IMG/VR virus record: IMGVR_UViG_3300021093_000107
Coordinates: 1-52,409 of that record
Length of the DNA: 52,409 nt
DNA from: a virus
Direction: 5' to 3' (one strand)
Under the pieces are notes generated by a model. It was not told the origin of the DNA, made no database searches, and worked only from the letters and a program-made list of their open reading frames with translations. Shown one piece after another: positions 1-52,409 of this stretch. Each line of letters starts with the position of its first letter. Within the stretch, counting starts at the first letter, position 1. The position numbers were made by a program, and so were the translations under genes.

Positions 1-2
1 GC

Positions 3-815
3 TTAGCAGACGCAGTTACAGTTAAAAATACATCAGGTACAGGCATTGCAGTTCCAGCAGGTAAAACCATGTTTGTGTTTAATAACGGTACTAACGTAGT
101 TGATGCTGTTAGTTTTGTTACCGGTACAGCTACTTCAGGCGCTAATTCAGATATTACATCGTTATCAGGTTTAACTACTCCTCTTTCAGTACCACAAGGT
201 GGTACAGGCGCTGCTACACTAACAGCTAATAATGTTATTTTAGGAAATGGAACCTCTGCGGTATCATTTGTAGCCCCAAGTACAACAGGTAATTTATTAA
301 CATCTAACGGTACAACTTGGACATCTGCGGCAGCGCCAACATCGTTTGTAGCAGGTATGATTATAATGTGGTCAGGTACTATTGCTACTATTCCTAGTGG
401 TTGGTATTTATGTAACGGTTCTAACGGAACGCCTGACTTACGAGATAAATTTATTATTGGTGCAAATGCTGATAGTGGTGGTGCTGCTAAAACAAATATT
501 ACAGGAACACCTACACAAACAGGCGGTACTAAAGACGCTATAGTCGTATCGCATACTCATACTGCAACATCTACTGTTACAGACCCACAACACAACCATA
601 CACCACAAACTTTAGGTTCAGCTCAAGCTGGTTCTGATAATGGTGGAGCTCCTGTCGATGCAAGTACAGGTTATGGCACAGGTAGAACATCATCTGTAAC
701 AAGTAGCAGCTCAACAGGTATCACAGTAGCTACATCTATCTCTACCGCAGGTTCTAGTGGTACTGACCAAAACTTACCACCTTACTATGCACTAGCATTT
801 ATTATGAAAAGTTAG
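3..815 (+). CDS. Tail fibre / collar-domain protein, C-terminal part (5' end outside window)
   Basis: The frame is open from the first bases, so this is the C-terminal ~270 residues of a longer fibre. The window shows a fibre motif (PQGGTGAATLTANNVILGNG) followed by a phage tail-collar-like segment with SGWYLCNGSNGTPDLRDKF, then a Ser/Thr/Gly-rich stretch containing SHTHT and a NLPPYYALAFIMK ending. Collar-domain proteins form the distal receptor-binding part of tail fibres. The ATG at 69 is an internal Met, not the true start. The gene beginning at 52335 is probably its N-terminus, with sequence missing in between. The lysis genes follow directly. Confidence 0.85.
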   Translation, partial: LADAVTVKNTSGTGIAVPAGKTMFVFNNGTNVVDAVSFVTGTATSGANSDITSLSGLTTPLSVPQGGTGAATLTANNVILGNGTSAVSFVAPSTTGNLLTSNGTTWTSAAAPTSFVAGMIIMWSGTIATIPSGWYLCNGSNGTPDLRDKFIIGANADSGGAAKTNITGTPTQTGGTKDAIVVSHTHTATSTVTDPQHNHTPQTLGSAQAGSDNGGAPVDASTGYGTGRTSSVTSSSSTGITVATSISTAGSSGTDQNLPPYYALAFIMKS

Positions 816-816
816 T

Positions 817-885
817 ATGAAAGTTTTTATTGGCGTTTTAATTGTACTTTGCCTTTTATGGTGGGTACATTATTTAGGAGTTTAA
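817..885 (+). CDS. 22-residue single-membrane-segment peptide in the lysis cluster
   Basis: This tiny frame starts 1 nt after the fibre stop and ends 1 nt before the holin start. It encodes MKVFIGVLIVLCLLWWVHYL plus two residues: a Lys, then one continuous hydrophobic helix. Tight packing between two genes and the pure transmembrane character support translation, though no conserved family is recognised. It could be an auxiliary holin or antiholin-like peptide, which is inference from position only. Confidence 0.5.
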   Translation: MKVFIGVLIVLCLLWWVHYLGV

Positions 886-886
886 T

Positions 887-1369
887 ATGTTAACTTTATT
901 TTCTACACTTATATCTTTTCTCTCAGGTGGGTTGCCACGTGTACTTGATTTCTTTCAAGATAGATCAGATAAAAAACAAGAACTTGCTTTAGCACAATTG
1001 CAAATAGAACGTGAGTTACAACTTAAAAAAGCAGGGTTAGAAGTACAAGAACGTATTGAAGAAATTGAACTACGCGGCATAGAGACAGAAGCTGCAGTAC
1101 AAGAACGATCTGCATTATATAACCACGATATTGAAATAGGACGTGGCGCATCACGTTGGGTAATAAACTTAAGAGCAAGTGTTAGACCGGTGATTACTTA
1201 TGGCATGTTTATATTGTTTGCCTTCGTAGAGATATTTGGTTTTTATTATGCAACGCATTCTAATGTTGATTTTATGGTAGCGTTAGAAACATTGTGGAAC
1301 AGAGACACACAAATTATTTGGGCTTCCATCGTTTCGTTTTGGTTTGGTACACAAGCTTTTAAGAAATGA
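887..1369 (+). CDS. Holin (GTA holin-like, multi-TM)
   Basis: A 160-residue protein with an N-terminal hydrophobic segment (about residues 1-17, LFSTLISFLSGGLP), a charged coiled-coil region (about 25-85) and two C-terminal membrane segments (about 100-120 and 137-157). The order resembles the three-segment 'GTA holin' family, including the ASRWVINLRASVRPVITY lead-in to the second segment. Its role would be timed permeabilisation of the inner membrane so the lysozyme encoded immediately downstream (ATGA overlap) reaches peptidoglycan. A second holin candidate lies at 47853-48041. Confidence 0.75.
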   Translation: MLTLFSTLISFLSGGLPRVLDFFQDRSDKKQELALAQLQIERELQLKKAGLEVQERIEEIELRGIETEAAVQERSALYNHDIEIGRGASRWVINLRASVRPVITYGMFILFAFVEIFGFYYATHSNVDFMVALETLWNRDTQIIWASIVSFWFGTQAFKK

Positions 1370-1809
1370 AACTAAGTGTTAAAGGACTTAACCTTATTAA
1401 GCATTTTGAAGGCGTTCGTTATAGGCCCTATCGTTGTAGTGCTGGGCTTTGGACTGTTGGCGTGGGTCATCTTATTGGGGATGGTAAATCTTTGCCTAAG
1501 GCTTGGAATAGAGTTTTTACGGAGCAAGAAATAAATGCGTTCTTTATACGGGATATCTTTCGATTTGAACGAGGAGTGGGAGTGTATATTAAGGTGCCTC
1601 TTAGACAATCTGAGTTTGACGCTTTGTGTTCTTTTAGCTTTAACCTTGGTTTGGGGACATTACAGCGATCAACCCTCCGTCAAAAAATTAATCGAGGTGA
1701 TAAAAAAGACGCTGCTAAAGAAATACTAAGATACTGTAGAGCTGGCGGTAAAATTATTAAAGGGCTTCAAAGGCGACGCGAAGCTGAATATCAAATGTTT
1801 TTAGGGTAA
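1366..1809 (+). CDS. Endolysin, GH24 (T4-type) lysozyme
   Basis: A 147-residue phage lysozyme that cleaves the MurNAc-GlcNAc bond of peptidoglycan. The catalytic region reads HFEGVRYRPYRCSAGLWTVG followed by VGH. E15 is the general acid and T30 aligns with T26 of T4 lysozyme, while the usual Asp (T4 D20) is replaced by C24. Cys at this site is found in many phage lysozymes, and a T4 D20C variant is reported to remain active, so the enzyme is probably functional. There is no signal peptide or SAR segment, so release should depend on the holin upstream, with which it shares a 4-nt ATGA overlap. Confidence 0.92.
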   Translation: MKLSVKGLNLIKHFEGVRYRPYRCSAGLWTVGVGHLIGDGKSLPKAWNRVFTEQEINAFFIRDIFRFERGVGVYIKVPLRQSEFDALCSFSFNLGLGTLQRSTLRQKINRGDKKDAAKEILRYCRAGGKIIKGLQRRREAEYQMFLG

Positions 1810-1811
1810 TC

Positions 1812-4082
1812 ATGCCATTAAGTAAATTAATATTTAAACCAGGAGCAAATCGAGATCAAAGTAATTATGCCTCTGAAGGTAGTTGGTTTGACATGGATAA
1901 GGTTCGCTTTCGTTCAGGCTTTCCTGAAAAAATAGGTGGATGGAGACCTCAAAACTTTACAGCTTACATTGGCTCTGCACGCAGTGTTTTTACATGGGGT
2001 ACTACTGATGGTAGCGAACTTGTAGGTGTAGGTACTAATGAAAAAATTTATGTATCTGCAGGCACTAATATATATGACATTACTCCTTTAAGAACTACTC
2101 TTACTACCCCTGCTACAGATAACTGCATCAACACAACCAATACTTCTACTACTGTTACTATTAATGTATCAGGACACGGTTTAACAACAGGTGACTATGT
2201 TACCATAAGTGGTGTTGTAGCACCTACCACAACATATACAGTTACTGTAAGTTATGGTGTATTTTATATTAATGGTGCACCTCAACCAGTTTTATATTTA
2301 GATGAAGGTAGTACCTATATATTTGATCAATCTGATGGATCTAACCTAGGTCATCCGTTAAAATTTAGTTCTACTACACCGTCAATTACACTTTATGAAG
2401 TAGGAGTTACTTATAACGGAACACCAGGGAATGCAGGGGCATATACACAAATTGTAGTCGCGTCAGGTGCACCGACTTTGTATTATATATGTACAGTTCA
2501 TGGTGCAGGAATGGGTAATACTGTTTATACAACAGGTGTATCAAATATAGGCGGTGTCCCAATTACAGAAATTAATGCAGAACATGAAGTTACTGTAACA
2601 ACTGCTAGTCAATTTACCATTACAGCCACAACCGCTGCTACAAGCACTACAACAAATCAAGGCGGCACTGCCATTAGTATTGCATGTCAAATTACAACGG
2701 GGAACGCAATAGTAACCGCGGGTTATGGCTGGGGCACAGGCACTTGGGCGCGTGGTACATGGGGTTCTAGCTCAACAGTACCTATATTACTGCCTCCAAG
2801 ACTTATATTTCAAGATAAATTTAATAATGATTTAGTGTTTAATATTAGAGAATCTTTTATTTATTATTGGGAGTATGTGACTGCATTTAACACACGAGCA
2901 GTATTATTAAGTGCTCTATCAGGTGCAGTTGCAGTTCCTCAACAAGTTACTAAAATATTATTTTCACCACAAGGATTTTTATTAGCTTTAGGTTGTACAA
3001 GCTATAATGCTGCAGGAGCATCACCTAATTACTTAGGCACGTTTGATCCTATGCTTGTGCGATGGTCTAATGTTGATGCTGATATAGGCCCTGAGCCAGA
3101 AAACTGGCAACCTACTTTAACTAATACCGCAGGATTTTTACGGCTACAAGCAGGGTCGGCTATTGTTACAGGTATATCTACAAAACAAGAAGTACTAGTG
3201 TGGACAGAAACAACACTTACATCACTACAATTTTTAGGTACATCAGAAGTGTTTGGTCAACAACTCATAGCTAACGCTATTACTATTATGGCGCCTAATG
3301 TGGTTGTTCCCGCTAATAACGTAATTTACTGGATGGGTAATGATAAGTTCTATATATACTCAGGTCGTGTAGACACCTTACCTTGTACCCTACGTCAGTA
3401 CGTGTTTGATGATATTAATAGAGATCAAGCAGATTTATTCTTTGCGGGGTCTAACGCAGAATTTAATGAAGTTATTTGGTTTTATTGCTCATCTAGCTCT
3501 AGTGAGATTGATCGTTATGTTATTTATAATTACTCAGAAAATATTTGGTATTTTGGTACCATACAAAGAACAGCATGGATTGATGCAGGGCTTATTAAGT
3601 ATCCGCTAGGTTTAAATAATGGATATATTTATTATCACGAATTAGGACATGATGATGGTCAACCGTTAGGTGCACCGCCTGTAGCTATTAATTCTTACAT
3701 ACAGTCTGCTGACATTGACATTGAAGATGGTGATAAATACATGCTTATGCGTCGTGTCATTCCAGATGTTAATTTTACAACTTCTGATTTAAATAACTAT
3801 GTAACGGGTGCATCACTCACACCAGAAGCAACGATAACCGTAGGGGTACGTAATTTTCCAGGTGCTACATCGTCAACTACTAATGTGGCAGGTGAATCAA
3901 CAGCAGAGACTGTGACTGTAACAGGCACCACCACGGCTACAATTAATCAATATACTAATCAAGTATTTGTAAGAGCACGTGGTAGGCAAATGAATTTTAA
4001 AATTAGTTCTACTGGTATAGGGGTTCAATGGCAACTAGGTATGCCTCGTGTGGATGCAAGGCCTGATGGATTAAGAAACTAA
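1812..4082 (+). CDS. Large tail protein (P22 gp10-like by position) with cupredoxin-like domain
   Basis: A 756-residue structural protein. The N-terminus (LIFKPGANRDQSNYASEGSW, then VRFRSGFPEKIGGW) is a pattern I know from uncultured aquatic podoviruses, and the rest is beta-rich, consistent with a tail hub or nozzle. Residues about 140-240 form an inserted domain: DEGSTYIFDQSD, H181 in NLGHPLKF, then YYICTVHGAGMG with C227, H230 and M234, the ligand order of a type 1 copper site. Thr/Ser-rich linkers surround the insert. Assignment to the gp10-like position rests on the set portal / gp4-like adaptor / ejection proteins rather than on clear sequence identity. Confidence 0.6.
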   Translation: MPLSKLIFKPGANRDQSNYASEGSWFDMDKVRFRSGFPEKIGGWRPQNFTAYIGSARSVFTWGTTDGSELVGVGTNEKIYVSAGTNIYDITPLRTTLTTPATDNCINTTNTSTTVTINVSGHGLTTGDYVTISGVVAPTTTYTVTVSYGVFYINGAPQPVLYLDEGSTYIFDQSDGSNLGHPLKFSSTTPSITLYEVGVTYNGTPGNAGAYTQIVVASGAPTLYYICTVHGAGMGNTVYTTGVSNIGGVPITEINAEHEVTVTTASQFTITATTAATSTTTNQGGTAISIACQITTGNAIVTAGYGWGTGTWARGTWGSSSTVPILLPPRLIFQDKFNNDLVFNIRESFIYYWEYVTAFNTRAVLLSALSGAVAVPQQVTKILFSPQGFLLALGCTSYNAAGASPNYLGTFDPMLVRWSNVDADIGPEPENWQPTLTNTAGFLRLQAGSAIVTGISTKQEVLVWTETTLTSLQFLGTSEVFGQQLIANAITIMAPNVVVPANNVIYWMGNDKFYIYSGRVDTLPCTLRQYVFDDINRDQADLFFAGSNAEFNEVIWFYCSSSSSEIDRYVIYNYSENIWYFGTIQRTAWIDAGLIKYPLGLNNGYIYYHELGHDDGQPLGAPPVAINSYIQSADIDIEDGDKYMLMRRVIPDVNFTTSDLNNYVTGASLTPEATITVGVRNFPGATSSTTNVAGESTAETVTVTGTTTATINQYTNQVFVRARGRQMNFKISSTGIGVQWQLGMPRVDARPDGLRN

Positions 4083-4083
4083 C

Positions 4084-4383
4084 ATGGCTTTAAAATTATT
4101 TTCAACGCCATCACTACCGTTAGCGCCGAATGCTTATGATCCTGAGTATTTTAATCAAGTAATACGAGCTCTTAACGTATATTTTGGGCAACAAAATTCT
4201 ACAACGCCTATTGTAATAGATAGTATAACATTGTTAGCACTACCTACCAGTGCATTAAGTCAAAGAGTAGGTACCGTATATAACGATAGTGGCGTTTTAA
4301 AGATTGTTTTAGAGAATACCATTAGTGGTGTAGCAGGTGCAGTTAACTTAGTGGGTATAGCCCCCACAATTACAGTAGCATAA
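4084..4383 (+). CDS. Conserved small structural-module protein, unknown function
   Basis: 99 residues, starting 1 nt after the preceding stop, so it is co-transcribed and probably translationally coupled. It has a Pro-rich start (STPSLPLAPNAYDPEYFNQV), a short helical stretch and then a small beta-rich end (RVGTVYNDSGVLKIVLE). There are no membrane segments or catalytic motifs. Position between a tail protein and the ejection proteins suggests a virion or tail-assembly role, which is inference. Confidence 0.7.
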   Translation: MALKLFSTPSLPLAPNAYDPEYFNQVIRALNVYFGQQNSTTPIVIDSITLLALPTSALSQRVGTVYNDSGVLKIVLENTISGVAGAVNLVGIAPTITVA

Positions 4384-4430
4384 AGGCTTAGAAACATGAT
4401 ATTATTAGACAAAATTAAGGACTCATCTCT

Positions 4431-5849
4431 ATGAACTACCCAGCAAAAGAATCCGCACAAGGTTTAGCATCTTTAGGTCGCTACGGCGATACAATGCTAG
4501 TCCATATGAACCCTAAAGAAGTAGCAGGACTTCAAAGTTTAGCTATGGCTCAAGGTAGCTCATTAACTATTAACCCTGATACTGGTATGCCTGAGGCATT
4601 CTTAGGTGGTTTATTTAATTTTGCTGCCCCAATAATAGCTGGATATTTTAAGTTTGATCCTTGGCTTGTGGCGGGTATTATGGGAGGTAAATCTCTTATT
4701 GAAGGCGACGATCCTATCGAAACGGCTATGTCAGCATTTGGTGGTTATAGCGGTGCTAAATTAGGTAGGGGACTACTAGATTTTTCTACACCTTTAAAAG
4801 TGCCTACTGCTGAAGCGAATACATTTGCAGGTACGACTGAAGGTGTAGGTAATATTGATCCATCAAACCTTATGAATGTAGGCCCTAAAGTAGCAGATAC
4901 AACTCCATACAATAAGATAGATAAGATAGCTTCCATAGGATACACAGGTCCAACAGCACCTAACTATAAAGTTCCATCAACTTCAGCAGGTATACAAGGC
5001 GGTATTAAGGTAGATGAGGCTCTTCCTGTAAGCGTTCGAAATATTGGAGCATCAGAGTTTAAAAAACCACAACAAATATCTATTCCTGATGCAACAGAAC
5101 CTGTCACACTTACAGGCAGTTTATCAAAAGCGTTAGAAGACCCTGTAGGTTTTGCAAGACATGTAGGTGAAGGTGATGCTTTAATGGGAGGTGCTAAGAT
5201 TGGTATGTATGCAGCTTCTCCACTTATAGAAGGTATGTTACAACCACCAGAATTTTCAATGGGTAGAAGTGATGATGAGAAATATGTTCCTGGAAGAAGC
5301 TTACAATTAAGCAACGATACAGGTTTAAGACTATTACCTAATTTAAATTTACCTAAAACCGCTAAAGCAGGTGGCATTATTAATTCTTATGCTACTGGTG
5401 GTACAATTCAATCAGGTGGTATTAGAGACTTATATGGTACACCAGATAATCAACCTACCATATCTCCAGGATTAGGAGGATTTGGTTTGGGTCGTCTTAA
5501 TAATCTTGCAGGTGAACAAGCTATGACTCAAGCACAAACATTAGGTTATGCTATGGGTGGTTTAACTGCATTAAAAAGCGGTGGACAATCAGGTGGTTAC
5601 TTAAATGGTGCCGGTGATGGTATGTCAGACTCAATTCCTGCTACAATAGAAGGTAAGCAACCAGCACGTTTGGCAGACGGTGAATTCGTAATACCAGCTG
5701 ATGTTGTTAGTCATTTAGGTAATGGCTCTTCTAAAGCTGGATCAAAAAGATTATATGCGATGCTAGATAAAGTAAGACGTGCACGTACTGGTACTAAAAA
5801 ACAAGGTAAACAAATTAAAGCAGAGAAGTACTTACCAAAAGTAGCATGA
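4431..5849 (+). CDS. Probable internal virion / ejection protein
   Basis: 472 residues. It contains a hydrophobic Gly/Ala-rich N-terminal third (FLGGLFNFAAPIIAGYF), an extended middle and a conserved C-terminus with GDGMSDSIPATIEGKQPARL and ADGEFVIPADVVSHLGNGS, followed by a Lys-rich tail. I recognise this last motif from ejection-like proteins of many aquatic podoviruses. It is followed without gaps (ATGA overlaps) by a GNAT-like virion protein and further ejection proteins, so it most likely belongs to the capsid core injected with DNA. A short spacer with a 12-codon minimal frame precedes its start. Confidence 0.65.
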   Translation: MNYPAKESAQGLASLGRYGDTMLVHMNPKEVAGLQSLAMAQGSSLTINPDTGMPEAFLGGLFNFAAPIIAGYFKFDPWLVAGIMGGKSLIEGDDPIETAMSAFGGYSGAKLGRGLLDFSTPLKVPTAEANTFAGTTEGVGNIDPSNLMNVGPKVADTTPYNKIDKIASIGYTGPTAPNYKVPSTSAGIQGGIKVDEALPVSVRNIGASEFKKPQQISIPDATEPVTLTGSLSKALEDPVGFARHVGEGDALMGGAKIGMYAASPLIEGMLQPPEFSMGRSDDEKYVPGRSLQLSNDTGLRLLPNLNLPKTAKAGGIINSYATGGTIQSGGIRDLYGTPDNQPTISPGLGGFGLGRLNNLAGEQAMTQAQTLGYAMGGLTALKSGGQSGGYLNGAGDGMSDSIPATIEGKQPARLADGEFVIPADVVSHLGNGSSKAGSKRLYAMLDKVRRARTGTKKQGKQIKAEKYLPKVA

Positions 5850-6259
5850 ACACCGTACAAATCGTAGCACCCAACAATGTATATCACGTTTGGGATGATA
5901 TAAGTAGTTATCTAGAAGCATCTATAAATGTAAGTGGTGGTGATTTTACTTTAGAGCAATTAAAGTTATTACTAGTAAGAGGTGAACAAACTTTATTAGT
6001 GTCTGTTAATGATAACAAAAAAATAAACGGAGCTATGACAGTTGAGTTTATAAATAATCCTAATGCAAGAACTATGTTTATTACAGCATTAGGTGGATTA
6101 GGCATAGTAAATGAAGAAACGTTTAGCCAAGTAGAAACATGGGCTAAAATGCAAGGTGCAACAAAAGCTAGTGCTTGGGCGCAAGAGACGCAGGCTAGAC
6201 TCTATAAAATAAAAACAAACTTTAATACTGTAAGAATGGTTGTGGAGAAAGATTTATGA
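5846..6259 (+). CDS. GNAT-like internal virion protein (T7 gp13-like by position)
   Basis: 137 residues with an acetyltransferase-like beta-alpha pattern: TLLVSVNDNKKINGAMTVEF (strand pair), ARTMFITALGGLGI (core strand) and an Ala-rich final helix and strand. T7 gp13 and its relatives are GNAT-fold virion proteins found at this position, ahead of gp14- and gp16-like proteins. No intact acetyl-CoA P-loop is obvious, so a structural rather than enzymatic role is likely. It overlaps both neighbours by 4 nt. Confidence 0.6.
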   Translation: MNTVQIVAPNNVYHVWDDISSYLEASINVSGGDFTLEQLKLLLVRGEQTLLVSVNDNKKINGAMTVEFINNPNARTMFITALGGLGIVNEETFSQVETWAKMQGATKASAWAQETQARLYKIKTNFNTVRMVVEKDL

Positions 6260-7374
6260 AATTATTTAATTTGTTTACTTGGGTAACTGACCTAGTAGAA
6301 GCATTTACATTTTATGGTGGCTCTAGAGGTGGTGGAGGCGGGGGACCAAGCAATACTACACAAACTTCTTACTCTACAAATTTACCTGAATATGCTAAGC
6401 CATACTATGAAGAACTTTTAAAACAAACTGGTCAACAAGTATATAAGACTGATGCATCAGGCGCAGTTACAGGCGTTAAAGAGTTTGTACCCTATACAGG
6501 TGAACGTATAGCAGAATTTACTCCAGAACAAAGAGCAGTCCAAGCACAAACCGCAGGACTTACACAACCAGGTCAATTTGCGGGCGCAACAACAGGCTTA
6601 GGTACCGGTACAACTATGGGTCTTGGTGCAGGTGTAGCAGGACTTGGTCAAGCTTTTGGATATACGCCTATGGCTATATCCGGTGGTACGTTTGATGCTC
6701 CAGCCGCATCTTATTACATGTCACCTTATCAAACAGGTGTTACAGATATTGCAGTACGTGAAGCCGAAAAACAAAGAGATTTAGCAAGAGCAGGAAGAAT
6801 GACTGGGGCTATCGGTCGTGGTACATTTGGTGGTGCTCGTCAAACATTAGCTGATATAGAAGCAGAAAGATTAGCAGCTCAAAACATAGCAGACATTAGA
6901 GCACGTGGCCAACAAGAAGCATTTATGAATGCGCAACAACAGTTTGAACGTGATCAAGCACGTCGTATGCAAGCGGCTCAATTAGGTCAACAAGCACAAC
7001 AATATCAAGCAGGTATTGGTAAAGACATCGGTCTTGCAGGATTGACTGCAGGCTTACAAGGTTCACAAGCATTAGGGGCTCTTGGTGCTCAACAACAAGC
7101 AAGTGATATTGAAAGACTTAAAGCGCAGGCAGCGTCAGCAGGCGAGTCACAAGCATTACAACAAGAAAGACTTAACCAAGCATATCAACAGTTCCAAGAA
7201 CGACAAAACTTCCAAAAAGCACAACTTGATTATCTCAGTAATATTTTACGTGGTAACGTGGGTGCACTAGGTTCAACTCAAGTTGCATACGCTCCAGCAC
7301 CAAGTCTAGCTTCTCAAATTGGAGGTCTTGGCTTAGCAGGACTAGGTTTATATAATGTATTAGGTAAAGGTTAA
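6256..7374 (+). CDS. Ejection protein (T7 gp14 / P22 gp7-like by position)
   Basis: 372 residues. A short hydrophobic start and a Gly stretch (SRGGGGGGPSN) precede LPEYAKPYYEELLKQTGQQV. A central Gly/Ala-rich segment follows, then a long Gln/Ala-rich helix (about residues 210-330), ending in a hydrophobic Gly-rich segment (SQIGGLGLAGLGLYNVLG). Coiled, Gln-rich and amphipathic composition is typical of internal proteins that leave the capsid and build the transenvelope conduit. The spacer to the next gene is 2 nt. Confidence 0.7.
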   Translation: MKLFNLFTWVTDLVEAFTFYGGSRGGGGGGPSNTTQTSYSTNLPEYAKPYYEELLKQTGQQVYKTDASGAVTGVKEFVPYTGERIAEFTPEQRAVQAQTAGLTQPGQFAGATTGLGTGTTMGLGAGVAGLGQAFGYTPMAISGGTFDAPAASYYMSPYQTGVTDIAVREAEKQRDLARAGRMTGAIGRGTFGGARQTLADIEAERLAAQNIADIRARGQQEAFMNAQQQFERDQARRMQAAQLGQQAQQYQAGIGKDIGLAGLTAGLQGSQALGALGAQQQASDIERLKAQAASAGESQALQQERLNQAYQQFQERQNFQKAQLDYLSNILRGNVGALGSTQVAYAPAPSLASQIGGLGLAGLGLYNVLGKG

Positions 7375-7376
7375 TT

Positions 7377-8990
7377 ATGAATATCGTTAAACTTCAAAAT
7401 ATGTTACGCGGTGCGCCTGATGAAGCACTTATTAATTATGTTCAAAATCCACAAGGTCAAGTACCTAGTTATTTAGTATTAAGTGAATTACAAAGACGTA
7501 AAGATACACGTGCTAAATACCAAGCTGAAAAAGCTCCAGAAACAAGTGTTGCAGAAGACGTAATACAAGAAGCTCAACCAGGCGGCCTTGCGATGTTAGC
7601 TAAAAACCCTGTCCTCTCTCCAGGTGCTCCTATGTCGCAAGGTGTCGCCGACTTACCTGTACCTGATGATATGTACCAAGATCAAAACTTTGCAGGTGGT
7701 GGTATTGTTGCGTTTGAAGATGGTGGCCCAGTAGCTACATCACGATTTAGTGATTTTTTCTCAGGACTTAGATCTACTAATTTAGCTAAACAAGCTATTA
7801 ATAGACAGATTAATGCGTTGATTTCTGAAAAGGCTAGATTAAAATATGACTATCTAACACCTCTCACACCAGAACAAAAAACTGCACAAGAACAAACTAT
7901 ACCTCAAATTGATAAAATGATTGCAGACTTAGAGGCACAGAAAAAAACTATAGGTAGTTCGCCGACGGTAGAAAAACCAAGACTAGCTCCTCCAGGTCTT
8001 GCTTCATTAGATACTGGATCAAGTGCTAGGTTTACTAATGAAGATATTGCTAATATGGAGCCTTATAGAAAGGCCGCAATGCCTCGCATGGATACCATGC
8101 CTACTAAACCTACTGAAGATATAACTAAACCTATGCCAGGACCTGCAGTAACTCCTAAAGATGCGGGCATCAGTAGCTTATTAGAAGACACAGAAGGCTT
8201 AGCTGAGAAGAGAGCGGAACGATATAGAAAGATGGTAGGCGAAGATCCTGAACGTGCTAACCTAGAAAAACTTGTTAAGAAATATGAGACAGGTGCTGGT
8301 GAACAAGAACGTATGGCACCATGGATGGCATTAGCTAGAGCTGGCTTTACTATGGCTGGTGGTAAATCACCATTTGCAATTCAGAACTTATCTGAAGGGG
8401 CTGTTGCAGGACTTACTGACTACGTAATAGCTAAAGATAGACTTGACAAACTTACTGAAAGACAAATTGATATTAAAACTAAAATGCAACAAGCTAAACG
8501 CGCTGAAGATATTGCAGCGGCTACATACGGGCTTAATAGTGAAGCTGCGGTTGAAGCACGTAATGCTCAAGTTAAACTTAAAGATATGGAAGAGAAGAAT
8601 GCATTCGCTCGTACGAAGTATTCAGCTGACGTATCAACTAAGAATGCTATGATTGCAGCGGCTAGGAAATCTGACTTTGAAACCTTTTTAAGTCTTGCTG
8701 AAAAAGATGAGGATAATTACAAAACTGTCAAAGATAAAGACGGCACCGTACGTAAAGTATTTGATGTAAGTAAAGTTACACAAGCGTATAAATCATTTAG
8801 TGGTTCAAGTGGACTAGATGATGATAAATTAGCAATTATTTGGGATAATAGTAAATATGATAAAGATTTTATTAAAAAATATCCTACTCCCGCAGATTAT
8901 ATATTAGACCAAAGAGCTAAACTTTCTGGTAGTGCAGCTCCGTCTGCTTCCGCTTCTTCCTCACAGTGGGGCCCTTTAAAAGTTAAATAA
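7377..8990 (+). CDS. Ejection / internal virion protein
   Basis: 537 residues. The N-terminal part includes QNMLRGAPDEALINYVQNPQ and repeated 'GGGIVAFEDGG'-type Gly motifs that I know from internal virion proteins of aquatic phages. The middle carries long charged helices (about residues 265-430), and a Ser/Ala-rich linker ends the protein. There are no enzyme motifs. Its TAA stop shares its final A with the ATG of the giant polyvalent protein, arguing for coordinated synthesis of the two. Confidence 0.65.
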   Translation: MNIVKLQNMLRGAPDEALINYVQNPQGQVPSYLVLSELQRRKDTRAKYQAEKAPETSVAEDVIQEAQPGGLAMLAKNPVLSPGAPMSQGVADLPVPDDMYQDQNFAGGGIVAFEDGGPVATSRFSDFFSGLRSTNLAKQAINRQINALISEKARLKYDYLTPLTPEQKTAQEQTIPQIDKMIADLEAQKKTIGSSPTVEKPRLAPPGLASLDTGSSARFTNEDIANMEPYRKAAMPRMDTMPTKPTEDITKPMPGPAVTPKDAGISSLLEDTEGLAEKRAERYRKMVGEDPERANLEKLVKKYETGAGEQERMAPWMALARAGFTMAGGKSPFAIQNLSEGAVAGLTDYVIAKDRLDKLTERQIDIKTKMQQAKRAEDIAAATYGLNSEAAVEARNAQVKLKDMEEKNAFARTKYSADVSTKNAMIAAARKSDFETFLSLAEKDEDNYKTVKDKDGTVRKVFDVSKVTQAYKSFSGSSGLDDDKLAIIWDNSKYDKDFIKKYPTPADYILDQRAKLSGSAAPSASASSSQWGPLKVK

Positions 8991-11900
8991 TGCCCACGTA
9001 TTCAATTACAGGACCTGACGGTAAAGAGTATTCTATTGATGGGCCCGAGGGAGCATCTCGTGAGCAAGTTATTGCTGCTATCGAAAATCAGCTAGCCTTA
9101 AAAAATAAACCTATCGAGACCGCTGGTCCTATTGAAGCTTTAGTAGGTAGTACTAAGCGTATGGGTGCTAATATTATTACAGGTGCTCAATTACCATTTG
9201 GCACGAAAGAAGCGGCACTAGAAGGCATATCAAGACAAAAAGATATTACCGAAAGACCAGCAGGTAGTTTAGAAGCTGTAAAACAAGCGTATGAACAAAA
9301 AGGTTTCTTTCCAGCCGCCAAAGAAGTTGTTACTCAAATCCCAGGAGTTATTACTGAACAAGTGCCTCTTGTAGGTTCTATGTATGCTGGTGCTAAAGCA
9401 GGTGCTATGCTTCCAGTTCCTCCACAATTTAAACCATTTACTGCGCTTGCAGGGTCAGTCTTACTACCATTATTATCCTATGCAGGATCAAGTGCTGAAC
9501 GTAAAGCTGAAGAACAAATTGCTAGAGGTGAACCTGTTGATATAAATGCGACAGGTGCTTTTGCTTCAGGTGCGGGTCAAGCAGCATTAGATAGATTAGC
9601 ACTAGGCTTCAGTGGACTAGCACGAGTATTTGGTATTTCATCTAAAGAATTAGCCACAGAAGCAGGTGCAAAATTAGCAAAAGAATCATTGGGTAAAGCA
9701 ATAGCTAAAGGCACATTAAAAACAGAACTAGCTGAGATACCTACTGAAATTGCACAACAAGCTATTGAAAGATTTTATGCAGGGTTACCTCTTACAGGTG
9801 AAGATGCATTAAAAGAATACGGCGATATAGCATATCAAACATCTCTCATGGGTCCTCTTGGTGGTGTTGGCCGTGTATACGAACGCGGTGAACAACGTGA
9901 CATCATCAAAGGTCTAGAACAACGTCAACAACGTGAAGGTATTAAAACAAAACAAGCAGATATTAAAGCTGCACTCAATGAACCTTCTGGTCAATTTGTT
10001 ATCGACCCTATCACACAACAAGAAAAAGAATTAACTATAGGTGAGCTACAAAAAAGAGAACGCTCAGAATTATTTCCTGAAGAATTTGTTACAGATAAAA
10101 CACTCACGGATTTAGGTATTAAAGCAAGTACTCCTCTTGTTAAAAAAGGTGGACTCCGTGATTTAGATTTAAATAAACCCGAAGAAGCAAAGCAATTTAT
10201 TGACGGGCTAACTTTATTTAAAGAGCAAAAAGGCGTTGAACCCGAAGTAAAAAATAAGATTGAAGCAAAGATTAAAGAAGTTGAAGATAATTTAAAAGCT
10301 CTAGAAACTAAACAGAAAGAGGCTCAAGATGAAAGACTTAAGTCCACAACAGATAGAGAAAATATTCAAGTATCTGGAGAACCCATGGCAGGACGAGCCG
10401 AAGGAATTTCAGAGCCTGTCGGAGTTAGAGGTGTTGAGCCTACAGCTAATATTAGACCAACTGAAATGGGAGAGGCGAGACGCAGTGCTCCACTAGCACC
10501 TGAATCTACTGAAGTATTAAAAGGTGAAGAAGGTCCGAAGTATGCTAAAGGCGAGGAAGATATTGGGTATCATGCAGGAAATTTAGGATATGGGTTTGAT
10601 ACTACTTTAGGTAGAATGTCTTCAGGCAGAAGTACAGGTCATTTTGGCACAGGAGTTTATTTTACAGGACAACCTATAACTGAAGGAACTCGTATAAATA
10701 GACCTATGCAAAAAATAGATTTTTCTAAATATAACTTAGCTAAACCCAAAACAAGAGAAGATGCGTTTAAATTACATGACGGTTTAAAAGCTATAAATGA
10801 CGCTGTTACTCAGTTAGCCCAAGGTAAAACTGAATGGGAAGGATATTTTGGAGCTAAAGAAAATATAAATAGTTTATATGACAAAGCTGCTTCAAGACTT
10901 AGTGAAAGTCTTGGTTTAGGTCAATACGGAAAAATTAAAGGTCTTATTGAAGAAGAAGTTAAAAAAACTGCGCCCAACGTAGAAAAAGTAATACATACAA
11001 ATGAGTATGTTCCTACCGCTGCTACTGAAGTAATGAAAAAACTTGGTTATGAAGGTGTTGATGTCAGAGGAATTCCAGATTTAGATAATATTACATATGG
11101 GTCTGTCATTTATGAAAAATCATTAGCGTCTAAAGCTAAAGAAGCCCGTGGTGAAATGGCTCTTACAAGAGAAACACCAGAAACAATTGTAGCGGCACTT
11201 AGAGATAGATTTGGTAATAATATCAATAAAGCTATGGAGCGGGGCGATGTTAAGTTAATTGAAAGTAAAGACTTACCTGCTAACATAGCACCTGATGCAG
11301 TAGCATACTTTGATAAGGGTGCAGCACATCTTATTACTGATCGTCTATCTAGGGAAGAAGCGCCTCGTAAATTATTGCATGAAGTAGGTGTTCACTATGG
11401 TCTTGAAGGTATGGCAGGTAAAGACTTATATAGGGATATTTTACGCACCGTCAGCCGACTAAAGGATACAGACAAAGCAGTTCGCGAAGCCACTGAACAC
11501 GTTAATAATAGGTATAAAGAATTAACACCAGGTAGTCGTGAGCATAGCGAAGAAGTCTTAGCTAGACTTGGTGAATCAGCACCTAATCATACGTTATGGC
11601 GTCGTATTGTCTCGGCTATCAAAAACTTCTTATTGAAAAAAGGTTTATGGAATCCTAACCGAATGGATGTTCGTGACATCCAAGACTTAATTAATAGGTC
11701 AACAGCTAAGTCACTCGCAGGAAAAATTAAACCAGCTACAAAAGAAATCCAGTATGCAAAAGCTGAACTACCTATATCTGACCGATTTAAAGACACTAAA
11801 GTATTTAGTCCACCAGGTGAAAACCAAGAGCGCGCATTTAAAGAGTTTGCGACCGGTACCTATGATCAGTTTAAATCAGAAGAAGGTAGAAAAGCCATTA

Positions 11901-14461
11901 CTAATTCTATAGACCGAGCGTTCCTTGAAGGTAGAACAAAGGTAGCTTATGCAGGTGCAGGTGTTCAGTCTAGGTTAATCAAAGATTTTAATGGTAGTGT
12001 CAATGATGCACTAGGTAATGTCCGTGCTGATATTCTGTACGACCAAGCTTTAAACGGTAACATACTCGGTTCTGTGTCAGCTAAAGAAGGCCGTGTTATA
12101 TTTGATGAAAGTGGTGTAGCAAAAGTAGAACCTTCACCATATCACATCAGTGCTATCTTTGATGAACAAGGTAAATTAGCAAAAACTTTAGGCCCGGTTG
12201 ATGCAAAACATGTAGCAAATGCATATCTACAAGCCGTAAGAAATAAAGAAATATTAGAAAACAATGATAAATACGAAGCGCTCATCCAACGCACAGAAAA
12301 TCAAAAGCTTAAAGATCAATACAAAAAAGAAATTAAATATATCTCGGATGAACAACGTGCCGCGATAGAACCGGCATTAAAATATGTAGATGAGTTTCCT
12401 GAAGTTAAAAGAATGGCGGAAATTTATGATAAGGTTAGGTTAGATGAAATTGATATGCTTGAGAAAGCTGAGATCTACTCTAAAGAGTACGCGGATAAAC
12501 TACGTGGTACTAAAGGCTATGTGCCGTTGTTCCGAGTTATGGAAGACTTAGATAATGTAACACCGGGTGCTAAACAATACTTTAAGGGTCTAGCTGATAT
12601 CGGCAAACAACATGCGTTTGAGGGTTCTGATAGACAAACCTTAGATGTATTAGATAATATGTTGACACGTCATATGTGGGCAGTTAACGCAGCGGTTCGT
12701 AATAATGCAAATAAACGCCTTGTAAAACAACTTGCTATCCATGATGAAGCAGGTCAACCCATCTATCACTATCAAATTCCCGCAGGTAAAGAAGATGTGA
12801 TGACACCTATTTTTGTTGATGGTAAACGTAAGTATGTTGAATATACAGATCCTTTATTTGCTACATCAGTATATGGTTTAGAACCATCCTTAGGTCCTAT
12901 TCTAGGCTTGATGAGTAAAGCAAGTAATGCACTCCGTATTGGTGTGACTGCAGCGCCTACATTCCAAGTCTATCAGTTATTTAACGACGCGCCCCGTGCA
13001 GCCATGTTATCCGGTGTGAATAGACCATTCAAACTTATGGGTGAAGTGTTCAAGAGTTTCTATACAACATTAAAAGACCCTAATGATCCTATCATTAAAG
13101 AAATGAATCGTCTTGGTATCAGTGGTGGCTTTGGACATAATGCAAAAGATATTGCAAATAAAATGCGTCGTGATTTAGGTCTTGAAGCTAATACGCTTGG
13201 TAAACGAGCTCTAGACAAAACAGAACAATTTGCAGCGGCATCTGATATGGCGCAACGTCGTGCTGTATTTAAACGTACACTACTTGAAACAGGTGGTGTT
13301 GAGAATGCTGACGGATCTATTACAGGCGGTAATAAAGTATTAGCGATGGACCGTGCTATGAATATTATTCACTGGCAGAAACGTGGTACAAGTAATAAGG
13401 TTAAAGTCTTATCTCAAGTTGTGCCGTTCTTAAATGCATATATTCAAGGTATGGACACATTGATCCGTGCTATGCGTGGTGAAGGTATTAGTGGTCGCGA
13501 GAAAAAAGAAGCCCAGATATTATTCGCACAAACGGCATTGAAGATAGCTGCGTTATCTACTATCTACGCTATGACTGTAGGCGGGGATGAAGAGTATCAG
13601 AAGTTAGATGATAGACAAAAGATTAGATCATTCATTATTCCGGGCACAGGCGTTAAAATTCCAGTAGCATCTGAAATAGCTATGTTGACTAAAGCTATTC
13701 CTGAAATGACATGGCAATATATCAATCGAGAAGGCACCGCTAATCCGATGGACTCAACTAAGCTTATGCAAGCTATCGGCGGTTCGTTTGCTGACGGTTT
13801 ACTTGGTCCTAACTTAATGCCACAAGCTTTACGTGCAGGTGTTGAGGTTGTAACTAATCATGACTTTTTGACTGGCAACCCAATTGTTGGACGCGGTTTA
13901 GAAAATCTTGCAACGTCTGAGCAGTTTACGGAAAACACTTCGGAATTAGCTAAGCTTGTAGGGGGAACAGGTATCATTTCTCCAGTTAATTTAGATCATC
14001 TCATTAAAGGTTATGGCGGTACGATGGCTGCGGGCGTGCTTTACGGAATTGATGCTACAGCTAATATGTTCTTTAATGATAAGCTACCTACTACCCCTTT
14101 ATACAGAGTGCCTATGATTGGTTCATTTATGTATAGCCCAGAAGGTAAAGGCCAACTTAATGACTATTATGATTTAAAAGATAGATCTGATGAAGTGACT
14201 GCAACATTAAATCACTTAAGAAAGTTTGGTACTCCAGAAGAAGCTCAAGAGTATGCGACAGACAAAAAAGAAATCTTAGCTATCCGTGGACAAGTGAATG
14301 CTATATCAAATCAAATGAAGATACTACGTGAACAACGTAAACGCATCATAGCAGGTAACTTAAGTTCTGACGAGAAAAGAAGTCAACTAAATATTATTGA
14401 CGCACGTATTAATAACATGGTACAAAACATAGGTGCACTAAGAGTCAAAGCAGGACTTTAA
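8990..14461 (+). CDS. Giant polyvalent ejection protein (1823 aa) with ART-like and metallopeptidase-like segments
   Basis: The largest gene in the window, in the T7 gp16 position, and probably injected into the cell with the DNA. Visible order: a short N-terminal motif (MPTYSITGPDGKEYSIDGP); a hydrophobic region (about residues 118-170); Lys/Glu coiled coil (about 410-450); an ADP-ribosyltransferase-like segment (about 525-715) with H528, Y557 in FGTGVYFTG and E709 in GSVIYEK; a metallopeptidase-like HEVGVH at 797-802, which has one residue too many for a classical HExxH; long helical regions; and a conserved C-terminal domain (about 1690-1823) resembling the large polyvalent-protein-associated domains. 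Polyvalent proteins typically deliver protective effectors at infection. The domain calls are by eye. The stop overlaps the convergent gene's stop within a TTAA. Confidence 0.75.
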   Translation: MPTYSITGPDGKEYSIDGPEGASREQVIAAIENQLALKNKPIETAGPIEALVGSTKRMGANIITGAQLPFGTKEAALEGISRQKDITERPAGSLEAVKQAYEQKGFFPAAKEVVTQIPGVITEQVPLVGSMYAGAKAGAMLPVPPQFKPFTALAGSVLLPLLSYAGSSAERKAEEQIARGEPVDINATGAFASGAGQAALDRLALGFSGLARVFGISSKELATEAGAKLAKESLGKAIAKGTLKTELAEIPTEIAQQAIERFYAGLPLTGEDALKEYGDIAYQTSLMGPLGGVGRVYERGEQRDIIKGLEQRQQREGIKTKQADIKAALNEPSGQFVIDPITQQEKELTIGELQKRERSELFPEEFVTDKTLTDLGIKASTPLVKKGGLRDLDLNKPEEAKQFIDGLTLFKEQKGVEPEVKNKIEAKIKEVEDNLKALETKQKEAQDERLKSTTDRENIQVSGEPMAGRAEGISEPVGVRGVEPTANIRPTEMGEARRSAPLAPESTEVLKGEEGPKYAKGEEDIGYHAGNLGYGFDTTLGRMSSGRSTGHFGTGVYFTGQPITEGTRINRPMQKIDFSKYNLAKPKTREDAFKLHDGLKAINDAVTQLAQGKTEWEGYFGAKENINSLYDKAASRLSESLGLGQYGKIKGLIEEEVKKTAPNVEKVIHTNEYVPTAATEVMKKLGYEGVDVRGIPDLDNITYGSVIYEKSLASKAKEARGEMALTRETPETIVAALRDRFGNNINKAMERGDVKLIESKDLPANIAPDAVAYFDKGAAHLITDRLSREEAPRKLLHEVGVHYGLEGMAGKDLYRDILRTVSRLKDTDKAVREATEHVNNRYKELTPGSREHSEEVLARLGESAPNHTLWRRIVSAIKNFLLKKGLWNPNRMDVRDIQDLINRSTAKSLAGKIKPATKEIQYAKAELPISDRFKDTKVFSPPGENQERAFKEFATGTYDQFKSEEGRKAITNSIDRAFLEGRTKVAYAGAGVQSRLIKDFNGSVNDALGNVRADILYDQALNGNILGSVSAKEGRVIFDESGVAKVEPSPYHISAIFDEQGKLAKTLGPVDAKHVANAYLQAVRNKEILENNDKYEALIQRTENQKLKDQYKKEIKYISDEQRAAIEPALKYVDEFPEVKRMAEIYDKVRLDEIDMLEKAEIYSKEYADKLRGTKGYVPLFRVMEDLDNVTPGAKQYFKGLADIGKQHAFEGSDRQTLDVLDNMLTRHMWAVNAAVRNNANKRLVKQLAIHDEAGQPIYHYQIPAGKEDVMTPIFVDGKRKYVEYTDPLFATSVYGLEPSLGPILGLMSKASNALRIGVTAAPTFQVYQLFNDAPRAAMLSGVNRPFKLMGEVFKSFYTTLKDPNDPIIKEMNRLGISGGFGHNAKDIANKMRRDLGLEANTLGKRALDKTEQFAAASDMAQRRAVFKRTLLETGGVENADGSITGGNKVLAMDRAMNIIHWQKRGTSNKVKVLSQVVPFLNAYIQGMDTLIRAMRGEGISGREKKEAQILFAQTALKIAALSTIYAMTVGGDEEYQKLDDRQKIRSFIIPGTGVKIPVASEIAMLTKAIPEMTWQYINREGTANPMDSTKLMQAIGGSFADGLLGPNLMPQALRAGVEVVTNHDFLTGNPIVGRGLENLATSEQFTENTSELAKLVGGTGIISPVNLDHLIKGYGGTMAAGVLYGIDATANMFFNDKLPTTPLYRVPMIGSFMYSPEGKGQLNDYYDLKDRSDEVTATLNHLRKFGTPEEAQEYATDKKEILAIRGQVNAISNQMKILREQRKRIIAGNLSSDEKRSQLNIIDARINNMVQNIGALRVKAGL

Positions 14462-14664
14462 GCAATACGCCAAGCCCTAACCCCTAGACACCCGTCTTTC
14501 TGTGTCACAAAACATCGTACAACTATTTGAGACCGCTTCGCTCCTTTTTCGATTGCATAGAGCATAATAGATGGTTCAAGTGTAAGTATAAAGAAACTAT
14601 CTCCTATCAACATGCCTTCAAATGGAAATACCCATTCAGGTTCTTTAAACTCTGTCATCTTCAC
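14458..14664 (-). CDS. Small conserved protein following the primase gene, unknown function
   Basis: 68 residues from a GTG at 14664; an ATG at 14658 is an alternative start. The sequence reads FPFEGMLIGDSFFILTLEPS, then AIEKGAKRSQIVVRCFVTQK and CLGVRAWRIA. A compact basic beta-alpha pattern with KGAKRSQIVV suggests nucleic-acid contact. I have seen similar short proteins beside replication genes of aquatic phages. Its start lies inside the 3' end of the primase gene, so translation is probably coupled. It is the last gene of the leftward operon. Confidence 0.65.
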   Translation of the reverse strand: MKMTEFKEPEWVFPFEGMLIGDSFFILTLEPSIMLYAIEKGAKRSQIVVRCFVTQKDGCLGVRAWRIA

Positions 14665-17485
14665 CTACATGTAGATTGGGCATAGTTAATAAATCAATCT
14701 TATACACACGTGTTGCAGACTTACCAATATCTTTCCACCCAGCACTCATACGTTTAACAGAACTTCTACCTGCATCAACCTTAATACCGAGTGCATTAAT
14801 TTGGAATAAGAACTCTTTAGTACTGATGCCACTTTCTGTTAAGTACTTATCAAATTCTGTCTTAGATATATACATAATATTACTATCGTTCTCGACTCGG
14901 ATAACTAAAGCCATTCTAGGTTCCATAGTAATCTTATTATCTTTAAATGCTAAGATGCCTGATTGGTTTTTATTGATGTAATCAGATAGAATAGACTCAT
15001 AGTTAACACTATTAACCTTGACTACGTTATCTCTGATTGCAATCATTTCACCTACAATACGTGCATAAATTCTACCTAGATCTAACTTAGTAATACCAGC
15101 TTCATTAGAAATTTCTCCTGCAGTCATGGCGGCAGCTACTACGTTTTCATAGAAGCGATATGCAGTATCTTCACCGAAGTCTTTTTTGAAACGTAAGCAC
15201 CAAGCATCAATCATCTTATTAACGCCTTGTTCACCTACTTTGTATACAGCTTTAATAAATAAAGGTCCAGCCCAGCCACAATTAAATCTAAACTGGTCAA
15301 AGATTTCTCGACCAAGGGTTGCTTCATCTTTAAATACTGCAGGCTTTCTTACCATCATCTCAATAAGTCTAGCTACTTCACCATTAGGATCTTTCTTTAA
15401 AGTGGTTAGCTTGTCATATAAAGATTGATTAGATGTAAAGATTGCAATTAAAGACGCCGACATTTCATGTTCACGTTCTGCATTCACAGATGCTTGCATT
15501 CGAATCTTAGACTTACCTTGTGAAATCTTATGGATTAATTGTGATAAAGACTTAGGTAATATATTACCCACCTCATCTAAACCAAATGGGATATTGTGTA
15601 GGCCTAAGTATCTACCTGTCATACCGTTTTCTGTAGCTTCTAATACAGATAAATCTTTTGGATTACCCCATACAGAGAGTGCAGAATATAAAGCACCTGT
15701 CTTAGCCGCACCGGATTCACCTGTTAAACATAGTGTCACTCCCGATGTAGATGTGTAATCCATCAATGCCGAACCCATACCTGCTAACATTGTGAATGCA
15801 TGTAGTTCTAGACTTGGCATATTAAGTTTGTTTGCAGATTCTTGCCAACCTTCTAATGTTCCCATAGGTTGTAAGTGTTTAGCGATGCCTCGGCAAAGGG
15901 GAGATGTAGGTGAAGCTACTTCACTACCATCCCGTAGATACTCGGTACCTCCAATAACAAACGATTGGCGACCGAGGGTCCACCCCATTTGCATACGCAT
16001 GACTTCTGCTGATTGTTTGTTCATGAGGTATTGACCCCATTTAATTATATATTGCATTAATAACCCCACTTCCTTAGTTCCTGGACTAAATAAAACACCA
16101 TTACTCGAAATAACTTCTTTAAACTTTTCCACTGCATACACATGCTTTAACGGCAGTAAGAATTCTATTTCCGGATCATTAGGTGGTACCGTTTTCATAA
16201 GTAGACATTCACCATCGGCCACACTACGGATTCGCTTAATAGGATAAATATCATATAAAGATACCGTTGTTCTTATTGTATCTATCGGCTTATTATCTTT
16301 ATCATATTTAGTTTCAACATAATAAATACCGCCGTTTATCCCATATTCATAGCCTTTTAATTCTGGGGGCAATGTTCTTAATTGCGTTGAAACAGTTCCT
16401 GTGACTGGGTGAATTACTTCTACTACTGGATTATCTGAAGGCTCAACGTTTTGAAACTTTTTAGCTATATTAATAGGTGTTGTAATCGTGCCTTTGAGTG
16501 GGCATTCTTCGCAACCACCAGGATTAACTTCATCAAATGTCTTACAGAAATAAGGGCTTAACTTCTTGCCGCCAGGATGTGCTTTTTTAATAGTAGCTTC
16601 TGGAGAGTACCCAGCGTGCTCGCTTGAAATCCAATGAATAGCTTGCTCATGATCATTACAATTTACAGCGATAGATAGCCCTGCCCGCCAAACAGGTTCA
16701 GTCAATATAGCTGCGTTCTGTACTATAAATTTAATCTGATTACATCCGTTGCCGGCAACTGACATATCAGCAAGTTCTTCAAAATTAGTTTGATAGTTAT
16801 CTAACTTAGCAGCTTTAATCTGATCTTCGGATAGTTGGCCTTTAGGAATTGATGCAAGAATTTCTTCCTGTGTTTGTACATGTTGCCCTAAAAAGTTTTT
16901 AAATTCATCAAACGAATATACTTGAATTTCTTTATCTAAAACTTTAGTAGGGATCGGAGGGTCAGTCTTTTGATTGAATGTGTCAGGGCATCGTAAAATC
17001 CGAGCCAAGTCTGCTGTCACTACTGGGTCTATGTTTAGGCCATGATTCAAACAAAAGTCTTTAAACTTTTCTGCGTAAGGCTTCCATTCATCTGCAGGGA
17101 CATCCTTATCAAATATCCAGTATGCATGTACGCCACCACCTGAATCAATGCGTACGGGCGGAGGTAATTCATTAGCTTCAATAAACTTATCTATAGCATC
17201 GAGTGCTTCGTCTTTGGAGTTATAGCCTTTTCCTTCTCCGACATCAAGGTCAACAAAGAAAGACTTCACAGCTTGGGCTTCATCAGCTTTACGGCTATAA
17301 CCTTTGAATGAACTAAGTGCTACAAATATATTAGTCTTCGTATTTTTCTTAGATTCTACAAAGCTTTCTAAGTCATCAATTGATTCAACAAACTTATGCT
17401 TTGTAATCTTTGCAACAGGGTCAATCGTAGCTACACAATACACGCCTGTTGAGGGCAAAGCTTTCTTATAAAATTCTTTAATCAT
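14645..17485 (-). CDS. Primase-helicase: AEP primase fused to DUF927-type ATPase
   Basis: 946 residues. The N-terminal archaeo-eukaryotic primase domain has FFVDLDVG (D79, D81), the SGGGVH motif with H120, and ADLARILRCPDTFNQK. A linker follows with a Cys cluster (KTFDEVNPGGCEECP). The C-terminal ATPase shows Walker A GESGAAKT (589-596) and a Walker B-like FGLDEVGN (about 630), as in DUF927 helicases. It would unwind the fork and prime DNA synthesis for the family A polymerase of the same operon. The RBS is TAGGAAACTGCAATG at 17485. The gap before it (17486-17575) holds a small hairpin. Confidence 0.88.
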   Translation of the reverse strand: MIKEFYKKALPSTGVYCVATIDPVAKITKHKFVESIDDLESFVESKKNTKTNIFVALSSFKGYSRKADEAQAVKSFFVDLDVGEGKGYNSKDEALDAIDKFIEANELPPPVRIDSGGGVHAYWIFDKDVPADEWKPYAEKFKDFCLNHGLNIDPVVTADLARILRCPDTFNQKTDPPIPTKVLDKEIQVYSFDEFKNFLGQHVQTQEEILASIPKGQLSEDQIKAAKLDNYQTNFEELADMSVAGNGCNQIKFIVQNAAILTEPVWRAGLSIAVNCNDHEQAIHWISSEHAGYSPEATIKKAHPGGKKLSPYFCKTFDEVNPGGCEECPLKGTITTPINIAKKFQNVEPSDNPVVEVIHPVTGTVSTQLRTLPPELKGYEYGINGGIYYVETKYDKDNKPIDTIRTTVSLYDIYPIKRIRSVADGECLLMKTVPPNDPEIEFLLPLKHVYAVEKFKEVISSNGVLFSPGTKEVGLLMQYIIKWGQYLMNKQSAEVMRMQMGWTLGRQSFVIGGTEYLRDGSEVASPTSPLCRGIAKHLQPMGTLEGWQESANKLNMPSLELHAFTMLAGMGSALMDYTSTSGVTLCLTGESGAAKTGALYSALSVWGNPKDLSVLEATENGMTGRYLGLHNIPFGLDEVGNILPKSLSQLIHKISQGKSKIRMQASVNAEREHEMSASLIAIFTSNQSLYDKLTTLKKDPNGEVARLIEMMVRKPAVFKDEATLGREIFDQFRFNCGWAGPLFIKAVYKVGEQGVNKMIDAWCLRFKKDFGEDTAYRFYENVVAAAMTAGEISNEAGITKLDLGRIYARIVGEMIAIRDNVVKVNSVNYESILSDYINKNQSGILAFKDNKITMEPRMALVIRVENDSNIMYISKTEFDKYLTESGISTKEFLFQINALGIKVDAGRSSVKRMSAGWKDIGKSATRVYKIDLLTMPNLHVGEDDRV

Positions 17486-17521
17486 TGCAGTTTCCTAAAT
17501 TTTTAGTCAACAGTTCCCCAC

Positions 17522-17540
17522 CACACAAAAGTGTGTTTTT
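17522..17540 (+). terminator. Weak terminator-like hairpin, plus-strand orientation
   Basis: A CACAC-AAAA-GTGTG hairpin is followed by TTTTT when read on the plus strand. The five-pair stem is short. It would act on antisense transcripts running through the minus-strand primase gene. On the minus strand the hairpin follows an A tract instead and might only shape the leader between the HTH and primase genes. Confidence 0.35.
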
Positions 17541-17575
17541 AAAATTACTACTGGAGAAATCCTATTCTACTACGT

Positions 17576-17884
17576 TTATATATCTTTGCCTATTGCATCT
17601 AAATAATTTTTAGCTACCTTCATTGTCGGCGCAGGTAATATACCTCGTTCTAACGCCTTATCAACTTTGCCTATAAATTTAGCAATACGCTCATAATTCT
17701 TCTCTCTAACATACTGGCCTCTGAACCAATTGTGTATCGACATCCTTGACACATCAAAAACTTCAGCAACATACGACGTAGGTAAATTTGCTTTTACACA
17801 AACCTTACCCAGTTGTATACCAATACGCGTGGGATCTGCTTTATGAAGATCCAGTAAAAACCTTTCACTATATGGTCTAGCCAT
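17576..17884 (-). CDS. HTH DNA-binding protein, candidate phage regulator
   Basis: 102 residues. The central region KANLPTSYVAEVFDVSRMSI followed by HNWFRG is a good helix-turn-helix (about residues 32-55), with basic flanks. There is no dimerisation or protease domain as in CI-type repressors. It sits between the SSB-like and primase genes and would be made with the replication proteins. It is the only clear HTH regulator in the window, so it is the first candidate to bind the dyads at 36371-36417; that link is inference. Confidence 0.7.
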   Translation of the reverse strand: MARPYSERFLLDLHKADPTRIGIQLGKVCVKANLPTSYVAEVFDVSRMSIHNWFRGQYVREKNYERIAKFIGKVDKALERGILPAPTMKVAKNYLDAIGKDI

Positions 17885-17893
17885 GATTTCTCC

Positions 17894-18772
17894 TTATGAC
17901 TTCGCAGACCATTTATTAATAATTGAACTTACATCTGCTTTTGGTGCAACAGGTGCTGATGTTGGTTCTGACACTCTTAATGTAGGTTCAACGACGTCTG
18001 CTACGGGTACTACTGCAGGTGGTACTACAGGTGGTGCACTCGGTGTAGTAAGCGTCGGCTGAGCGACTGGTGTTTCCTCTTCTGTTTCTTGGTAAACACG
18101 TAGTGTCACATAGTTTTTAGCTTCGTCTGATTGAGAAATATTGTTAAGCACTTCTAACATATCCATAGGCACAGCACCACTTGGTTCAAATAAAAGCTTC
18201 TGATAGGTTACAGATTTGTCAAACGATATTTTTGTAATCACGTTATTGTTATTAATACCATTTGCTGCTAGGAATCTGATGTATGTTTGGAATGGGCGTT
18301 TGCCGTTAACCTCTTCACCAAAGCAAGACTTAGGAGATAAGATTAGTTGCATGATATCATTCGGTTTACCTGGTTGAACAACTGCTGTTCTCCATGATAA
18401 TTTACATGCTGGTGTTGCACCACGAATACTGTGTGCACATTGATTACATGCAGGTGCTTGTGGTGTCTTTACATCTGCATCAGGTGTTTGTGCATTATTA
18501 GACCAGCATAGTGGTTTAGATTTAGCACCTGGTGTATAAGCACTGCCATAGAATGTACGAGAAGGAGTATGAGCCATCTTAACAAAGATAACTTCTATCT
18601 CTTTATCAGTCGACGCAATCTCATTACCATTCACTACTAAATTAAATTTACCACCTTCAACTGAAAGTCTTCTATTATTAGCACGACCGGCGACGGCTAA
18701 AGTGTCTGCATTAAGACCGCCTGATGCCATCAAAGAATTCTGTTGTAACTGCGTTATTAAATCGATACTCAT
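17894..18772 (-). CDS. Probable single-stranded DNA-binding protein with Cys cluster
   Basis: 292 residues. A beta-rich N-terminal two-thirds includes a putative zinc site (C at KPLCWSN, then ACNQCAHSI and PACKLSW, about residues 89-125). An acidic and Pro/Val-rich linker (about 235-275) leads to a short C-terminal tail (ADVSSIINKWSAKS). A Zn-bearing core plus a flexible tail, placed in the replication operon, resembles gp32-like SSBs. No direct family match is certain. The initiating ATG has an AAGGAG ribosome site. Confidence 0.5.
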   Translation of the reverse strand: MSIDLITQLQQNSLMASGGLNADTLAVAGRANNRRLSVEGGKFNLVVNGNEIASTDKEIEVIFVKMAHTPSRTFYGSAYTPGAKSKPLCWSNNAQTPDADVKTPQAPACNQCAHSIRGATPACKLSWRTAVVQPGKPNDIMQLILSPKSCFGEEVNGKRPFQTYIRFLAANGINNNNVITKISFDKSVTYQKLLFEPSGAVPMDMLEVLNNISQSDEAKNYVTLRVYQETEEETPVAQPTLTTPSAPPVVPPAVVPVADVVEPTLRVSEPTSAPVAPKADVSSIINKWSAKS

Positions 18773-18782
18773 ATACTGCTCC

Positions 18783-19238
18783 TTATTTTGCTGTTGGTTT
18801 TCTTACTGTTGCTCTAAATTCTCTTACTGAACTAATACCAGGTGGCATACCTTCTCCGCCGTGATTAGCCATATACTCTTTAAAATTACCTTGATGTAAC
18901 TTTTGTTGTAGTAATTCTAATGCGTTCTCTTGTATTACAAACTCTTTAAACTCATCCCAATTACCACATGTATAATCTTCTTTAACAGTGCGAGTTACAG
19001 TACCTACATTAGTACGAATACTATCAGCACCGATCTTACTGCACTCGTCAAGTAAAACAACTTCAATCTGTTTTAGCTCTTCTTCTAATTGGCCGTTCTT
19101 GTTTTGATATTCTCTATACAGGTTACTCTTAGCATCCCTAATTGTCAAATAGGTTTTGACTAATTCTTCTAACTTCGGTGCTGATTCATGATCAGCTTCT
19201 ACTGCAACTTCTGATTCTACTTCTATGATTTCACTCAT
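18783..19238 (-). CDS. Coiled-coil replication-module protein, unknown function
   Basis: 151 residues. An acidic N-terminus is followed by a long coiled coil (about residues 22-65, EELVKTYLTIRDAKSNLYRE) and a compact C-terminus (DYTCGNWDEFKEFVIQENAL, GGEGMPPGISSVREF). The second half resembles a domain seen in phage proteins with a Gp157-like coiled coil, often next to SSB genes. Its start overlaps the helicase stop by 4 nt (ATGA). A host-nuclease-inhibitor or recombination-accessory role is possible but unproven. Confidence 0.6.
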   Translation of the reverse strand: MSEIIEVESEVAVEADHESAPKLEELVKTYLTIRDAKSNLYREYQNKNGQLEEELKQIEVVLLDECSKIGADSIRTNVGTVTRTVKEDYTCGNWDEFKEFVIQENALELLQQKLHQGNFKEYMANHGGEGMPPGISSVREFRATVRKPTAK

Positions 19239-20800
19239 TTCTCTAACTCCTCTCTATAAAGATCAACTAATTTTGTATGTAAATCTACCTTGCCTTGTAA
19301 CATGTTATACATCTTCTTTTCTACTTCCGAACCTTGTAAGTGTACTACCGTCATCTTATTCTTTTGTCCTACACGATCCATACGAGCGATACATTGTAAG
19401 TATGTTTCAACACTCATCACAGGACTCCAAAAGACTACGGTATTCGCGGCCGTCAATGTCACACCATGAGATGCAGATTGTGGTTGTATTACTAAGACTC
19501 TTGGATTTTCCATCGTCTGAAACTGATTAATAATATTAGCACGTTGTGTTGCTGATACATCACCTTGTATGACTTGGTTATGAATACCTTGCTTTGTTAA
19601 ATACTTAGATACAATTTCTATCGTATGTCTGAATGGTACAAAGATAATAACCTTATGTTCTGTTTCATCTATAGTTTCCATCAATGCATTTAAGCGAGGT
19701 TGGATATCAAACTCTAATACCTCTTTCTTGTCTGTATATACAGCACCGCCTGAAATCTGTAGAAGCTTACTTAAACCTGCGGCTGCATTCACAGCACTAA
19801 TCTGAACACCGGCAGCTTCAATCATCATCTGTTCTTTGAGTTGTTTATAATACTTCTGAACTTGTGGTGATAGTGGTATCTCTCTTGTTTGATACATGAC
19901 ATCAGGTAAGTCTAGACATTCATCTTTAGAAAAGCGGATAGCGGGTTGTAATACTTTAAAGACTTCATGCCTTGCATTATTTTTAGGTAACCATTTAAAT
20001 CTTGTCACTTGATACATAACCTTGTCACGCCAAGCCATACTAAATTTAGGCACGTTCTGCGGACAGACAAGTTTAGCTAGGCCATATGCATCAACGGGGG
20101 ACTGCGAAGCAGGTGTACCTGTCATCATCCATAGTTTTGTTTCAGGTTTGAGAAGTTTAGCCAGCGTCTTCCAGCGCGCGGTTTGTGGACTCTTGTAAGC
20201 ATTTGCTTCATCTACAATAATCAAATCAAAACCACCGTTCATAATAGCGTCTTTAACAATAGCCACACCATCATAATTAATAATGACAAACTTGTAATCG
20301 CCTTCAATAATCTTACGTCTTTTATCAGCACTACCATGTGCGACCGCCACTGAACGATGCATCGCCGTATTTAAAATATCAGCCTGCCATGCAGAATACA
20401 TAATCGACAAAGGACATATCACTAATGCTCGGTTTACTAAGCCCTTCGTCATTAAATAATCGGTGGCCCATATCACAGAAGAAGTTTTACCCGTACCAGC
20501 TTCGTTAAAACAAAAGGCACGATGATTAATGCTTAAAAACTCAGCAGTAACTTTTTGATGATTAAAAGGTTTATATAAGCCCGGATAGGTATATTCTTTT
20601 TGAATAGGTGAGGGTAAATTGTTTCGGAAAGAAACAATCTGGTTAAGCTTGGTCATCTCTGGCACATCCCAATAAACCACCATCTCGGTAAGATTACCGT
20701 TGCGTGATATGACTTCAGACTTTTCTATATTGCTTGTTATATGCGGAGCAATATGTTCCGGCACGGTCAGCTTTACAGCTGTGTTCTCAATAATTTCCAT
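19235..20800 (-). CDS. SNF2/DEAD-type superfamily 2 helicase
   Basis: 521 residues. Motifs in order: Q-like YKPFNHQKVTAEF, Walker A NEAGTGKTSSV (K105), VIINYDGVA, DEAN box (LIIVDEANAYKSP), TAT-like WMMTGTPASQSP, then the second RecA lobe with VIIFVPFRHTIEIV, SASHGVTLTAANTVVFWSP and QCIARMDRVGQKNKM. The arrangement is SNF2-like, typical of phage replication or recombination helicases. The gene has no room for an RBS if transcription starts from the promoter at 20807-20835, since the ATG falls where the transcript should begin. Confidence 0.9.
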   Translation of the reverse strand: MEIIENTAVKLTVPEHIAPHITSNIEKSEVISRNGNLTEMVVYWDVPEMTKLNQIVSFRNNLPSPIQKEYTYPGLYKPFNHQKVTAEFLSINHRAFCFNEAGTGKTSSVIWATDYLMTKGLVNRALVICPLSIMYSAWQADILNTAMHRSVAVAHGSADKRRKIIEGDYKFVIINYDGVAIVKDAIMNGGFDLIIVDEANAYKSPQTARWKTLAKLLKPETKLWMMTGTPASQSPVDAYGLAKLVCPQNVPKFSMAWRDKVMYQVTRFKWLPKNNARHEVFKVLQPAIRFSKDECLDLPDVMYQTREIPLSPQVQKYYKQLKEQMMIEAAGVQISAVNAAAGLSKLLQISGGAVYTDKKEVLEFDIQPRLNALMETIDETEHKVIIFVPFRHTIEIVSKYLTKQGIHNQVIQGDVSATQRANIINQFQTMENPRVLVIQPQSASHGVTLTAANTVVFWSPVMSVETYLQCIARMDRVGQKNKMTVVHLQGSEVEKKMYNMLQGKVDLHTKLVDLYREELEK

Positions 20801-20806
20801 CTAGTT

Positions 20807-20835
20807 ATAATACTACGAGCTTAACTATGTGTCAA
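20807..20835 (-). promoter_or_regulatory. Sigma70-type promoter upstream of the helicase gene (leaderless geometry)
   Basis: On the minus strand TTGACA (20835-20830) is followed after 17 nt by TATTAT (20812-20807). The helicase ATG begins at 20800, six bases after the -10 box, so the predicted start site coincides with the start codon. The 20 nt upstream of the -35 box (AGTAAAATATTAG) match those upstream of the promoters at 33210 and 35442. Confidence 0.8.
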
Positions 20836-20867
20836 CTAATATTTTACTATTTTTTTTGTTTCGCGTT

Positions 20868-21524
20868 TCATGCCCAATTAAATTCACAGGTTTTTACTGG
20901 ACAAAATCTACATAAAGGCGTAGGGTTTGGTGGCCATGAATCGTCAGTATAGGAATTAGTTAGTCTTGTCAATGGGCCTGTAAACTTCTCCCATGATTTA
21001 TCTATGTCTTTACGTTCGTACTCTTCTGTGATAAATACATTGTGCATTACAAATAATAAACCCGCTTTAATTTTATTGACATTTGGAAAATGTGCAAACG
21101 TCATAAGTGCCATCAGTCTTAACTGGTTAGGGTCGGGATACTTATGAGAGCCAGTCTTATAATCCACGATGAAAGCGTAATCATTATCAACAATAAGTAA
21201 ATCAACAATGCCGCGCACCCAACGGTTATCATCAGTGAAATCGCACGGCGTACGGTCTTCATATAAAGCCATTTCATATTCGGGATATTTATCGCCGGGT
21301 ATTTGCTTAAGAGAATCCACTGCAGGTTTAAACCTAAGATAATTAACTGTAAGTTCCGTACCATTTTTAACATAGTCTTCCAAAGCTTTATGTACTTCTG
21401 TTCCATATTTCATTTGCTCCGATGGAATGATTGTATAATTTTGTGCAACCTTAATTTCGTAGTATTGCCTGGGGCAGTTTTGATATTGCTTGAGAGAGGA
21501 GTATGACCAGCTAAACTCAGACAT
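20868..21524 (-). CDS. PD-(D/E)XK nuclease, Cas4/RecB-type with Fe-S cysteines
   Basis: 218 residues. Features: WSYSSLKQYQNCPRQYYEIK (C17), GTEVHKALEDYV (motif I His), RGIVDLLIVD, VDYKTGSHKYPD (D-x-K active site), QLRLMALM, and a C-terminal LCRFCPVKTCEF (C205, C208, C213). Four cysteines around the nuclease core are the arrangement of Cas4/AddB-type iron-sulphur exonucleases. It probably processes DNA ends in recombination with the neighbouring helicase. The promoter at 20807 reads away from this gene, so it is served by an upstream promoter. Confidence 0.88.
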   Translation of the reverse strand: MSEFSWSYSSLKQYQNCPRQYYEIKVAQNYTIIPSEQMKYGTEVHKALEDYVKNGTELTVNYLRFKPAVDSLKQIPGDKYPEYEMALYEDRTPCDFTDDNRWVRGIVDLLIVDNDYAFIVDYKTGSHKYPDPNQLRLMALMTFAHFPNVNKIKAGLLFVMHNVFITEEYERKDIDKSWEKFTGPLTRLTNSYTDDSWPPNPTPLCRFCPVKTCEFNWA

Positions 21525-21699
21525 TATTTATTTTTCTGACGAGTTCAGTCTCAATCTTTGTACGCTTTTTACCTTTTTCAGCTTTAACTAACGCTTCTTC
21601 TAATTGTTTAATAGTAAATGCTTTATACTTGGGTCTATCATTCCTAGTTTTCATAGGATTATTATGACGCTTACTCTTGTGTATTTGTGATTGTGCCAT
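21517..21699 (-). CDS. Small basic protein, unknown function
   Basis: 60 residues, very Lys/Arg-rich (MAQSQIHKSKRHNNPMKTRN, then KQLEEALVKAEKGKKRTKIE). It overlaps the genes on both sides by 8 nt (nuclease start) and 29 nt, consistent with coupled translation. A predicted basic N-terminal arm plus a helix suggests nucleic-acid binding. No family recognised. Confidence 0.5.
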   Translation of the reverse strand: MAQSQIHKSKRHNNPMKTRNDRPKYKAFTIKQLEEALVKAEKGKKRTKIETELVRKINNV

Positions 21700-21880
21700 C
21701 TTCTACCTTTTCTACTTCGCCTGTTGATTTATTAAGTTGATATTCATGTAAGTGTGGAGATACATCATCACTTTTCTTTTTCTTACCAAAAATTAAATCA
21801 AAGTTATTTTCAAACATTTCGTTATTAGGTTTAGATATTATCCATGCTTCTGTTATATTATTCTGCGCGGTGTTTTTCAT
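21671..21880 (-). CDS. Small hypothetical protein
   Basis: 69 residues with NNEMFENNFDLIFGKKKKSD followed by a mixed acidic C-terminus. It overlaps the upstream gene by 4 nt and the downstream one by 29 nt. It lies in the replication operon between the 334-residue protein and the nuclease. No domain or homology recognised. Confidence 0.5.
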   Translation of the reverse strand: MKNTAQNNITEAWIISKPNNEMFENNFDLIFGKKKKSDDVSPHLHEYQLNKSTGEVEKVEDGTITNTQE

Positions 21881-22881
21881 CTTGCCTCCAATAAACTATA
21901 TTTACCTATTGCGTAGGTTTTTATTATTTTACCATTATCTTCGTCGCCTACTTCCATTGGGGCAATCCAAATTTGTTTGCCAGATTTAGGAGTTCTTCTC
22001 CAATGGCCACGTCTCCAATGTAAACGAGGTGAAGCATGAGTACCATGGGGCGTTGATGAGATGATTGCTTTCTTGCCTTCAATGACCGCCATTTTAAATT
22101 CGATCAAAGGTTTTTTGCCTTTGCTAATTCGCTTTCTATTGGCCCTAATTTCTTCAGATGTTGGTACTGACATATAAAAACTATTTTTACTTAGTGTCAT
22201 CATATAAATAGCAGTAATTGCTGAATGAACATAACTAGGCATGTATTTTTCTTTTTCAATTATTAATCTACTATTTGGGTCATAAACTTTATCAGATAAT
22301 TTAAATCTTAATTCATTTCCATCGTGAATAATTTTTGCAGTATCAATATAAATATTATCTTTTTGATTGGGCTTTCCTAATAATACTTTTATCTCTATGC
22401 CGTCTATAACTTCAGATAAAAAATAACAATATAACATGTTAACAGACCCGTTTTGGTTCTCATGAGGTGCAGCTTGTGTTATTCCGGAGTCATTATTAAA
22501 ATCTATATTTACCATTTCCCCTGAAATAACAGTCATCTTGGGAAAAGGTAATCTAATAGCAGCTACTTCTTTAAATGCTTCTGCCATAGTTTTTACATCT
22601 TGAGTGTAATGAGGCTCAAGAATTATTTTAGGATATTCTAATATACATTCCGCTAATTCAGGTCCAGCGTTCTTTTTAGATGATATACATTTATTCGCGC
22701 TACCTAATCTAACAAAATCGCTAAAAGATTTTAATACGGCATCTTTGACTTTAGCTTCTTGCACGGCATCTTTAGTACTAGGGTAAACATCCATCATACC
22801 CATCAATGAAATAGGATTATATCCAGTTAATATATGCTCTTCATCAACAATCGCCATAGCTATCACCATAGTTAGCTTCAC
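21877..22881 (-). CDS. Conserved protein with HWRRGHWRR motif, unknown function
   Basis: 334 residues if read from 22881; ATG codons at 22869 and 22857 are alternatives because the gene overlaps the polymerase 3' end by up to 38 nt. The C-terminus contains a His/Arg signature, SPRLHWRRGHWRRTPKSGKQ then IWIAPMEVGDE, which recurs in unannotated proteins of many phages next to polymerase genes. The rest is a mixed alpha/beta chain without classical enzyme motifs. The motif suggests nucleic-acid or phosphate contact, but no function is assigned. Confidence 0.65.
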   Translation of the reverse strand: MKLTMVIAMAIVDEEHILTGYNPISLMGMMDVYPSTKDAVQEAKVKDAVLKSFSDFVRLGSANKCISSKKNAGPELAECILEYPKIILEPHYTQDVKTMAEAFKEVAAIRLPFPKMTVISGEMVNIDFNNDSGITQAAPHENQNGSVNMLYCYFLSEVIDGIEIKVLLGKPNQKDNIYIDTAKIIHDGNELRFKLSDKVYDPNSRLIIEKEKYMPSYVHSAITAIYMMTLSKNSFYMSVPTSEEIRANRKRISKGKKPLIEFKMAVIEGKKAIISSTPHGTHASPRLHWRRGHWRRTPKSGKQIWIAPMEVGDEDNGKIIKTYAIGKYSLLEAR

Positions 22882-24703
22882 ATGCCACAGGTAGCCCGGT
22901 TGCCCAGGTGGGAGGAGTGGACATAGTGTCCGTGATATAGAGGAGAGAGGTCTCTACATCATTTTCCGGGACAACACAGACTACTGCGTCATGAACGGTT
23001 AAAACAGGTCTATATTTTTTATTAATCTCTAGCATCTGTTGTCCCACAATAATGCGGGCTAGTGCTTGGATTACATTCTCTACGACAGATCCACCCCAAA
23101 TGCTATTAAAACCTTGTCTAGACTTGTAAACAAATTTAGACTTGGATTCTGAAGTATCCCATGTAAGACCTGGATATTGTAGATACAAACCGTTCGGTAA
23201 TTGTATGCCTTTTGGTGTTACAAGTAAAGCTTTAGTCGGGCCTAAGTGATAGGGTTCTTTTCCTTTTGACCAGTTAGCTATATCTTGTAGTGCGTTATCA
23301 CATGCACCCCATAACTGAATCACCTTATCATTAACTTCTCGATACACACCTACAAGTCTTTTACATTCTTGATCATCAAACTCTACACCGGCCGCAAGCT
23401 TTAATGTGCTTTGTAATTTAGCCCAACCTGTGCCGTACCCCAATCCGAGGATGCATGTCTTGCCTACTGCACGTTCTGTCTTATCTTCTTTAGTGATTGT
23501 CTTACCATAAACTTTAGTAGCAAACTCACAATAAACATCACGGCCTTCCTTATACCAATCTAAGACATCGTTCTGTCCTGCTACCCATACTAATACGCGG
23601 GCTTCAATCTGAGATGAGTCACAGTTAATGACTTTATGACCTTGTGGTGCTATGACTGCGTTCTTTAATGCTTTCTTTTTCTTATCCCTAGCCGGTAAAT
23701 TTTGGAAGTTAACCTTATCTGACCCCGCCCATCGTCCTGTGTGTGCGCCATAATACTTTAACGGAATAGGAAGCTTACCTTTGTTACGACCTCCAATACT
23801 TAGAAATCTTTCAATACGAGATTCTTCTATGGTACTTTTAGTACCCAACCTCACGCGACAAAGTTCTTGAATGAATGGATCTTCGTGATCACATAAATCT
23901 AAAAAGCCTTGGTCACCCTTCGCTAATGCAAATGTTTCTTTGCCCGTCGCTGGGCTTATCTTTGTAGGGACTTTAACTCCAAACTCTTGTAGTATCTCAG
24001 CAAACTGTTTATTAGAGGCTAGCTTTCCTCGCACGCACTCTTCTGTATCACACTCAAGTTTTACCATAAGGCCTTGTAATAACTGAGACTTCTCTTGTTG
24101 GACTTCTTCTAACCTAGCTTGTAGGAGGGCATCATCTAATTCAAGTGTAGGCTCGGTGTACATACGCAAGGTCATGTCAATCAGTTTTATTTCTTCTTCG
24201 GGAAAGTTTGGTGCTAGGACTTCAAAAAGTTTATACGTGAGTTCAACGTCGTTCTTGCAATACTCACCATATTGTAATAGGTCTGACTCGGTAAAATGTT
24301 CTAGTCTTTTGCCTTTGGCTTGGACTACTTCGGTGCCTTTAACGCCAAGAGAATACTTCTCAACCAAGAATGCAAGGCTTCCACCCGCATCGACGCCATG
24401 TATAGCACGAGCCATACCAAGAGTGTCAAGATATAAACTAGGAATAATACCATAACGGAAAGACAATATAGCACCGTCAAACTGAGTGTTATGACAGAGG
24501 AGAGCGGAGTTTTTCCAATCGATATTGTGGAGAGCTTCGTTGACTTCGTTGCCTGAGTACCACTTCGTCTCGCCTTCCTCAATTTTAATACCAACGCCAA
24601 TAACTTGGAATCTTTCATCTCGTATATATTCCTCTGTGGTTAGGTTTGATAATGAAAAACCTACGTCGTAGTAGGTCTCAAAATCTAGTGTGACTAATTG
24701 CAT
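22844..24703 (-). CDS. DNA polymerase, family A (with 3'-5' exonuclease)
   Basis: 619 residues. The exonuclease starts immediately (LVTLDFETYYD, D7 and E9). Polymerase motif A is CDSSQIEARVLVWVAGQ, motif B is RAVGKTCILGLGYGTGW and motif C is LTVHDAVVCVVP. No 5'-3' exonuclease domain is present, as usual for phage PolA. The residue equivalent to E. coli Phe762 is Leu (L419), a variant discussed for virioplankton polymerases. It works with the primase-helicase, SSB-like protein and SNF2 helicase of the same operon. Confidence 0.95.
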   Translation of the reverse strand: MQLVTLDFETYYDVGFSLSNLTTEEYIRDERFQVIGVGIKIEEGETKWYSGNEVNEALHNIDWKNSALLCHNTQFDGAILSFRYGIIPSLYLDTLGMARAIHGVDAGGSLAFLVEKYSLGVKGTEVVQAKGKRLEHFTESDLLQYGEYCKNDVELTYKLFEVLAPNFPEEEIKLIDMTLRMYTEPTLELDDALLQARLEEVQQEKSQLLQGLMVKLECDTEECVRGKLASNKQFAEILQEFGVKVPTKISPATGKETFALAKGDQGFLDLCDHEDPFIQELCRVRLGTKSTIEESRIERFLSIGGRNKGKLPIPLKYYGAHTGRWAGSDKVNFQNLPARDKKKKALKNAVIAPQGHKVINCDSSQIEARVLVWVAGQNDVLDWYKEGRDVYCEFATKVYGKTITKEDKTERAVGKTCILGLGYGTGWAKLQSTLKLAAGVEFDDQECKRLVGVYREVNDKVIQLWGACDNALQDIANWSKGKEPYHLGPTKALLVTPKGIQLPNGLYLQYPGLTWDTSESKSKFVYKSRQGFNSIWGGSVVENVIQALARIIVGQQMLEINKKYRPVLTVHDAVVCVVPENDVETSLLYITDTMSTPPTWATGLPVACEANYGDSYGDC

Positions 24704-24808
24704 AGGGTTCCTATGTTTGTTTTAATTGGTGGGCTACTCGCGGTTAATATAAATGCAAAAATACCATCACGAATTTAAACATATAAAAAGTGCTTTCGCC
24801 CATATTCT

Positions 24809-25081
24809 TTATAAGGTTGATAATAATAGCAGGATAACTACTACAACTGCAACCATTATTTTTTCGTTACGTTTTTCTTTCTTGTCTGTGTCATCGCTTT
24901 CATATTGTTCACCAAACGCTTCATAAGATGAACGTGGTGTAGGTTTGTCGAACGCGTCGGGTTGAAAGAATCGCCACCCTTTCTTTGCGTTCTTTGCAAA
25001 TATTTTCATTTGCCATGCTTCAAATTCTCTTATAGCTTGTCTTGCGGTTGGATCAAAGTTATTTAAATTTGCGTTTCGCAC
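24809..25081 (-). CDS. Small tail-anchored membrane protein (GTG start)
   Basis: 90 residues from GTG at 25081, chosen because AGGAG lies 7 nt upstream and just after the stop of the preceding gene; longer upstream readings would overlap that gene heavily. A soluble charged N-terminus (FDPTARQAIREFEAWQMKIF) is followed by an acidic linker and one C-terminal hydrophobic helix (KIMVAVVVVILLLLSTL). C-terminal anchoring would place the body in the cytoplasm. Function unknown. The following 24704-24808 stretch has no gene. Confidence 0.6.
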   Translation of the reverse strand: MRNANLNNFDPTARQAIREFEAWQMKIFAKNAKKGWRFFQPDAFDKPTPRSSYEAFGEQYESDDTDKKEKRNEKIMVAVVVVILLLLSTL

Positions 25082-25103
25082 AATCTTTCTCCTTTGGTTT
25101 TTG

Positions 25104-25298
25104 TTATTTTGCGTATTTCTCAAATTCATTTCGGCACTCAATTGAACACCAACGTCTGTCATCTTTGATTGGATTCTCACACCATATACATTTCCCTGTT
25201 TGATTAGAAGATTTTTTGATTTTATCATGCGCATTCCTTATCCCGACATCGATAGCGTGTTGCATTAAATCATTAGCTACGTCAGCATCATCATTCAT
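25104..25298 (-). CDS. Small C4 zinc-finger protein (DksA/TraR-like finger)
   Basis: 64 residues. An N-terminal helix (MNDDADVANDLMQHAIDVGI) and C-terminal CIWCENPIKDDRRWCSIECR give a C-x2-C-x12-C-x3-C finger, as in TraR/DksA-type small phage proteins that bind in the RNA polymerase secondary channel. This makes it a candidate modulator of host transcription. It overlaps the preceding gene by 4 nt (ATGA). Confidence 0.75.
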   Translation of the reverse strand: MNDDADVANDLMQHAIDVGIRNAHDKIKKSSNQTGKCIWCENPIKDDRRWCSIECRNEFEKYAK

Positions 25299-25531
25299 CT
25301 AACAAATTCTTTATCTCTTGATTGTATATAAAAATACTTACGCCACACCCCACCTCTAGGTTGTGCTTTTGGTAAACTAATTAAACCTTGCTTATCTAGT
25401 TCTCTTATACGTTGGTGGTTACCATGACTATTTAATATAACTTGATTTCTCCCTGCATTGGGGCAGTCTTCCATATACTTATTTACGATTACAATAAGTT
25501 CTTCATCTGTATTTGCTTTATGTCTACTCAT
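25295..25531 (-). CDS. Small winged-helix-like protein
   Basis: 78 residues from ATG 25531, whose A is the last base of the previous TAA stop, with AGGGGAG upstream. The pattern NQVILNSHGNHQRIRELDKQ followed by GLISLPKA and RKYFYI looks like helices plus a wing of a winged-helix DNA-binding fold. No closer identity. It may regulate the accessory region. Confidence 0.55.
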   Translation of the reverse strand: MSRHKANTDEELIVIVNKYMEDCPNAGRNQVILNSHGNHQRIRELDKQGLISLPKAQPRGGVWRKYFYIQSRDKEFVR

Positions 25532-25713
25532 TAAAACACACACTCCCCTACTAATTTAAATAAGTCTTCTTTAACTTCCATTGGTTTATCTAGTTTCACT
25601 ACCTTAACATGTGGGTTGTTATCTGTAAACCACTTTGCTTCCTTGACAGACCAACGATGTTTGCGTATAACCTCGCCTTCGTCATCTACTACTGCATAGC
25701 TAAACGGTATCAT
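25531..25713 (-). CDS. Small hypothetical protein
   Basis: 60 residues beginning SYAVVDDEGEVIRKHRWSVK. The alternating strands with a central helix (KEAKWFTDNN) look like a compact beta-alpha fold. It overlaps the preceding 53-codon gene by 14 nt and shares a base with the next start. No family recognised. Confidence 0.5.
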   Translation of the reverse strand: MIPFSYAVVDDEGEVIRKHRWSVKEAKWFTDNNPHVKVVKLDKPMEVKEDLFKLVGECVF

Positions 25714-25861
25714 CTGTCCACCTCGTTTTAAAATGCCACCACATTTTTCTTAACCTCCTTATCTCTTGGTCAATTCGTTTACGTTTATCTAACCCACGCA
25801 TTTTATGAAAACGTTTTAACAATAGATTCCCATTAATTCTAGAAGGTCTTAACACAATCAT
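25700..25861 (-). CDS. Very small basic protein (53 aa)
   Basis: Starts at ATG 25861 inside the stop of the upstream gene (ATGA overlap) and ends with TAG at 25700. It is strongly basic and helical: MRGLDKRKRIDQEIRRLRKM followed by WWHFKTRW. The overlap geometry and an internal AAGGAGGT-like site near its 3' end support a real translated frame. Possibly a nucleic-acid- or membrane-surface-binding peptide; unproven. Confidence 0.5.
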   Translation of the reverse strand: MIVLRPSRINGNLLLKRFHKMRGLDKRKRIDQEIRRLRKMWWHFKTRWTDDTV

Positions 25862-26061
25862 ATCAATATACTCCAACAGATTTGTAGCTTATTCCAAAAT
25901 GATAGTTTCTTTGAGTTTGCTACTGTGTAATCTGATAGTACCTTATGAATCCCTGCTCGCAATATAATTTCTCTGCTTGCTTGGTTCATATCTAGTGTTA
26001 ATTTGCAATCACCATCTTTGGTATCTTTAATGCTTACTACTTTAATGTATGGCTTTGCCAT
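25858..26061 (-). CDS. Small hypothetical protein
   Basis: 67 residues from ATG 26061, preferred over 26094 because AAGGAG lies 7 nt upstream. Sequence starts MAKPYIKVVSIKDTKDGDCK, with strands then a helix, and ends in a Trp-containing hydrophobic stretch (FWNKLQICWSILI). No recognised family. The stop overlaps the next start (ATGA). Confidence 0.55.
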   Translation of the reverse strand: MAKPYIKVVSIKDTKDGDCKLTLDMNQASREIILRAGIHKVLSDYTVANSKKLSFWNKLQICWSILI

Positions 26062-26071
26062 GTTATTCTCC

Positions 26072-26374
26072 TTATTGGTATCTTTTATCACCATCTATAC
26101 TAAAATTAGGGTTAGCTTCTATATTAAATCTTGGGTCTGCATCTATGTTAAATCTTGGGTCTGCGTAAGGATTGAATCGTGGGTCTGCATTTAAATTAAA
26201 TCTTGGGTCTGCATCTATATTAAATCGAGAATCCCCATATATGTTTCCCCCTTCAGAGTTAAGCCACCTACCTTTATCATCTCTAAACATTCTTGGTTCT
26301 GCTTGCACATGCGTTGTGCAGATTGAAATTACTAACCCTACCAATAAACTTTTAATTATTTTTTGCGTTACCAT
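26072..26374 (-). CDS. Secreted octapeptide-repeat protein (ADPRFNxx repeats)
   Basis: 100 residues. A Sec-type signal peptide (IIKSLLVGLVISICTTHVQA, then EP) is followed by a linker and about seven 8-residue repeats (residues about 46-98) of consensus ADPRFN-I/L-D/N: GDSRFNID, ADPRFNLN, ADPRFNPY, ADPRFNID, ADPRFNIE, ANPNFSID, GDKRYQ. The matching DNA is a 24-nt tandem repeat. The product should be exported to the periplasm or surface. No lysis or enzymatic motif is present. Function unknown; the RBS is GGAG 7 nt upstream. Confidence 0.7.
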   Translation of the reverse strand: MVTQKIIKSLLVGLVISICTTHVQAEPRMFRDDKGRWLNSEGGNIYGDSRFNIDADPRFNLNADPRFNPYADPRFNIDADPRFNIEANPNFSIDGDKRYQ

Positions 26375-26495
26375 CTTTGGTCTCCGTTTGTTCTACTTTA
26401 GGTTTATCTATACCTAAGTCTTTTTTTATATCATCTTTATATAACCCAATCCACAATGCCAAATATATTGCAAGCCCGATTGTTACGCCGTCCAT
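26352..26495 (-). CDS. Small membrane protein (47 aa)
   Basis: ATG 26495 has an AAAGGAG site 8 nt upstream that lies within the end of the preceding gene. One N-terminal hydrophobic helix (GVTIGLAIYLALWIGLY) is followed by a Lys/Asp-rich tail. It overlaps the repeat-protein gene by 23 nt. It is part of a run of membrane or exported products between 26.07 and 27.48 kb. Confidence 0.55.
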   Translation of the reverse strand: MDGVTIGLAIYLALWIGLYKDDIKKDLGIDKPKVEQTETKDGNAKNN

Positions 26496-26496
26496 A

Positions 26497-26688
26497 TTAA
26501 AAACTCCTTTGTTCAAAGCATTCAAGGTGTGACTTCACAAACATATTGGTTCTTACTTCTTCATAGAGTTCACCTTGTATACATTTTAAATTCATCTTGT
26601 ATTTCTTTTGCATGTGGTTATATGCACCTAACCCATACCCTGTCATTATTGATACTACAATAATAATACCCATAATTAATTTATCCAT
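26497..26688 (-). CDS. Small single-TM protein, possible inner-membrane spanin-like
   Basis: 63 residues. An N-terminal membrane segment (LIMGIIIVVSIMTGYGLGAY) is followed by a charged tail with two Cys. It starts inside the stop of a predicted lipoprotein gene (TAATG) and lies close to a SleB-type hydrolase. A TM protein next to a lipoprotein is the layout of two-component spanins, but the tail is short and no coiled coil is convincing. Confidence 0.45.
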   Translation of the reverse strand: MDKLIMGIIIVVSIMTGYGLGAYNHMQKKYKMNLKCIQGELYEEVRTNMFVKSHLECFEQRSF

Positions 26689-26906
26689 TACCCTCTCCTT
26701 ATTAAATATGTTTTACTTACTCGACACACTTTATTACCTTTGATTACATTAATCACGTTGCATTTAATCACAGGTTTACTTTGTGATATTAAATACTGTT
26801 CCCCTGCATACTGCACCCCAGTTTGCGTAGCCACACTTGTAGCCACAGATGCACACCCTAAATTAAAGACCGTTGTAAGCATCAATAAGACGTTGCGTAG
26901 ATTCAC
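26688..26906 (-). CDS. Probable small lipoprotein
   Basis: 72 residues from GTG 26906. A basic start and hydrophobic stretch (MNLRNVLLMLTTVFNLGCAS) end in Cys18. The lipobox NLGC is imperfect, because Asn replaces the usual Leu at -3. The mature part has two further Cys. Overlaps the upstream gene by 44 nt, so a later start at 26882 is possible but would lose the basic N-terminus. Could be an outer-membrane spanin partner; inference only. Confidence 0.45.
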   Translation of the reverse strand: MNLRNVLLMLTTVFNLGCASVATSVATQTGVQYAGEQYLISQSKPVIKCNVINVIKGNKVCRVSKTYLIRRG

Positions 26907-27123
26907 GATAGCTTTTCACTCCTGTAATTTTTTCTGCTTTTTCTTCACACTTATATAATGGTGTGATCGTTAGGTAATGTTTTTTGGTGGGTAAATCTCT
27001 TATCCACGATAATTCTTTTGGTTTAAACTGCGTGATCGATGACCATACAAGCTTACCATTTATATCAAATTCTTCCGTCACCCATGCGTACGGTTCTTTA
27101 AGGGTTAGTTGCATATTTTTCAT
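26863..27123 (-). CDS. Small hypothetical protein
   Basis: 86 residues; an ATG at 27114 is an alternative start. Contains LKEPYAWVTEEFDINGKLVW then YLTITPLYKCEEKAEKI. The strand-rich first half suggests a small beta fold. Overlaps the SleB-type hydrolase gene by 26 nt. No family recognised. Confidence 0.5.
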   Translation of the reverse strand: MKNMQLTLKEPYAWVTEEFDINGKLVWSSITQFKPKELSWIRDLPTKKHYLTITPLYKCEEKAEKITGVKSYRESTQRLIDAYNGL

Positions 27124-27484
27124 TGCCTCGTTTATAAAATATTAAGTTCGACCATTTGACTACGGGTTGTAGTCCTGCCCATGATCTAGGCTTTTTAATT
27201 GTTGTGTCATGGAAATGTGTTGCCCCATAACTATAATCTACTTCTAATCTATGTAATACTTTGTATGCTATGTCTTTATATTCCTGTCGAATTACCGACG
27301 GAGGTTTAACTATACCATACCAACTAAATTGTGCGGGACGTTTCATTTGGTAGCATACATTTTTATGTTCAAACTCGGCACGTCGCATCAATACATATCC
27401 TACTGCAATCTGTGCTTCTTTTGGTTCATGCGCCGACTCCATGTAAATGGTTGTGGCTAGGCATAACAATGCTTGTTCTAGCAT
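27098..27484 (-). CDS. Cell-wall hydrolase, SleB family
   Basis: 128 residues matching the SleB-like cell wall hydrolase pattern: LATTIYMESAHEPKEAQIAV with catalytic Glu16, GYVLMRRA, VCYQMKRPAQFSWYG, and GATHFHDTTIKKPRSWA. These enzymes act as lytic transglycosylases or amidases on peptidoglycan. No signal peptide is seen, so export needs help. This is a second peptidoglycan enzyme, on the opposite strand and far from the GH24 endolysin. A strong AAGGAGGT ribosome site precedes the ATG. Confidence 0.85.
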   Translation of the reverse strand: MLEQALLCLATTIYMESAHEPKEAQIAVGYVLMRRAEFEHKNVCYQMKRPAQFSWYGIVKPPSVIRQEYKDIAYKVLHRLEVDYSYGATHFHDTTIKKPRSWAGLQPVVKWSNLIFYKRGNEKYATNP

Positions 27485-27510
27485 ATGACCTCCTTGTTTA
27501 AGGGATTAAA

Positions 27511-27759
27511 TTATTTTTGTTTGGATTTCCTGAGCGTACGCTCTTGTTTATATTTGATCCAATACCAATCGGCTTTATTGATGTCCTCATCGCCATTCTT
27601 GAGGTGTTCTCGCCAAAGATATTTGATGTGATTGCCTAACGTGAAAGCTTCAATTCCCGTTAGATGTTTGGTCATGATTTTAATTACGTCTATGCACTCG
27701 ATGGGTTCTTGAGTGTAATGTGGTGGTTTGTTCACCATATCGATTTGCTTTTTCGTCAT
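27511..27759 (-). CDS. DUF3310 family protein
   Basis: 82 residues with the DUF3310 signature: NKPPHYTQEPIECIDVIKIM, FTLGNHIKYLWREHLKNGDE and INKADWYWIKY. These small proteins are widespread in phages and are sometimes labelled nucleotide-kinase-like, though their biochemistry is not settled. The start overlaps the VRR-NUC stop by 4 nt. Confidence 0.88.
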   Translation of the reverse strand: MTKKQIDMVNKPPHYTQEPIECIDVIKIMTKHLTGIEAFTLGNHIKYLWREHLKNGDEDINKADWYWIKYKQERTLRKSKQK

Positions 27760-28043
27760 TGAATCTCCTTTACTAGAGCCAATAGTGACTCCATATTACC
27801 TTCATTTATCACGATTGCCAAGCCCTGATTGCGTTGTATCTCGCGTATGTTGTGTTTTTGCAACAACGTAGGTTCGTTCTTTCCGGCCTTACATTCAATA
27901 CCAATGAACCTCCCTTTGTAACAAGCGATGATGTCCGGCACACCACTCCTACCAAATCCCGCAGTTAATGGTGAAAAGTGATATGCACCAAGATCATCTA
28001 ATATCTTTTTAACTTGCTTCTTTACTTTGGCTTCGGGTGTCAT
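27756..28043 (-). CDS. VRR-NUC domain nuclease
   Basis: 95 residues, the minimal stand-alone VRR-NUC size. Active-site pattern: GFGRSGVPDIIACYKGRFIG with D37, then IECKAGKN with E50 and K52, and a conserved QKHNIREIQ helix. Members are structure-specific (Holliday-junction or flap) endonucleases. It probably serves replication-intermediate resolution. ATGA overlaps on both sides. Confidence 0.92.
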   Translation of the reverse strand: MTPEAKVKKQVKKILDDLGAYHFSPLTAGFGRSGVPDIIACYKGRFIGIECKAGKNEPTLLQKHNIREIQRNQGLAIVINEGNMESLLALVKEIQ

Positions 28044-28315
28044 ATGGTGGGTATCACCTTGAGTTTAGATTGGCTTGATGTCCATAAACTACCCGCATCG
28101 TTGCCCTCATTATCACGCATCGGAATAATCCAATGACCATCAGTAAACTCAATAACTAATGCTGACTTGTCCCAACCAATATCATCACGCTCTTGATCAT
28201 TTAAATATCGCACACGACGGATTGTTTTACCTACCAAGAAATTACTTGCAAGATTACCCCAATGCTCGCGTAAGTCTGCGTTATTTTGTTGATATAGTTC
28301 TTTCTGCTCCATCAT
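28040..28315 (-). CDS. Small conserved phage protein, unknown function
   Basis: 91 residues. Region VGKTIRRVRYLNDQERDDIG followed by ALVIEFTDGHWIIPMRDNEG and DAGSLWT is a beta-rich pattern I have seen in unannotated phage proteins. No catalytic motif. Overlaps the upstream gene by 35 nt; its own ATG has AAAGGAG upstream. Confidence 0.65.
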   Translation of the reverse strand: MMEQKELYQQNNADLREHWGNLASNFLVGKTIRRVRYLNDQERDDIGWDKSALVIEFTDGHWIIPMRDNEGNDAGSLWTSSQSKLKVIPTI

Positions 28316-28499
28316 TGTTCTCCTTTGTAGAATGATTGTTCTCTTTTTTAAAACGTTTTGATCCGTTGTTTACCGTCCGTGCGTAAGCCACGGCGTCCTG
28401 TAATGCACTATCCTCAAACATCTCTTGTAGTTTGATTGTTTCTTCCCACTGAATGCTTGATACCTCGTCATCTACATACTGCTCGTAGTCTCTCTCCAC
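28281..28499 (-). CDS. Small acidic hypothetical protein (GTG start)
   Basis: 72 residues from GTG 28499, with AGGAG 8 nt upstream. An acidic N-terminal half (DYEQYVDDEVSSIQWEETIK) is followed by an Asn/Lys-rich tail (SKRFKKENNHSTKENNDG), which overlaps the next gene by 35 nt and may have arisen by extension into it. No family recognised. Confidence 0.5.
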   Translation of the reverse strand: MERDYEQYVDDEVSSIQWEETIKLQEMFEDSALQDAVAYARTVNNGSKRFKKENNHSTKENNDGAERTISTK

Positions 28500-28502
28500 A
28501 AT

Positions 28503-28583
28503 CTAGTCTCCTTTTCTTAACCATGTTTTAAATAAAATATATACAATCCACACTACACCTATAAACCTAATTATATCTACCAT
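28503..28583 (-). CDS. 26-residue single-membrane-segment peptide
   Basis: Its ATG shares one base with the upstream TGA stop (TGATG), and its own 3' end carries the AAAGGAG site for the next gene. It encodes one hydrophobic helix (IIRFIGVVWIVYILF) with basic ends (KTWLRKGD). Position and coupling support translation. Function unknown. Confidence 0.5.
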   Translation of the reverse strand: MVDIIRFIGVVWIVYILFKTWLRKGD

Positions 28584-28864
28584 CAGTCTTCACACACACC
28601 GCCGATACACGCACGGCTAATAATCTCTTGTTCTAAATCGTTGTATGCGTCAGCTTGAACCAAGTGATCTGCGTATTTTTTTTGTCGATCAAATAGACTA
28701 TGTTCAATTTCTAACACTGATGACTTAATTACAAACCCTAAATCGCGAGGTCTATCTGTTAAGACTGCGTTCACAAAGTCCGATGGCTCACGACCATCTT
28801 TAACCGCGTCATCATATTCTTTATCTTCTATGGCTACTTCCATTACTACGCTAAACTTTTTCAT
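28583..28864 (-). CDS. Small hypothetical protein
   Basis: 93 residues: KKFSVVMEVAIEDKEYDDAV, then DLGFVIKSSVLEIEHSLFDR and a helical end with three Cys (ACIGGVC). The first half reads as a small alpha/beta fold. A GGGGG ribosome site precedes the ATG. No family recognised. Confidence 0.55.
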   Translation of the reverse strand: MKKFSVVMEVAIEDKEYDDAVKDGREPSDFVNAVLTDRPRDLGFVIKSSVLEIEHSLFDRQKKYADHLVQADAYNDLEQEIISRACIGGVCED

Positions 28865-28872
28865 ATGTCCCC

Positions 28873-29100
28873 CTAGTGTATTTTGTCTTTGTTCATCACT
28901 CTGTCTATGATCTGATCTAATTGTTGCTTTTGTTTAATGAGTCTTAACGCGGTCAGCTGACACTCTTTCACTTTATCTAACTTCATGTTCCTAGCAATCT
29001 CTAACACTAACTTGTGTGCCTCTTCTGCTTCTTCATCACTTGGTGACACAACCGCTCTGACCATAGCTTCTACTAACACATCTTCTTTGGTTGTAATCAT
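28873..29100 (-). CDS. Small helical protein, unknown function
   Basis: 75 residues from ATG 29100, which overlaps the upstream TGA (ATGA); a longer TTG-initiated reading to 29142 would overlap that gene deeply and is less likely. The chain is almost wholly helical (EDVLVEAMVRAVVSPSDEEA, then LIKQKQQLDQIIDRVMNKD). Possibly a small coiled-coil dimer. Confidence 0.5.
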   Translation of the reverse strand: MITTKEDVLVEAMVRAVVSPSDEEAEEAHKLVLEIARNMKLDKVKECQLTALRLIKQKQQLDQIIDRVMNKDKIH

Positions 29101-29252
29101 CTCAACACCATGACGAGTAGTAAGAAAGTCGATATGCCCCAACTTATAACTTCACTTACAATTAATCTTCTATATCGATCTCTTGGTATCGTAATGTATT
29201 CGCTCATGTATATTTCTCTTTCGTAGTTCTTATATATTGGTTTTATTTTCAT
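29097..29252 (-). CDS. Small membrane protein (51 aa)
   Basis: Start at 29252 chosen for its AGGAG 7 nt upstream; an in-frame ATG at 29207 is also possible. Basic N-terminal part (IPRDRYRRLIVSEVIS) and a C-terminal hydrophobic helix (WGISTFLLLVMVLR). Function unknown. Confidence 0.45.
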   Translation of the reverse strand: MKIKPIYKNYEREIYMSEYITIPRDRYRRLIVSEVISWGISTFLLLVMVLR

Positions 29253-29265
29253 CTTGTTTCTCCTG

Positions 29266-29493
29266 TTATTTTTGTTCTTCAAAGTTTTTTAGTGATTGCA
29301 CATACTGATTGGTGGCATAGTTAATGCCCTTTACAATACCTAGTCGCATAGCGTCATAGAACATCTTTGCATCTTTCTCTGACCTCGTTCTCTTATGCTC
29401 ATCGACATAATGATAATACTCTGCTACTGCTACTTCTATAATGTCTTCTTCAAACTTGCGTTTCTTTTCTTCGTTCTTCTGATGTTGTGTCAT
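29266..29493 (-). CDS. Small hypothetical protein
   Basis: 75 residues, highly charged and helical: KNEEKKRKFEEDIIEVAVAE, YYHYVDEHKRTRSEKDAKMF and GIVKGINYATNQYVQ. Starts 2 nt after the upstream stop. No family recognised. Confidence 0.5.
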   Translation of the reverse strand: MTQHQKNEEKKRKFEEDIIEVAVAEYYHYVDEHKRTRSEKDAKMFYDAMRLGIVKGINYATNQYVQSLKNFEEQK

Positions 29494-29495
29494 GA

Positions 29496-29651
29496 TTACT
29501 CCCTATACTTACTATTCACTTCGTCATACATCTCTTTAATATCTTCGTCATCAAAGTCTTCTTGGTTTATTAACGATGCTCTTGCTTTCAAATACTCACC
29601 AACAAACTCTCTCATCTCGTTAATACTCGGCACTCTCATGTCTATACTCAT
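29496..29651 (-). CDS. Very small acidic protein (51 aa)
   Basis: ATG 29651 directly follows the upstream TAA, with GGAG 9 nt before it. Sequence includes IDMRVPSINEMREFVGEYLK and NQEDFDDEDIKEMYDEVNS. Acidic and helical, as are several products of this array. No family recognised. Confidence 0.5.
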   Translation of the reverse strand: MSIDMRVPSINEMREFVGEYLKARASLINQEDFDDEDIKEMYDEVNSKYRE

Positions 29652-29816
29652 TTATATATTCTCCTCGTGTATTTTCATTGCTAATTTAACTTCTTTCCAT
29701 GCCTCTTTATATCCTAACAACAATCCATCTTCTGTCTTTACTCTGCCCATTGCTATGATGACATCTTCTATTGAGTCGTTATCACCTGTGGTTTGTTGTT
29801 TTATTTTAGTAGTCAT
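29652..29816 (-). CDS. Very small hypothetical protein (54 aa)
   Basis: Read from ATG 29816, which overlaps the upstream gene by 11 nt; the longer reading to 29870 would overlap it by 65 nt. Sequence includes GDNDSIEDVIIAMGRVKTED and GYKEAWKEVKLAMKIHEE. No family recognised. Confidence 0.45.
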   Translation of the reverse strand: MTTKIKQQTTGDNDSIEDVIIAMGRVKTEDGLLLGYKEAWKEVKLAMKIHEENI

Positions 29817-30069
29817 AGCTCTTGTGTTCCTCTTCTCTTTCTTTTCGTAATAAATATTGATCGGTCTCACTCATAGGTGGGTCATATACTATACCCAAAC
29901 CCCTTACCATTTGTCTATCTATTTCATCTAGTTCTTTTTCTCGGTCGTTTAATTCTTTTCCTGTTGCAAAATGTATCTCGCCACAACACCCTCTTACTTG
30001 TTGCCATTCTGCTACTTCGTTATAGCAATACACACAATAGGTCACATCATCTTCAAAGTCATCACTCAT
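29806..30069 (-). CDS. Small Cys-motif (zinc-binding-like) protein
   Basis: 87 residues from ATG 30069, coupled to the methyltransferase stop (ATGA). TYCVYCYNEVAEWQQVRGCC gives CxxC followed by CC, a probable zinc site, and the rest is charged helix (NDREKELDEIDRQMVRGLGI). Might be a transcription or nuclease inhibitor; unproven. Confidence 0.5.
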   Translation of the reverse strand: MSDDFEDDVTYCVYCYNEVAEWQQVRGCCGEIHFATGKELNDREKELDEIDRQMVRGLGIVYDPPMSETDQYLLRKEREEEHKSYDY

Positions 30070-31265
30070 TTCACCACCCCCATAAAGTTTATGTCTTGTA
30101 TTCTTTTCCCTATCCACTTCATTACAGGGACTGCCATCGAGTTACCTAATGCTTTGTATCGGTGACTATCAGGTGTTTTTTCTTTAATATCTGTGAAGCC
30201 ATCGGGGAATCCTTGCAGTCGTTCGCACTCAGTCGGTGTTAACCTACGAACCCGAAGAGCTTCGTTAACTGCGTGACGATCAATCGTATTAAGTGTGAAG
30301 CTTGTCTCTTCGTTAACTCCGTTACCTTGCGGGCCATTATGGTCAGCCCGTCCAATCATACTACCTTGGATTGAATAACTTTTTACTGCAATCGGCACGT
30401 TGCCACCACCTGTCCCCCATCTACTCGTGACAGTTTGACACACTTCGCCCATCTCTTTGACTCGGCTATCAGCGGGATGTGTTTGATACACAGTGATTAA
30501 ATCTGTTGCATCTTTATAGTCTCGTGCTTTTATTGTGCTTGCGGTTCCGTCTGTGCTGTATTCACCGAATGCAACAAGGCGATTGGTGCTGACTAATGTC
30601 TCACTGCCACCACCTAAATCTCCTCCCGTTGCTCTAAGGGTTCCTGTTCCTTCACGGTAGCCTCCAAAGCTTGAAGCAGTAAAGGCGGAAGAATTTTCCC
30701 TCGTTTCTCTGCTCGGCGGATTATCCCAGCACATGCTGTTGGACTCAAATAATACTTCTGCGGTAGGTCTCCAGTCTCCAAGATGTCCGACAACAAACAC
30801 ACGTCTGCGCCGTTGTGCCACTCCGAAGTACTGAGCGTCAAGCACTCTGTAGCTGAACCCATACCCGAGTTCTGCCACCGCCCCAAGGAAGGAACCAAAG
30901 TCCCGTCCACCGTTGGAACTGAGGACACCTGGGACGTTTTCCCATATAAACCATTGGGGTCTAAACTTTTCAAGTATTCCGCAATAGATGAGGGCAAGGT
31001 TACCGCGTGGGTCTTCGAGACCCTTTCTGAGACCCGCAACTGAGAATGATTGACATGGTGTTCCTCCAACAATAAGTTCAACTGATTCAAGATTCCACTC
31101 CTTATATTTAGTCATGTCACCATAGTTAGTAACATCTGGATAGTGGTGACTCAATACCGCAGACGGAAATTTTTCTATTTCGGAGAAGCCTATTGGTTGC
31201 CAACCTAAATCATGCCATGCAACCGTGGCTGCTTCAATGCCACTACATACTGATAGATACCTCAT
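30066..31265 (-). CDS. C5 cytosine DNA methyltransferase
   Basis: 399 residues with all key motifs: I (SVCSGIEAATVAWHDLGW), IV GGTPCQSFSVAG with catalytic C71, VI WENVPG (E109), VIII QRRRRVFVVG (151-160), and C-terminal RRLTPTECERLQGFPDGFT and ALGNSMAVPV. A long variable target-recognition region lies between about 160 and 340. It would methylate cytosine in phage DNA, most likely to evade host restriction. No cognate endonuclease is nearby, so this is an orphan MTase. An alternate reading frame of 158 codons runs through residues 59-217. Confidence 0.95.
   Translation of the reverse strand: MRYLSVCSGIEAATVAWHDLGWQPIGFSEIEKFPSAVLSHHYPDVTNYGDMTKYKEWNLESVELIVGGTPCQSFSVAGLRKGLEDPRGNLALIYCGILEKFRPQWFIWENVPGVLSSNGGRDFGSFLGAVAELGYGFSYRVLDAQYFGVAQRRRRVFVVGHLGDWRPTAEVLFESNSMCWDNPPSRETRENSSAFTASSFGGYREGTGTLRATGGDLGGGSETLVSTNRLVAFGEYSTDGTASTIKARDYKDATDLITVYQTHPADSRVKEMGEVCQTVTSRWGTGGGNVPIAVKSYSIQGSMIGRADHNGPQGNGVNEETSFTLNTIDRHAVNEALRVRRLTPTECERLQGFPDGFTDIKEKTPDSHRYKALGNSMAVPVMKWIGKRIQDINFMGVVK
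30614..31090 (-). CDS. Alternate-frame ORF nested in the methyltransferase gene (putative overlapping gene)
   Basis: A 158-codon uninterrupted frame, offset by +1 from the MTase frame, spanning its catalytic and early target-recognition parts. The translation looks protein-like, with NSGMGSATECLTLSTSEWHN and QKYYLSPTACAGIIRRAEKR followed by GKILPPLLLQALEA. From memory, many annotated phage 'hypothetical proteins' end with this YYLSxxACxGIxRRAEKRGK-LPP pattern. Whether the frame is translated or only mirrors MTase conservation cannot be settled here. There is no strong RBS before its ATG (31090). Confidence 0.3.
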   Translation of the reverse strand: MNQLNLLLEEHHVNHSQLRVSERVSKTHAVTLPSSIAEYLKSLDPNGLYGKTSQVSSVPTVDGTLVPSLGRWQNSGMGSATECLTLSTSEWHNGADVCLLSDILETGDLPQKYYLSPTACAGIIRRAEKRGKILPPLLLQALEATVKEQEPLEQREEI

Positions 31266-31456
31266 TTTCTACTCTTCCTCATTAAAAATTCTTCCAATAC
31301 TTCCCAACCTTGTTCAGTGATTCGATCTTGTATCTTATTCTCATAGTCACTCAACCACTCTTCACATTTGGATATAGACCAATTAGGTTTAATTGTTTTT
31401 ACATCTTCTGCCCTCCATTTCACCTCTGCATATCCCTCACCATAAAATTTACTCAT
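31262..31456 (-). CDS. Small hypothetical protein preceding the methyltransferase
   Basis: 64 residues: GYAEVKWRAEDVKTIKPNWS, then KCEEWLSDYENKIQDRITEQ and GWEVLEEFL. Helical with several Trp. The final WEVLEEFL pattern occurs in short phage proteins of unknown role. ATGA overlaps on both sides tie it to the MTase and the upstream gene. Confidence 0.55.
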   Translation of the reverse strand: MSKFYGEGYAEVKWRAEDVKTIKPNWSISKCEEWLSDYENKIQDRITEQGWEVLEEFLMRKSRK

Positions 31457-31644
31457 CGCTCGTTCTCCTTGTAAGATTCAATTTCAACATCGTCAGATTG
31501 GTTCTTTAAAAACTCAAGGCAACACAATTTGGTTAGTGTGTATGCCTCTTTTTGATCCATTTTCCCCTCATCAAATTGATAATAAATGTCACTTATAGAG
31601 GCGTGTAAGTCCTCCAAAGTGTAGGTTTCTTGATTTTTAGCCAT
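31453..31644 (-). CDS. Small hypothetical protein with duplicated C-terminal tag
   Basis: 63 residues from ATG 31644, chosen for the GGAGG site 9 nt upstream; the longer reading to 31800 is mostly a shadow of the upstream gene. Helical, with TLEDLHASISDIYYQFDEGK. Its end, DVEIESYKENER, matches the end of the protein at 32776 (DVEIESYEEGGR), including 23 identical nucleotides. Confidence 0.55.
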   Translation of the reverse strand: MAKNQETYTLEDLHASISDIYYQFDEGKMDQKEAYTLTKLCCLEFLKNQSDDVEIESYKENER

Positions 31645-31894
31645 GACTAATTTCCTCCACAACATGTTCAGCACTACATGATTTATTAGGACATTTATCA
31701 ACATAAGCTTTAAAGGCATTAGCATCTTCTTGTGATTTAAACTTAAAAAATACACCCTTGTCACTTGCACTAACATATTCACCATCATGTTGTTTAACAC
31801 TAGCTAGAATATGCTCTATGTCTTTTTCATGTGGCTTTTCATCATACTTAGAACCATCATTGATATGTATTAAAAAGAATTTTTTCATGGTCAT
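31637..31894 (-). CDS. Small hypothetical protein
   Basis: 85 residues beginning MTMKKFFLIHINDGSKYDEK, then KGVFFKFKSQEDANAFKAYV and DKCPNKSCSAEHVVEEI. Strand-helix-strand layout resembles a small alpha/beta (ferredoxin-like) fold. Two Cys near the end. Overlaps both neighbours by 4-8 nt. Confidence 0.5.
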   Translation of the reverse strand: MTMKKFFLIHINDGSKYDEKPHEKDIEHILASVKQHDGEYVSASDKGVFFKFKSQEDANAFKAYVDKCPNKSCSAEHVVEEISHG

Positions 31895-32172
31895 TTAATC
31901 CTTTGTATTCTAAAGTTACCACACACAAGGACTTGATCCCTCCAATTTTCATTGGAATCTATGGTCATCCATTCTTTGAGACTTATAGCTAACTCTTGCC
32001 CATGAAAACAATCATAAATAGGCAAGTCCCCATCGAATAGGTTAGTGTCCTCATATTTTCTTTCAAGTGTGCCTAGAGTGTGAATTTCAACAATTTGGTT
32101 ATCATTCCATGTGCAAAGAAAGCATGGAGTGAGCTCTTTGGTTAATTCGATGTGATTGTCAAATCTATTCAT
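31891..32172 (-). CDS. Small hypothetical protein
   Basis: 93 residues from ATG 32172, with AGGAGG 9 nt upstream. Pattern LTPCFLCTWNDNQIVEIHTL with CxxC, then LISLKEWM-type helix and QVLVCGNFRIQRI strands. No known family. Start overlaps the upstream gene by 8 nt. Confidence 0.5.
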   Translation of the reverse strand: MNRFDNHIELTKELTPCFLCTWNDNQIVEIHTLGTLERKYEDTNLFDGDLPIYDCFHGQELAISLKEWMTIDSNENWRDQVLVCGNFRIQRIK

Positions 32173-32326
32173 GATTACTTTCCTCCTCGTCATTTAATTT
32201 TTTCCCTACATCTTCCATTATCATCTCAAGCGTGTCGTCCTCTAATATACTTCCGGTATATCTTTTTATTTTTTTGCCGTTTTTAAATACATTTATAATA
32301 ATTCCTACTATATTTTCATTACTCAT
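32165..32326 (-). CDS. Very small hypothetical protein (53 aa)
   Basis: ATG 32326 overlaps the upstream TGA (ATGA) and follows a GAGGAGG site. Sequence includes NENIVGIIINVFKNGKKIKR and an acidic end (NDEEESNHE) that encodes the ribosome site of the next gene. No family recognised. Confidence 0.5.
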   Translation of the reverse strand: MSNENIVGIIINVFKNGKKIKRYTGSILEDDTLEMIMEDVGKKLNDEEESNHE

Positions 32327-32490
32327 TTTGTTTCCTCCTCAAAAGCAAATGCGTATTGCTCTTTTAATTCTTCGTCTGACATATCTTCATATGCCACCAT
32401 GCCATACCTAAATAGATTAGCAAGGTCACGCATATCAAAATTGTCTGTATCATGCTCTACTAATTTATCAATCATTTCTTCTCTAGTCAT
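32323..32490 (-). CDS. Small phage protein, intact paralogue of the broken gene at 32994
   Basis: 55 residues: MTREEMIDKLVEHDTDNFDM, RDLANLFRYGMVAYEDMSDE, ELKEQYAFAFEEE. This helical pattern (start, LxDY/NLFRYG, M/LSDEELKE) recurs in many phages as an unannotated small protein. The gene at 32994-33176 has the same layout but carries an in-frame TAG. Starts 1 nt after the upstream stop. Confidence 0.6.
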   Translation of the reverse strand: MTREEMIDKLVEHDTDNFDMRDLANLFRYGMVAYEDMSDEELKEQYAFAFEEETK

Positions 32491-32491
32491 C

Positions 32492-32779
32492 TTAAAATCC
32501 TTTCTGTGCTAATTGTTCGCGTTCATGATAAATACATACATAGTGTTCTTCTTCCATTTCGGTATCGCATTGACCACATTCTTTTACTGCATGAAACTCA
32601 TTCCTCGCCCTCCAAAACGCATTCTTCCTAGCGTCTAAGTTTTCTATGTATCCATCTAACTGCTCTCTAAAACATTTATCACAAAGAATATCAAAGTCTG
32701 CCTCGTTAACCTCGTGCATTGAGCCATAGTCTTCGACCTTGCCACACGCATAACAAACATCTTTCATTTCGTTACTCAT
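32492..32779 (-). CDS. Zinc-finger protein, two CxxC pairs plus a third
   Basis: 95 residues with CYACGKVEDYG, ILCDKCFREQLDGY and KECGQCDTEMEEEHYVC. The first two pairs probably form one C4 zinc ribbon; the last pair with the terminal Cys/His could form a second site. A central Arg-containing helix (NLDARKNAFWRARNEFH) could contact nucleic acid or RNA polymerase. ATGA overlap with the preceding gene. Confidence 0.6.
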   Translation of the reverse strand: MSNEMKDVCYACGKVEDYGSMHEVNEADFDILCDKCFREQLDGYIENLDARKNAFWRARNEFHAVKECGQCDTEMEEEHYVCIYHEREQLAQKGF

Positions 32780-32997
32780 CTTCCCCCCTCCTCGTAAGAT
32801 TCAATTTCAACATCGTTATATCCGTCCTCAAGATACTCGTTCTTGATAGCGACTGCGTGTGGATAAGTTAGGTGTGAATGTTTTTCAATGCCTCCTACCC
32901 ATACCGAGTAATTACCTAGTGGCAATATCTTTTGGTCGTCTTTATGTTCGTTGTATATCTCTCGTGTCACGCGTTCTATCTCTCTAAATAAGTTCAT
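32776..32997 (-). CDS. Small hypothetical protein with the same C-terminal tag as 31453
   Basis: 73 residues: FREIERVTREIYNEHKDDQK, YSVWVGGIEKHSHLTYPHAV, and end DVEIESYEEGGR. The tag region doubles as the ribosome site for the next gene (GAGGAGGGG). Its start overlaps the TGA of the interrupted gene (ATGA). Confidence 0.55.
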   Translation of the reverse strand: MNLFREIERVTREIYNEHKDDQKILPLGNYSVWVGGIEKHSHLTYPHAVAIKNEYLEDGYNDVEIESYEEGGR

Positions 32998-33176
32998 GCT
33001 ATTACCTCCATATCTCTCTCATTAAACTCGTTTAATAACTCCTCATCTGACCACTCTTTATATGGCGACCTATTCTTTAACACCTAACTAAAATAAAAAA
33101 AGTCCCCACGTTCTGCGTCTTTAATCATGGCGTCAATGTCGTCCCATACTAATCTCTCTATTAGTTTTTCTCTCAT
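32994..33176 (-). pseudogene. Small gene interrupted by an in-frame TAG (amber) at 33086-33084
   Basis: From ATG 33176 (after AGGGAGG) the frame reads 30 codons (MREKLIERLVWDDIDAMIKD, then AERGDFFYFS), meets TAG, and continues in the same frame with VLKNRSPYKEWSDEELLNEF up to a TGA that overlaps the next ATG. The two halves together align with the intact paralogue at 32323-32490. TAG serves as a normal stop elsewhere in the window (for example 813-815 and 25700-25702), so this is either decay, amber readthrough or a GTG-restarted second half; no RBS is visible before that GTG. Confidence 0.65.
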
Positions 33177-33209
33177 GCTCACCCTCCCTCTTTGTTTACT
33201 GTGTTATCC

Positions 33210-33238
33210 AATATACCCCCGCGTTTTTACTATGTCAA
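33210..33238 (-). promoter_or_regulatory. Sigma70-type promoter for the small-gene operon
   Basis: Minus strand: TTGACA (33238-33233), 17-nt spacer, TATATT (33215-33210), preceded by TAGTAAAATAATAG. The predicted start is about 27 nt before the first ATG of the operon (33176). It belongs to the same family as the promoters at 20807 and 35442. No gene occupies 33177-33349. Confidence 0.8.
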
Positions 33239-33349
33239 CTATTATTTTACTAATTGTTTTATTTATTTTACTTGGTTCTTTGTTTTGTTTTATAGGGGTA
33301 TGATCACGCGCAAGGTTTTTTATCATGTCCTCGCCCTCCCTTATTGATC

Positions 33350-34039
33350 CTATACCACGAATCCACTAGCGTCTTTTCTAGCCCTACCCTTTGCGACTAG
33401 GCCAACGATCACGTTTTTATTCTCTATGAACCTTGCGTCCGTGTCTTCACCTGATATAACTTTGCGCCCTAAAAATTTACTCGGTATGATTTTAAATACT
33501 GTCGCCACCCTCATGTTATTTTCAAGCGCTTGCCTATTAAACTTAATAAATGATTCAACTCCGCTATAGCTAAAAGTTAAGTCGTAATTGCTAGGCAAGT
33601 TTTTGCGGTTCGGATTTTTGGTATAGTCATAAAATTGTAGATCGGGGTATAACTCAAATATAGTTTTGTCCTCGCTTGCTTTTATATTTTCCCAGTCGAT
33701 GTCACTCGTTCCATTCAATCTTATAACCGCCTGTAAACCTTTTCGCTTAGCTTGCGCTTTTAACTTCTCAATGTCTTGGATTAACTCGGTAAAGAATTGC
33801 GCCTTATCCTCGTTAAATAATTTAGCTTTTCTTAACCTTGCTTTTTGCACGTTACTAAATGCGCCCCGCCCCGCCGTGTTTAAACATGCATCGACGCAAC
33901 CCGCAACCTTAGCAAAGGGGCAAAGATTCACCCCGCTTAAATTATATGGCGCTAGGTATAGGATACCCGTTAAAAATCCCGCCCTATTGCTTTTAATTGT
34001 TTTGGTGTCCGTGTTTACGCTTAATAATTTATATGTCAT
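33350..34039 (-). CDS. GP88-like phage protein
   Basis: 229 residues. Conserved features: LCPFAKVAGCVDACLNTAGR with four Cys, QKARLRKAKLFNEDKAQFF, VIRLNGTSDIDWENI and a C-terminal KNVIVGLVAKGRARKDASG. I recognise this pattern from the GP88 family of mycobacteriophage and other phage proteins, whose function is unsettled; the Cys cluster suggests metal or Fe-S binding. This gene and the next three look richer in CG-containing words than their neighbours. Confidence 0.7.
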   Translation of the reverse strand: MTYKLLSVNTDTKTIKSNRAGFLTGILYLAPYNLSGVNLCPFAKVAGCVDACLNTAGRGAFSNVQKARLRKAKLFNEDKAQFFTELIQDIEKLKAQAKRKGLQAVIRLNGTSDIDWENIKASEDKTIFELYPDLQFYDYTKNPNRKNLPSNYDLTFSYSGVESFIKFNRQALENNMRVATVFKIIPSKFLGRKVISGEDTDARFIENKNVIVGLVAKGRARKDASGFVV

Positions 34040-34040
34040 T

Positions 34041-34376
34041 TTATCGCCCCTCTATCGTTGATCTAAGCATGCCTAGCACTTGATTACTTATATCTAAATA
34101 TCCCTCAATTTCCCGATCCGATATAAAACCTCGGTCGCCCTCTTCGGCATAGTCGCCCTGTATTACAATCCGATCGCCCGACCACGCGCCTATTAATTCA
34201 TGGTCATCGACGTCGCCACCCCCTCGCCCGTTACTGTTAGCAAGTAAAAGAAAAAGCGCCGTTGATGTCGACATGTCATGCCCTATCTGTTCCACTAACT
34301 TAAGGCCGTTATTAATTCCGTGCGCGTTGATATATTCGCGCTTATCTATGTTATAAACTTTGTGATATTGCCCCAT
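34041..34376 (-). CDS. Conserved phage protein, unknown function
   Basis: 111 residues: MGQYHKVYNIDKREYINAHG, then LANSNGRGGGDVDDHELIGA, WSGDRIVIQGDYAEEGD. I know this 'GQYHKVYNLDKKEY ... GSWAGDRIVIVGDYA'-like pattern from many phages, without assigned function. Probably a small beta/alpha protein. Lies in the ArdC/GP88 block with 1-nt spacing. Confidence 0.65.
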   Translation of the reverse strand: MGQYHKVYNIDKREYINAHGINNGLKLVEQIGHDMSTSTALFLLLANSNGRGGGDVDDHELIGAWSGDRIVIQGDYAEEGDRGFISDREIEGYLDISNQVLGMLRSTIEGR

Positions 34377-34377
34377 G

Positions 34378-34566
34378 TTAAAAATGCCCCCTTTTATTAA
34401 TAAACTTAATTAATTTTAGATAAAACTTTTTAGCCCTCGCGTGCCGTGATTCAAAAAATAAACTATATAAATAGGTTACGCGCTCGTTATTACTTTGCAT
34501 GAATGCTAAATCCTTATAAATTGCGCCGTCCCGTTTCATGTAATGAGTGTAAAAAATGTTATCCAT
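34378..34566 (-). CDS. Small basic hypothetical protein
   Basis: 62 residues: FYTHYMKRDGAIYKDLAFMQ, then LYSLFFESRHARAKKFYLKL and a basic end. Helical, with many aromatics. Lies 2 nt after the ArdC stop. No family recognised. Confidence 0.5.
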   Translation of the reverse strand: MDNIFYTHYMKRDGAIYKDLAFMQSNNERVTYLYSLFFESRHARAKKFYLKLIKFINKRGHF

Positions 34567-34568
34567 AA

Positions 34569-35408
34569 TTAAACCCCCTCTTTATTAATTAAATAATTGA
34601 CGGCTTTTTGAGCCTTGGCGCTTGCGCTAATTATGAATTTTTTGTCACCTCTTAGCGCTTTAATCCATGAATCAATATAGCTTGCGTGCTGTAATTGAGC
34701 ATTAATTCCGTTATAAGCGCATAACATGCTCGCGCCTAGTTCCGCTACGAGTTCTTCAAAAGCATAACCCTCTGAGCCGAATGAATCATTTTTTAAGCGT
34801 GCTAGGCGTTTTTCTGAGCCTGTATAGTGAATTAATTCATGATAGGCGGTCGCGTAATAATCCGCACTAGTATTAAATGATGTCTTTTCGGGTAAATTTA
34901 TTTGATCGAGCGAGTGTATATAACAGGCCCTAGCGCCCCCGTGAATAATTTTGGCGCGGGTATCTTTTATAAACTTTTCGCATGATTCCATAACCTCAAA
35001 TTCGGTTATCTCTTTTTTAACTTGCGCGGGTAACCCGTCGACCATGTCTCTATTAAATACAATATAACTTTTTAACATTGGAATCTTTTTGGCCTCGCCT
35101 GATTCTTTGTCTTTGATCTCAAGTGGCTTATAAAAGATAATATTTACACCTTTCGAACCCTTGCGGACTTGCGCGCCCGCGCCTTGCGCTTGCTTATATG
35201 TTACCCATTCGCTTGATGAGCCGAATTCACCCGTGCTTTGAATTAGCGATAAATAGAAAAAATTCACGCCGTTGTATATGTTTTTTGTTATTGGATTAAA
35301 TGGTAACCCCTCGTTCGCGTTCCATGGTTTCACCCATGGCGCGACGCCCTTTTCAAGTTCTGATAGGATTTTATTTGTTATGCTTTGCGCTATGTCGTTA
35401 TTAATCAT
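34569..35408 (-). CDS. ArdC-like antirestriction protein
   Basis: 279 residues. The N-terminal ssDNA-binding domain (DUF1738-like) reads ITNKILSELEKGVAPWVKPW and YNGVNFFYLSL; the C-terminal metallopeptidase-type domain has YHELIHYTGSEKRL with H190-E191-x-x-H194, followed by FEELVAELGAS. This is the ArdC architecture known from plasmids and phages, which protects incoming DNA against restriction. It is the first gene behind the promoter at 35442, fitting early expression. The TTGACA-type promoter and GGGGGG ribosome site are both visible. Confidence 0.92.
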   Translation of the reverse strand: MINNDIAQSITNKILSELEKGVAPWVKPWNANEGLPFNPITKNIYNGVNFFYLSLIQSTGEFGSSSEWVTYKQAQGAGAQVRKGSKGVNIIFYKPLEIKDKESGEAKKIPMLKSYIVFNRDMVDGLPAQVKKEITEFEVMESCEKFIKDTRAKIIHGGARACYIHSLDQINLPEKTSFNTSADYYATAYHELIHYTGSEKRLARLKNDSFGSEGYAFEELVAELGASMLCAYNGINAQLQHASYIDSWIKALRGDKKFIISASAKAQKAVNYLINKEGV

Positions 35409-35441
35409 TTTTTACCCCCCTTTGTTATTGAGTGTTTAATA

Positions 35442-35469
35442 AGGATACATGTTTTTTATTATATGTCAA
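35442..35469 (-). promoter_or_regulatory. Sigma70-type promoter for the ArdC block
   Basis: Minus strand: TTGACA (35469-35464), 16-nt spacer, TATCCT (35447-35442), preceded by TAGTAAATAAAAG. The predicted start is about 27 nt upstream of the ArdC ATG (35408). The upstream 14 nt closely match those of the promoters at 33210 and 20807. Confidence 0.75.
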
Positions 35470-35499
35470 CTTTTATTTACTAATTAATTTTACGGGGGT

Positions 35500-36370
35500 T
35501 TTATAGCGCGCTTGGTGATCTTTTTGTTATTGCGTTTTTAATGGGTGTTACTTGCGGGCGGGGTTATACTTGAGCATTTTACTAGGTTATTAGGTTTTTA
35601 AAGTGGTAACATTTTTAAGTCTTTGTTTTACTTGGTTTTTTAGATAACGTGGTTTTTACTTGGTTATTGCTAGGCGTGCTAAGTTCTTGATTTTATTGAT
35701 GTTTCCAATGTTGCCACTAATCCGCTTTACTAATAAAACAGAAAAAGGCTGAAAATTGAGAGATTGAGTTTTTATAAGTCTCTGTTTTATATATATTATT
35801 ATAATTATAATTATTATTATTATTGATTAATTTTTAATCATGTTGCCGTGTTACCACTATTTCGAATAGATAGATCGATTTTATTTTTAGGGGATTTACG
35901 TTGCGCAAAAAGGTGTCTTTGTTACCAAGTCGCCCGAGTTTTTACCCCGCGCCCCCCTCTTTTTTCGTGGTAACATGGTAACATTTTAAAAAGCCTAGTA
36001 AAAACGAAGCGTTACATAGTAAAACTTAAAGTAACTTAGTGGCAACATTGGTAACACGCTTGATTTTACTAGGTTTTATTTGGTTACCTAGTAACACCTA
36101 GTAAAACCCCCGCAAATAACCTAGTAAAACCTAGCGCCCCACCCATACCCTACCCCCCAAACCTAGCAGACGGAGTCCCAACTTGGTATTACACTGAATC
36201 GCGCGTGAATACCCCATAAAAATTACAAAGTTTTACCCCACCCCGCTAGTTAAACTCTCACCTTCCTTGTAATACGCAATATCGGAACCCACCCCTATCA
36301 AAAATAAAGGGCTTTGCAAAAAAATTTCTACAAAAAAATCTGAAATATCAAGGACTTAAGGTAAACAGGG
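35500..36370. other. Candidate replication origin / control region (non-coding)
   Basis: No credible gene occupies 35409-36590. The region lies where leftward early genes and rightward late genes diverge. It holds an AT-only tract (about 35787-35820), at least five direct or near copies of CCTAGTAAAAC (35994, 36015, 36087, 36097, 36120) plus inverted copies ATTTTACTAGG (35576, 36063), several GTGGTAACAT-like words and short C-rich runs. Iterons next to an AT-rich tract at a transcription divergence are typical of phage origins. The functional call is inference. Confidence 0.5.
35705..36051. repeat. Inverted repeat, 16-nt perfect arms (CCAATGTTGCCACTAA / TTAGTGGCAACATTGG)
   Basis: The left arm at 35705-35720 and the right arm at 36036-36051 are exact reverse complements separated by 315 nt. 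Related half-words (GTGGTAACAT, ATGTTGCCGTGTTACCAC) occur between them. The arms enclose the AT-rich tract, which fits initiator or repressor binding with looping. Confidence 0.75.
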
Positions 36371-36417
36371 TGTAAAGCATAGTTTACATCGCGGAAAAAT
36401 GTGTAATATACTACACA
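36371..36417 (+). promoter_or_regulatory. Promoter embedded in two operator-like dyads
   Basis: Two related 18-nt dyads, TGTAAA-N6-TTTACA (36371-36388) and TGTGTA-N6-TACACA (36400-36417), have centres 29 bp apart, close to three helical turns. The right arm of the first provides a -35 box (TTTACA, 36383-36388), and a -10 box TATACT (36407-36412) falls in the second, with 18-nt spacing. A dimeric regulator bound here would block RNA polymerase; the HTH protein at 17576 is a candidate. Confidence 0.6.
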
Positions 36418-36420
36418 AAA

Positions 36421-36444
36421 AAAGACTAATTTGTAAGATTAAGT
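36421..36444 (+). repeat. 24-nt direct repeat, copy 1
   Basis: The sequence AAAGACTAATTTGTAAGATT plus AAGT recurs with one mismatch at 36917-36940. The two copies flank the terminator and the small secreted-protein gene. Confidence 0.85.
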
Positions 36445-36485
36445 ATATGATTTCATTGGACATATGCCAATCAGTATACACCGTT

Positions 36486-36508
36486 CTACCTATTTAGGTA
36501 GATTTTTT
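36486..36508 (+). terminator. Intrinsic terminator
   Basis: Perfect 7-bp hairpin CTACCTA-TT-TAGGTAG (36486-36501) followed by A and six T. It lies between the dyad promoter and the gene at 36591. Confidence 0.75.
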
Positions 36509-36590
36509 CTTGCCTAAGATCGCACATAATGCACTCCATGAACAAAAGCATTGAAACGAACTAAAAATTAAAATTAACTAGGAGATCATT

Positions 36591-36863
36591 ATGAAAACCA
36601 AAAATCTAATCACAGTATTATCAGCCGGAATATTATTAGCAGCAGTTAACGTTTATGCAGATGAAAATAAAGATACTAAATACAATATCAATCATCAAAA
36701 TCTTTCAAAGCGACCATATAGTCAAGCACCTACTGAATCTAAGAAAGATAATTTTGAGGGTGCAACATTAATCAACGAGCAAGTGGCGGAAGATACAAAG
36801 CATAAGCCCATGCGTCTTCATATGCTTGGTAGACAACCTTATAACGTGAAAAATTCGGACTAA
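36591..36863 (+). CDS. Small secreted protein, unknown function (accessory cargo)
   Basis: 90 residues with a clean Sec signal peptide (KTKNLITVLSAGILLAAVNV, cleavage likely after VYA, residue 23). The mature part is polar and low-complexity, with two similar motifs, NLSKRPYSQA and MLGRQPYNVK. A good RBS (TAGGAGATC) precedes the ATG. It stands alone between a terminator and a minus-strand gene and is flanked by 24-nt direct repeats, so it looks like an acquired 'moron'. A role in the periplasm, such as envelope modification or exclusion, is only a guess. Confidence 0.75.
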   Translation: MKTKNLITVLSAGILLAAVNVYADENKDTKYNINHQNLSKRPYSQAPTESKKDNFEGATLINEQVAEDTKHKPMRLHMLGRQPYNVKNSD

Positions 36864-36916
36864 CCACAACTTTATACTTTACAAGGCCAGAATTAAATGC
36901 AAAAAAGTAAAAAATG

Positions 36917-36940
36917 AAAGACTAATTTGTAAGACTAAGT
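36917..36940 (+). repeat. 24-nt direct repeat, copy 2
   Basis: AAAGACTAATTTGTAAGACT plus AAGT; differs from the copy at 36421-36444 at one position. It begins 53 nt after the stop of the secreted-protein gene. Confidence 0.85.
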
Positions 36941-36993
36941 TATTGATTCGTAAGGATTTTGTCGGGTTTTTGGGTGGAACAAGGTTTTACAGG

Positions 36994-37341
36994 CTAAATT
37001 GCTTTAGGATCTAGAGAATAAACTTTAGAATAAATAGCTTTGAGCTTAAGAAAAGATTTTTCATGAAGGTGAAACTTAGGATCTTTCTTAACATAGAGAG
37101 CAACGTGAGCCATTTCGTGAAGAAGAGTTGAGAGTATTGTTGTAAAATGACCACAAGCGGCAGAACTTATTTCAATTTGCATCTCAACTTCGTCAAAACA
37201 ACCATAAATACCTGGGTTATTAATAACCTTAAACTTTAATCGGTAGGACTTAGGCATTTTAAATTTGTTAAAAGGTGGCAGTTTGCATGCCATGTCGTAG
37301 AGGTGAGATAAGTTTTCCGAGGTTAACGTGGTAAGCTTCAT
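36994..37341 (-). CDS. SprT-like zinc metallopeptidase
   Basis: 115 residues with TLLHEMAHVALYVKKDPKFH: H75-E76-x-x-H79, and a plausible third ligand in HLHEKSF (H93). Upstream strands and short length match stand-alone SprT-like domains found in phages. SprT/Spartan relatives can act on DNA-protein crosslinks; here substrate and role are unknown. It is the only minus-strand gene in the rightward half, just upstream of the late promoter. Confidence 0.8.
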   Translation of the reverse strand: MKLTTLTSENLSHLYDMACKLPPFNKFKMPKSYRLKFKVINNPGIYGCFDEVEMQIEISSAACGHFTTILSTLLHEMAHVALYVKKDPKFHLHEKSFLKLKAIYSKVYSLDPKAI

Positions 37342-37412
37342 AAAAACCTAGAAAGACCAGGTTAAAACAAGGAGCGCAAAGTCAGGCTGTGTAAAAAGGA
37401 GGGTTATCATAG

Positions 37413-37425
37413 TAGTATTATACTA
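37413..37425. promoter_or_regulatory. Operator-like dyad between divergent genes
   Basis: Perfect inverted repeat TAGTAT-T-ATACTA, located 7 nt before the -35 box of the late promoter and 72 nt before the SprT-like gene start. Read on the minus strand it also contains TATAAT, so it may combine a promoter element for that gene with a binding site. Confidence 0.45.
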
Positions 37426-37431
37426 AAAAAG

Positions 37432-37459
37432 TTGCGACCAAACCCCAAACTAGTATAAA
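37432..37459 (+). promoter_or_regulatory. Candidate late promoter for packaging and head genes
   Basis: TTGCGA (37432-37437), 16-nt spacer, TATAAA (37454-37459). Predicted start is about 45 nt before the small terminase ATG (37510). It is the only good promoter ahead of the terminase-to-capsid run. Confidence 0.55.
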
Positions 37460-37509
37460 ATAGTCGAATAAGCTGCAAATTCTAATCAAAGGTGTAACAG
37501 CGACACATA

Positions 37510-38151
37510 ATGAACCAAGAAGTACAACAAAATCAAGAAGATACCGTAAACCCGGTTGTGTTGATGCCTCACATAGAGGAAGGCGTACCCATACCTAGCA
37601 ATTCTAAAGAAGCACTACCCCCGTTAAACAATGAAGACCAAGTAAGACTAAGATCAAAAACGTATAAAGAGCTTGCTGATTTAACTGGGCATGACATAGA
37701 CCCGACGCCTGAACAAAGAGAAGCTGCGGAAAAGACTATGAAAGAAATGATTAAGAACCCAGATAAAAAACAAGATTTAAAGAAGTATGCGAACGATCAA
37801 GTGGCATACCTAGGAGGCTTAGTTGATGTATATAACCATGCGATTGTAGATGACCTAGCAGAATTGAAGCAGTACGTGGTAGCTAAATTAGTTTACGCGG
37901 TAGAACATACCCAGAACGTGAAAGAACAAATCGCGGCTCTACGCAGTATAGGCGAGGTAGACGGTGTTGATGCCTTCAAGAAAAAGTCTGAAGTGATACA
38001 CAAACATGAAACCATGGAAGAAGTTGAGAAAGAACTTATCACGATGTTGACGGAGTTAAAACAAAAAGTACTTAATAAAAGAGAAACTGACACTATAGAC
38101 GCAGAACTTATCGACGATGACAGAAACGACAGCACCCAAGATAACGAGTAG
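37510..38151 (+). CDS. Terminase small subunit (by position)
   Basis: 213 residues, acidic and helical. It has an N-terminal disordered stretch, a central region (DPTPEQREAAEKTMKEMIKN, VAYLGGLVDVYNHAIVDDLA) and a Glu/Lys-rich coiled C-terminus. The gene overlaps the large-subunit start by 35 nt. DNA-recognition subunits are divergent; the assignment depends on location, size and coiled oligomerisation region rather than on a recognisable HTH. Confidence 0.6.
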   Translation: MNQEVQQNQEDTVNPVVLMPHIEEGVPIPSNSKEALPPLNNEDQVRLRSKTYKELADLTGHDIDPTPEQREAAEKTMKEMIKNPDKKQDLKKYANDQVAYLGGLVDVYNHAIVDDLAELKQYVVAKLVYAVEHTQNVKEQIAALRSIGEVDGVDAFKKKSEVIHKHETMEEVEKELITMLTELKQKVLNKRETDTIDAELIDDDRNDSTQDNE

Positions 38152-39661
38152 AGAACTCGCTGAGTTAGAAGCGTTATATAGCGTAGCTGATTCTCAGGAT
38201 AAAGTGAAACTACAACGGCTTTTAAAAGCATATAAGAGTAAGATGGTTGAGAAGTCTGGTAAAGAGAACTTTTTAGATTTTATACAACATGTGTACCCAG
38301 GATATATAGTAGGAGAGCATCATAGGAAGCTGGCTCAAATCTTTGAAGACGTTACGAACGGTAAAAAGAAACGCGTTATCGTTAACATTGCGCCACGTCA
38401 TGGGAAATCAGAGCTTATTTCTTACTTGGCACCGGCATGGTTTCTTGGCAAGTATCCACACAAAAAGGTTATTATGGCATCTCATACAGCTGACTTGGCA
38501 GTTACTTTTGGTCGTCGTGTCCGTAACCTTGTGGGGTCTGATGCGTATAAAGATATATTTCCACAGGTAGAACTACAAGCTGATAGTAAGTCAGCGTCAC
38601 GATGGGGAACTAATTTTAATGGAGAATACTTTGCTATTGGTGTTGGTGGTGCCCTCGCTGGTCGCGGGGCTGATCTTTTTATCATTGATGACCCTCACTC
38701 TGAACAAGATGCAAAACTTGGAAGGCCTGATGTATTTCTCCCTGCTTGGGAGTGGTTTCAGTCTGGTCCTCTACAGCGTCTTATGCCTGGGGGTTCCATC
38801 ATTGTAGTGATGACTCGGTGGTCTAAGCTTGATCTGACAGGACAAATTGTGGACCAGATGATTAAGAATGACGAGGTAGATCAGTGGGAGGTTGTGGAGT
38901 TTCCTGCTATTATAGAGAATAAGCAAGGTGAGATGGAGTCACTTTGGCCTCAGTTCTGGTCACTTGAAGAACTCTTATCTAAAAAAGCTGCACTTGATAT
39001 TCGGTATTGGAACTCGCAGTATATGCAAAACCCTGTATCAGAAGAAGGGGCATTGATAAAAAGAGAGTGGTGGAACATATGGGAGAATGAGTGTCCACCT
39101 GATTGTGACTTTAAGATAATGAGCTTAGACGCAGCACAAGAATCTAATAATCGAGCTGACTATAATGCATTAACAACTTGGGGTGTCTTTTTTAACGAAG
39201 AAACCAATAATTATAATATAATACTATTAAATAGTATCAAGAAACGACTAGAGTTTCCAGAGCTCAAAGAACTTTGTATACAAGAATACAAAGAATGGGA
39301 ACCCGATGCGTTTTTAGTAGAAAAGAAATCTAACGGTGCTGCACTCTATCAAGAGTTTAGACGTATGGGTATTCCTGTCGGAGAATTTACACCAGGTAAA
39401 GGCCAAGACAAGATCAGTCGTGTAAATGCAGTTTCAGATTTATTTAGAAGTGGTATTGTCTGGGCACCTGATCATAGATGGGCTCATGAAGTAATTGAAG
39501 AGTGTAATGATTTTCCTAGTGGTGCGAATGATGACTTGGTTGATAGCACGACACTAGCATTGATGCGGTTTAGACAAGGTGGCTTCATTAAGTTACCAAG
39601 TGACGAAGCTGAAGATATACCAGGGTATAGAAGTTCTCGAAACAGATTATACGCAATATAA
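38117..39661 (+). CDS. terL: Terminase large subunit
   Basis: 514 residues. ATPase: Walker A NIAPRHGKSELIS (K97), Walker B DLFIIDDPH (186-194), coupling region IVVMTRW. Nuclease: KIMSLDAAQES (first Asp), FLVEKKSNGA and a final GANDDLVDSTTLAL with paired Asp. It drives DNA translocation into the prohead and cuts the concatemer. The shape fits headful-type podovirus terminases. It is followed after 11 nt by a small basic protein and then the portal. Confidence 0.95.
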   Translation: MTETTAPKITSRELAELEALYSVADSQDKVKLQRLLKAYKSKMVEKSGKENFLDFIQHVYPGYIVGEHHRKLAQIFEDVTNGKKKRVIVNIAPRHGKSELISYLAPAWFLGKYPHKKVIMASHTADLAVTFGRRVRNLVGSDAYKDIFPQVELQADSKSASRWGTNFNGEYFAIGVGGALAGRGADLFIIDDPHSEQDAKLGRPDVFLPAWEWFQSGPLQRLMPGGSIIVVMTRWSKLDLTGQIVDQMIKNDEVDQWEVVEFPAIIENKQGEMESLWPQFWSLEELLSKKAALDIRYWNSQYMQNPVSEEGALIKREWWNIWENECPPDCDFKIMSLDAAQESNNRADYNALTTWGVFFNEETNNYNIILLNSIKKRLEFPELKELCIQEYKEWEPDAFLVEKKSNGAALYQEFRRMGIPVGEFTPGKGQDKISRVNAVSDLFRSGIVWAPDHRWAHEVIEECNDFPSGANDDLVDSTTLALMRFRQGGFIKLPSDEAEDIPGYRSSRNRLYAI

Positions 39662-39672
39662 GGAAATAATAA

Positions 39673-39951
39673 ATGAATAAGAGGATACCAAGAAAAAAGG
39701 GACAACCTGCAAATTCAAAAAAACATTCTGATTTATACACAGATGAAAACCCTAAAGGAACTATTCATGGTTTAAAATTTGCTACAGCTAAAGATGCTAA
39801 AGCAAGTGTATCTAAAATTAAAAATAGTGGTCGATCTCACGCACATAAAATACAAGCAGCAATTGCCATGGAACAAAGAGCAAGAGTCATGGGTAAACCA
39901 GAAGCAGCAAAAGCATATAGAAAATTTATTAATATAAATAAAAAGTCATAA
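39673..39951 (+). CDS. Small basic conserved phage protein
   Basis: 92 residues: Lys-rich start (KRIPRKKGQPANSKKHSDLY), then a conserved segment with NPKGTIHGLKFATAKDAKAS and SGRSHAHKIQAAIAMEQRAR. This pattern is common in aquatic phages near head genes but has no established function. Basic charge suggests DNA association in the head. AAGGA lies 8 nt upstream. Confidence 0.7.
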   Translation: MNKRIPRKKGQPANSKKHSDLYTDENPKGTIHGLKFATAKDAKASVSKIKNSGRSHAHKIQAAIAMEQRARVMGKPEAAKAYRKFININKKS

Positions 39952-39961
39952 AGGATAACAT

Positions 39962-42409
39962 ATGGCAAACAATATAGATAAAAGTTTAAACCAAGCACCT
40001 AAAGGTATTGAAGAGTTAGCAAGTGCACAACCGGATTTAAGTATTGAAATTGAAAATCCTGAAAGTGTGACACTTGATGATGGAAGCATGGAAATTACAA
40101 TTGTACCAGGTAAAGAAACTAATGATGAGTTTAATGCCAACCTTGCAGAAGATATGGATGAAGGTCAGCTTACTGAATTATCAGGTGATTTAGTAGGTGA
40201 ATATGATGCTGATATTAATTCAAGAAAAGATTGGTTAAATACATATGTAGATGGTTTAGAGTTATTAGGTTTAAAAGTAGAAGATAGAACAGAACCATGG
40301 CCCGGTTCATGTAATGTGTATCACCCTCTTATGACAGAAGCGTTAGTTAAGTTTCAAGCTGAAACTATGATGGAAACATTTCCAGCGGCGGGTCCAGTTA
40401 AAACAGTCATTATTGGTAAGCAAACAAAAGAAAAAGAAGACGCTGCCGAACGTGTAAAAGATGACATGAATTATCAGCTCACGGACATGATGCCTGAATA
40501 TAGACCCGAACATGAACGCATGTTGTGGGGTTTAGGTTTATCTGGTAACTCATTTAAAAAAGTTTACTACGACCCTAACATGGAACGCCAAGTATCAATG
40601 TATGTTCCTTCAGAAGATATTGTAGTGCCTTATGGTGCATCTAATTTAGAAACAGCAGAGCGTGTTACTCACGTGATGAGAAAGACTAAAAATGAATTAC
40701 ATAAATTACAAGTAGCAGGTTTTTATCGTGATGTAGATTTAGGGGAACCATATTCAGATATTGATGAAGCTGAAAAACAAATTGCAGAGAAGTTAGGATT
40801 TAATCCTACAGAGGATGACAGATATAAAATCTTAGAAATGCATGTTAATATTAATTTAGACAATGGTGATAGTGAAGATGACATAGCTTTACCTTATGTA
40901 ATAACAATTGAAAAAGGCACAGGTACTATATTAGCAATTCGTCGTAATTGGAACCCAGACGACAAACTAAAACAAAAACGTCAGCACTTTGTTCACTATG
41001 GATATATTCCTGGATTTGGGTTTTATTGTTTTGGATTAATTCACTTAATAGGTGCTTTCGCTAAATCAGGCACAATGATTCTTCGTCAGTTAGTAGATGC
41101 AGGCACTCTTTCTAACTTACCAGGTGGTATGAAGTCACGAGGTTTACGAATTAAAGGTGATGACACTCCAATCGCACCAGGTGAATGGAGAGACGTTGAT
41201 GTACCATCAGGCGCTATCCGAGACAACATTTTACCTCTACCATATAAAGAACCAAGTCAAGTATTACAGGGTTTGATGAATCAAATTATTGAAGAAGGTA
41301 GACGTTTTGCATCAGCTGCTGATATGAAAGTATCAGATATGTCTGCTCAGTCTCCAGTAGGTACTACATTAGCAATATTAGAAAGAACCCTCAAAGTAAT
41401 GAGTGCTGTACAAGCGCGTATTTATTATGCAATGAAACAAGAGTTTAAATTACTTAAAGGCATTATTCGTGATTACACTCCAACAGAGTATTCATACGAA
41501 CCTGAAGTAGGTGATCGACGTGCTAAACAATCTGACTATGATAATGTAGATGTTATACCGGTAAGTGATCCTAATGCTGCAACGATGTCACAAAAAGTTG
41601 TGCAATATCAAGCTGTAATGCAAATGGCTCAAGCAAACCCACAAATCTATGATCAAGTAGAACTTAATAAACAAATGCTTGAAGTGTTAGGTGTTAAAAA
41701 TATAGGTAAGTTAATTCCTAATGCCGATGATCAAAAGCCAAAAGATCCTGTGACAGAAAATATGAATATTATCAACGGTAAACCTGTTAAAGCATTTATT
41801 TATCAAGATCATCAAGCCCATATTCAAGTACATATGACAGCGATGCAAGATCCAAAAATTTTACAACTTGTAGGACAAAATCCACAAGCAGGCTTAATTC
41901 AAGCTGCAGCCATGGCGCATATTAATGAGCACGTAGCGTTTGAATATAGACGTCAACTTGAAGAACAATTAGGTGTTCCACTTCCTAAATTTAATGAAAC
42001 ATTGCCCGAAGATGTAGAGTTTGAATTATCTAAGGTTATGGCTGAAGCGGCTAAAAAACTTGCTACTAAATCAGCAGTTGAAGTACAACAAGAGCAAGCT
42101 CAACAACAAGCTCAAGACCCAATCATTCAAATGCAACAACAAGAGTTAGCATTAAAAGCACAAGACCTACAAATCAAACAACAAAAAACTATGGCTGATA
42201 TTGCAATTGATAAAGGCAAATTAGAATTAGAGAAAGCTAAAATGGAAGTAGAAACAAAATTATCTGGGATGGAGTTTGCTGCTAAAGCAACACTAGATAA
42301 AAATAAATTAGATGTACAAAAAGCTATTGACAGTGTAAAAATTGGTTTAGATGCAACAGTTAAAAAACATGAAATTGAAAATCAAAGGAATCAAAAACTA
42401 CAGGAGTAA
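39962..42409 (+). CDS. Portal protein (P22-like size)
   Basis: 815 residues. Core region RKDWLNTYVDGLELLGLKVE, WPGSCNVYHPLMTEALVKFQ and TMMETFPAAGPVKT, then MYVPSEDIVVPYGASNLETA and the long helical clip and stem; the C-terminus (about 690-815) is Gln/Lys-rich coiled coil, as in the barrel of P22-type portals. It forms the dodecameric ring for DNA passage and binds the terminase during packaging and the gp4-like adaptor afterwards. RBS AAGGA 6 nt upstream. Confidence 0.9.
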   Translation: MANNIDKSLNQAPKGIEELASAQPDLSIEIENPESVTLDDGSMEITIVPGKETNDEFNANLAEDMDEGQLTELSGDLVGEYDADINSRKDWLNTYVDGLELLGLKVEDRTEPWPGSCNVYHPLMTEALVKFQAETMMETFPAAGPVKTVIIGKQTKEKEDAAERVKDDMNYQLTDMMPEYRPEHERMLWGLGLSGNSFKKVYYDPNMERQVSMYVPSEDIVVPYGASNLETAERVTHVMRKTKNELHKLQVAGFYRDVDLGEPYSDIDEAEKQIAEKLGFNPTEDDRYKILEMHVNINLDNGDSEDDIALPYVITIEKGTGTILAIRRNWNPDDKLKQKRQHFVHYGYIPGFGFYCFGLIHLIGAFAKSGTMILRQLVDAGTLSNLPGGMKSRGLRIKGDDTPIAPGEWRDVDVPSGAIRDNILPLPYKEPSQVLQGLMNQIIEEGRRFASAADMKVSDMSAQSPVGTTLAILERTLKVMSAVQARIYYAMKQEFKLLKGIIRDYTPTEYSYEPEVGDRRAKQSDYDNVDVIPVSDPNAATMSQKVVQYQAVMQMAQANPQIYDQVELNKQMLEVLGVKNIGKLIPNADDQKPKDPVTENMNIINGKPVKAFIYQDHQAHIQVHMTAMQDPKILQLVGQNPQAGLIQAAAMAHINEHVAFEYRRQLEEQLGVPLPKFNETLPEDVEFELSKVMAEAAKKLATKSAVEVQQEQAQQQAQDPIIQMQQQELALKAQDLQIKQQKTMADIAIDKGKLELEKAKMEVETKLSGMEFAAKATLDKNKLDVQKAIDSVKIGLDATVKKHEIENQRNQKLQE

Positions 42410-42413
42410 TTAA

Positions 42414-42608
42414 ATGGACCAAACGCTAGAGCTATTATTGTCTCGAATAGACGATCAGCGCAAACAAGTAATTTTTAATTTAGGAGACGGAGCAGCAAAA
42501 GATTATGCTTCGTACACTAACATGGTCGGATATATACGAGGTCTATCCGTCGCAGAAAGTATCATTAAAGACCTTGCACAAAGAATGGAGACATTTGAAG
42601 ATGAGTGA
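42414..42608 (+). CDS. Small conserved protein between portal and GroES-like gene
   Basis: 64 residues: LELLLSRIDDQRKQVIFNLG, DGAAKDYASYTNMVGYIRGL, SVAESIIKDLAQRMETFED. Entirely helical. Short proteins with this 'Y...VGxIRGL...E.IxDL' pattern commonly follow portal genes in podoviruses; function unknown, perhaps portal or head assembly. The stop overlaps the next start by 8 nt. Confidence 0.7.
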   Translation: MDQTLELLLSRIDDQRKQVIFNLGDGAAKDYASYTNMVGYIRGLSVAESIIKDLAQRMETFEDE

Positions 42609-43044
42609 CATACTCACACGGGATAATACTTTGGTAGATGCACAAGGTCGACCAATTATTATTCCAACAATAGATGAAGTAGAAACGGAAGAAATTCCTA
42701 TTGAAGAAAGAGGATTACAGCTTCCAGAACCAAAAGGATATAAGATTTTATGTGCAATTCCTGAAGCATCGGAAACATATGAAAGTGGTTTAGTTAAAGC
42801 GGGACAAACAAAACACATTGAAGAACATTCAACAGTAGTTTTATTTGTGGTAAAAGTAGGCGATTTAGCTTACAAAGACGAGTCAAGATTTCCGACTGGT
42901 CCATGGTGTAAAGAGGGTGATTTTGTTTTGACACGTGCATACGCAGGTACAAGATTTAAAATCCACGGAAGAGAATTCCGCATTATTAACGACGATACTG
43001 TAGAAGGTGTGGTGCAAGATCCACGCGGCTACACTCGCGCATAG
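42601..43044 (+). CDS. GroES-like co-chaperonin
   Basis: 147 residues from ATG 42601 (the frame extends upstream, but 42505 lies inside the previous gene). After a flexible N-terminus the chain follows the GroES fold: PKGYKILCAIPEASETYESG (first strands and mobile loop), HSTVVLFVVKVGDLAYKDES, and the diagnostic GDFVLTRAYAGTRFKIHGRE then FRIINDDTVEGVV. Phage co-chaperonins such as T4 gp31 replace GroES on host GroEL to fold the capsid protein; the position between portal and scaffold fits that job. Confidence 0.82.
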   Translation: MSDILTRDNTLVDAQGRPIIIPTIDEVETEEIPIEERGLQLPEPKGYKILCAIPEASETYESGLVKAGQTKHIEEHSTVVLFVVKVGDLAYKDESRFPTGPWCKEGDFVLTRAYAGTRFKIHGREFRIINDDTVEGVVQDPRGYTRA

Positions 43045-43053
43045 GAGAAAGTT

Positions 43054-44085
43054 ATGGCTGACGTAAAAGATGGAGATATTGTTTTTGAATATCCAGATGA
43101 TGACGAAATACCAGCGGCTAAACCTGCTGAAGAAAAAGAAGTAGAGGCAAAAGCTGAACCTAAAAATGAAGTTAAGGTAGAAGCCAAGGTTAAAGATGAT
43201 GATATTGACCTTGAAATAGAAGACGATACACCACCACAAGATAAAGGTCGCGAGCCTTTACCAAAAGATGTGGTAGAAGAATTAGAAAAAGATACGCTTG
43301 ATGATTACTCTGAACGAGTTAAACAACGTATGGCGCAGCTTAAAAAAGTTTGGCATGACGAAAGACGCGCTAAAGAAGCAGCTGACAGAGAAAGACAAGA
43401 AGCAATTAGATTTGCTCAGCAAATTGCCGAGGAAAATAAGAAGTTAAAAACAACTTTAAGTTCTGGCGAAGCAACTTACATTGAGACACTTAAAGCAGGA
43501 TTAGAGAATCAGCTTAATTTAGCTAAACGCGATTATCGTGAGGCATATGATTCAGGTAATACTGAACAAATTATTGAAGCTCAACAAAAAATGAATGATG
43601 CTCAAATGCGATTGTCTCAAGCTCAAAGCTATAAGCCTCAATACGAAAAAACTTTACAGGAAGCAGAAAATCCTGTATATATACCACAAAATGAACAACC
43701 TTCATACAAACCAGACGACAAAGCCCTAAAATGGCAAGAGAAAAACGAATGGTTTGGTAAAGATGAAGAAATGACCAGCTTAGCGCTAGGTCTACATGAG
43801 AAATTAGTTAGAAGTGGAATCAGTCCTACATCTGATGAATATTATCGTCGTATAGATAGTACGATGCAAAAACGATTCCCAGAATACTTTGGGGATGCAA
43901 CGCTAGACGAGGAAAAACCCGCCGAGCGCACTAAACCTTCGACTGTAGTTGCTCCGGCAACGCGTAGTACCGCGCCTAAAAAAGTACGATTAACAAAAAC
44001 ACAAGTAGCGTTAGCCAAGAAATTTGGTATAACACCGGAACAATATGCAAGAGAAACTTTAAAATTGGAGAATGCAAATGGATAA
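43054..44085 (+). CDS. Scaffolding protein
   Basis: 343 residues. It begins with an acidic disordered stretch (VFEYPDDDEIPAAKPAEEKE). A long coiled coil follows (about residues 85-205, DDYSERVKQRMAQLKKVWHD) and a basic C-terminus (PKKVRLTKTQVALAKKFGIT) that would bind coat protein. High charge, coiled coil and the place just upstream of the capsid gene are typical of scaffolds of P22-like and T7-like phages. Confidence 0.85.
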   Translation: MADVKDGDIVFEYPDDDEIPAAKPAEEKEVEAKAEPKNEVKVEAKVKDDDIDLEIEDDTPPQDKGREPLPKDVVEELEKDTLDDYSERVKQRMAQLKKVWHDERRAKEAADRERQEAIRFAQQIAEENKKLKTTLSSGEATYIETLKAGLENQLNLAKRDYREAYDSGNTEQIIEAQQKMNDAQMRLSQAQSYKPQYEKTLQEAENPVYIPQNEQPSYKPDDKALKWQEKNEWFGKDEEMTSLALGLHEKLVRSGISPTSDEYYRRIDSTMQKRFPEYFGDATLDEEKPAERTKPSTVVAPATRSTAPKKVRLTKTQVALAKKFGITPEQYARETLKLENANG

Positions 44086-44527
44086 TAAAAGATTAGATCG
44101 TGATTTAGAAGTACGAGAAGAATTTCAACGCGCAGATAGCTGGAAACCCGCCTCACTATTACCTGAGTTTAAAAAGGTACCTGGTTGGGCATATCGCTGG
44201 ATTCGTACTAGTGTTTTAAACGATGCTGATAATCTAAATGTTTCTTCCAAAATGCGTGAAGGATGGGAACCCGTTAAATTAGCGGACCACCCTGAAATGA
44301 AAATAATGGTTGACCAAAATGCTCGGTTTAAAGACGGAGTTGAAATTGGTGGACTATTATTATGCAAGATACCAGAAGAGTTTGTTGCTCAACGTAAGGC
44401 TCACTATGAAAACATAGCAAAACAACAAGCCGATGCAGTGGACAACAGCTTTATGAAACAAAACGATCCGCGTATGCCTCTTTTTTCAGAAAAGAAAGCT
44501 ACAACGTCGTTTGGTAAAGGTAATTAA
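44078..44527 (+). CDS. Conserved head-module protein, unknown function
   Basis: 149 residues from ATG 44078 (GGAG 7 nt upstream; the ATG at 44072 is too close to it). Contains DRDLEVREEFQRADSWKPAS, LLPEFKKVPGWAYRWIRTSV and GLLLCKIPEEFVAQRKAHYE. The order scaffold / this protein / decoration / coat is common in related aquatic podoviruses. No fold recognised. Confidence 0.7.
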   Translation: MDNKRLDRDLEVREEFQRADSWKPASLLPEFKKVPGWAYRWIRTSVLNDADNLNVSSKMREGWEPVKLADHPEMKIMVDQNARFKDGVEIGGLLLCKIPEEFVAQRKAHYENIAKQQADAVDNSFMKQNDPRMPLFSEKKATTSFGKGN

Positions 44528-44551
44528 TATAAATATTTAAAGGAGACAATT

Positions 44552-45160
44552 ATGGCTTATCCAACCGTAGACGCTCCGTATGGCTTAAAACCAGTTAATT
44601 TAATTGGCGGTCAAGTTTTTGCGGGGTCAACTCGCTTAATGGAAATTGCAGACGGCTATGCTACAAACATTTTCTATGGCGATTTAGTAAAACGTGTTTC
44701 CGATGGAACAATTGAAAAAGACACAGGTACAACTACAGCTACACCTTGCGGTGTGTTTTTAGGCGTGCAGTTCACAAATGGTTCTACCGGTCAAGTACAA
44801 CAACAACAGTTTTACCCAGCTTCACAATCAATTAAATCAGGCACTCAAATTTTTGCAGTCGTTGCAGATGATCCTGATACATTATTCCAAGTAGTTTCTT
44901 GTTCTTCTACAACAACTGTTGCTGCTATGGGTAAATCTGCGATTGGTAATAACATCGCTTTAATTCAAAATGCTGGATCAACTGTTACTGGTGATTCAAA
45001 AGTAGCAATTGACGAAGGAACACAAGCTACTACTAACACTCTACCTATTCGTATTATTGATGTGGTTAGAGATACTGCAACTGGCACTGATTCATTTGTT
45101 GAGTTTATCGTTAAGATTAATGCAACTATGCATCAGTATAACAACTCAACCGGCGTATAA
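44552..45160 (+). CDS. Probable capsid decoration / minor head protein
   Basis: 202 residues, beta-rich: PYGLKPVNLIGGQVFAGSTR, YATNIFYGDLVKRVSDGTIE, GVFLGVQFTNGSTGQVQQQQ and a C-terminal RIIDVVRDTATGTDSFVEFI. This 'GLKPVNLIGGQVFAGSTR' opening is familiar from proteins encoded just before the coat gene in aquatic phages. No catalytic motif. Strong AAGGAG ribosome site suggests high expression. Confidence 0.7.
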   Translation: MAYPTVDAPYGLKPVNLIGGQVFAGSTRLMEIADGYATNIFYGDLVKRVSDGTIEKDTGTTTATPCGVFLGVQFTNGSTGQVQQQQFYPASQSIKSGTQIFAVVADDPDTLFQVVSCSSTTTVAAMGKSAIGNNIALIQNAGSTVTGDSKVAIDEGTQATTNTLPIRIIDVVRDTATGTDSFVEFIVKINATMHQYNNSTGV

Positions 45161-45172
45161 GGAGAATAACAC

Positions 45173-46084
45173 ATGGCTATTTCACGCGCACAGCTCCTTA
45201 AAGAGCTACTCCCAGGACTTAACGCTTTGTTTGGTCTAGAGTATAAACGTTACGGCGAAGAACACAAAGAAATCTACGAAACAGAGACTTCAGAACGTTC
45301 TTTCGAAGAAGAAACAAAACTATCAGGCTTTTCAGCAGCACCTGTTAAAAACGAAGGCTCAGCCATCGCTTATGACAATGCGCAAGAAGCTTTTACTGCT
45401 CGATATAATCATCAAACTATTGCTCTTGGTTTCTCCCTCACAGAAGAAGCTGTAGAAGATAACTTGTATGACACATTATCAGCACGTTACACAAAAGCTT
45501 TAGCTCGCGCTATGGCTTACACAAAACAAGTTAAGGCTGCCGCAGTTCTTAATAATGGCTTTACTGCCGGCGTAAATGCTGGTGGTGATGGTGTAGCATT
45601 ATTTAGTACAGCTCACCCACTTGTTAGTGGTGGCACAAACAGCAACACTCAATCAACTCCAACTGACTTAAATGAAACTGCACTTGAAAATGCGGTTATT
45701 CAAATTGCAGCTTGGACAGATGAGCGTGGGCTATTAATTGCTGCTCAACCTCGTAAATTAGTTGTTGCTCCAAGTAATCAATTCGTTGCAACTCGTTTGC
45801 TCGAAACTGAATTACGTGTATCAACAGCTGACAACGATATCAACGCAATTAAGAACAATGGATCAATCCCAGAGGGTTATACAATTAACCATTACTTGAC
45901 AGATTCTGATGCATATTTCTTAACAACTGATGTACCTAACGGCATGAAACACTTTGTCCGTACACCGTTATCAACCTCTATGGATGGTGACTTTGATACA
46001 GGCAACGTTCGTTACAAAGCCCGTGAACGTTATTCATTTGGATTCTCAGATCCACTTGGTATGTTTGGTTCACCAGGCGCTTAA
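45173..46084 (+). CDS. Major capsid protein (HK97-fold)
   Basis: 303 residues. Start ISRAQLLKELLPGLNALFGL and YGEEHKEIYETETSERSFEE, then an Ala-rich spine helix (YTKALARAMAYTKQVKAAAV), VAPSNQFVATRLLETELRVS and a C-terminal RERYSFGFSDPLGMFGSPGA. This is a familiar coat-protein pattern in podoviruses with similar gene order. A strong terminator follows 26 nt after the stop, as expected for the most abundant message. Confidence 0.92.
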   Translation: MAISRAQLLKELLPGLNALFGLEYKRYGEEHKEIYETETSERSFEEETKLSGFSAAPVKNEGSAIAYDNAQEAFTARYNHQTIALGFSLTEEAVEDNLYDTLSARYTKALARAMAYTKQVKAAAVLNNGFTAGVNAGGDGVALFSTAHPLVSGGTNSNTQSTPTDLNETALENAVIQIAAWTDERGLLIAAQPRKLVVAPSNQFVATRLLETELRVSTADNDINAIKNNGSIPEGYTINHYLTDSDAYFLTTDVPNGMKHFVRTPLSTSMDGDFDTGNVRYKARERYSFGFSDPLGMFGSPGA

Positions 46085-46110
46085 TTAGCATTTTGCTACG
46101 TACTACTAAG

Positions 46111-46139
46111 GGGCTTGTTTAAAACGCAAGCCCTTTTTT
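46111..46139 (+). terminator. Strong intrinsic terminator after the capsid gene
   Basis: GGGCTTG-TTTAAAACG-CAAGCCC, a 7-bp stem, followed by six T (46134-46139). It would end most capsid transcripts; genes further on rely on readthrough or on their own promoters. Confidence 0.92.
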
Positions 46140-46230
46140 CATGGTTTTCTTGATGTTTGTTTTCATGCAATTTGAAATAATGCAGTTGTAGAGTAGAAAC
46201 TCTATATAACTTTTTGAAAAGGAAAATACT

Positions 46231-46302
46231 ATGTGGACTAAACCAGCTGCAACAGAAATGAGATTTGGCTTTGAAATAACGATGTACGTAATGAATAAGT
46301 AA
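46231..46302 (+). CDS. pqqA: PqqA, pyrroloquinoline quinone (PQQ) precursor peptide
   Basis: 23 residues, the same length as Klebsiella PqqA. The peptide starts [11 protein letters not shown] and continues [11 protein letters not shown], with the invariant Glu15 and Tyr19 spaced as E-x-x-x-Y, plus conserved W2, K4, P5, R11 and G13. In cells the radical SAM enzyme PqqE (with PqqD) crosslinks these Glu and Tyr side chains, and proteolysis and PqqB/PqqC convert them to PQQ. PqqA is consumed one-for-one. No other pqq gene is in the window, so host enzymes must process it. AAAAGGA lies 7 nt upstream, a 6-bp hairpin at 46189-46204, and terminators flank the unit on both sides. No strong promoter is visible, so expression may come from capsid-gene readthrough. 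Confidence 0.93.
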
Positions 46303-46342
46303 TGGACTGGGTAACAGACTGTTATTAATTTAGCGATAGATT

Positions 46343-46366
46343 AGGGGGTTTACAGCCTCCTTTTTT
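46343..46366 (+). terminator. Intrinsic terminator after pqqA
   Basis: AGGGGG-TTTACAG-CCTCCT hairpin (one G-U pair) followed by a T tract. Its loop contains the TTTACA used as -35 box by the next promoter. Confidence 0.75.
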
Positions 46367-46376
46367 ATGTTATACT
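46349..46376 (+). promoter_or_regulatory. Promoter for the endonuclease VII gene
   Basis: TTTACA (46349-46354), 16-nt spacer, extended -10 TGTTATACT (TATACT at 46371-46376). The start should fall near 46383, close before the AGGAGG ribosome site and ATG 46398. The -35 lies in the terminator loop. Box sequences equal those of the dyad promoter at 36383. Confidence 0.65.
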
Positions 46377-46397
46377 GCTTTGAACTTAGGAGGTGTT

Positions 46398-46820
46398 ATG
46401 CCACTCAAAGACAAAGCAGCACGCAAAACCTACCATAAAAAATACCATGCAAAGTGGTACGAAGAAAATAAAGAAAAACGCCTTAAACAAATATCAGACT
46501 ATGATAAAACGCAGCCTAAAGAGTGGCGAAAAGCCATAAGTAGAAAATGTAATTTAAAACTCAGATATAATTTAACTCCCCAAGAATACGAAACTAAATT
46601 AGCTAGCCAAGATTATAAATGTGCATTATGTGGTAAAGACGCAAACGACAATATAAGACGAGGCAAAGTAGAACCCTTATGTGTAGATCATTGCCACACT
46701 ACTAAAAAATTAAGAGATTTATTATGTTTTCACTGTAATTCTTTTCTAGGACACGCCAAAGATAATCCAAAAGTTTTATCAAAAGCCGCACAATATCTCA
46801 TAGATTACCAACAAAAATAA
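46398..46820 (+). CDS. Recombination endonuclease VII-like (HNH/ββα-Me) nuclease
   Basis: 140 residues from ATG 46398 with AGGAGG 4 nt before it. Zinc-ligand pairs CALCGKD and LLCFHCNSFLGHA flank the catalytic EPLCVDHCHTTKKLRDLL; this is the endonuclease VII pattern. A basic N-terminus may bind DNA. Free-standing EndoVII/HNH genes beside capsid genes often behave as homing endonucleases. It has its own promoter, so it looks like an insert between head genes together with pqqA. A junction-resolving role as in T4 gp49 is also possible. Confidence 0.88.
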   Translation: MPLKDKAARKTYHKKYHAKWYEENKEKRLKQISDYDKTQPKEWRKAISRKCNLKLRYNLTPQEYETKLASQDYKCALCGKDANDNIRRGKVEPLCVDHCHTTKKLRDLLCFHCNSFLGHAKDNPKVLSKAAQYLIDYQQK

Positions 46821-46829
46821 TGCTATAAT
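46821..46829 (+). promoter_or_regulatory. Extended -10 promoter
   Basis: TGCTATAAT lies immediately after the endonuclease stop and matches the extended -10 consensus TGnTATAAT. The -35 position (TAGATT) is poor. Transcription would start near 46836 and run into the structured leader. Confidence 0.65.
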
Positions 46830-46835
46830 ACTTGC

Positions 46836-46948
46836 AAATAGTGCCAATTCAGGTATTATTTGGGAATCCGGGTTACCCGGCTTATCAGACTGTCCCGGCA
46901 GACGCATACAAGACGGATAAGCTTAACTTTGTATGAAGGAAAAATATC
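46836..46948 (+). ncRNA. Structured 5' leader, candidate cis-regulatory RNA
   Basis: 113 nt without a gene. Helices seen by eye: CCGGG-TTA-CCCGG (46868-46880); CTTATC (46881-46886) with GATAAG (46916-46921); CATACAA (46905-46911) with TTGTATG (46929-46935). The last two interleave, so they form a pseudoknot or exclude one another. The final helix ends at the AAGGA ribosome site (46937), so its pairing state should affect translation of the gene at 46949. Confidence 0.5.
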
Positions 46949-47284
46949 ATGGCACAAACAACATTCTCAGGCCCAGTCAAATCTGATAACGGTTTTGTTG
47001 GATCAACTGGACTTACTCTCGAAAACGTTTTAGGCGCTTCAGCCGCTCTTAATTTTGCTTCTATTGCAGCAGCAGCTCAAGAAGACTTAACTATTACCGT
47101 AACTGGCGCCGCAGCTAACGACGCTGTTATATTAGGCTTACCCGTTGCACCCACAGCAGGAATTGTATTTAATGCGTTTGTTTCAGCAGCTGACACAGTC
47201 ACTGTTCGCGCTACTAATATTACAGGATCTTCAGTAGACCCAGCATCAGCAACCTATAAAGTAGTTGTAATTAAAGCAAGTTAA
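46949..47284 (+). CDS. Capsid decoration-like protein
   Basis: 111 residues, Ala/Thr/Val-rich with no Cys or Trp: FSGPVKSDNGFVGSTGL, DLTITVTGAAANDAVILGLP, FVSAADTVTVRATNITGSS and VDPASATYKVVVI. I recognise this beta-sandwich-like pattern from small virion proteins in many phages (head decoration or fibre base). Translation is probably controlled by the structured leader upstream. Confidence 0.7.
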   Translation: MAQTTFSGPVKSDNGFVGSTGLTLENVLGASAALNFASIAAAAQEDLTITVTGAAANDAVILGLPVAPTAGIVFNAFVSAADTVTVRATNITGSSVDPASATYKVVVIKAS

Positions 47285-47315
47285 TTAACCCTTTCTTAAT
47301 CTAAGGAGATTAATT

Positions 47316-47600
47316 ATGATGCAAACTGATATATTATCCACACATTTAAATGCTGATGGAGTAGTAGCTGCGTACCCTGTACGCGTCAAAGGATATCAAA
47401 TTAAACCTGGCGGTACTGCAGGACAAATTGATTTTTATGATAATGCTTCCGCTGCTTCTGGCACTATTAGATTATCACTAGACATTACAACTAACACTGC
47501 AGTTATTTCTACAATTCTTCCAGGTGAAGGTATTCGTTTTAACAATGGTGTTTATGTTGATTTACCTACCGCTGCTGGTATAACAGTATTCTATGGCTAG
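47316..47600 (+). CDS. Small beta-rich virion-type protein
   Basis: 94 residues: VVAAYPVRVKGYQIKPGGTA, GQIDFYDNASAASGTIRLSL, ILPGEGIRFNNGVYVDLPTA. Short strands and turns throughout, common in head decoration or head-fibre modules. AAGGAG lies 8 nt upstream. It overlaps the next gene by 8 nt. Function inferred from composition and place. Confidence 0.65.
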   Translation: MMQTDILSTHLNADGVVAAYPVRVKGYQIKPGGTAGQIDFYDNASAASGTIRLSLDITTNTAVISTILPGEGIRFNNGVYVDLPTAAGITVFYG

Positions 47601-47853
47601 TAAGAAAAAAGGTGTATCCTTAGCAGTCGGACGTGGTGAGAAGCTCCCTGTGTCTAAAGGCGCAGGTCTCACTGCTAAAGGTCGTGCTAAATATAATGCA
47701 GCTACTGGGTCAAACCTCAAAGCTCCTCAACCACAAGGCGGCGCTCGTAAAAGATCGTTTTGTGCTAGGATGTCTGGTATGCCCGGTCCTATGAAAGATG
47801 AAAAAGGTAGACCTACTCGTAAGGCTGCTTCTTTAAAAAGGTGGAAATGCTAA
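47593..47853 (+). CDS. Small basic Cys-containing conserved protein
   Basis: 86 residues: SLAVGRGEKLPVSKGAGLTA, KGRAKYNAATGSNLKAPQPQ, KRSFCARMSGMPGPMKDEKG and final LKRWKC. The 'GAGLTAKGRAKYN...SFCARM...RWKC' pattern is widespread in phages, unannotated. High Lys/Arg suggests binding to DNA in the virion. Function unknown. Confidence 0.7.
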   Translation: MASKKKGVSLAVGRGEKLPVSKGAGLTAKGRAKYNAATGSNLKAPQPQGGARKRSFCARMSGMPGPMKDEKGRPTRKAASLKRWKC

Positions 47854-48041
47854 TGATAAAATATTTTTCAAATTTAGATGAACATACTAAACATTTAATA
47901 GATGGGGCTTCGGTGGCAACGGTTATGGGAACATTAATGAGCTGGTTACCAGCAATCGCAGCACTATTCACTATTGTATGGACAGCTATTCGTATTTACG
48001 AAACTAAAACTGTACAAGGATGGTTAAAAAAAGGTAAGTAG
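47853..48041 (+). CDS. Second holin-like membrane protein
   Basis: 62 residues from ATG 47853, sharing a base with the upstream TAA (TAATG); AGGTGG lies 8 nt before it. The sequence YFSNLDEHTKHLIDGASVAT is followed by a membrane region MGTLMSWLPAIAALFTIVWT, a charged IRIYETKTVQ and a basic tail. This matches small phage holins with 'LPxIAALxxIxWxxIRIYE'. It would add to, or time, lysis with the holin at 887. Confidence 0.7.
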   Translation: MIKYFSNLDEHTKHLIDGASVATVMGTLMSWLPAIAALFTIVWTAIRIYETKTVQGWLKKGK

Positions 48042-48042
48042 T

Positions 48043-48279
48043 ATGAAAGCTTTCATAGAAAAAATATTTAAATTTAAGAAGCAAAAACAAAAGGAAATAT
48101 TAGATGAAATTATTCATACAGAAGTTATACAAAAAAACAAAGAAATACTTAGCAAACAAATTGAAACAAGTATTAAACAACACGTAGAAAAAGTAAAAGA
48201 AAATTTTAAAAAACCTGGACATTATTTTCCCGACTGTAATTGTTTTAAATGTGTAAGATGGAGAAATCAAAATGCCTAG
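48043..48279 (+). CDS. Small Lys-rich protein with Cys cluster
   Basis: 78 residues. A long Lys/Glu helix (KEILSKQIETSIKQHVEKVK) ends in GHYFPDCNCFKCVRWRNQ, a C-x-C-x2-C knuckle. It could bind metal or membrane surfaces. It starts 1 nt after the holin-like gene, a spacing seen for lysis partners, but there is no membrane segment or lipobox. Function unknown. Confidence 0.5.
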   Translation: MKAFIEKIFKFKKQKQKEILDEIIHTEVIQKNKEILSKQIETSIKQHVEKVKENFKKPGHYFPDCNCFKCVRWRNQNA

Positions 48280-48703
48280 TAAATCAAAGAAACAACATAA
48301 CTTAATGGCAGCGGTAGCTAATAATCCTAAGTTTGCTAGAAAAACTGGGATACCACAATCAGTAGGAGAAGAATTTATGAAAGCGGATAAAGGCAAGAAG
48401 TTTGCAGGGGGTGGTTTGTATGCCAATATTGCTGCAAAAAAACGACGTATCGCTGCGGGGTCTGGTGAAAAGATGCGTAGTGTAGGATCTAAAGGAGCTC
48501 CTAAAAAAAGTGATTTTGCTAATGCTGCAAAAACAGCGTCCTATAAAAATGGGGGTAAAACGGATCTTAAACAAGATAAAACTATGGTTAAAAAAGCTGT
48601 AGGCATGCATGAGAAACAACTTCATGGTGGTAAAAAATCAAACTTAGCTGCTCTTAAAAAAGGTGGTATGACTAAAAGTAAAACAAAAGGAAGGATTTGC
48701 TAA
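48272..48703 (+). CDS. Lys/Gly-rich virion-module protein
   Basis: 143 residues: KKQHNLMAAVANNPKFARKT, GIPQSVGEEFMKADKGKKFA and a Gly/Lys-rich end finishing GGMTKSKTKGRIC. The start 'SKKQHNLMAAVANNPKFA..TGIPQSVGEEF' is familiar from unannotated aquatic phage proteins. Pairs of Gly (FAGGGLY, KNGGKT, LKKGGMT) recur. Extreme basicity fits packing with DNA in the capsid or in tail assembly. Overlaps the upstream gene by 8 nt. Confidence 0.65.
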   Translation: MPSKSKKQHNLMAAVANNPKFARKTGIPQSVGEEFMKADKGKKFAGGGLYANIAAKKRRIAAGSGEKMRSVGSKGAPKKSDFANAAKTASYKNGGKTDLKQDKTMVKKAVGMHEKQLHGGKKSNLAALKKGGMTKSKTKGRIC

Positions 48704-48705
48704 TC

Positions 48706-49116
48706 ATGGATAAAGACGCTGAAAAAAGATATAGAGAATTATCACCTAAAGAAAAGTATGATTCAGCAATAAGAGCTAGAGAAGAACCTTACGATCCTTT
48801 ACAGACAGTTAAAGATTTAATTAAAGAAAAAGAAGATAAACCTGCATCACCTAAACCTGAACCTAAAAAAGAATTAAAAAAAGCATATAAAAAAGGTGGC
48901 CAAGTTGTTAAAACATTAAAAAATGCTGGGTTTTATAACAAAGGTAAAACTAAGTCGGAACGAGAAAAGATTGTTAGTAAAGTAACAACAAAACCCCAAC
49001 GGATAGGAATGGTTGAAAAAATGTTTTCAGCTAAAAAAATGGCTAAAGGTGGATTAGCATCTAAACGTGCAGATGGCTGTGCTATTAAAGGTAAAACAAG
49101 AGGCAAAATTGTTTAA
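48706..49116 (+). CDS. Lys-rich virion-module protein with RADG-KGKT tail
   Basis: 136 residues from ATG 48706. A charged start (DAEKRYRELSPKEKYDSAIR), a Pro/Lys linker and the C-terminal SKRADGCAIKGKTRGKIV, a tail shared with the proteins at 49786 (SKRADGVAKKGKTKGKMI) and 52135. The tail may be a recognition or incorporation signal. Its stop overlaps the next start (TAATG). Confidence 0.6.
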   Translation: MDKDAEKRYRELSPKEKYDSAIRAREEPYDPLQTVKDLIKEKEDKPASPKPEPKKELKKAYKKGGQVVKTLKNAGFYNKGKTKSEREKIVSKVTTKPQRIGMVEKMFSAKKMAKGGLASKRADGCAIKGKTRGKIV

Positions 49117-49781
49117 TGTATTTAACAAGTAATATTCCTTATTTTAAATGTTGGATTAGAAAAGAATTTACAAATGGGCATCAAAATTATCATGGAGAAT
49201 ACGTACACGCATTGGCAGTTGCGGTTACAACTATTCCTGATCGATGTCTTAGTTTTCAAGTAATATTTACTGGTTGTGAAGCAGATGACGGCAGTCAACC
49301 AAATGTACATGGTGGAGCAATGTGGGCTAGAATGCCTATTACTGCGTTGGTCGGGGATATACCACTTGAAGAGTGGCCTGACAGAATGCAAACACATTTA
49401 GCGCAACCTTGGGATTGTAGTTCGTACAATCATAGTATTATTAGAATTGACCGAGCACAACCATCTCCATGGTTATGTAAGATTAATAATGAGTTTTACA
49501 CCGGAAGGTATTTGTTTACGGTTGATTATGCTGAAAGCGAAGTTTCAGAAGATCCAGCACAGCATAAACAAAGTCATATACTTATACTAACTGATGCGGG
49601 TAAATGGACAGGCAACATAGTGGCATTACCAAATAATCGAGTGCGAGTTACCAGTCCGGCATATTGGGTTACTGGACAAGGAGCACCTGATTTTAAACCA
49701 AGCCAATGGATTCATTGTGCGGAGCAAGACGATTCGTATATGGACCCAGAGGTTACTTTTAATAATTTATACAAGGAGTAG
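49116..49781 (+). CDS. Conserved structural-module protein, unknown function
   Basis: 221 residues, aromatic and Trp-rich: NIPYFKCWIRKEFTNGHQNY, HGEYVHALAVAVTTIPDRCL, GGAMWARMPITALVGDI and NHSIIRIDRAQPSPWLCKI. The chain looks globular and beta-rich, unlike its Lys/Gly-rich neighbours. I have seen similar proteins in uncultured marine phages without function. Could be a tail or head accessory protein. Confidence 0.65.
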   Translation: MYLTSNIPYFKCWIRKEFTNGHQNYHGEYVHALAVAVTTIPDRCLSFQVIFTGCEADDGSQPNVHGGAMWARMPITALVGDIPLEEWPDRMQTHLAQPWDCSSYNHSIIRIDRAQPSPWLCKINNEFYTGRYLFTVDYAESEVSEDPAQHKQSHILILTDAGKWTGNIVALPNNRVRVTSPAYWVTGQGAPDFKPSQWIHCAEQDDSYMDPEVTFNNLYKE

Positions 49782-49782
49782 T

Positions 49783-49848
49783 AACATGATGAAAAAAGGA
49801 TATGCAGCAGGTGGTAACATGATGAAAAAAGGTTATGCAGCAGGTGGG
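49783..49848 (+). repeat. 33-nt tandem duplication at a gene start
   Basis: Two copies (49783-49815 and 49816-49848) encode MMKKGYAAGG twice at the N-terminus of the gene at 49786. The copies differ at one wobble position (GGA/GGT) and in their last bases, so the duplication appears recent. Confidence 0.85.
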
Positions 49849-50058
49849 ATGCCAATGGTTATGAAAGACGGTAAAGAAGTACCTGCTTTTGCGGCCGATG
49901 GTAAAGGTAAAATGAAACACGGCGGTAAAGTTAAAAAAGCTGCACCTAAAAAAATGATGGGTGGGGGCATGATGGCTAAAATGAAATCTGGTGGCGGTGT
50001 ATCTAAACGCGCAGATGGCGTTGCTAAAAAAGGTAAAACAAAAGGAAAGATGATTTAA
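49786..50058 (+). CDS. Lys/Gly/Met-rich small virion-module protein
   Basis: 90 residues from ATG 49786, with AAGGAG 7 nt upstream. N-terminal tandem MMKKGYAAGG, then MKDGKEVPAFAADGKGKMKH, KKAAPKKMMGGGMMAKMKSG and a tail SKRADGVAKKGKTKGKMI. Composition is extreme and Met-rich (about 15 Met). Possibly a DNA-condensing or flexible assembly protein; no family function known. Confidence 0.6.
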   Translation: MMKKGYAAGGNMMKKGYAAGGMPMVMKDGKEVPAFAADGKGKMKHGGKVKKAAPKKMMGGGMMAKMKSGGGVSKRADGVAKKGKTKGKMI

Positions 50059-50414
50059 TGAGAGCCTCCCGTGGTATGGGTGCTATAAACCCTGCTAAGA
50101 TGCCCAAAGGCACCGTTAAAAAACGTCGTGATAACACAGACTTTACCGAATATAAAGAAGGTGGCATTATAAAAAAGAAAAAGGATGTTATGTTAGATAA
50201 ATTACAACGCGCTCCTATTTCTAAAACGCTTGGTAAAAAAGAAGGCGGTAAGGTGAATGCAGCAGGTAACTATACAAAGCCTGGACTACGCAAACGTATT
50301 TTTAACAGTGTAAAAGCTGCAGCAACACACGGTACAGCCGCGGGTCAATGGTCTGCAAGAAAAGCACAACTTGTTGCTAAAAAATATAAAGCTGCAGGTG
50401 GCGGATACAAGTGA
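50058..50414 (+). CDS. Basic conserved phage protein, unknown function
   Basis: 118 residues: MRASRGMGAINPAKMPKGTV, then GGKVNAAGNYTKPGLRKRIF and NSVKAAATHGTAAGQWSARK. The second half (NYTKPxLRKxxFNSVKA...GTAAGQWSARKAQLxAKxYK) is recurrent in aquatic phage genomes near tail-adaptor genes. Very basic. Starts in the upstream stop (TAATG). Confidence 0.7.
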   Translation: MRASRGMGAINPAKMPKGTVKKRRDNTDFTEYKEGGIIKKKKDVMLDKLQRAPISKTLGKKEGGKVNAAGNYTKPGLRKRIFNSVKAAATHGTAAGQWSARKAQLVAKKYKAAGGGYK

Positions 50415-50758
50415 GTTGGTCAGATAAGTATAAGAAGTCTATTGACTGTAAGAATCCTAAAGGGTTTTCTCAAAAGGCTCATTGTGCTGGACGTAAAAAG
50501 AAAATGGCAAGTGGTGGCTTAGCTAAGTCTCAACAATCCCTAAAATCATGGGGTGAACAAAAGTGGAGAACTAAGTCTGGTAAAAAGTCTAGCGAAACAG
50601 GAGAGCGATACTTACCAGAAAATGCTATTAAAGCATTAAGCCCACAAGAGTATGCGGCTACCACAAAAGCTAAAAGAGCAGGTAAAGCTAAAGGGCAACA
50701 GTTTGTAGCTCAACCTAAATCTATTAAACAAAAAGTAAAACCTTTTAGAAAAATTTAA
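50411..50758 (+). CDS. Basic conserved phage protein (DUF5872-like)
   Basis: 115 residues from GTG 50411 (GTGA overlap). N-terminal WSDKYKKSIDCKNPKGFSQK and AHCAGRKKK; C-terminal QQSLKSWGEQKWRTKSGKKS, then ETGERYLPENAIKALSPQEY. The latter half matches what I recall as DUF5872. The family number is from memory. Probably virion-associated. Confidence 0.65.
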   Translation: MSWSDKYKKSIDCKNPKGFSQKAHCAGRKKKMASGGLAKSQQSLKSWGEQKWRTKSGKKSSETGERYLPENAIKALSPQEYAATTKAKRAGKAKGQQFVAQPKSIKQKVKPFRKI

Positions 50759-50760
50759 TT

Positions 50761-51690
50761 ATGGTAAATAGAACCTCAGGAACCACTAGTTTTAACTTAG
50801 ATTTAAATAACCTTGTTGAAGATGCGTTTGAGCGTTGTGGACAAGAGTTACGTACTGGGTATGATCTTCGCACTGCACGACGCTCACTAAATTTAATGAC
50901 AATTGAATGGGCTAATCGTGGTATTAACTTGTGGACTGTAGAACCAGGTCAAATTAGTTTAGAACAAGATCGTTTTATGTATCCATTGCCAGTAGACACA
51001 ATTGATTTGTTAGACATGGTAACACGCACCGGCACAGGACAAAATCAACAAGACATTAATATTAACCGTATATCTGAATCAACTTATATTACTATACCTA
51101 ATAAAAATGCTACAGGTCGTCCTATCCAAGTGTGGATTAATAGACAAAGTGGTCAAGAGAATTCTACTACGATAACCACTGCTGAAGCGTTAGATGCTAC
51201 AGAAACAACCATTACTTTATCTTCTACTGTAGGTTTAGCACAATTTGGTTTTATTAAAGTAGATAATGAAACTATTCAGTATGGTGATATAAGTGGTAAT
51301 GATTTAATAAATTGTGTACGAGGCGTTAACTATACAACTGCAGCTACACATACTACGGCTACTAGCGTTTATGTACAAAACTTACCCACAGTAAACGTGT
51401 GGCCAGCCCCTGATCAAAGTAATTTTTATACTTTTGTATATTACAGACTAAGACGTATTCAAGATGGTGGTAACGGTGTAGCTGTGCAAGATATTCCGTT
51501 TAGATTTATTCCTTGCATGGTTGCAGGATTAGCTGCGTATTTAAGTATGAAGTTACCTAATGTTACACCTGATAGAATTCAAATGTTACGAGCAGATTAT
51601 GAAACAGCGTTTCAATTAGCAGCTGACGAAGATCGTGAAAAAGCACCTTTAAGATTAGTGCCTAGAGATATGTTCTATTATAGGAACTAA
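50761..51690 (+). CDS. Head-to-tail adaptor, P22 gp4-like tail accessory factor
   Basis: 309 residues. The conserved N-terminal half reads DAFERCGQELRTGYDLRTAR, RSLNLMTIEWANRGINLWTV and LPVDTIDLLDMV, matching P22 gp4-like 'tail accessory factor' proteins that seal the portal after packaging. An inserted beta segment (about 133-205, TTAEALDATETTITLSSTVG) precedes VNVWPAPDQSNFYTFVYYRL and the C-terminal helices. Supports P22-type tail assembly. Confidence 0.85.
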   Translation: MVNRTSGTTSFNLDLNNLVEDAFERCGQELRTGYDLRTARRSLNLMTIEWANRGINLWTVEPGQISLEQDRFMYPLPVDTIDLLDMVTRTGTGQNQQDININRISESTYITIPNKNATGRPIQVWINRQSGQENSTTITTAEALDATETTITLSSTVGLAQFGFIKVDNETIQYGDISGNDLINCVRGVNYTTAATHTTATSVYVQNLPTVNVWPAPDQSNFYTFVYYRLRRIQDGGNGVAVQDIPFRFIPCMVAGLAAYLSMKLPNVTPDRIQMLRADYETAFQLAADEDREKAPLRLVPRDMFYYRN

Positions 51691-51692
51691 AA

Positions 51693-52124
51693 ATGCCTAG
51701 TAAATATTCAAGTGGTAAAAATGCGATTGCCCAGTGCGATCGATGTAATTTTAGGTATAAGCTATCTCAGTTAAAACGATTGGTTATTAAGACCAAAAAT
51801 GTTAATATACTGGTGTGCCCAAATTGTTGGGATCCAGATCAGCCTCAGTTGCAACTTGGGATGTATCCTGTGTCAGATCCACAAGCTGTACGAGACCCAA
51901 GATCTGATAGCCCTAGTTATTTACAGTCAGGTTTGAATGGTTTACAACTTACAAAACAAACAGGCACATCTACAAACGATACAGGCGTACCCTTAGGAGG
52001 TAGTCGAGTGTTTCAGTGGGGGTATAATCCTGTAGGCGGAGCTTCATCATTTGATGCAACATTAACACCGAATGATTTAGTAGGAAAAAGTGAACTAGGT
52101 TCAGTAACAGTAACAATAACATAG
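51693..52124 (+). CDS. Zinc-ribbon structural-module protein
   Basis: 143 residues. N-terminal zinc ribbon CDRCNFRYKLSQLKRLVIKT ... VCPNCWDPDQPQ (two CxxC pairs, about residues 15-49), then a low-complexity Ser/Gly/Asn region and a short C-terminal strand. This ribbon + 'WDPxxPQ' pattern is common in aquatic podoviruses after the gp4-like gene. Function unknown, perhaps tail completion. Confidence 0.7.
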   Translation: MPSKYSSGKNAIAQCDRCNFRYKLSQLKRLVIKTKNVNILVCPNCWDPDQPQLQLGMYPVSDPQAVRDPRSDSPSYLQSGLNGLQLTKQTGTSTNDTGVPLGGSRVFQWGYNPVGGASSFDATLTPNDLVGKSELGSVTVTIT

Positions 52125-52134
52125 GAGAAATAAA

Positions 52135-52329
52135 ATGGCTTATAAATCAGGTGCTGACGGCGTTGCTAAAAAAGGTAAAACCGAAGGCCATAATTTAGGT
52201 GATACAGGATCAAGCGTAGAAATTAAAAAAGGTCCTATACATGCAGGTTCAAAAGGTGGCAAAACCAATGTTGATATGAAAAGTATGGGCAGAGGTTTAG
52301 CTAAAATTGCAGCACAGAAAAAAGGATAA
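52135..52329 (+). CDS. Small Lys/Gly-rich protein with RADG/KGKT-like motif at the N-terminus
   Basis: 64 residues: MAYKSGADGVAKKGKTEGHN, then SSVEIKKGPIHAGSKGGKTN. The ADGVAKKGKT segment equals that in the tail of the protein at 49786, here at the start. AGGAG lies 7 nt upstream. Function unknown. Confidence 0.6.
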   Translation: MAYKSGADGVAKKGKTEGHNLGDTGSSVEIKKGPIHAGSKGGKTNVDMKSMGRGLAKIAAQKKG

Positions 52330-52334
52330 TTATC

Positions 52335-52409
52335 ATGGCAGAATATAAACAACCTATCACTGTACCTAATGGTGAGATCTATATTAAAGAAGATCCTAAT
52401 AAACTAACA
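52335..52409 (+). CDS. N-terminus of a tail-fibre-type protein (3' end outside window)
   Basis: 25 codons to the window edge: MAEYKQPITVPNGEIYIKED, then PNKLT. It follows the tail adaptor genes, where the fibre gene is expected, so it is probably the N-terminus of the fibre whose C-terminus is at 3-815. Direct joining of the window ends would give a stop (GCT TAG), so sequence is missing. Confidence 0.5.
   Translation, partial: MAEYKQPITVPNGEIYIKEDPNKLT

Follow-up and report, generated by a model that had tools for sequence, protein, structure and literature searches.

A 23-codon gene for the PQQ precursor peptide PqqA in many unrelated Methylophilaceae-linked phages

The window analysed here comprises the whole of a viral IMG/VR record of 52,409 bases, and harbours, directly downstream of the gene for the major capsid protein, a frame of 23 codons plus stop that translates into a full-length PqqA, the precursor peptide of PQQ (Table 1). 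This frame scores 42.1 bits against the Pfam family PqqA (PF08042; cut-off 21.1, E-value 8e-11) and 40.2 bits against the NCBIfam equivalog TIGR02107 (cut-off 20), which is about twice the cut-off in both instances, and is the sole PqqA match within the record. Similarly, a degenerate PqqA DNA pattern occurs once in the window and in none of 100 shuffles. The first-pass annotation, which had read the frame as PqqA, is therefore borne out by the curated cut-offs of both families. With regard to the residues that it considered invariant, W2, P5, R11, G13, E15 and Y19 stand, but K4 does not, as the most frequent of the host forms detected carries T4 at this position (MWTTP...). The two core residues of the E-x-T-x-Y motif that become PQQ, E15 and Y19, are both present.

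The gene has its own Shine–Dalgarno motif and is enclosed by two terminator hairpins, an arrangement that had likewise been annotated, as had the position next to the capsid gene. The stretch that separates the first hairpin from pqqA yielded no sigma-70-like promoter and, given that this hairpin lies upstream, expression of the gene in the window is not assured; its transcription may result from read-through from the capsid gene or from another kind of promoter.

Table 1. Positions in the window of pqqA, its flanking signals and neighbour, and the stretch of host-like DNA
Feature	Coordinates	Strand	Evidence
Apparently captured Methylophilaceae host DNA: regulatory region and 90-aa gene (36591-36863)	36448..36874	+	91-92 % DNA identity
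Major capsid protein, immediate upstream neighbour of pqqA	45173..46084	+	Annotation; junction conserved in contigs L002, L072 and L075
Terminator hairpin, interval between capsid gene and pqqA	46108..46136	+	-15.3 kcal/mol, z -4.25, then T run
Shine-Dalgarno AAGGA	46219..46223	+	Sequence; 7 nt 5′ of ATG
pqqA, 23-aa PQQ precursor peptide (stop included)	46231..46302	+	Profile matches
Terminator hairpin 3′ of pqqA	46343..46361	+	-13.2 kcal/mol, z -3.8, plus T run

The window is, by annotation, the genome of a tailed phage, with genes for terminase, portal, major capsid protein, tail fibre, DNA polymerase and helicase; it further encodes a primase-helicase, an exonuclease, a cytosine methyltransferase and an ArdC-like antirestriction protein. 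The capsid and terminase are nearest to those of the Pelagibacter phages HTVC023P and HTVC027P and of phage DSL-LC04, with terminase identities of 48–52 %. Amongst the best 80 contigs by capsid, three from different metagenomes (L002, L072 and L075) possess pqqA 134–186 nt 3′ of the capsid stop, and L002 aligns to the window in a single block of 84 % identity that reaches from the capsid gene to the end of pqqA, stop codon included. As the same junction recurs in three independent contigs, the misassembly with host DNA at 46.1–46.4 kb that the first-pass annotation had named as a possible refutation does not apply, and the sequence is not chimeric. The structural genes, the conserved junction and the isolates described below all place pqqA on a genuine phage genome. 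Within the 35 longer contigs with related capsids, pqqA is present anywhere in just these three, so that only part of the group possesses the gene; most of the 35 probably infect other hosts.

Behind the window pqqA lies an endonuclease VII-like gene (46380-46820), for which an ATG at 46398, preceded by AGGAGG, seems preferable as start codon to the TTG at 46380. This gene is missing at the corresponding site in L002 and L072, where the DNA 3′ of pqqA matches the window only behind it, indicating either an insertion in the lineage of the window or a loss in the others; it is likely a mobile or homing-type insertion.

Beyond the window, PqqA open frames were found in at least 358 IMG/VR stretches (358 of the 360 distinct stretches fetched), a count that is a lower bound, having been obtained with one degenerate PqqA pattern followed by three disjoint patterns. 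The viral copies listed encode 170 distinct peptides, and 343 of the 358 are preceded by a Shine–Dalgarno motif; in a set of 128 copies the motif accompanies 124, compared with 9 % of shuffles. Arg11, which the patterns did not require, is found in every one of the 358. A tblastn search of the GenBank phage collection (50,697 records) matched 12 records, nine of which are phages of Methylophilales or Methylophilaceae, namely Venkman, P19250A, MEP301, MEP401, MEP402, Melnitz and Melnitz-1 to -3. Additional methylophages named in the NCBI taxonomy (MEP431-434, Venkman EXVC038S, phiMB624-A and others) lie outside this count of nine. The remaining matches are one uncultured podovirus (Manatee Spring) and two 'Acinetobacter phage' contigs, and neither a second query nor the Methylobacterium form of PqqA added further records from the collection. 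One of the contigs, 'Acinetobacter phage MD-2021a' (CAKLQF020000010.1; L328:3001-6054), was set aside as bacterial DNA, in which pqqA is followed by pqqB, C, D and E.

The expectation that a gene of 72 nt is easily overlooked proved accurate, as the feature underlying the match in the ten phage records inspected is either 'none' or a hypothetical protein, and never pqqA. In Melnitz and the podovirus the overlying feature is an antisense frame; gene 152 of Melnitz (L326:2961-3056), which is called antisense to pqqA, is probably the reason why the true gene went unnoticed.

The phages that harbour pqqA are largely unrelated to each other. According to their records Melnitz belongs to the Kyanoviridae and MEP402 to the Zobellviridae, and pairwise comparison of the isolates, the podovirus and the window reveals only 0–7 proteins in common, other than for Venkman and the podovirus, which share about 20. 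Clear protein similarity to these phages was seen for 101 of 124 scored loci, spread across all of them. The surroundings of the gene are similarly varied: it is antisense to its neighbours in Venkman and MEP301, lies between converging genes in P19250A, is co-directional with the next gene in MEP402, and follows the capsid gene in the window. A terminator-like hairpin is located 3′ of pqqA in 50 of 126 viral copies, as opposed to 0.6 % of shuffles, and in 105 of 123 host copies. The gene thus behaves as a self-contained cassette, and is shared by numerous Methylophilaceae-linked phages that are not related to each other.

With regard to selection, the viral copies display a dN/dS of 0.095 over all codons, 0.15 at those on which the first scan placed no constraint, and 0.097 in nine sequences that did not come from a pattern search, values that are rough because synonymous change is near saturation. 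Third codon positions are the most variable, as is typical of a coding gene. The viral pqqA is a genuine PqqA under purifying selection, kept by selection in phages. A comparison with the PqqA of Methylophilaceae, which had been proposed at the outset, demonstrates that the phage peptides match those of the host family exactly or closely: both are of 23–24 residues with the same conserved residues, and the viral peptides seen most often also occur in hosts. At the DNA level they differ, with no pqqA sequence common to the viral and host sets. Hosts also possess several copies together with PqqB-E, whereas phages have one copy and no such enzymes.

A second link to this family arises from the window itself. 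When its 36–52.4 kb part was compared with 120 Methylophilaceae genomes, the matches were pqqA and a stretch of 427 nt, the latter displaying 91 % identity to one genome and 90–92 % to another, both of which are 1.2–1.3 Mb in size. It contains a 90-aa gene with a signal-peptide-like start, along with upstream regulatory DNA. In the host, as read from sequence, this gene and a regulator whose C-terminus is of LuxR type point away from each other, and only the first codons of the regulator are retained in the window. No relatives of the 90-aa gene were found in viral contigs or phages, and it is therefore no general methylophage gene. The stretch looks like a recent capture that links the phage, without recourse to pqqA, to Methylophilaceae with small genomes. 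In one Methylophilaceae genome (L384:2256-3141) two relatives of the 90-aa gene lie directly upstream of a co-directional pqqA, the three standing behind a divergent LuxR-type regulator; this was seen in one case only. Members of both families are present in the window phage, 10 kb apart.

The suggestion that a phage would carry the substrate alone, without pqqB-E, fits the records examined. PqqE was above cut-off in 0 of 47 pqqA-bearing IMG/VR records, with weak matches in three (the positive control, an Acinetobacter record, gave 632 bits), and PQQ alcohol dehydrogenase, the family of methanol dehydrogenase, was likewise absent from all 47, having been found in 7/7 host genomes as a control. 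As many IMG/VR records are fragmentary, this absence is firm for the complete isolates only, of which Melnitz and Venkman have neither PqqE nor the dehydrogenase and P19250A has no dehydrogenase. The annotated frames of the window have no match to either family. AmoC (PF04896), a marker for phages of methanotrophs, gave no match in the pqqA-bearing records and none in the controls either.

The hosts, for their part, appear to be generously provided with the precursor gene. According to a previous report, Methylophilaceae have pqqBCDE and 3–12 copies of pqqA, with the other pqq genes present as a single set as a rule (PMC4109929), and in Gluconobacter a production strain that depends on PQQ benefited from an extra pqqA, alone or as part of the operon (PMC8102297). 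In our sample pqqA was detected in all 120 Methylophilaceae genomes (mean 4.6 copies, median 4, range 1–12), and in 32 of 120 genomes of an order-level sample, mostly in 1–3 copies; the hosts also have several PQQ alcohol dehydrogenase paralogues each. The pqqA copy number suggests that what is scaled is the supply of precursor. The phage gene has a homologue in host metabolism, as befits an auxiliary metabolic gene.

In PQQ synthesis, PqqD binds PqqA, PqqE joins its glutamate and tyrosine, and PqqB and PqqC complete PQQ, with the peptide being consumed. Since one PqqA is consumed per PQQ, the supply of precursor can limit the amount of cofactor. From the sequences, the viral gene is probably a functional, stand-alone pqqA used as an auxiliary metabolic gene; every step beyond the identity of the peptide as PqqA is one that we infer. 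Host PqqD would bind the phage peptide, host PqqE would cross-link Glu15 and Tyr19, and host PqqB and PqqC would mature the product. Extra PqqA during infection would then keep the XoxF/MxaF methanol dehydrogenase, the host's main energy and carbon route, loaded with cofactor as host expression fails. Raised PQQ and sustained methanol oxidation in infected cells are plausible outcomes. The gain from one more pqqA is not obvious, as hosts already have several copies. The wider proposal is that pqqA is a near-universal, unannotated gene of Methylophilaceae phages, spread over six or more unrelated lineages, and that the reason lies in the precursor, which is consumed and which, rather than the enzymes, sets the rate of PQQ formation and hence of methanol oxidation during infection; we favour this by a slight balance of probability.

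Several other explanations merit consideration. Contamination does occur in such collections, with one 'Acinetobacter phage' record bearing pqqA being plainly bacterial, but that host DNA, chimeric assembly or misclassified bacterial contigs account for the viral copies is scarcely credible when the capsid–pqqA junction is the same in three contigs, PqqE is seen in none of the 47 viral records and 101 of the 124 loci have proteins in common with isolates; moreover, isolated and sequenced phages possess the gene, which for them already refutes this explanation. Alternatively, pqqA could be a passenger, in that small and numerous host cassettes are often picked up and retained without benefit, as might be expected where hosts have up to 12 dispersed copies and where the window has recently captured another host gene. 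Strong purifying selection over saturated synonymous change, and the presence of pqqA in every methylophage record detected, nevertheless render this highly improbable.

Two further alternatives concern what the peptide is for. As a decoy or regulator it would occupy PqqD or PqqE, or give a cross-linked product that acts on the host, instead of feeding PQQ synthesis; a phage may profit when a host function is lowered as well as when it is raised. A decoy should differ at the reacting residues, however, and many viral peptides are identical to those of hosts, with Glu15 and Tyr19 kept. Whilst both residues were required by the scans, they are also kept in isolates found without that requirement, and a decoy is accordingly very unlikely. 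It is also conceivable, if unlikely, that the PQQ supplied serves not methanol oxidation but, for instance, a different PQQ dehydrogenase or an antioxidant role, as the several alcohol dehydrogenase paralogues of the hosts might allow. Against this, the credible matches in the phage collection are confined to methylophages and one uncultured podovirus, and three PqqA queries returned no match in phages of bacteria in which PQQ use is peripheral.

The first-pass annotation did not recall pqqA as an established phage gene, and this holds only in part. A T4-like methylophage scaffold from Lake Baikal, VP_266, encodes pqqA (Coutinho et al. 2020, PMC7678222), and a virus-encoded pqqA also features in the gene list of PMC13188868. 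VP_266 resembles the window in being a Methylophilaceae-assigned phage with PqqA, and a role in methanol oxidation was already proposed for it. It differs in being T4-like and in encoding a methanol dehydrogenase, none of which was found in the pqqA records tested here, whereas the window belongs to the HTVC023P-like group and has pqqA 3′ of its capsid gene. PMC7678222 handles the VP_266 gene as a single case, and the wide scale was not found in the openly readable literature. The papers describing the isolates (PMC9004378, PMC10580990, PMC8024684 and PMC8163748) make no mention of pqqA, including PMC10580990, which lists other metabolic genes. What is apparently new, as far as the openly readable literature reveals, is therefore the spread across IMG/VR and the unannotated presence in cultured methylophages from more than one lineage, several in all.

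Some phage genes, cyanophage psbA among them, sustain the energy metabolism of the host. Both psbA-type genes and pqqA would keep a central energy route of the host supplied with an exhaustible part, the former as an enzyme subunit that turns over and the latter as a 23-residue precursor that is consumed into a cofactor. Should pqqA indeed be near-universal, this 23-codon gene would be amongst the commonest metabolic genes of Methylophilaceae phages, phages would target methanol oxidation in much the way that cyanophages target photosynthesis, and limitation of PQQ by its precursor would become testable in existing pairs, such as H5P1 with Venkman or Melnitz. If true, the proposal would also make pqqA a marker for methylophages in metagenomes and name a control point of the host. 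That cultured methylophages, some with published surveys of metabolic genes, are annotated without it points to a blind spot, whereby such short genes escape detection or are displaced by antisense calls.

Further observations concern individual sequences. A distinct subgroup of viral PqqA peptides (L083, L087, L089, L093, L097, L098, L102, L109, L113, L150 and L186) is unlike the Methylophilaceae peptides seen, and possibly derives from phages of other PQQ-using bacteria. In the window, searches for tRNAs and against Rfam gave no matches, and the frame at 49116-49781 matches PHROG 3704 'ferredoxin', with no match in Pfam. Finally, 1 kb of the window (35410-36440) has no long open frames and contains many repeated CCTAGTAAAAC- and GGTAACA-like words, and may be a replication or packaging region.
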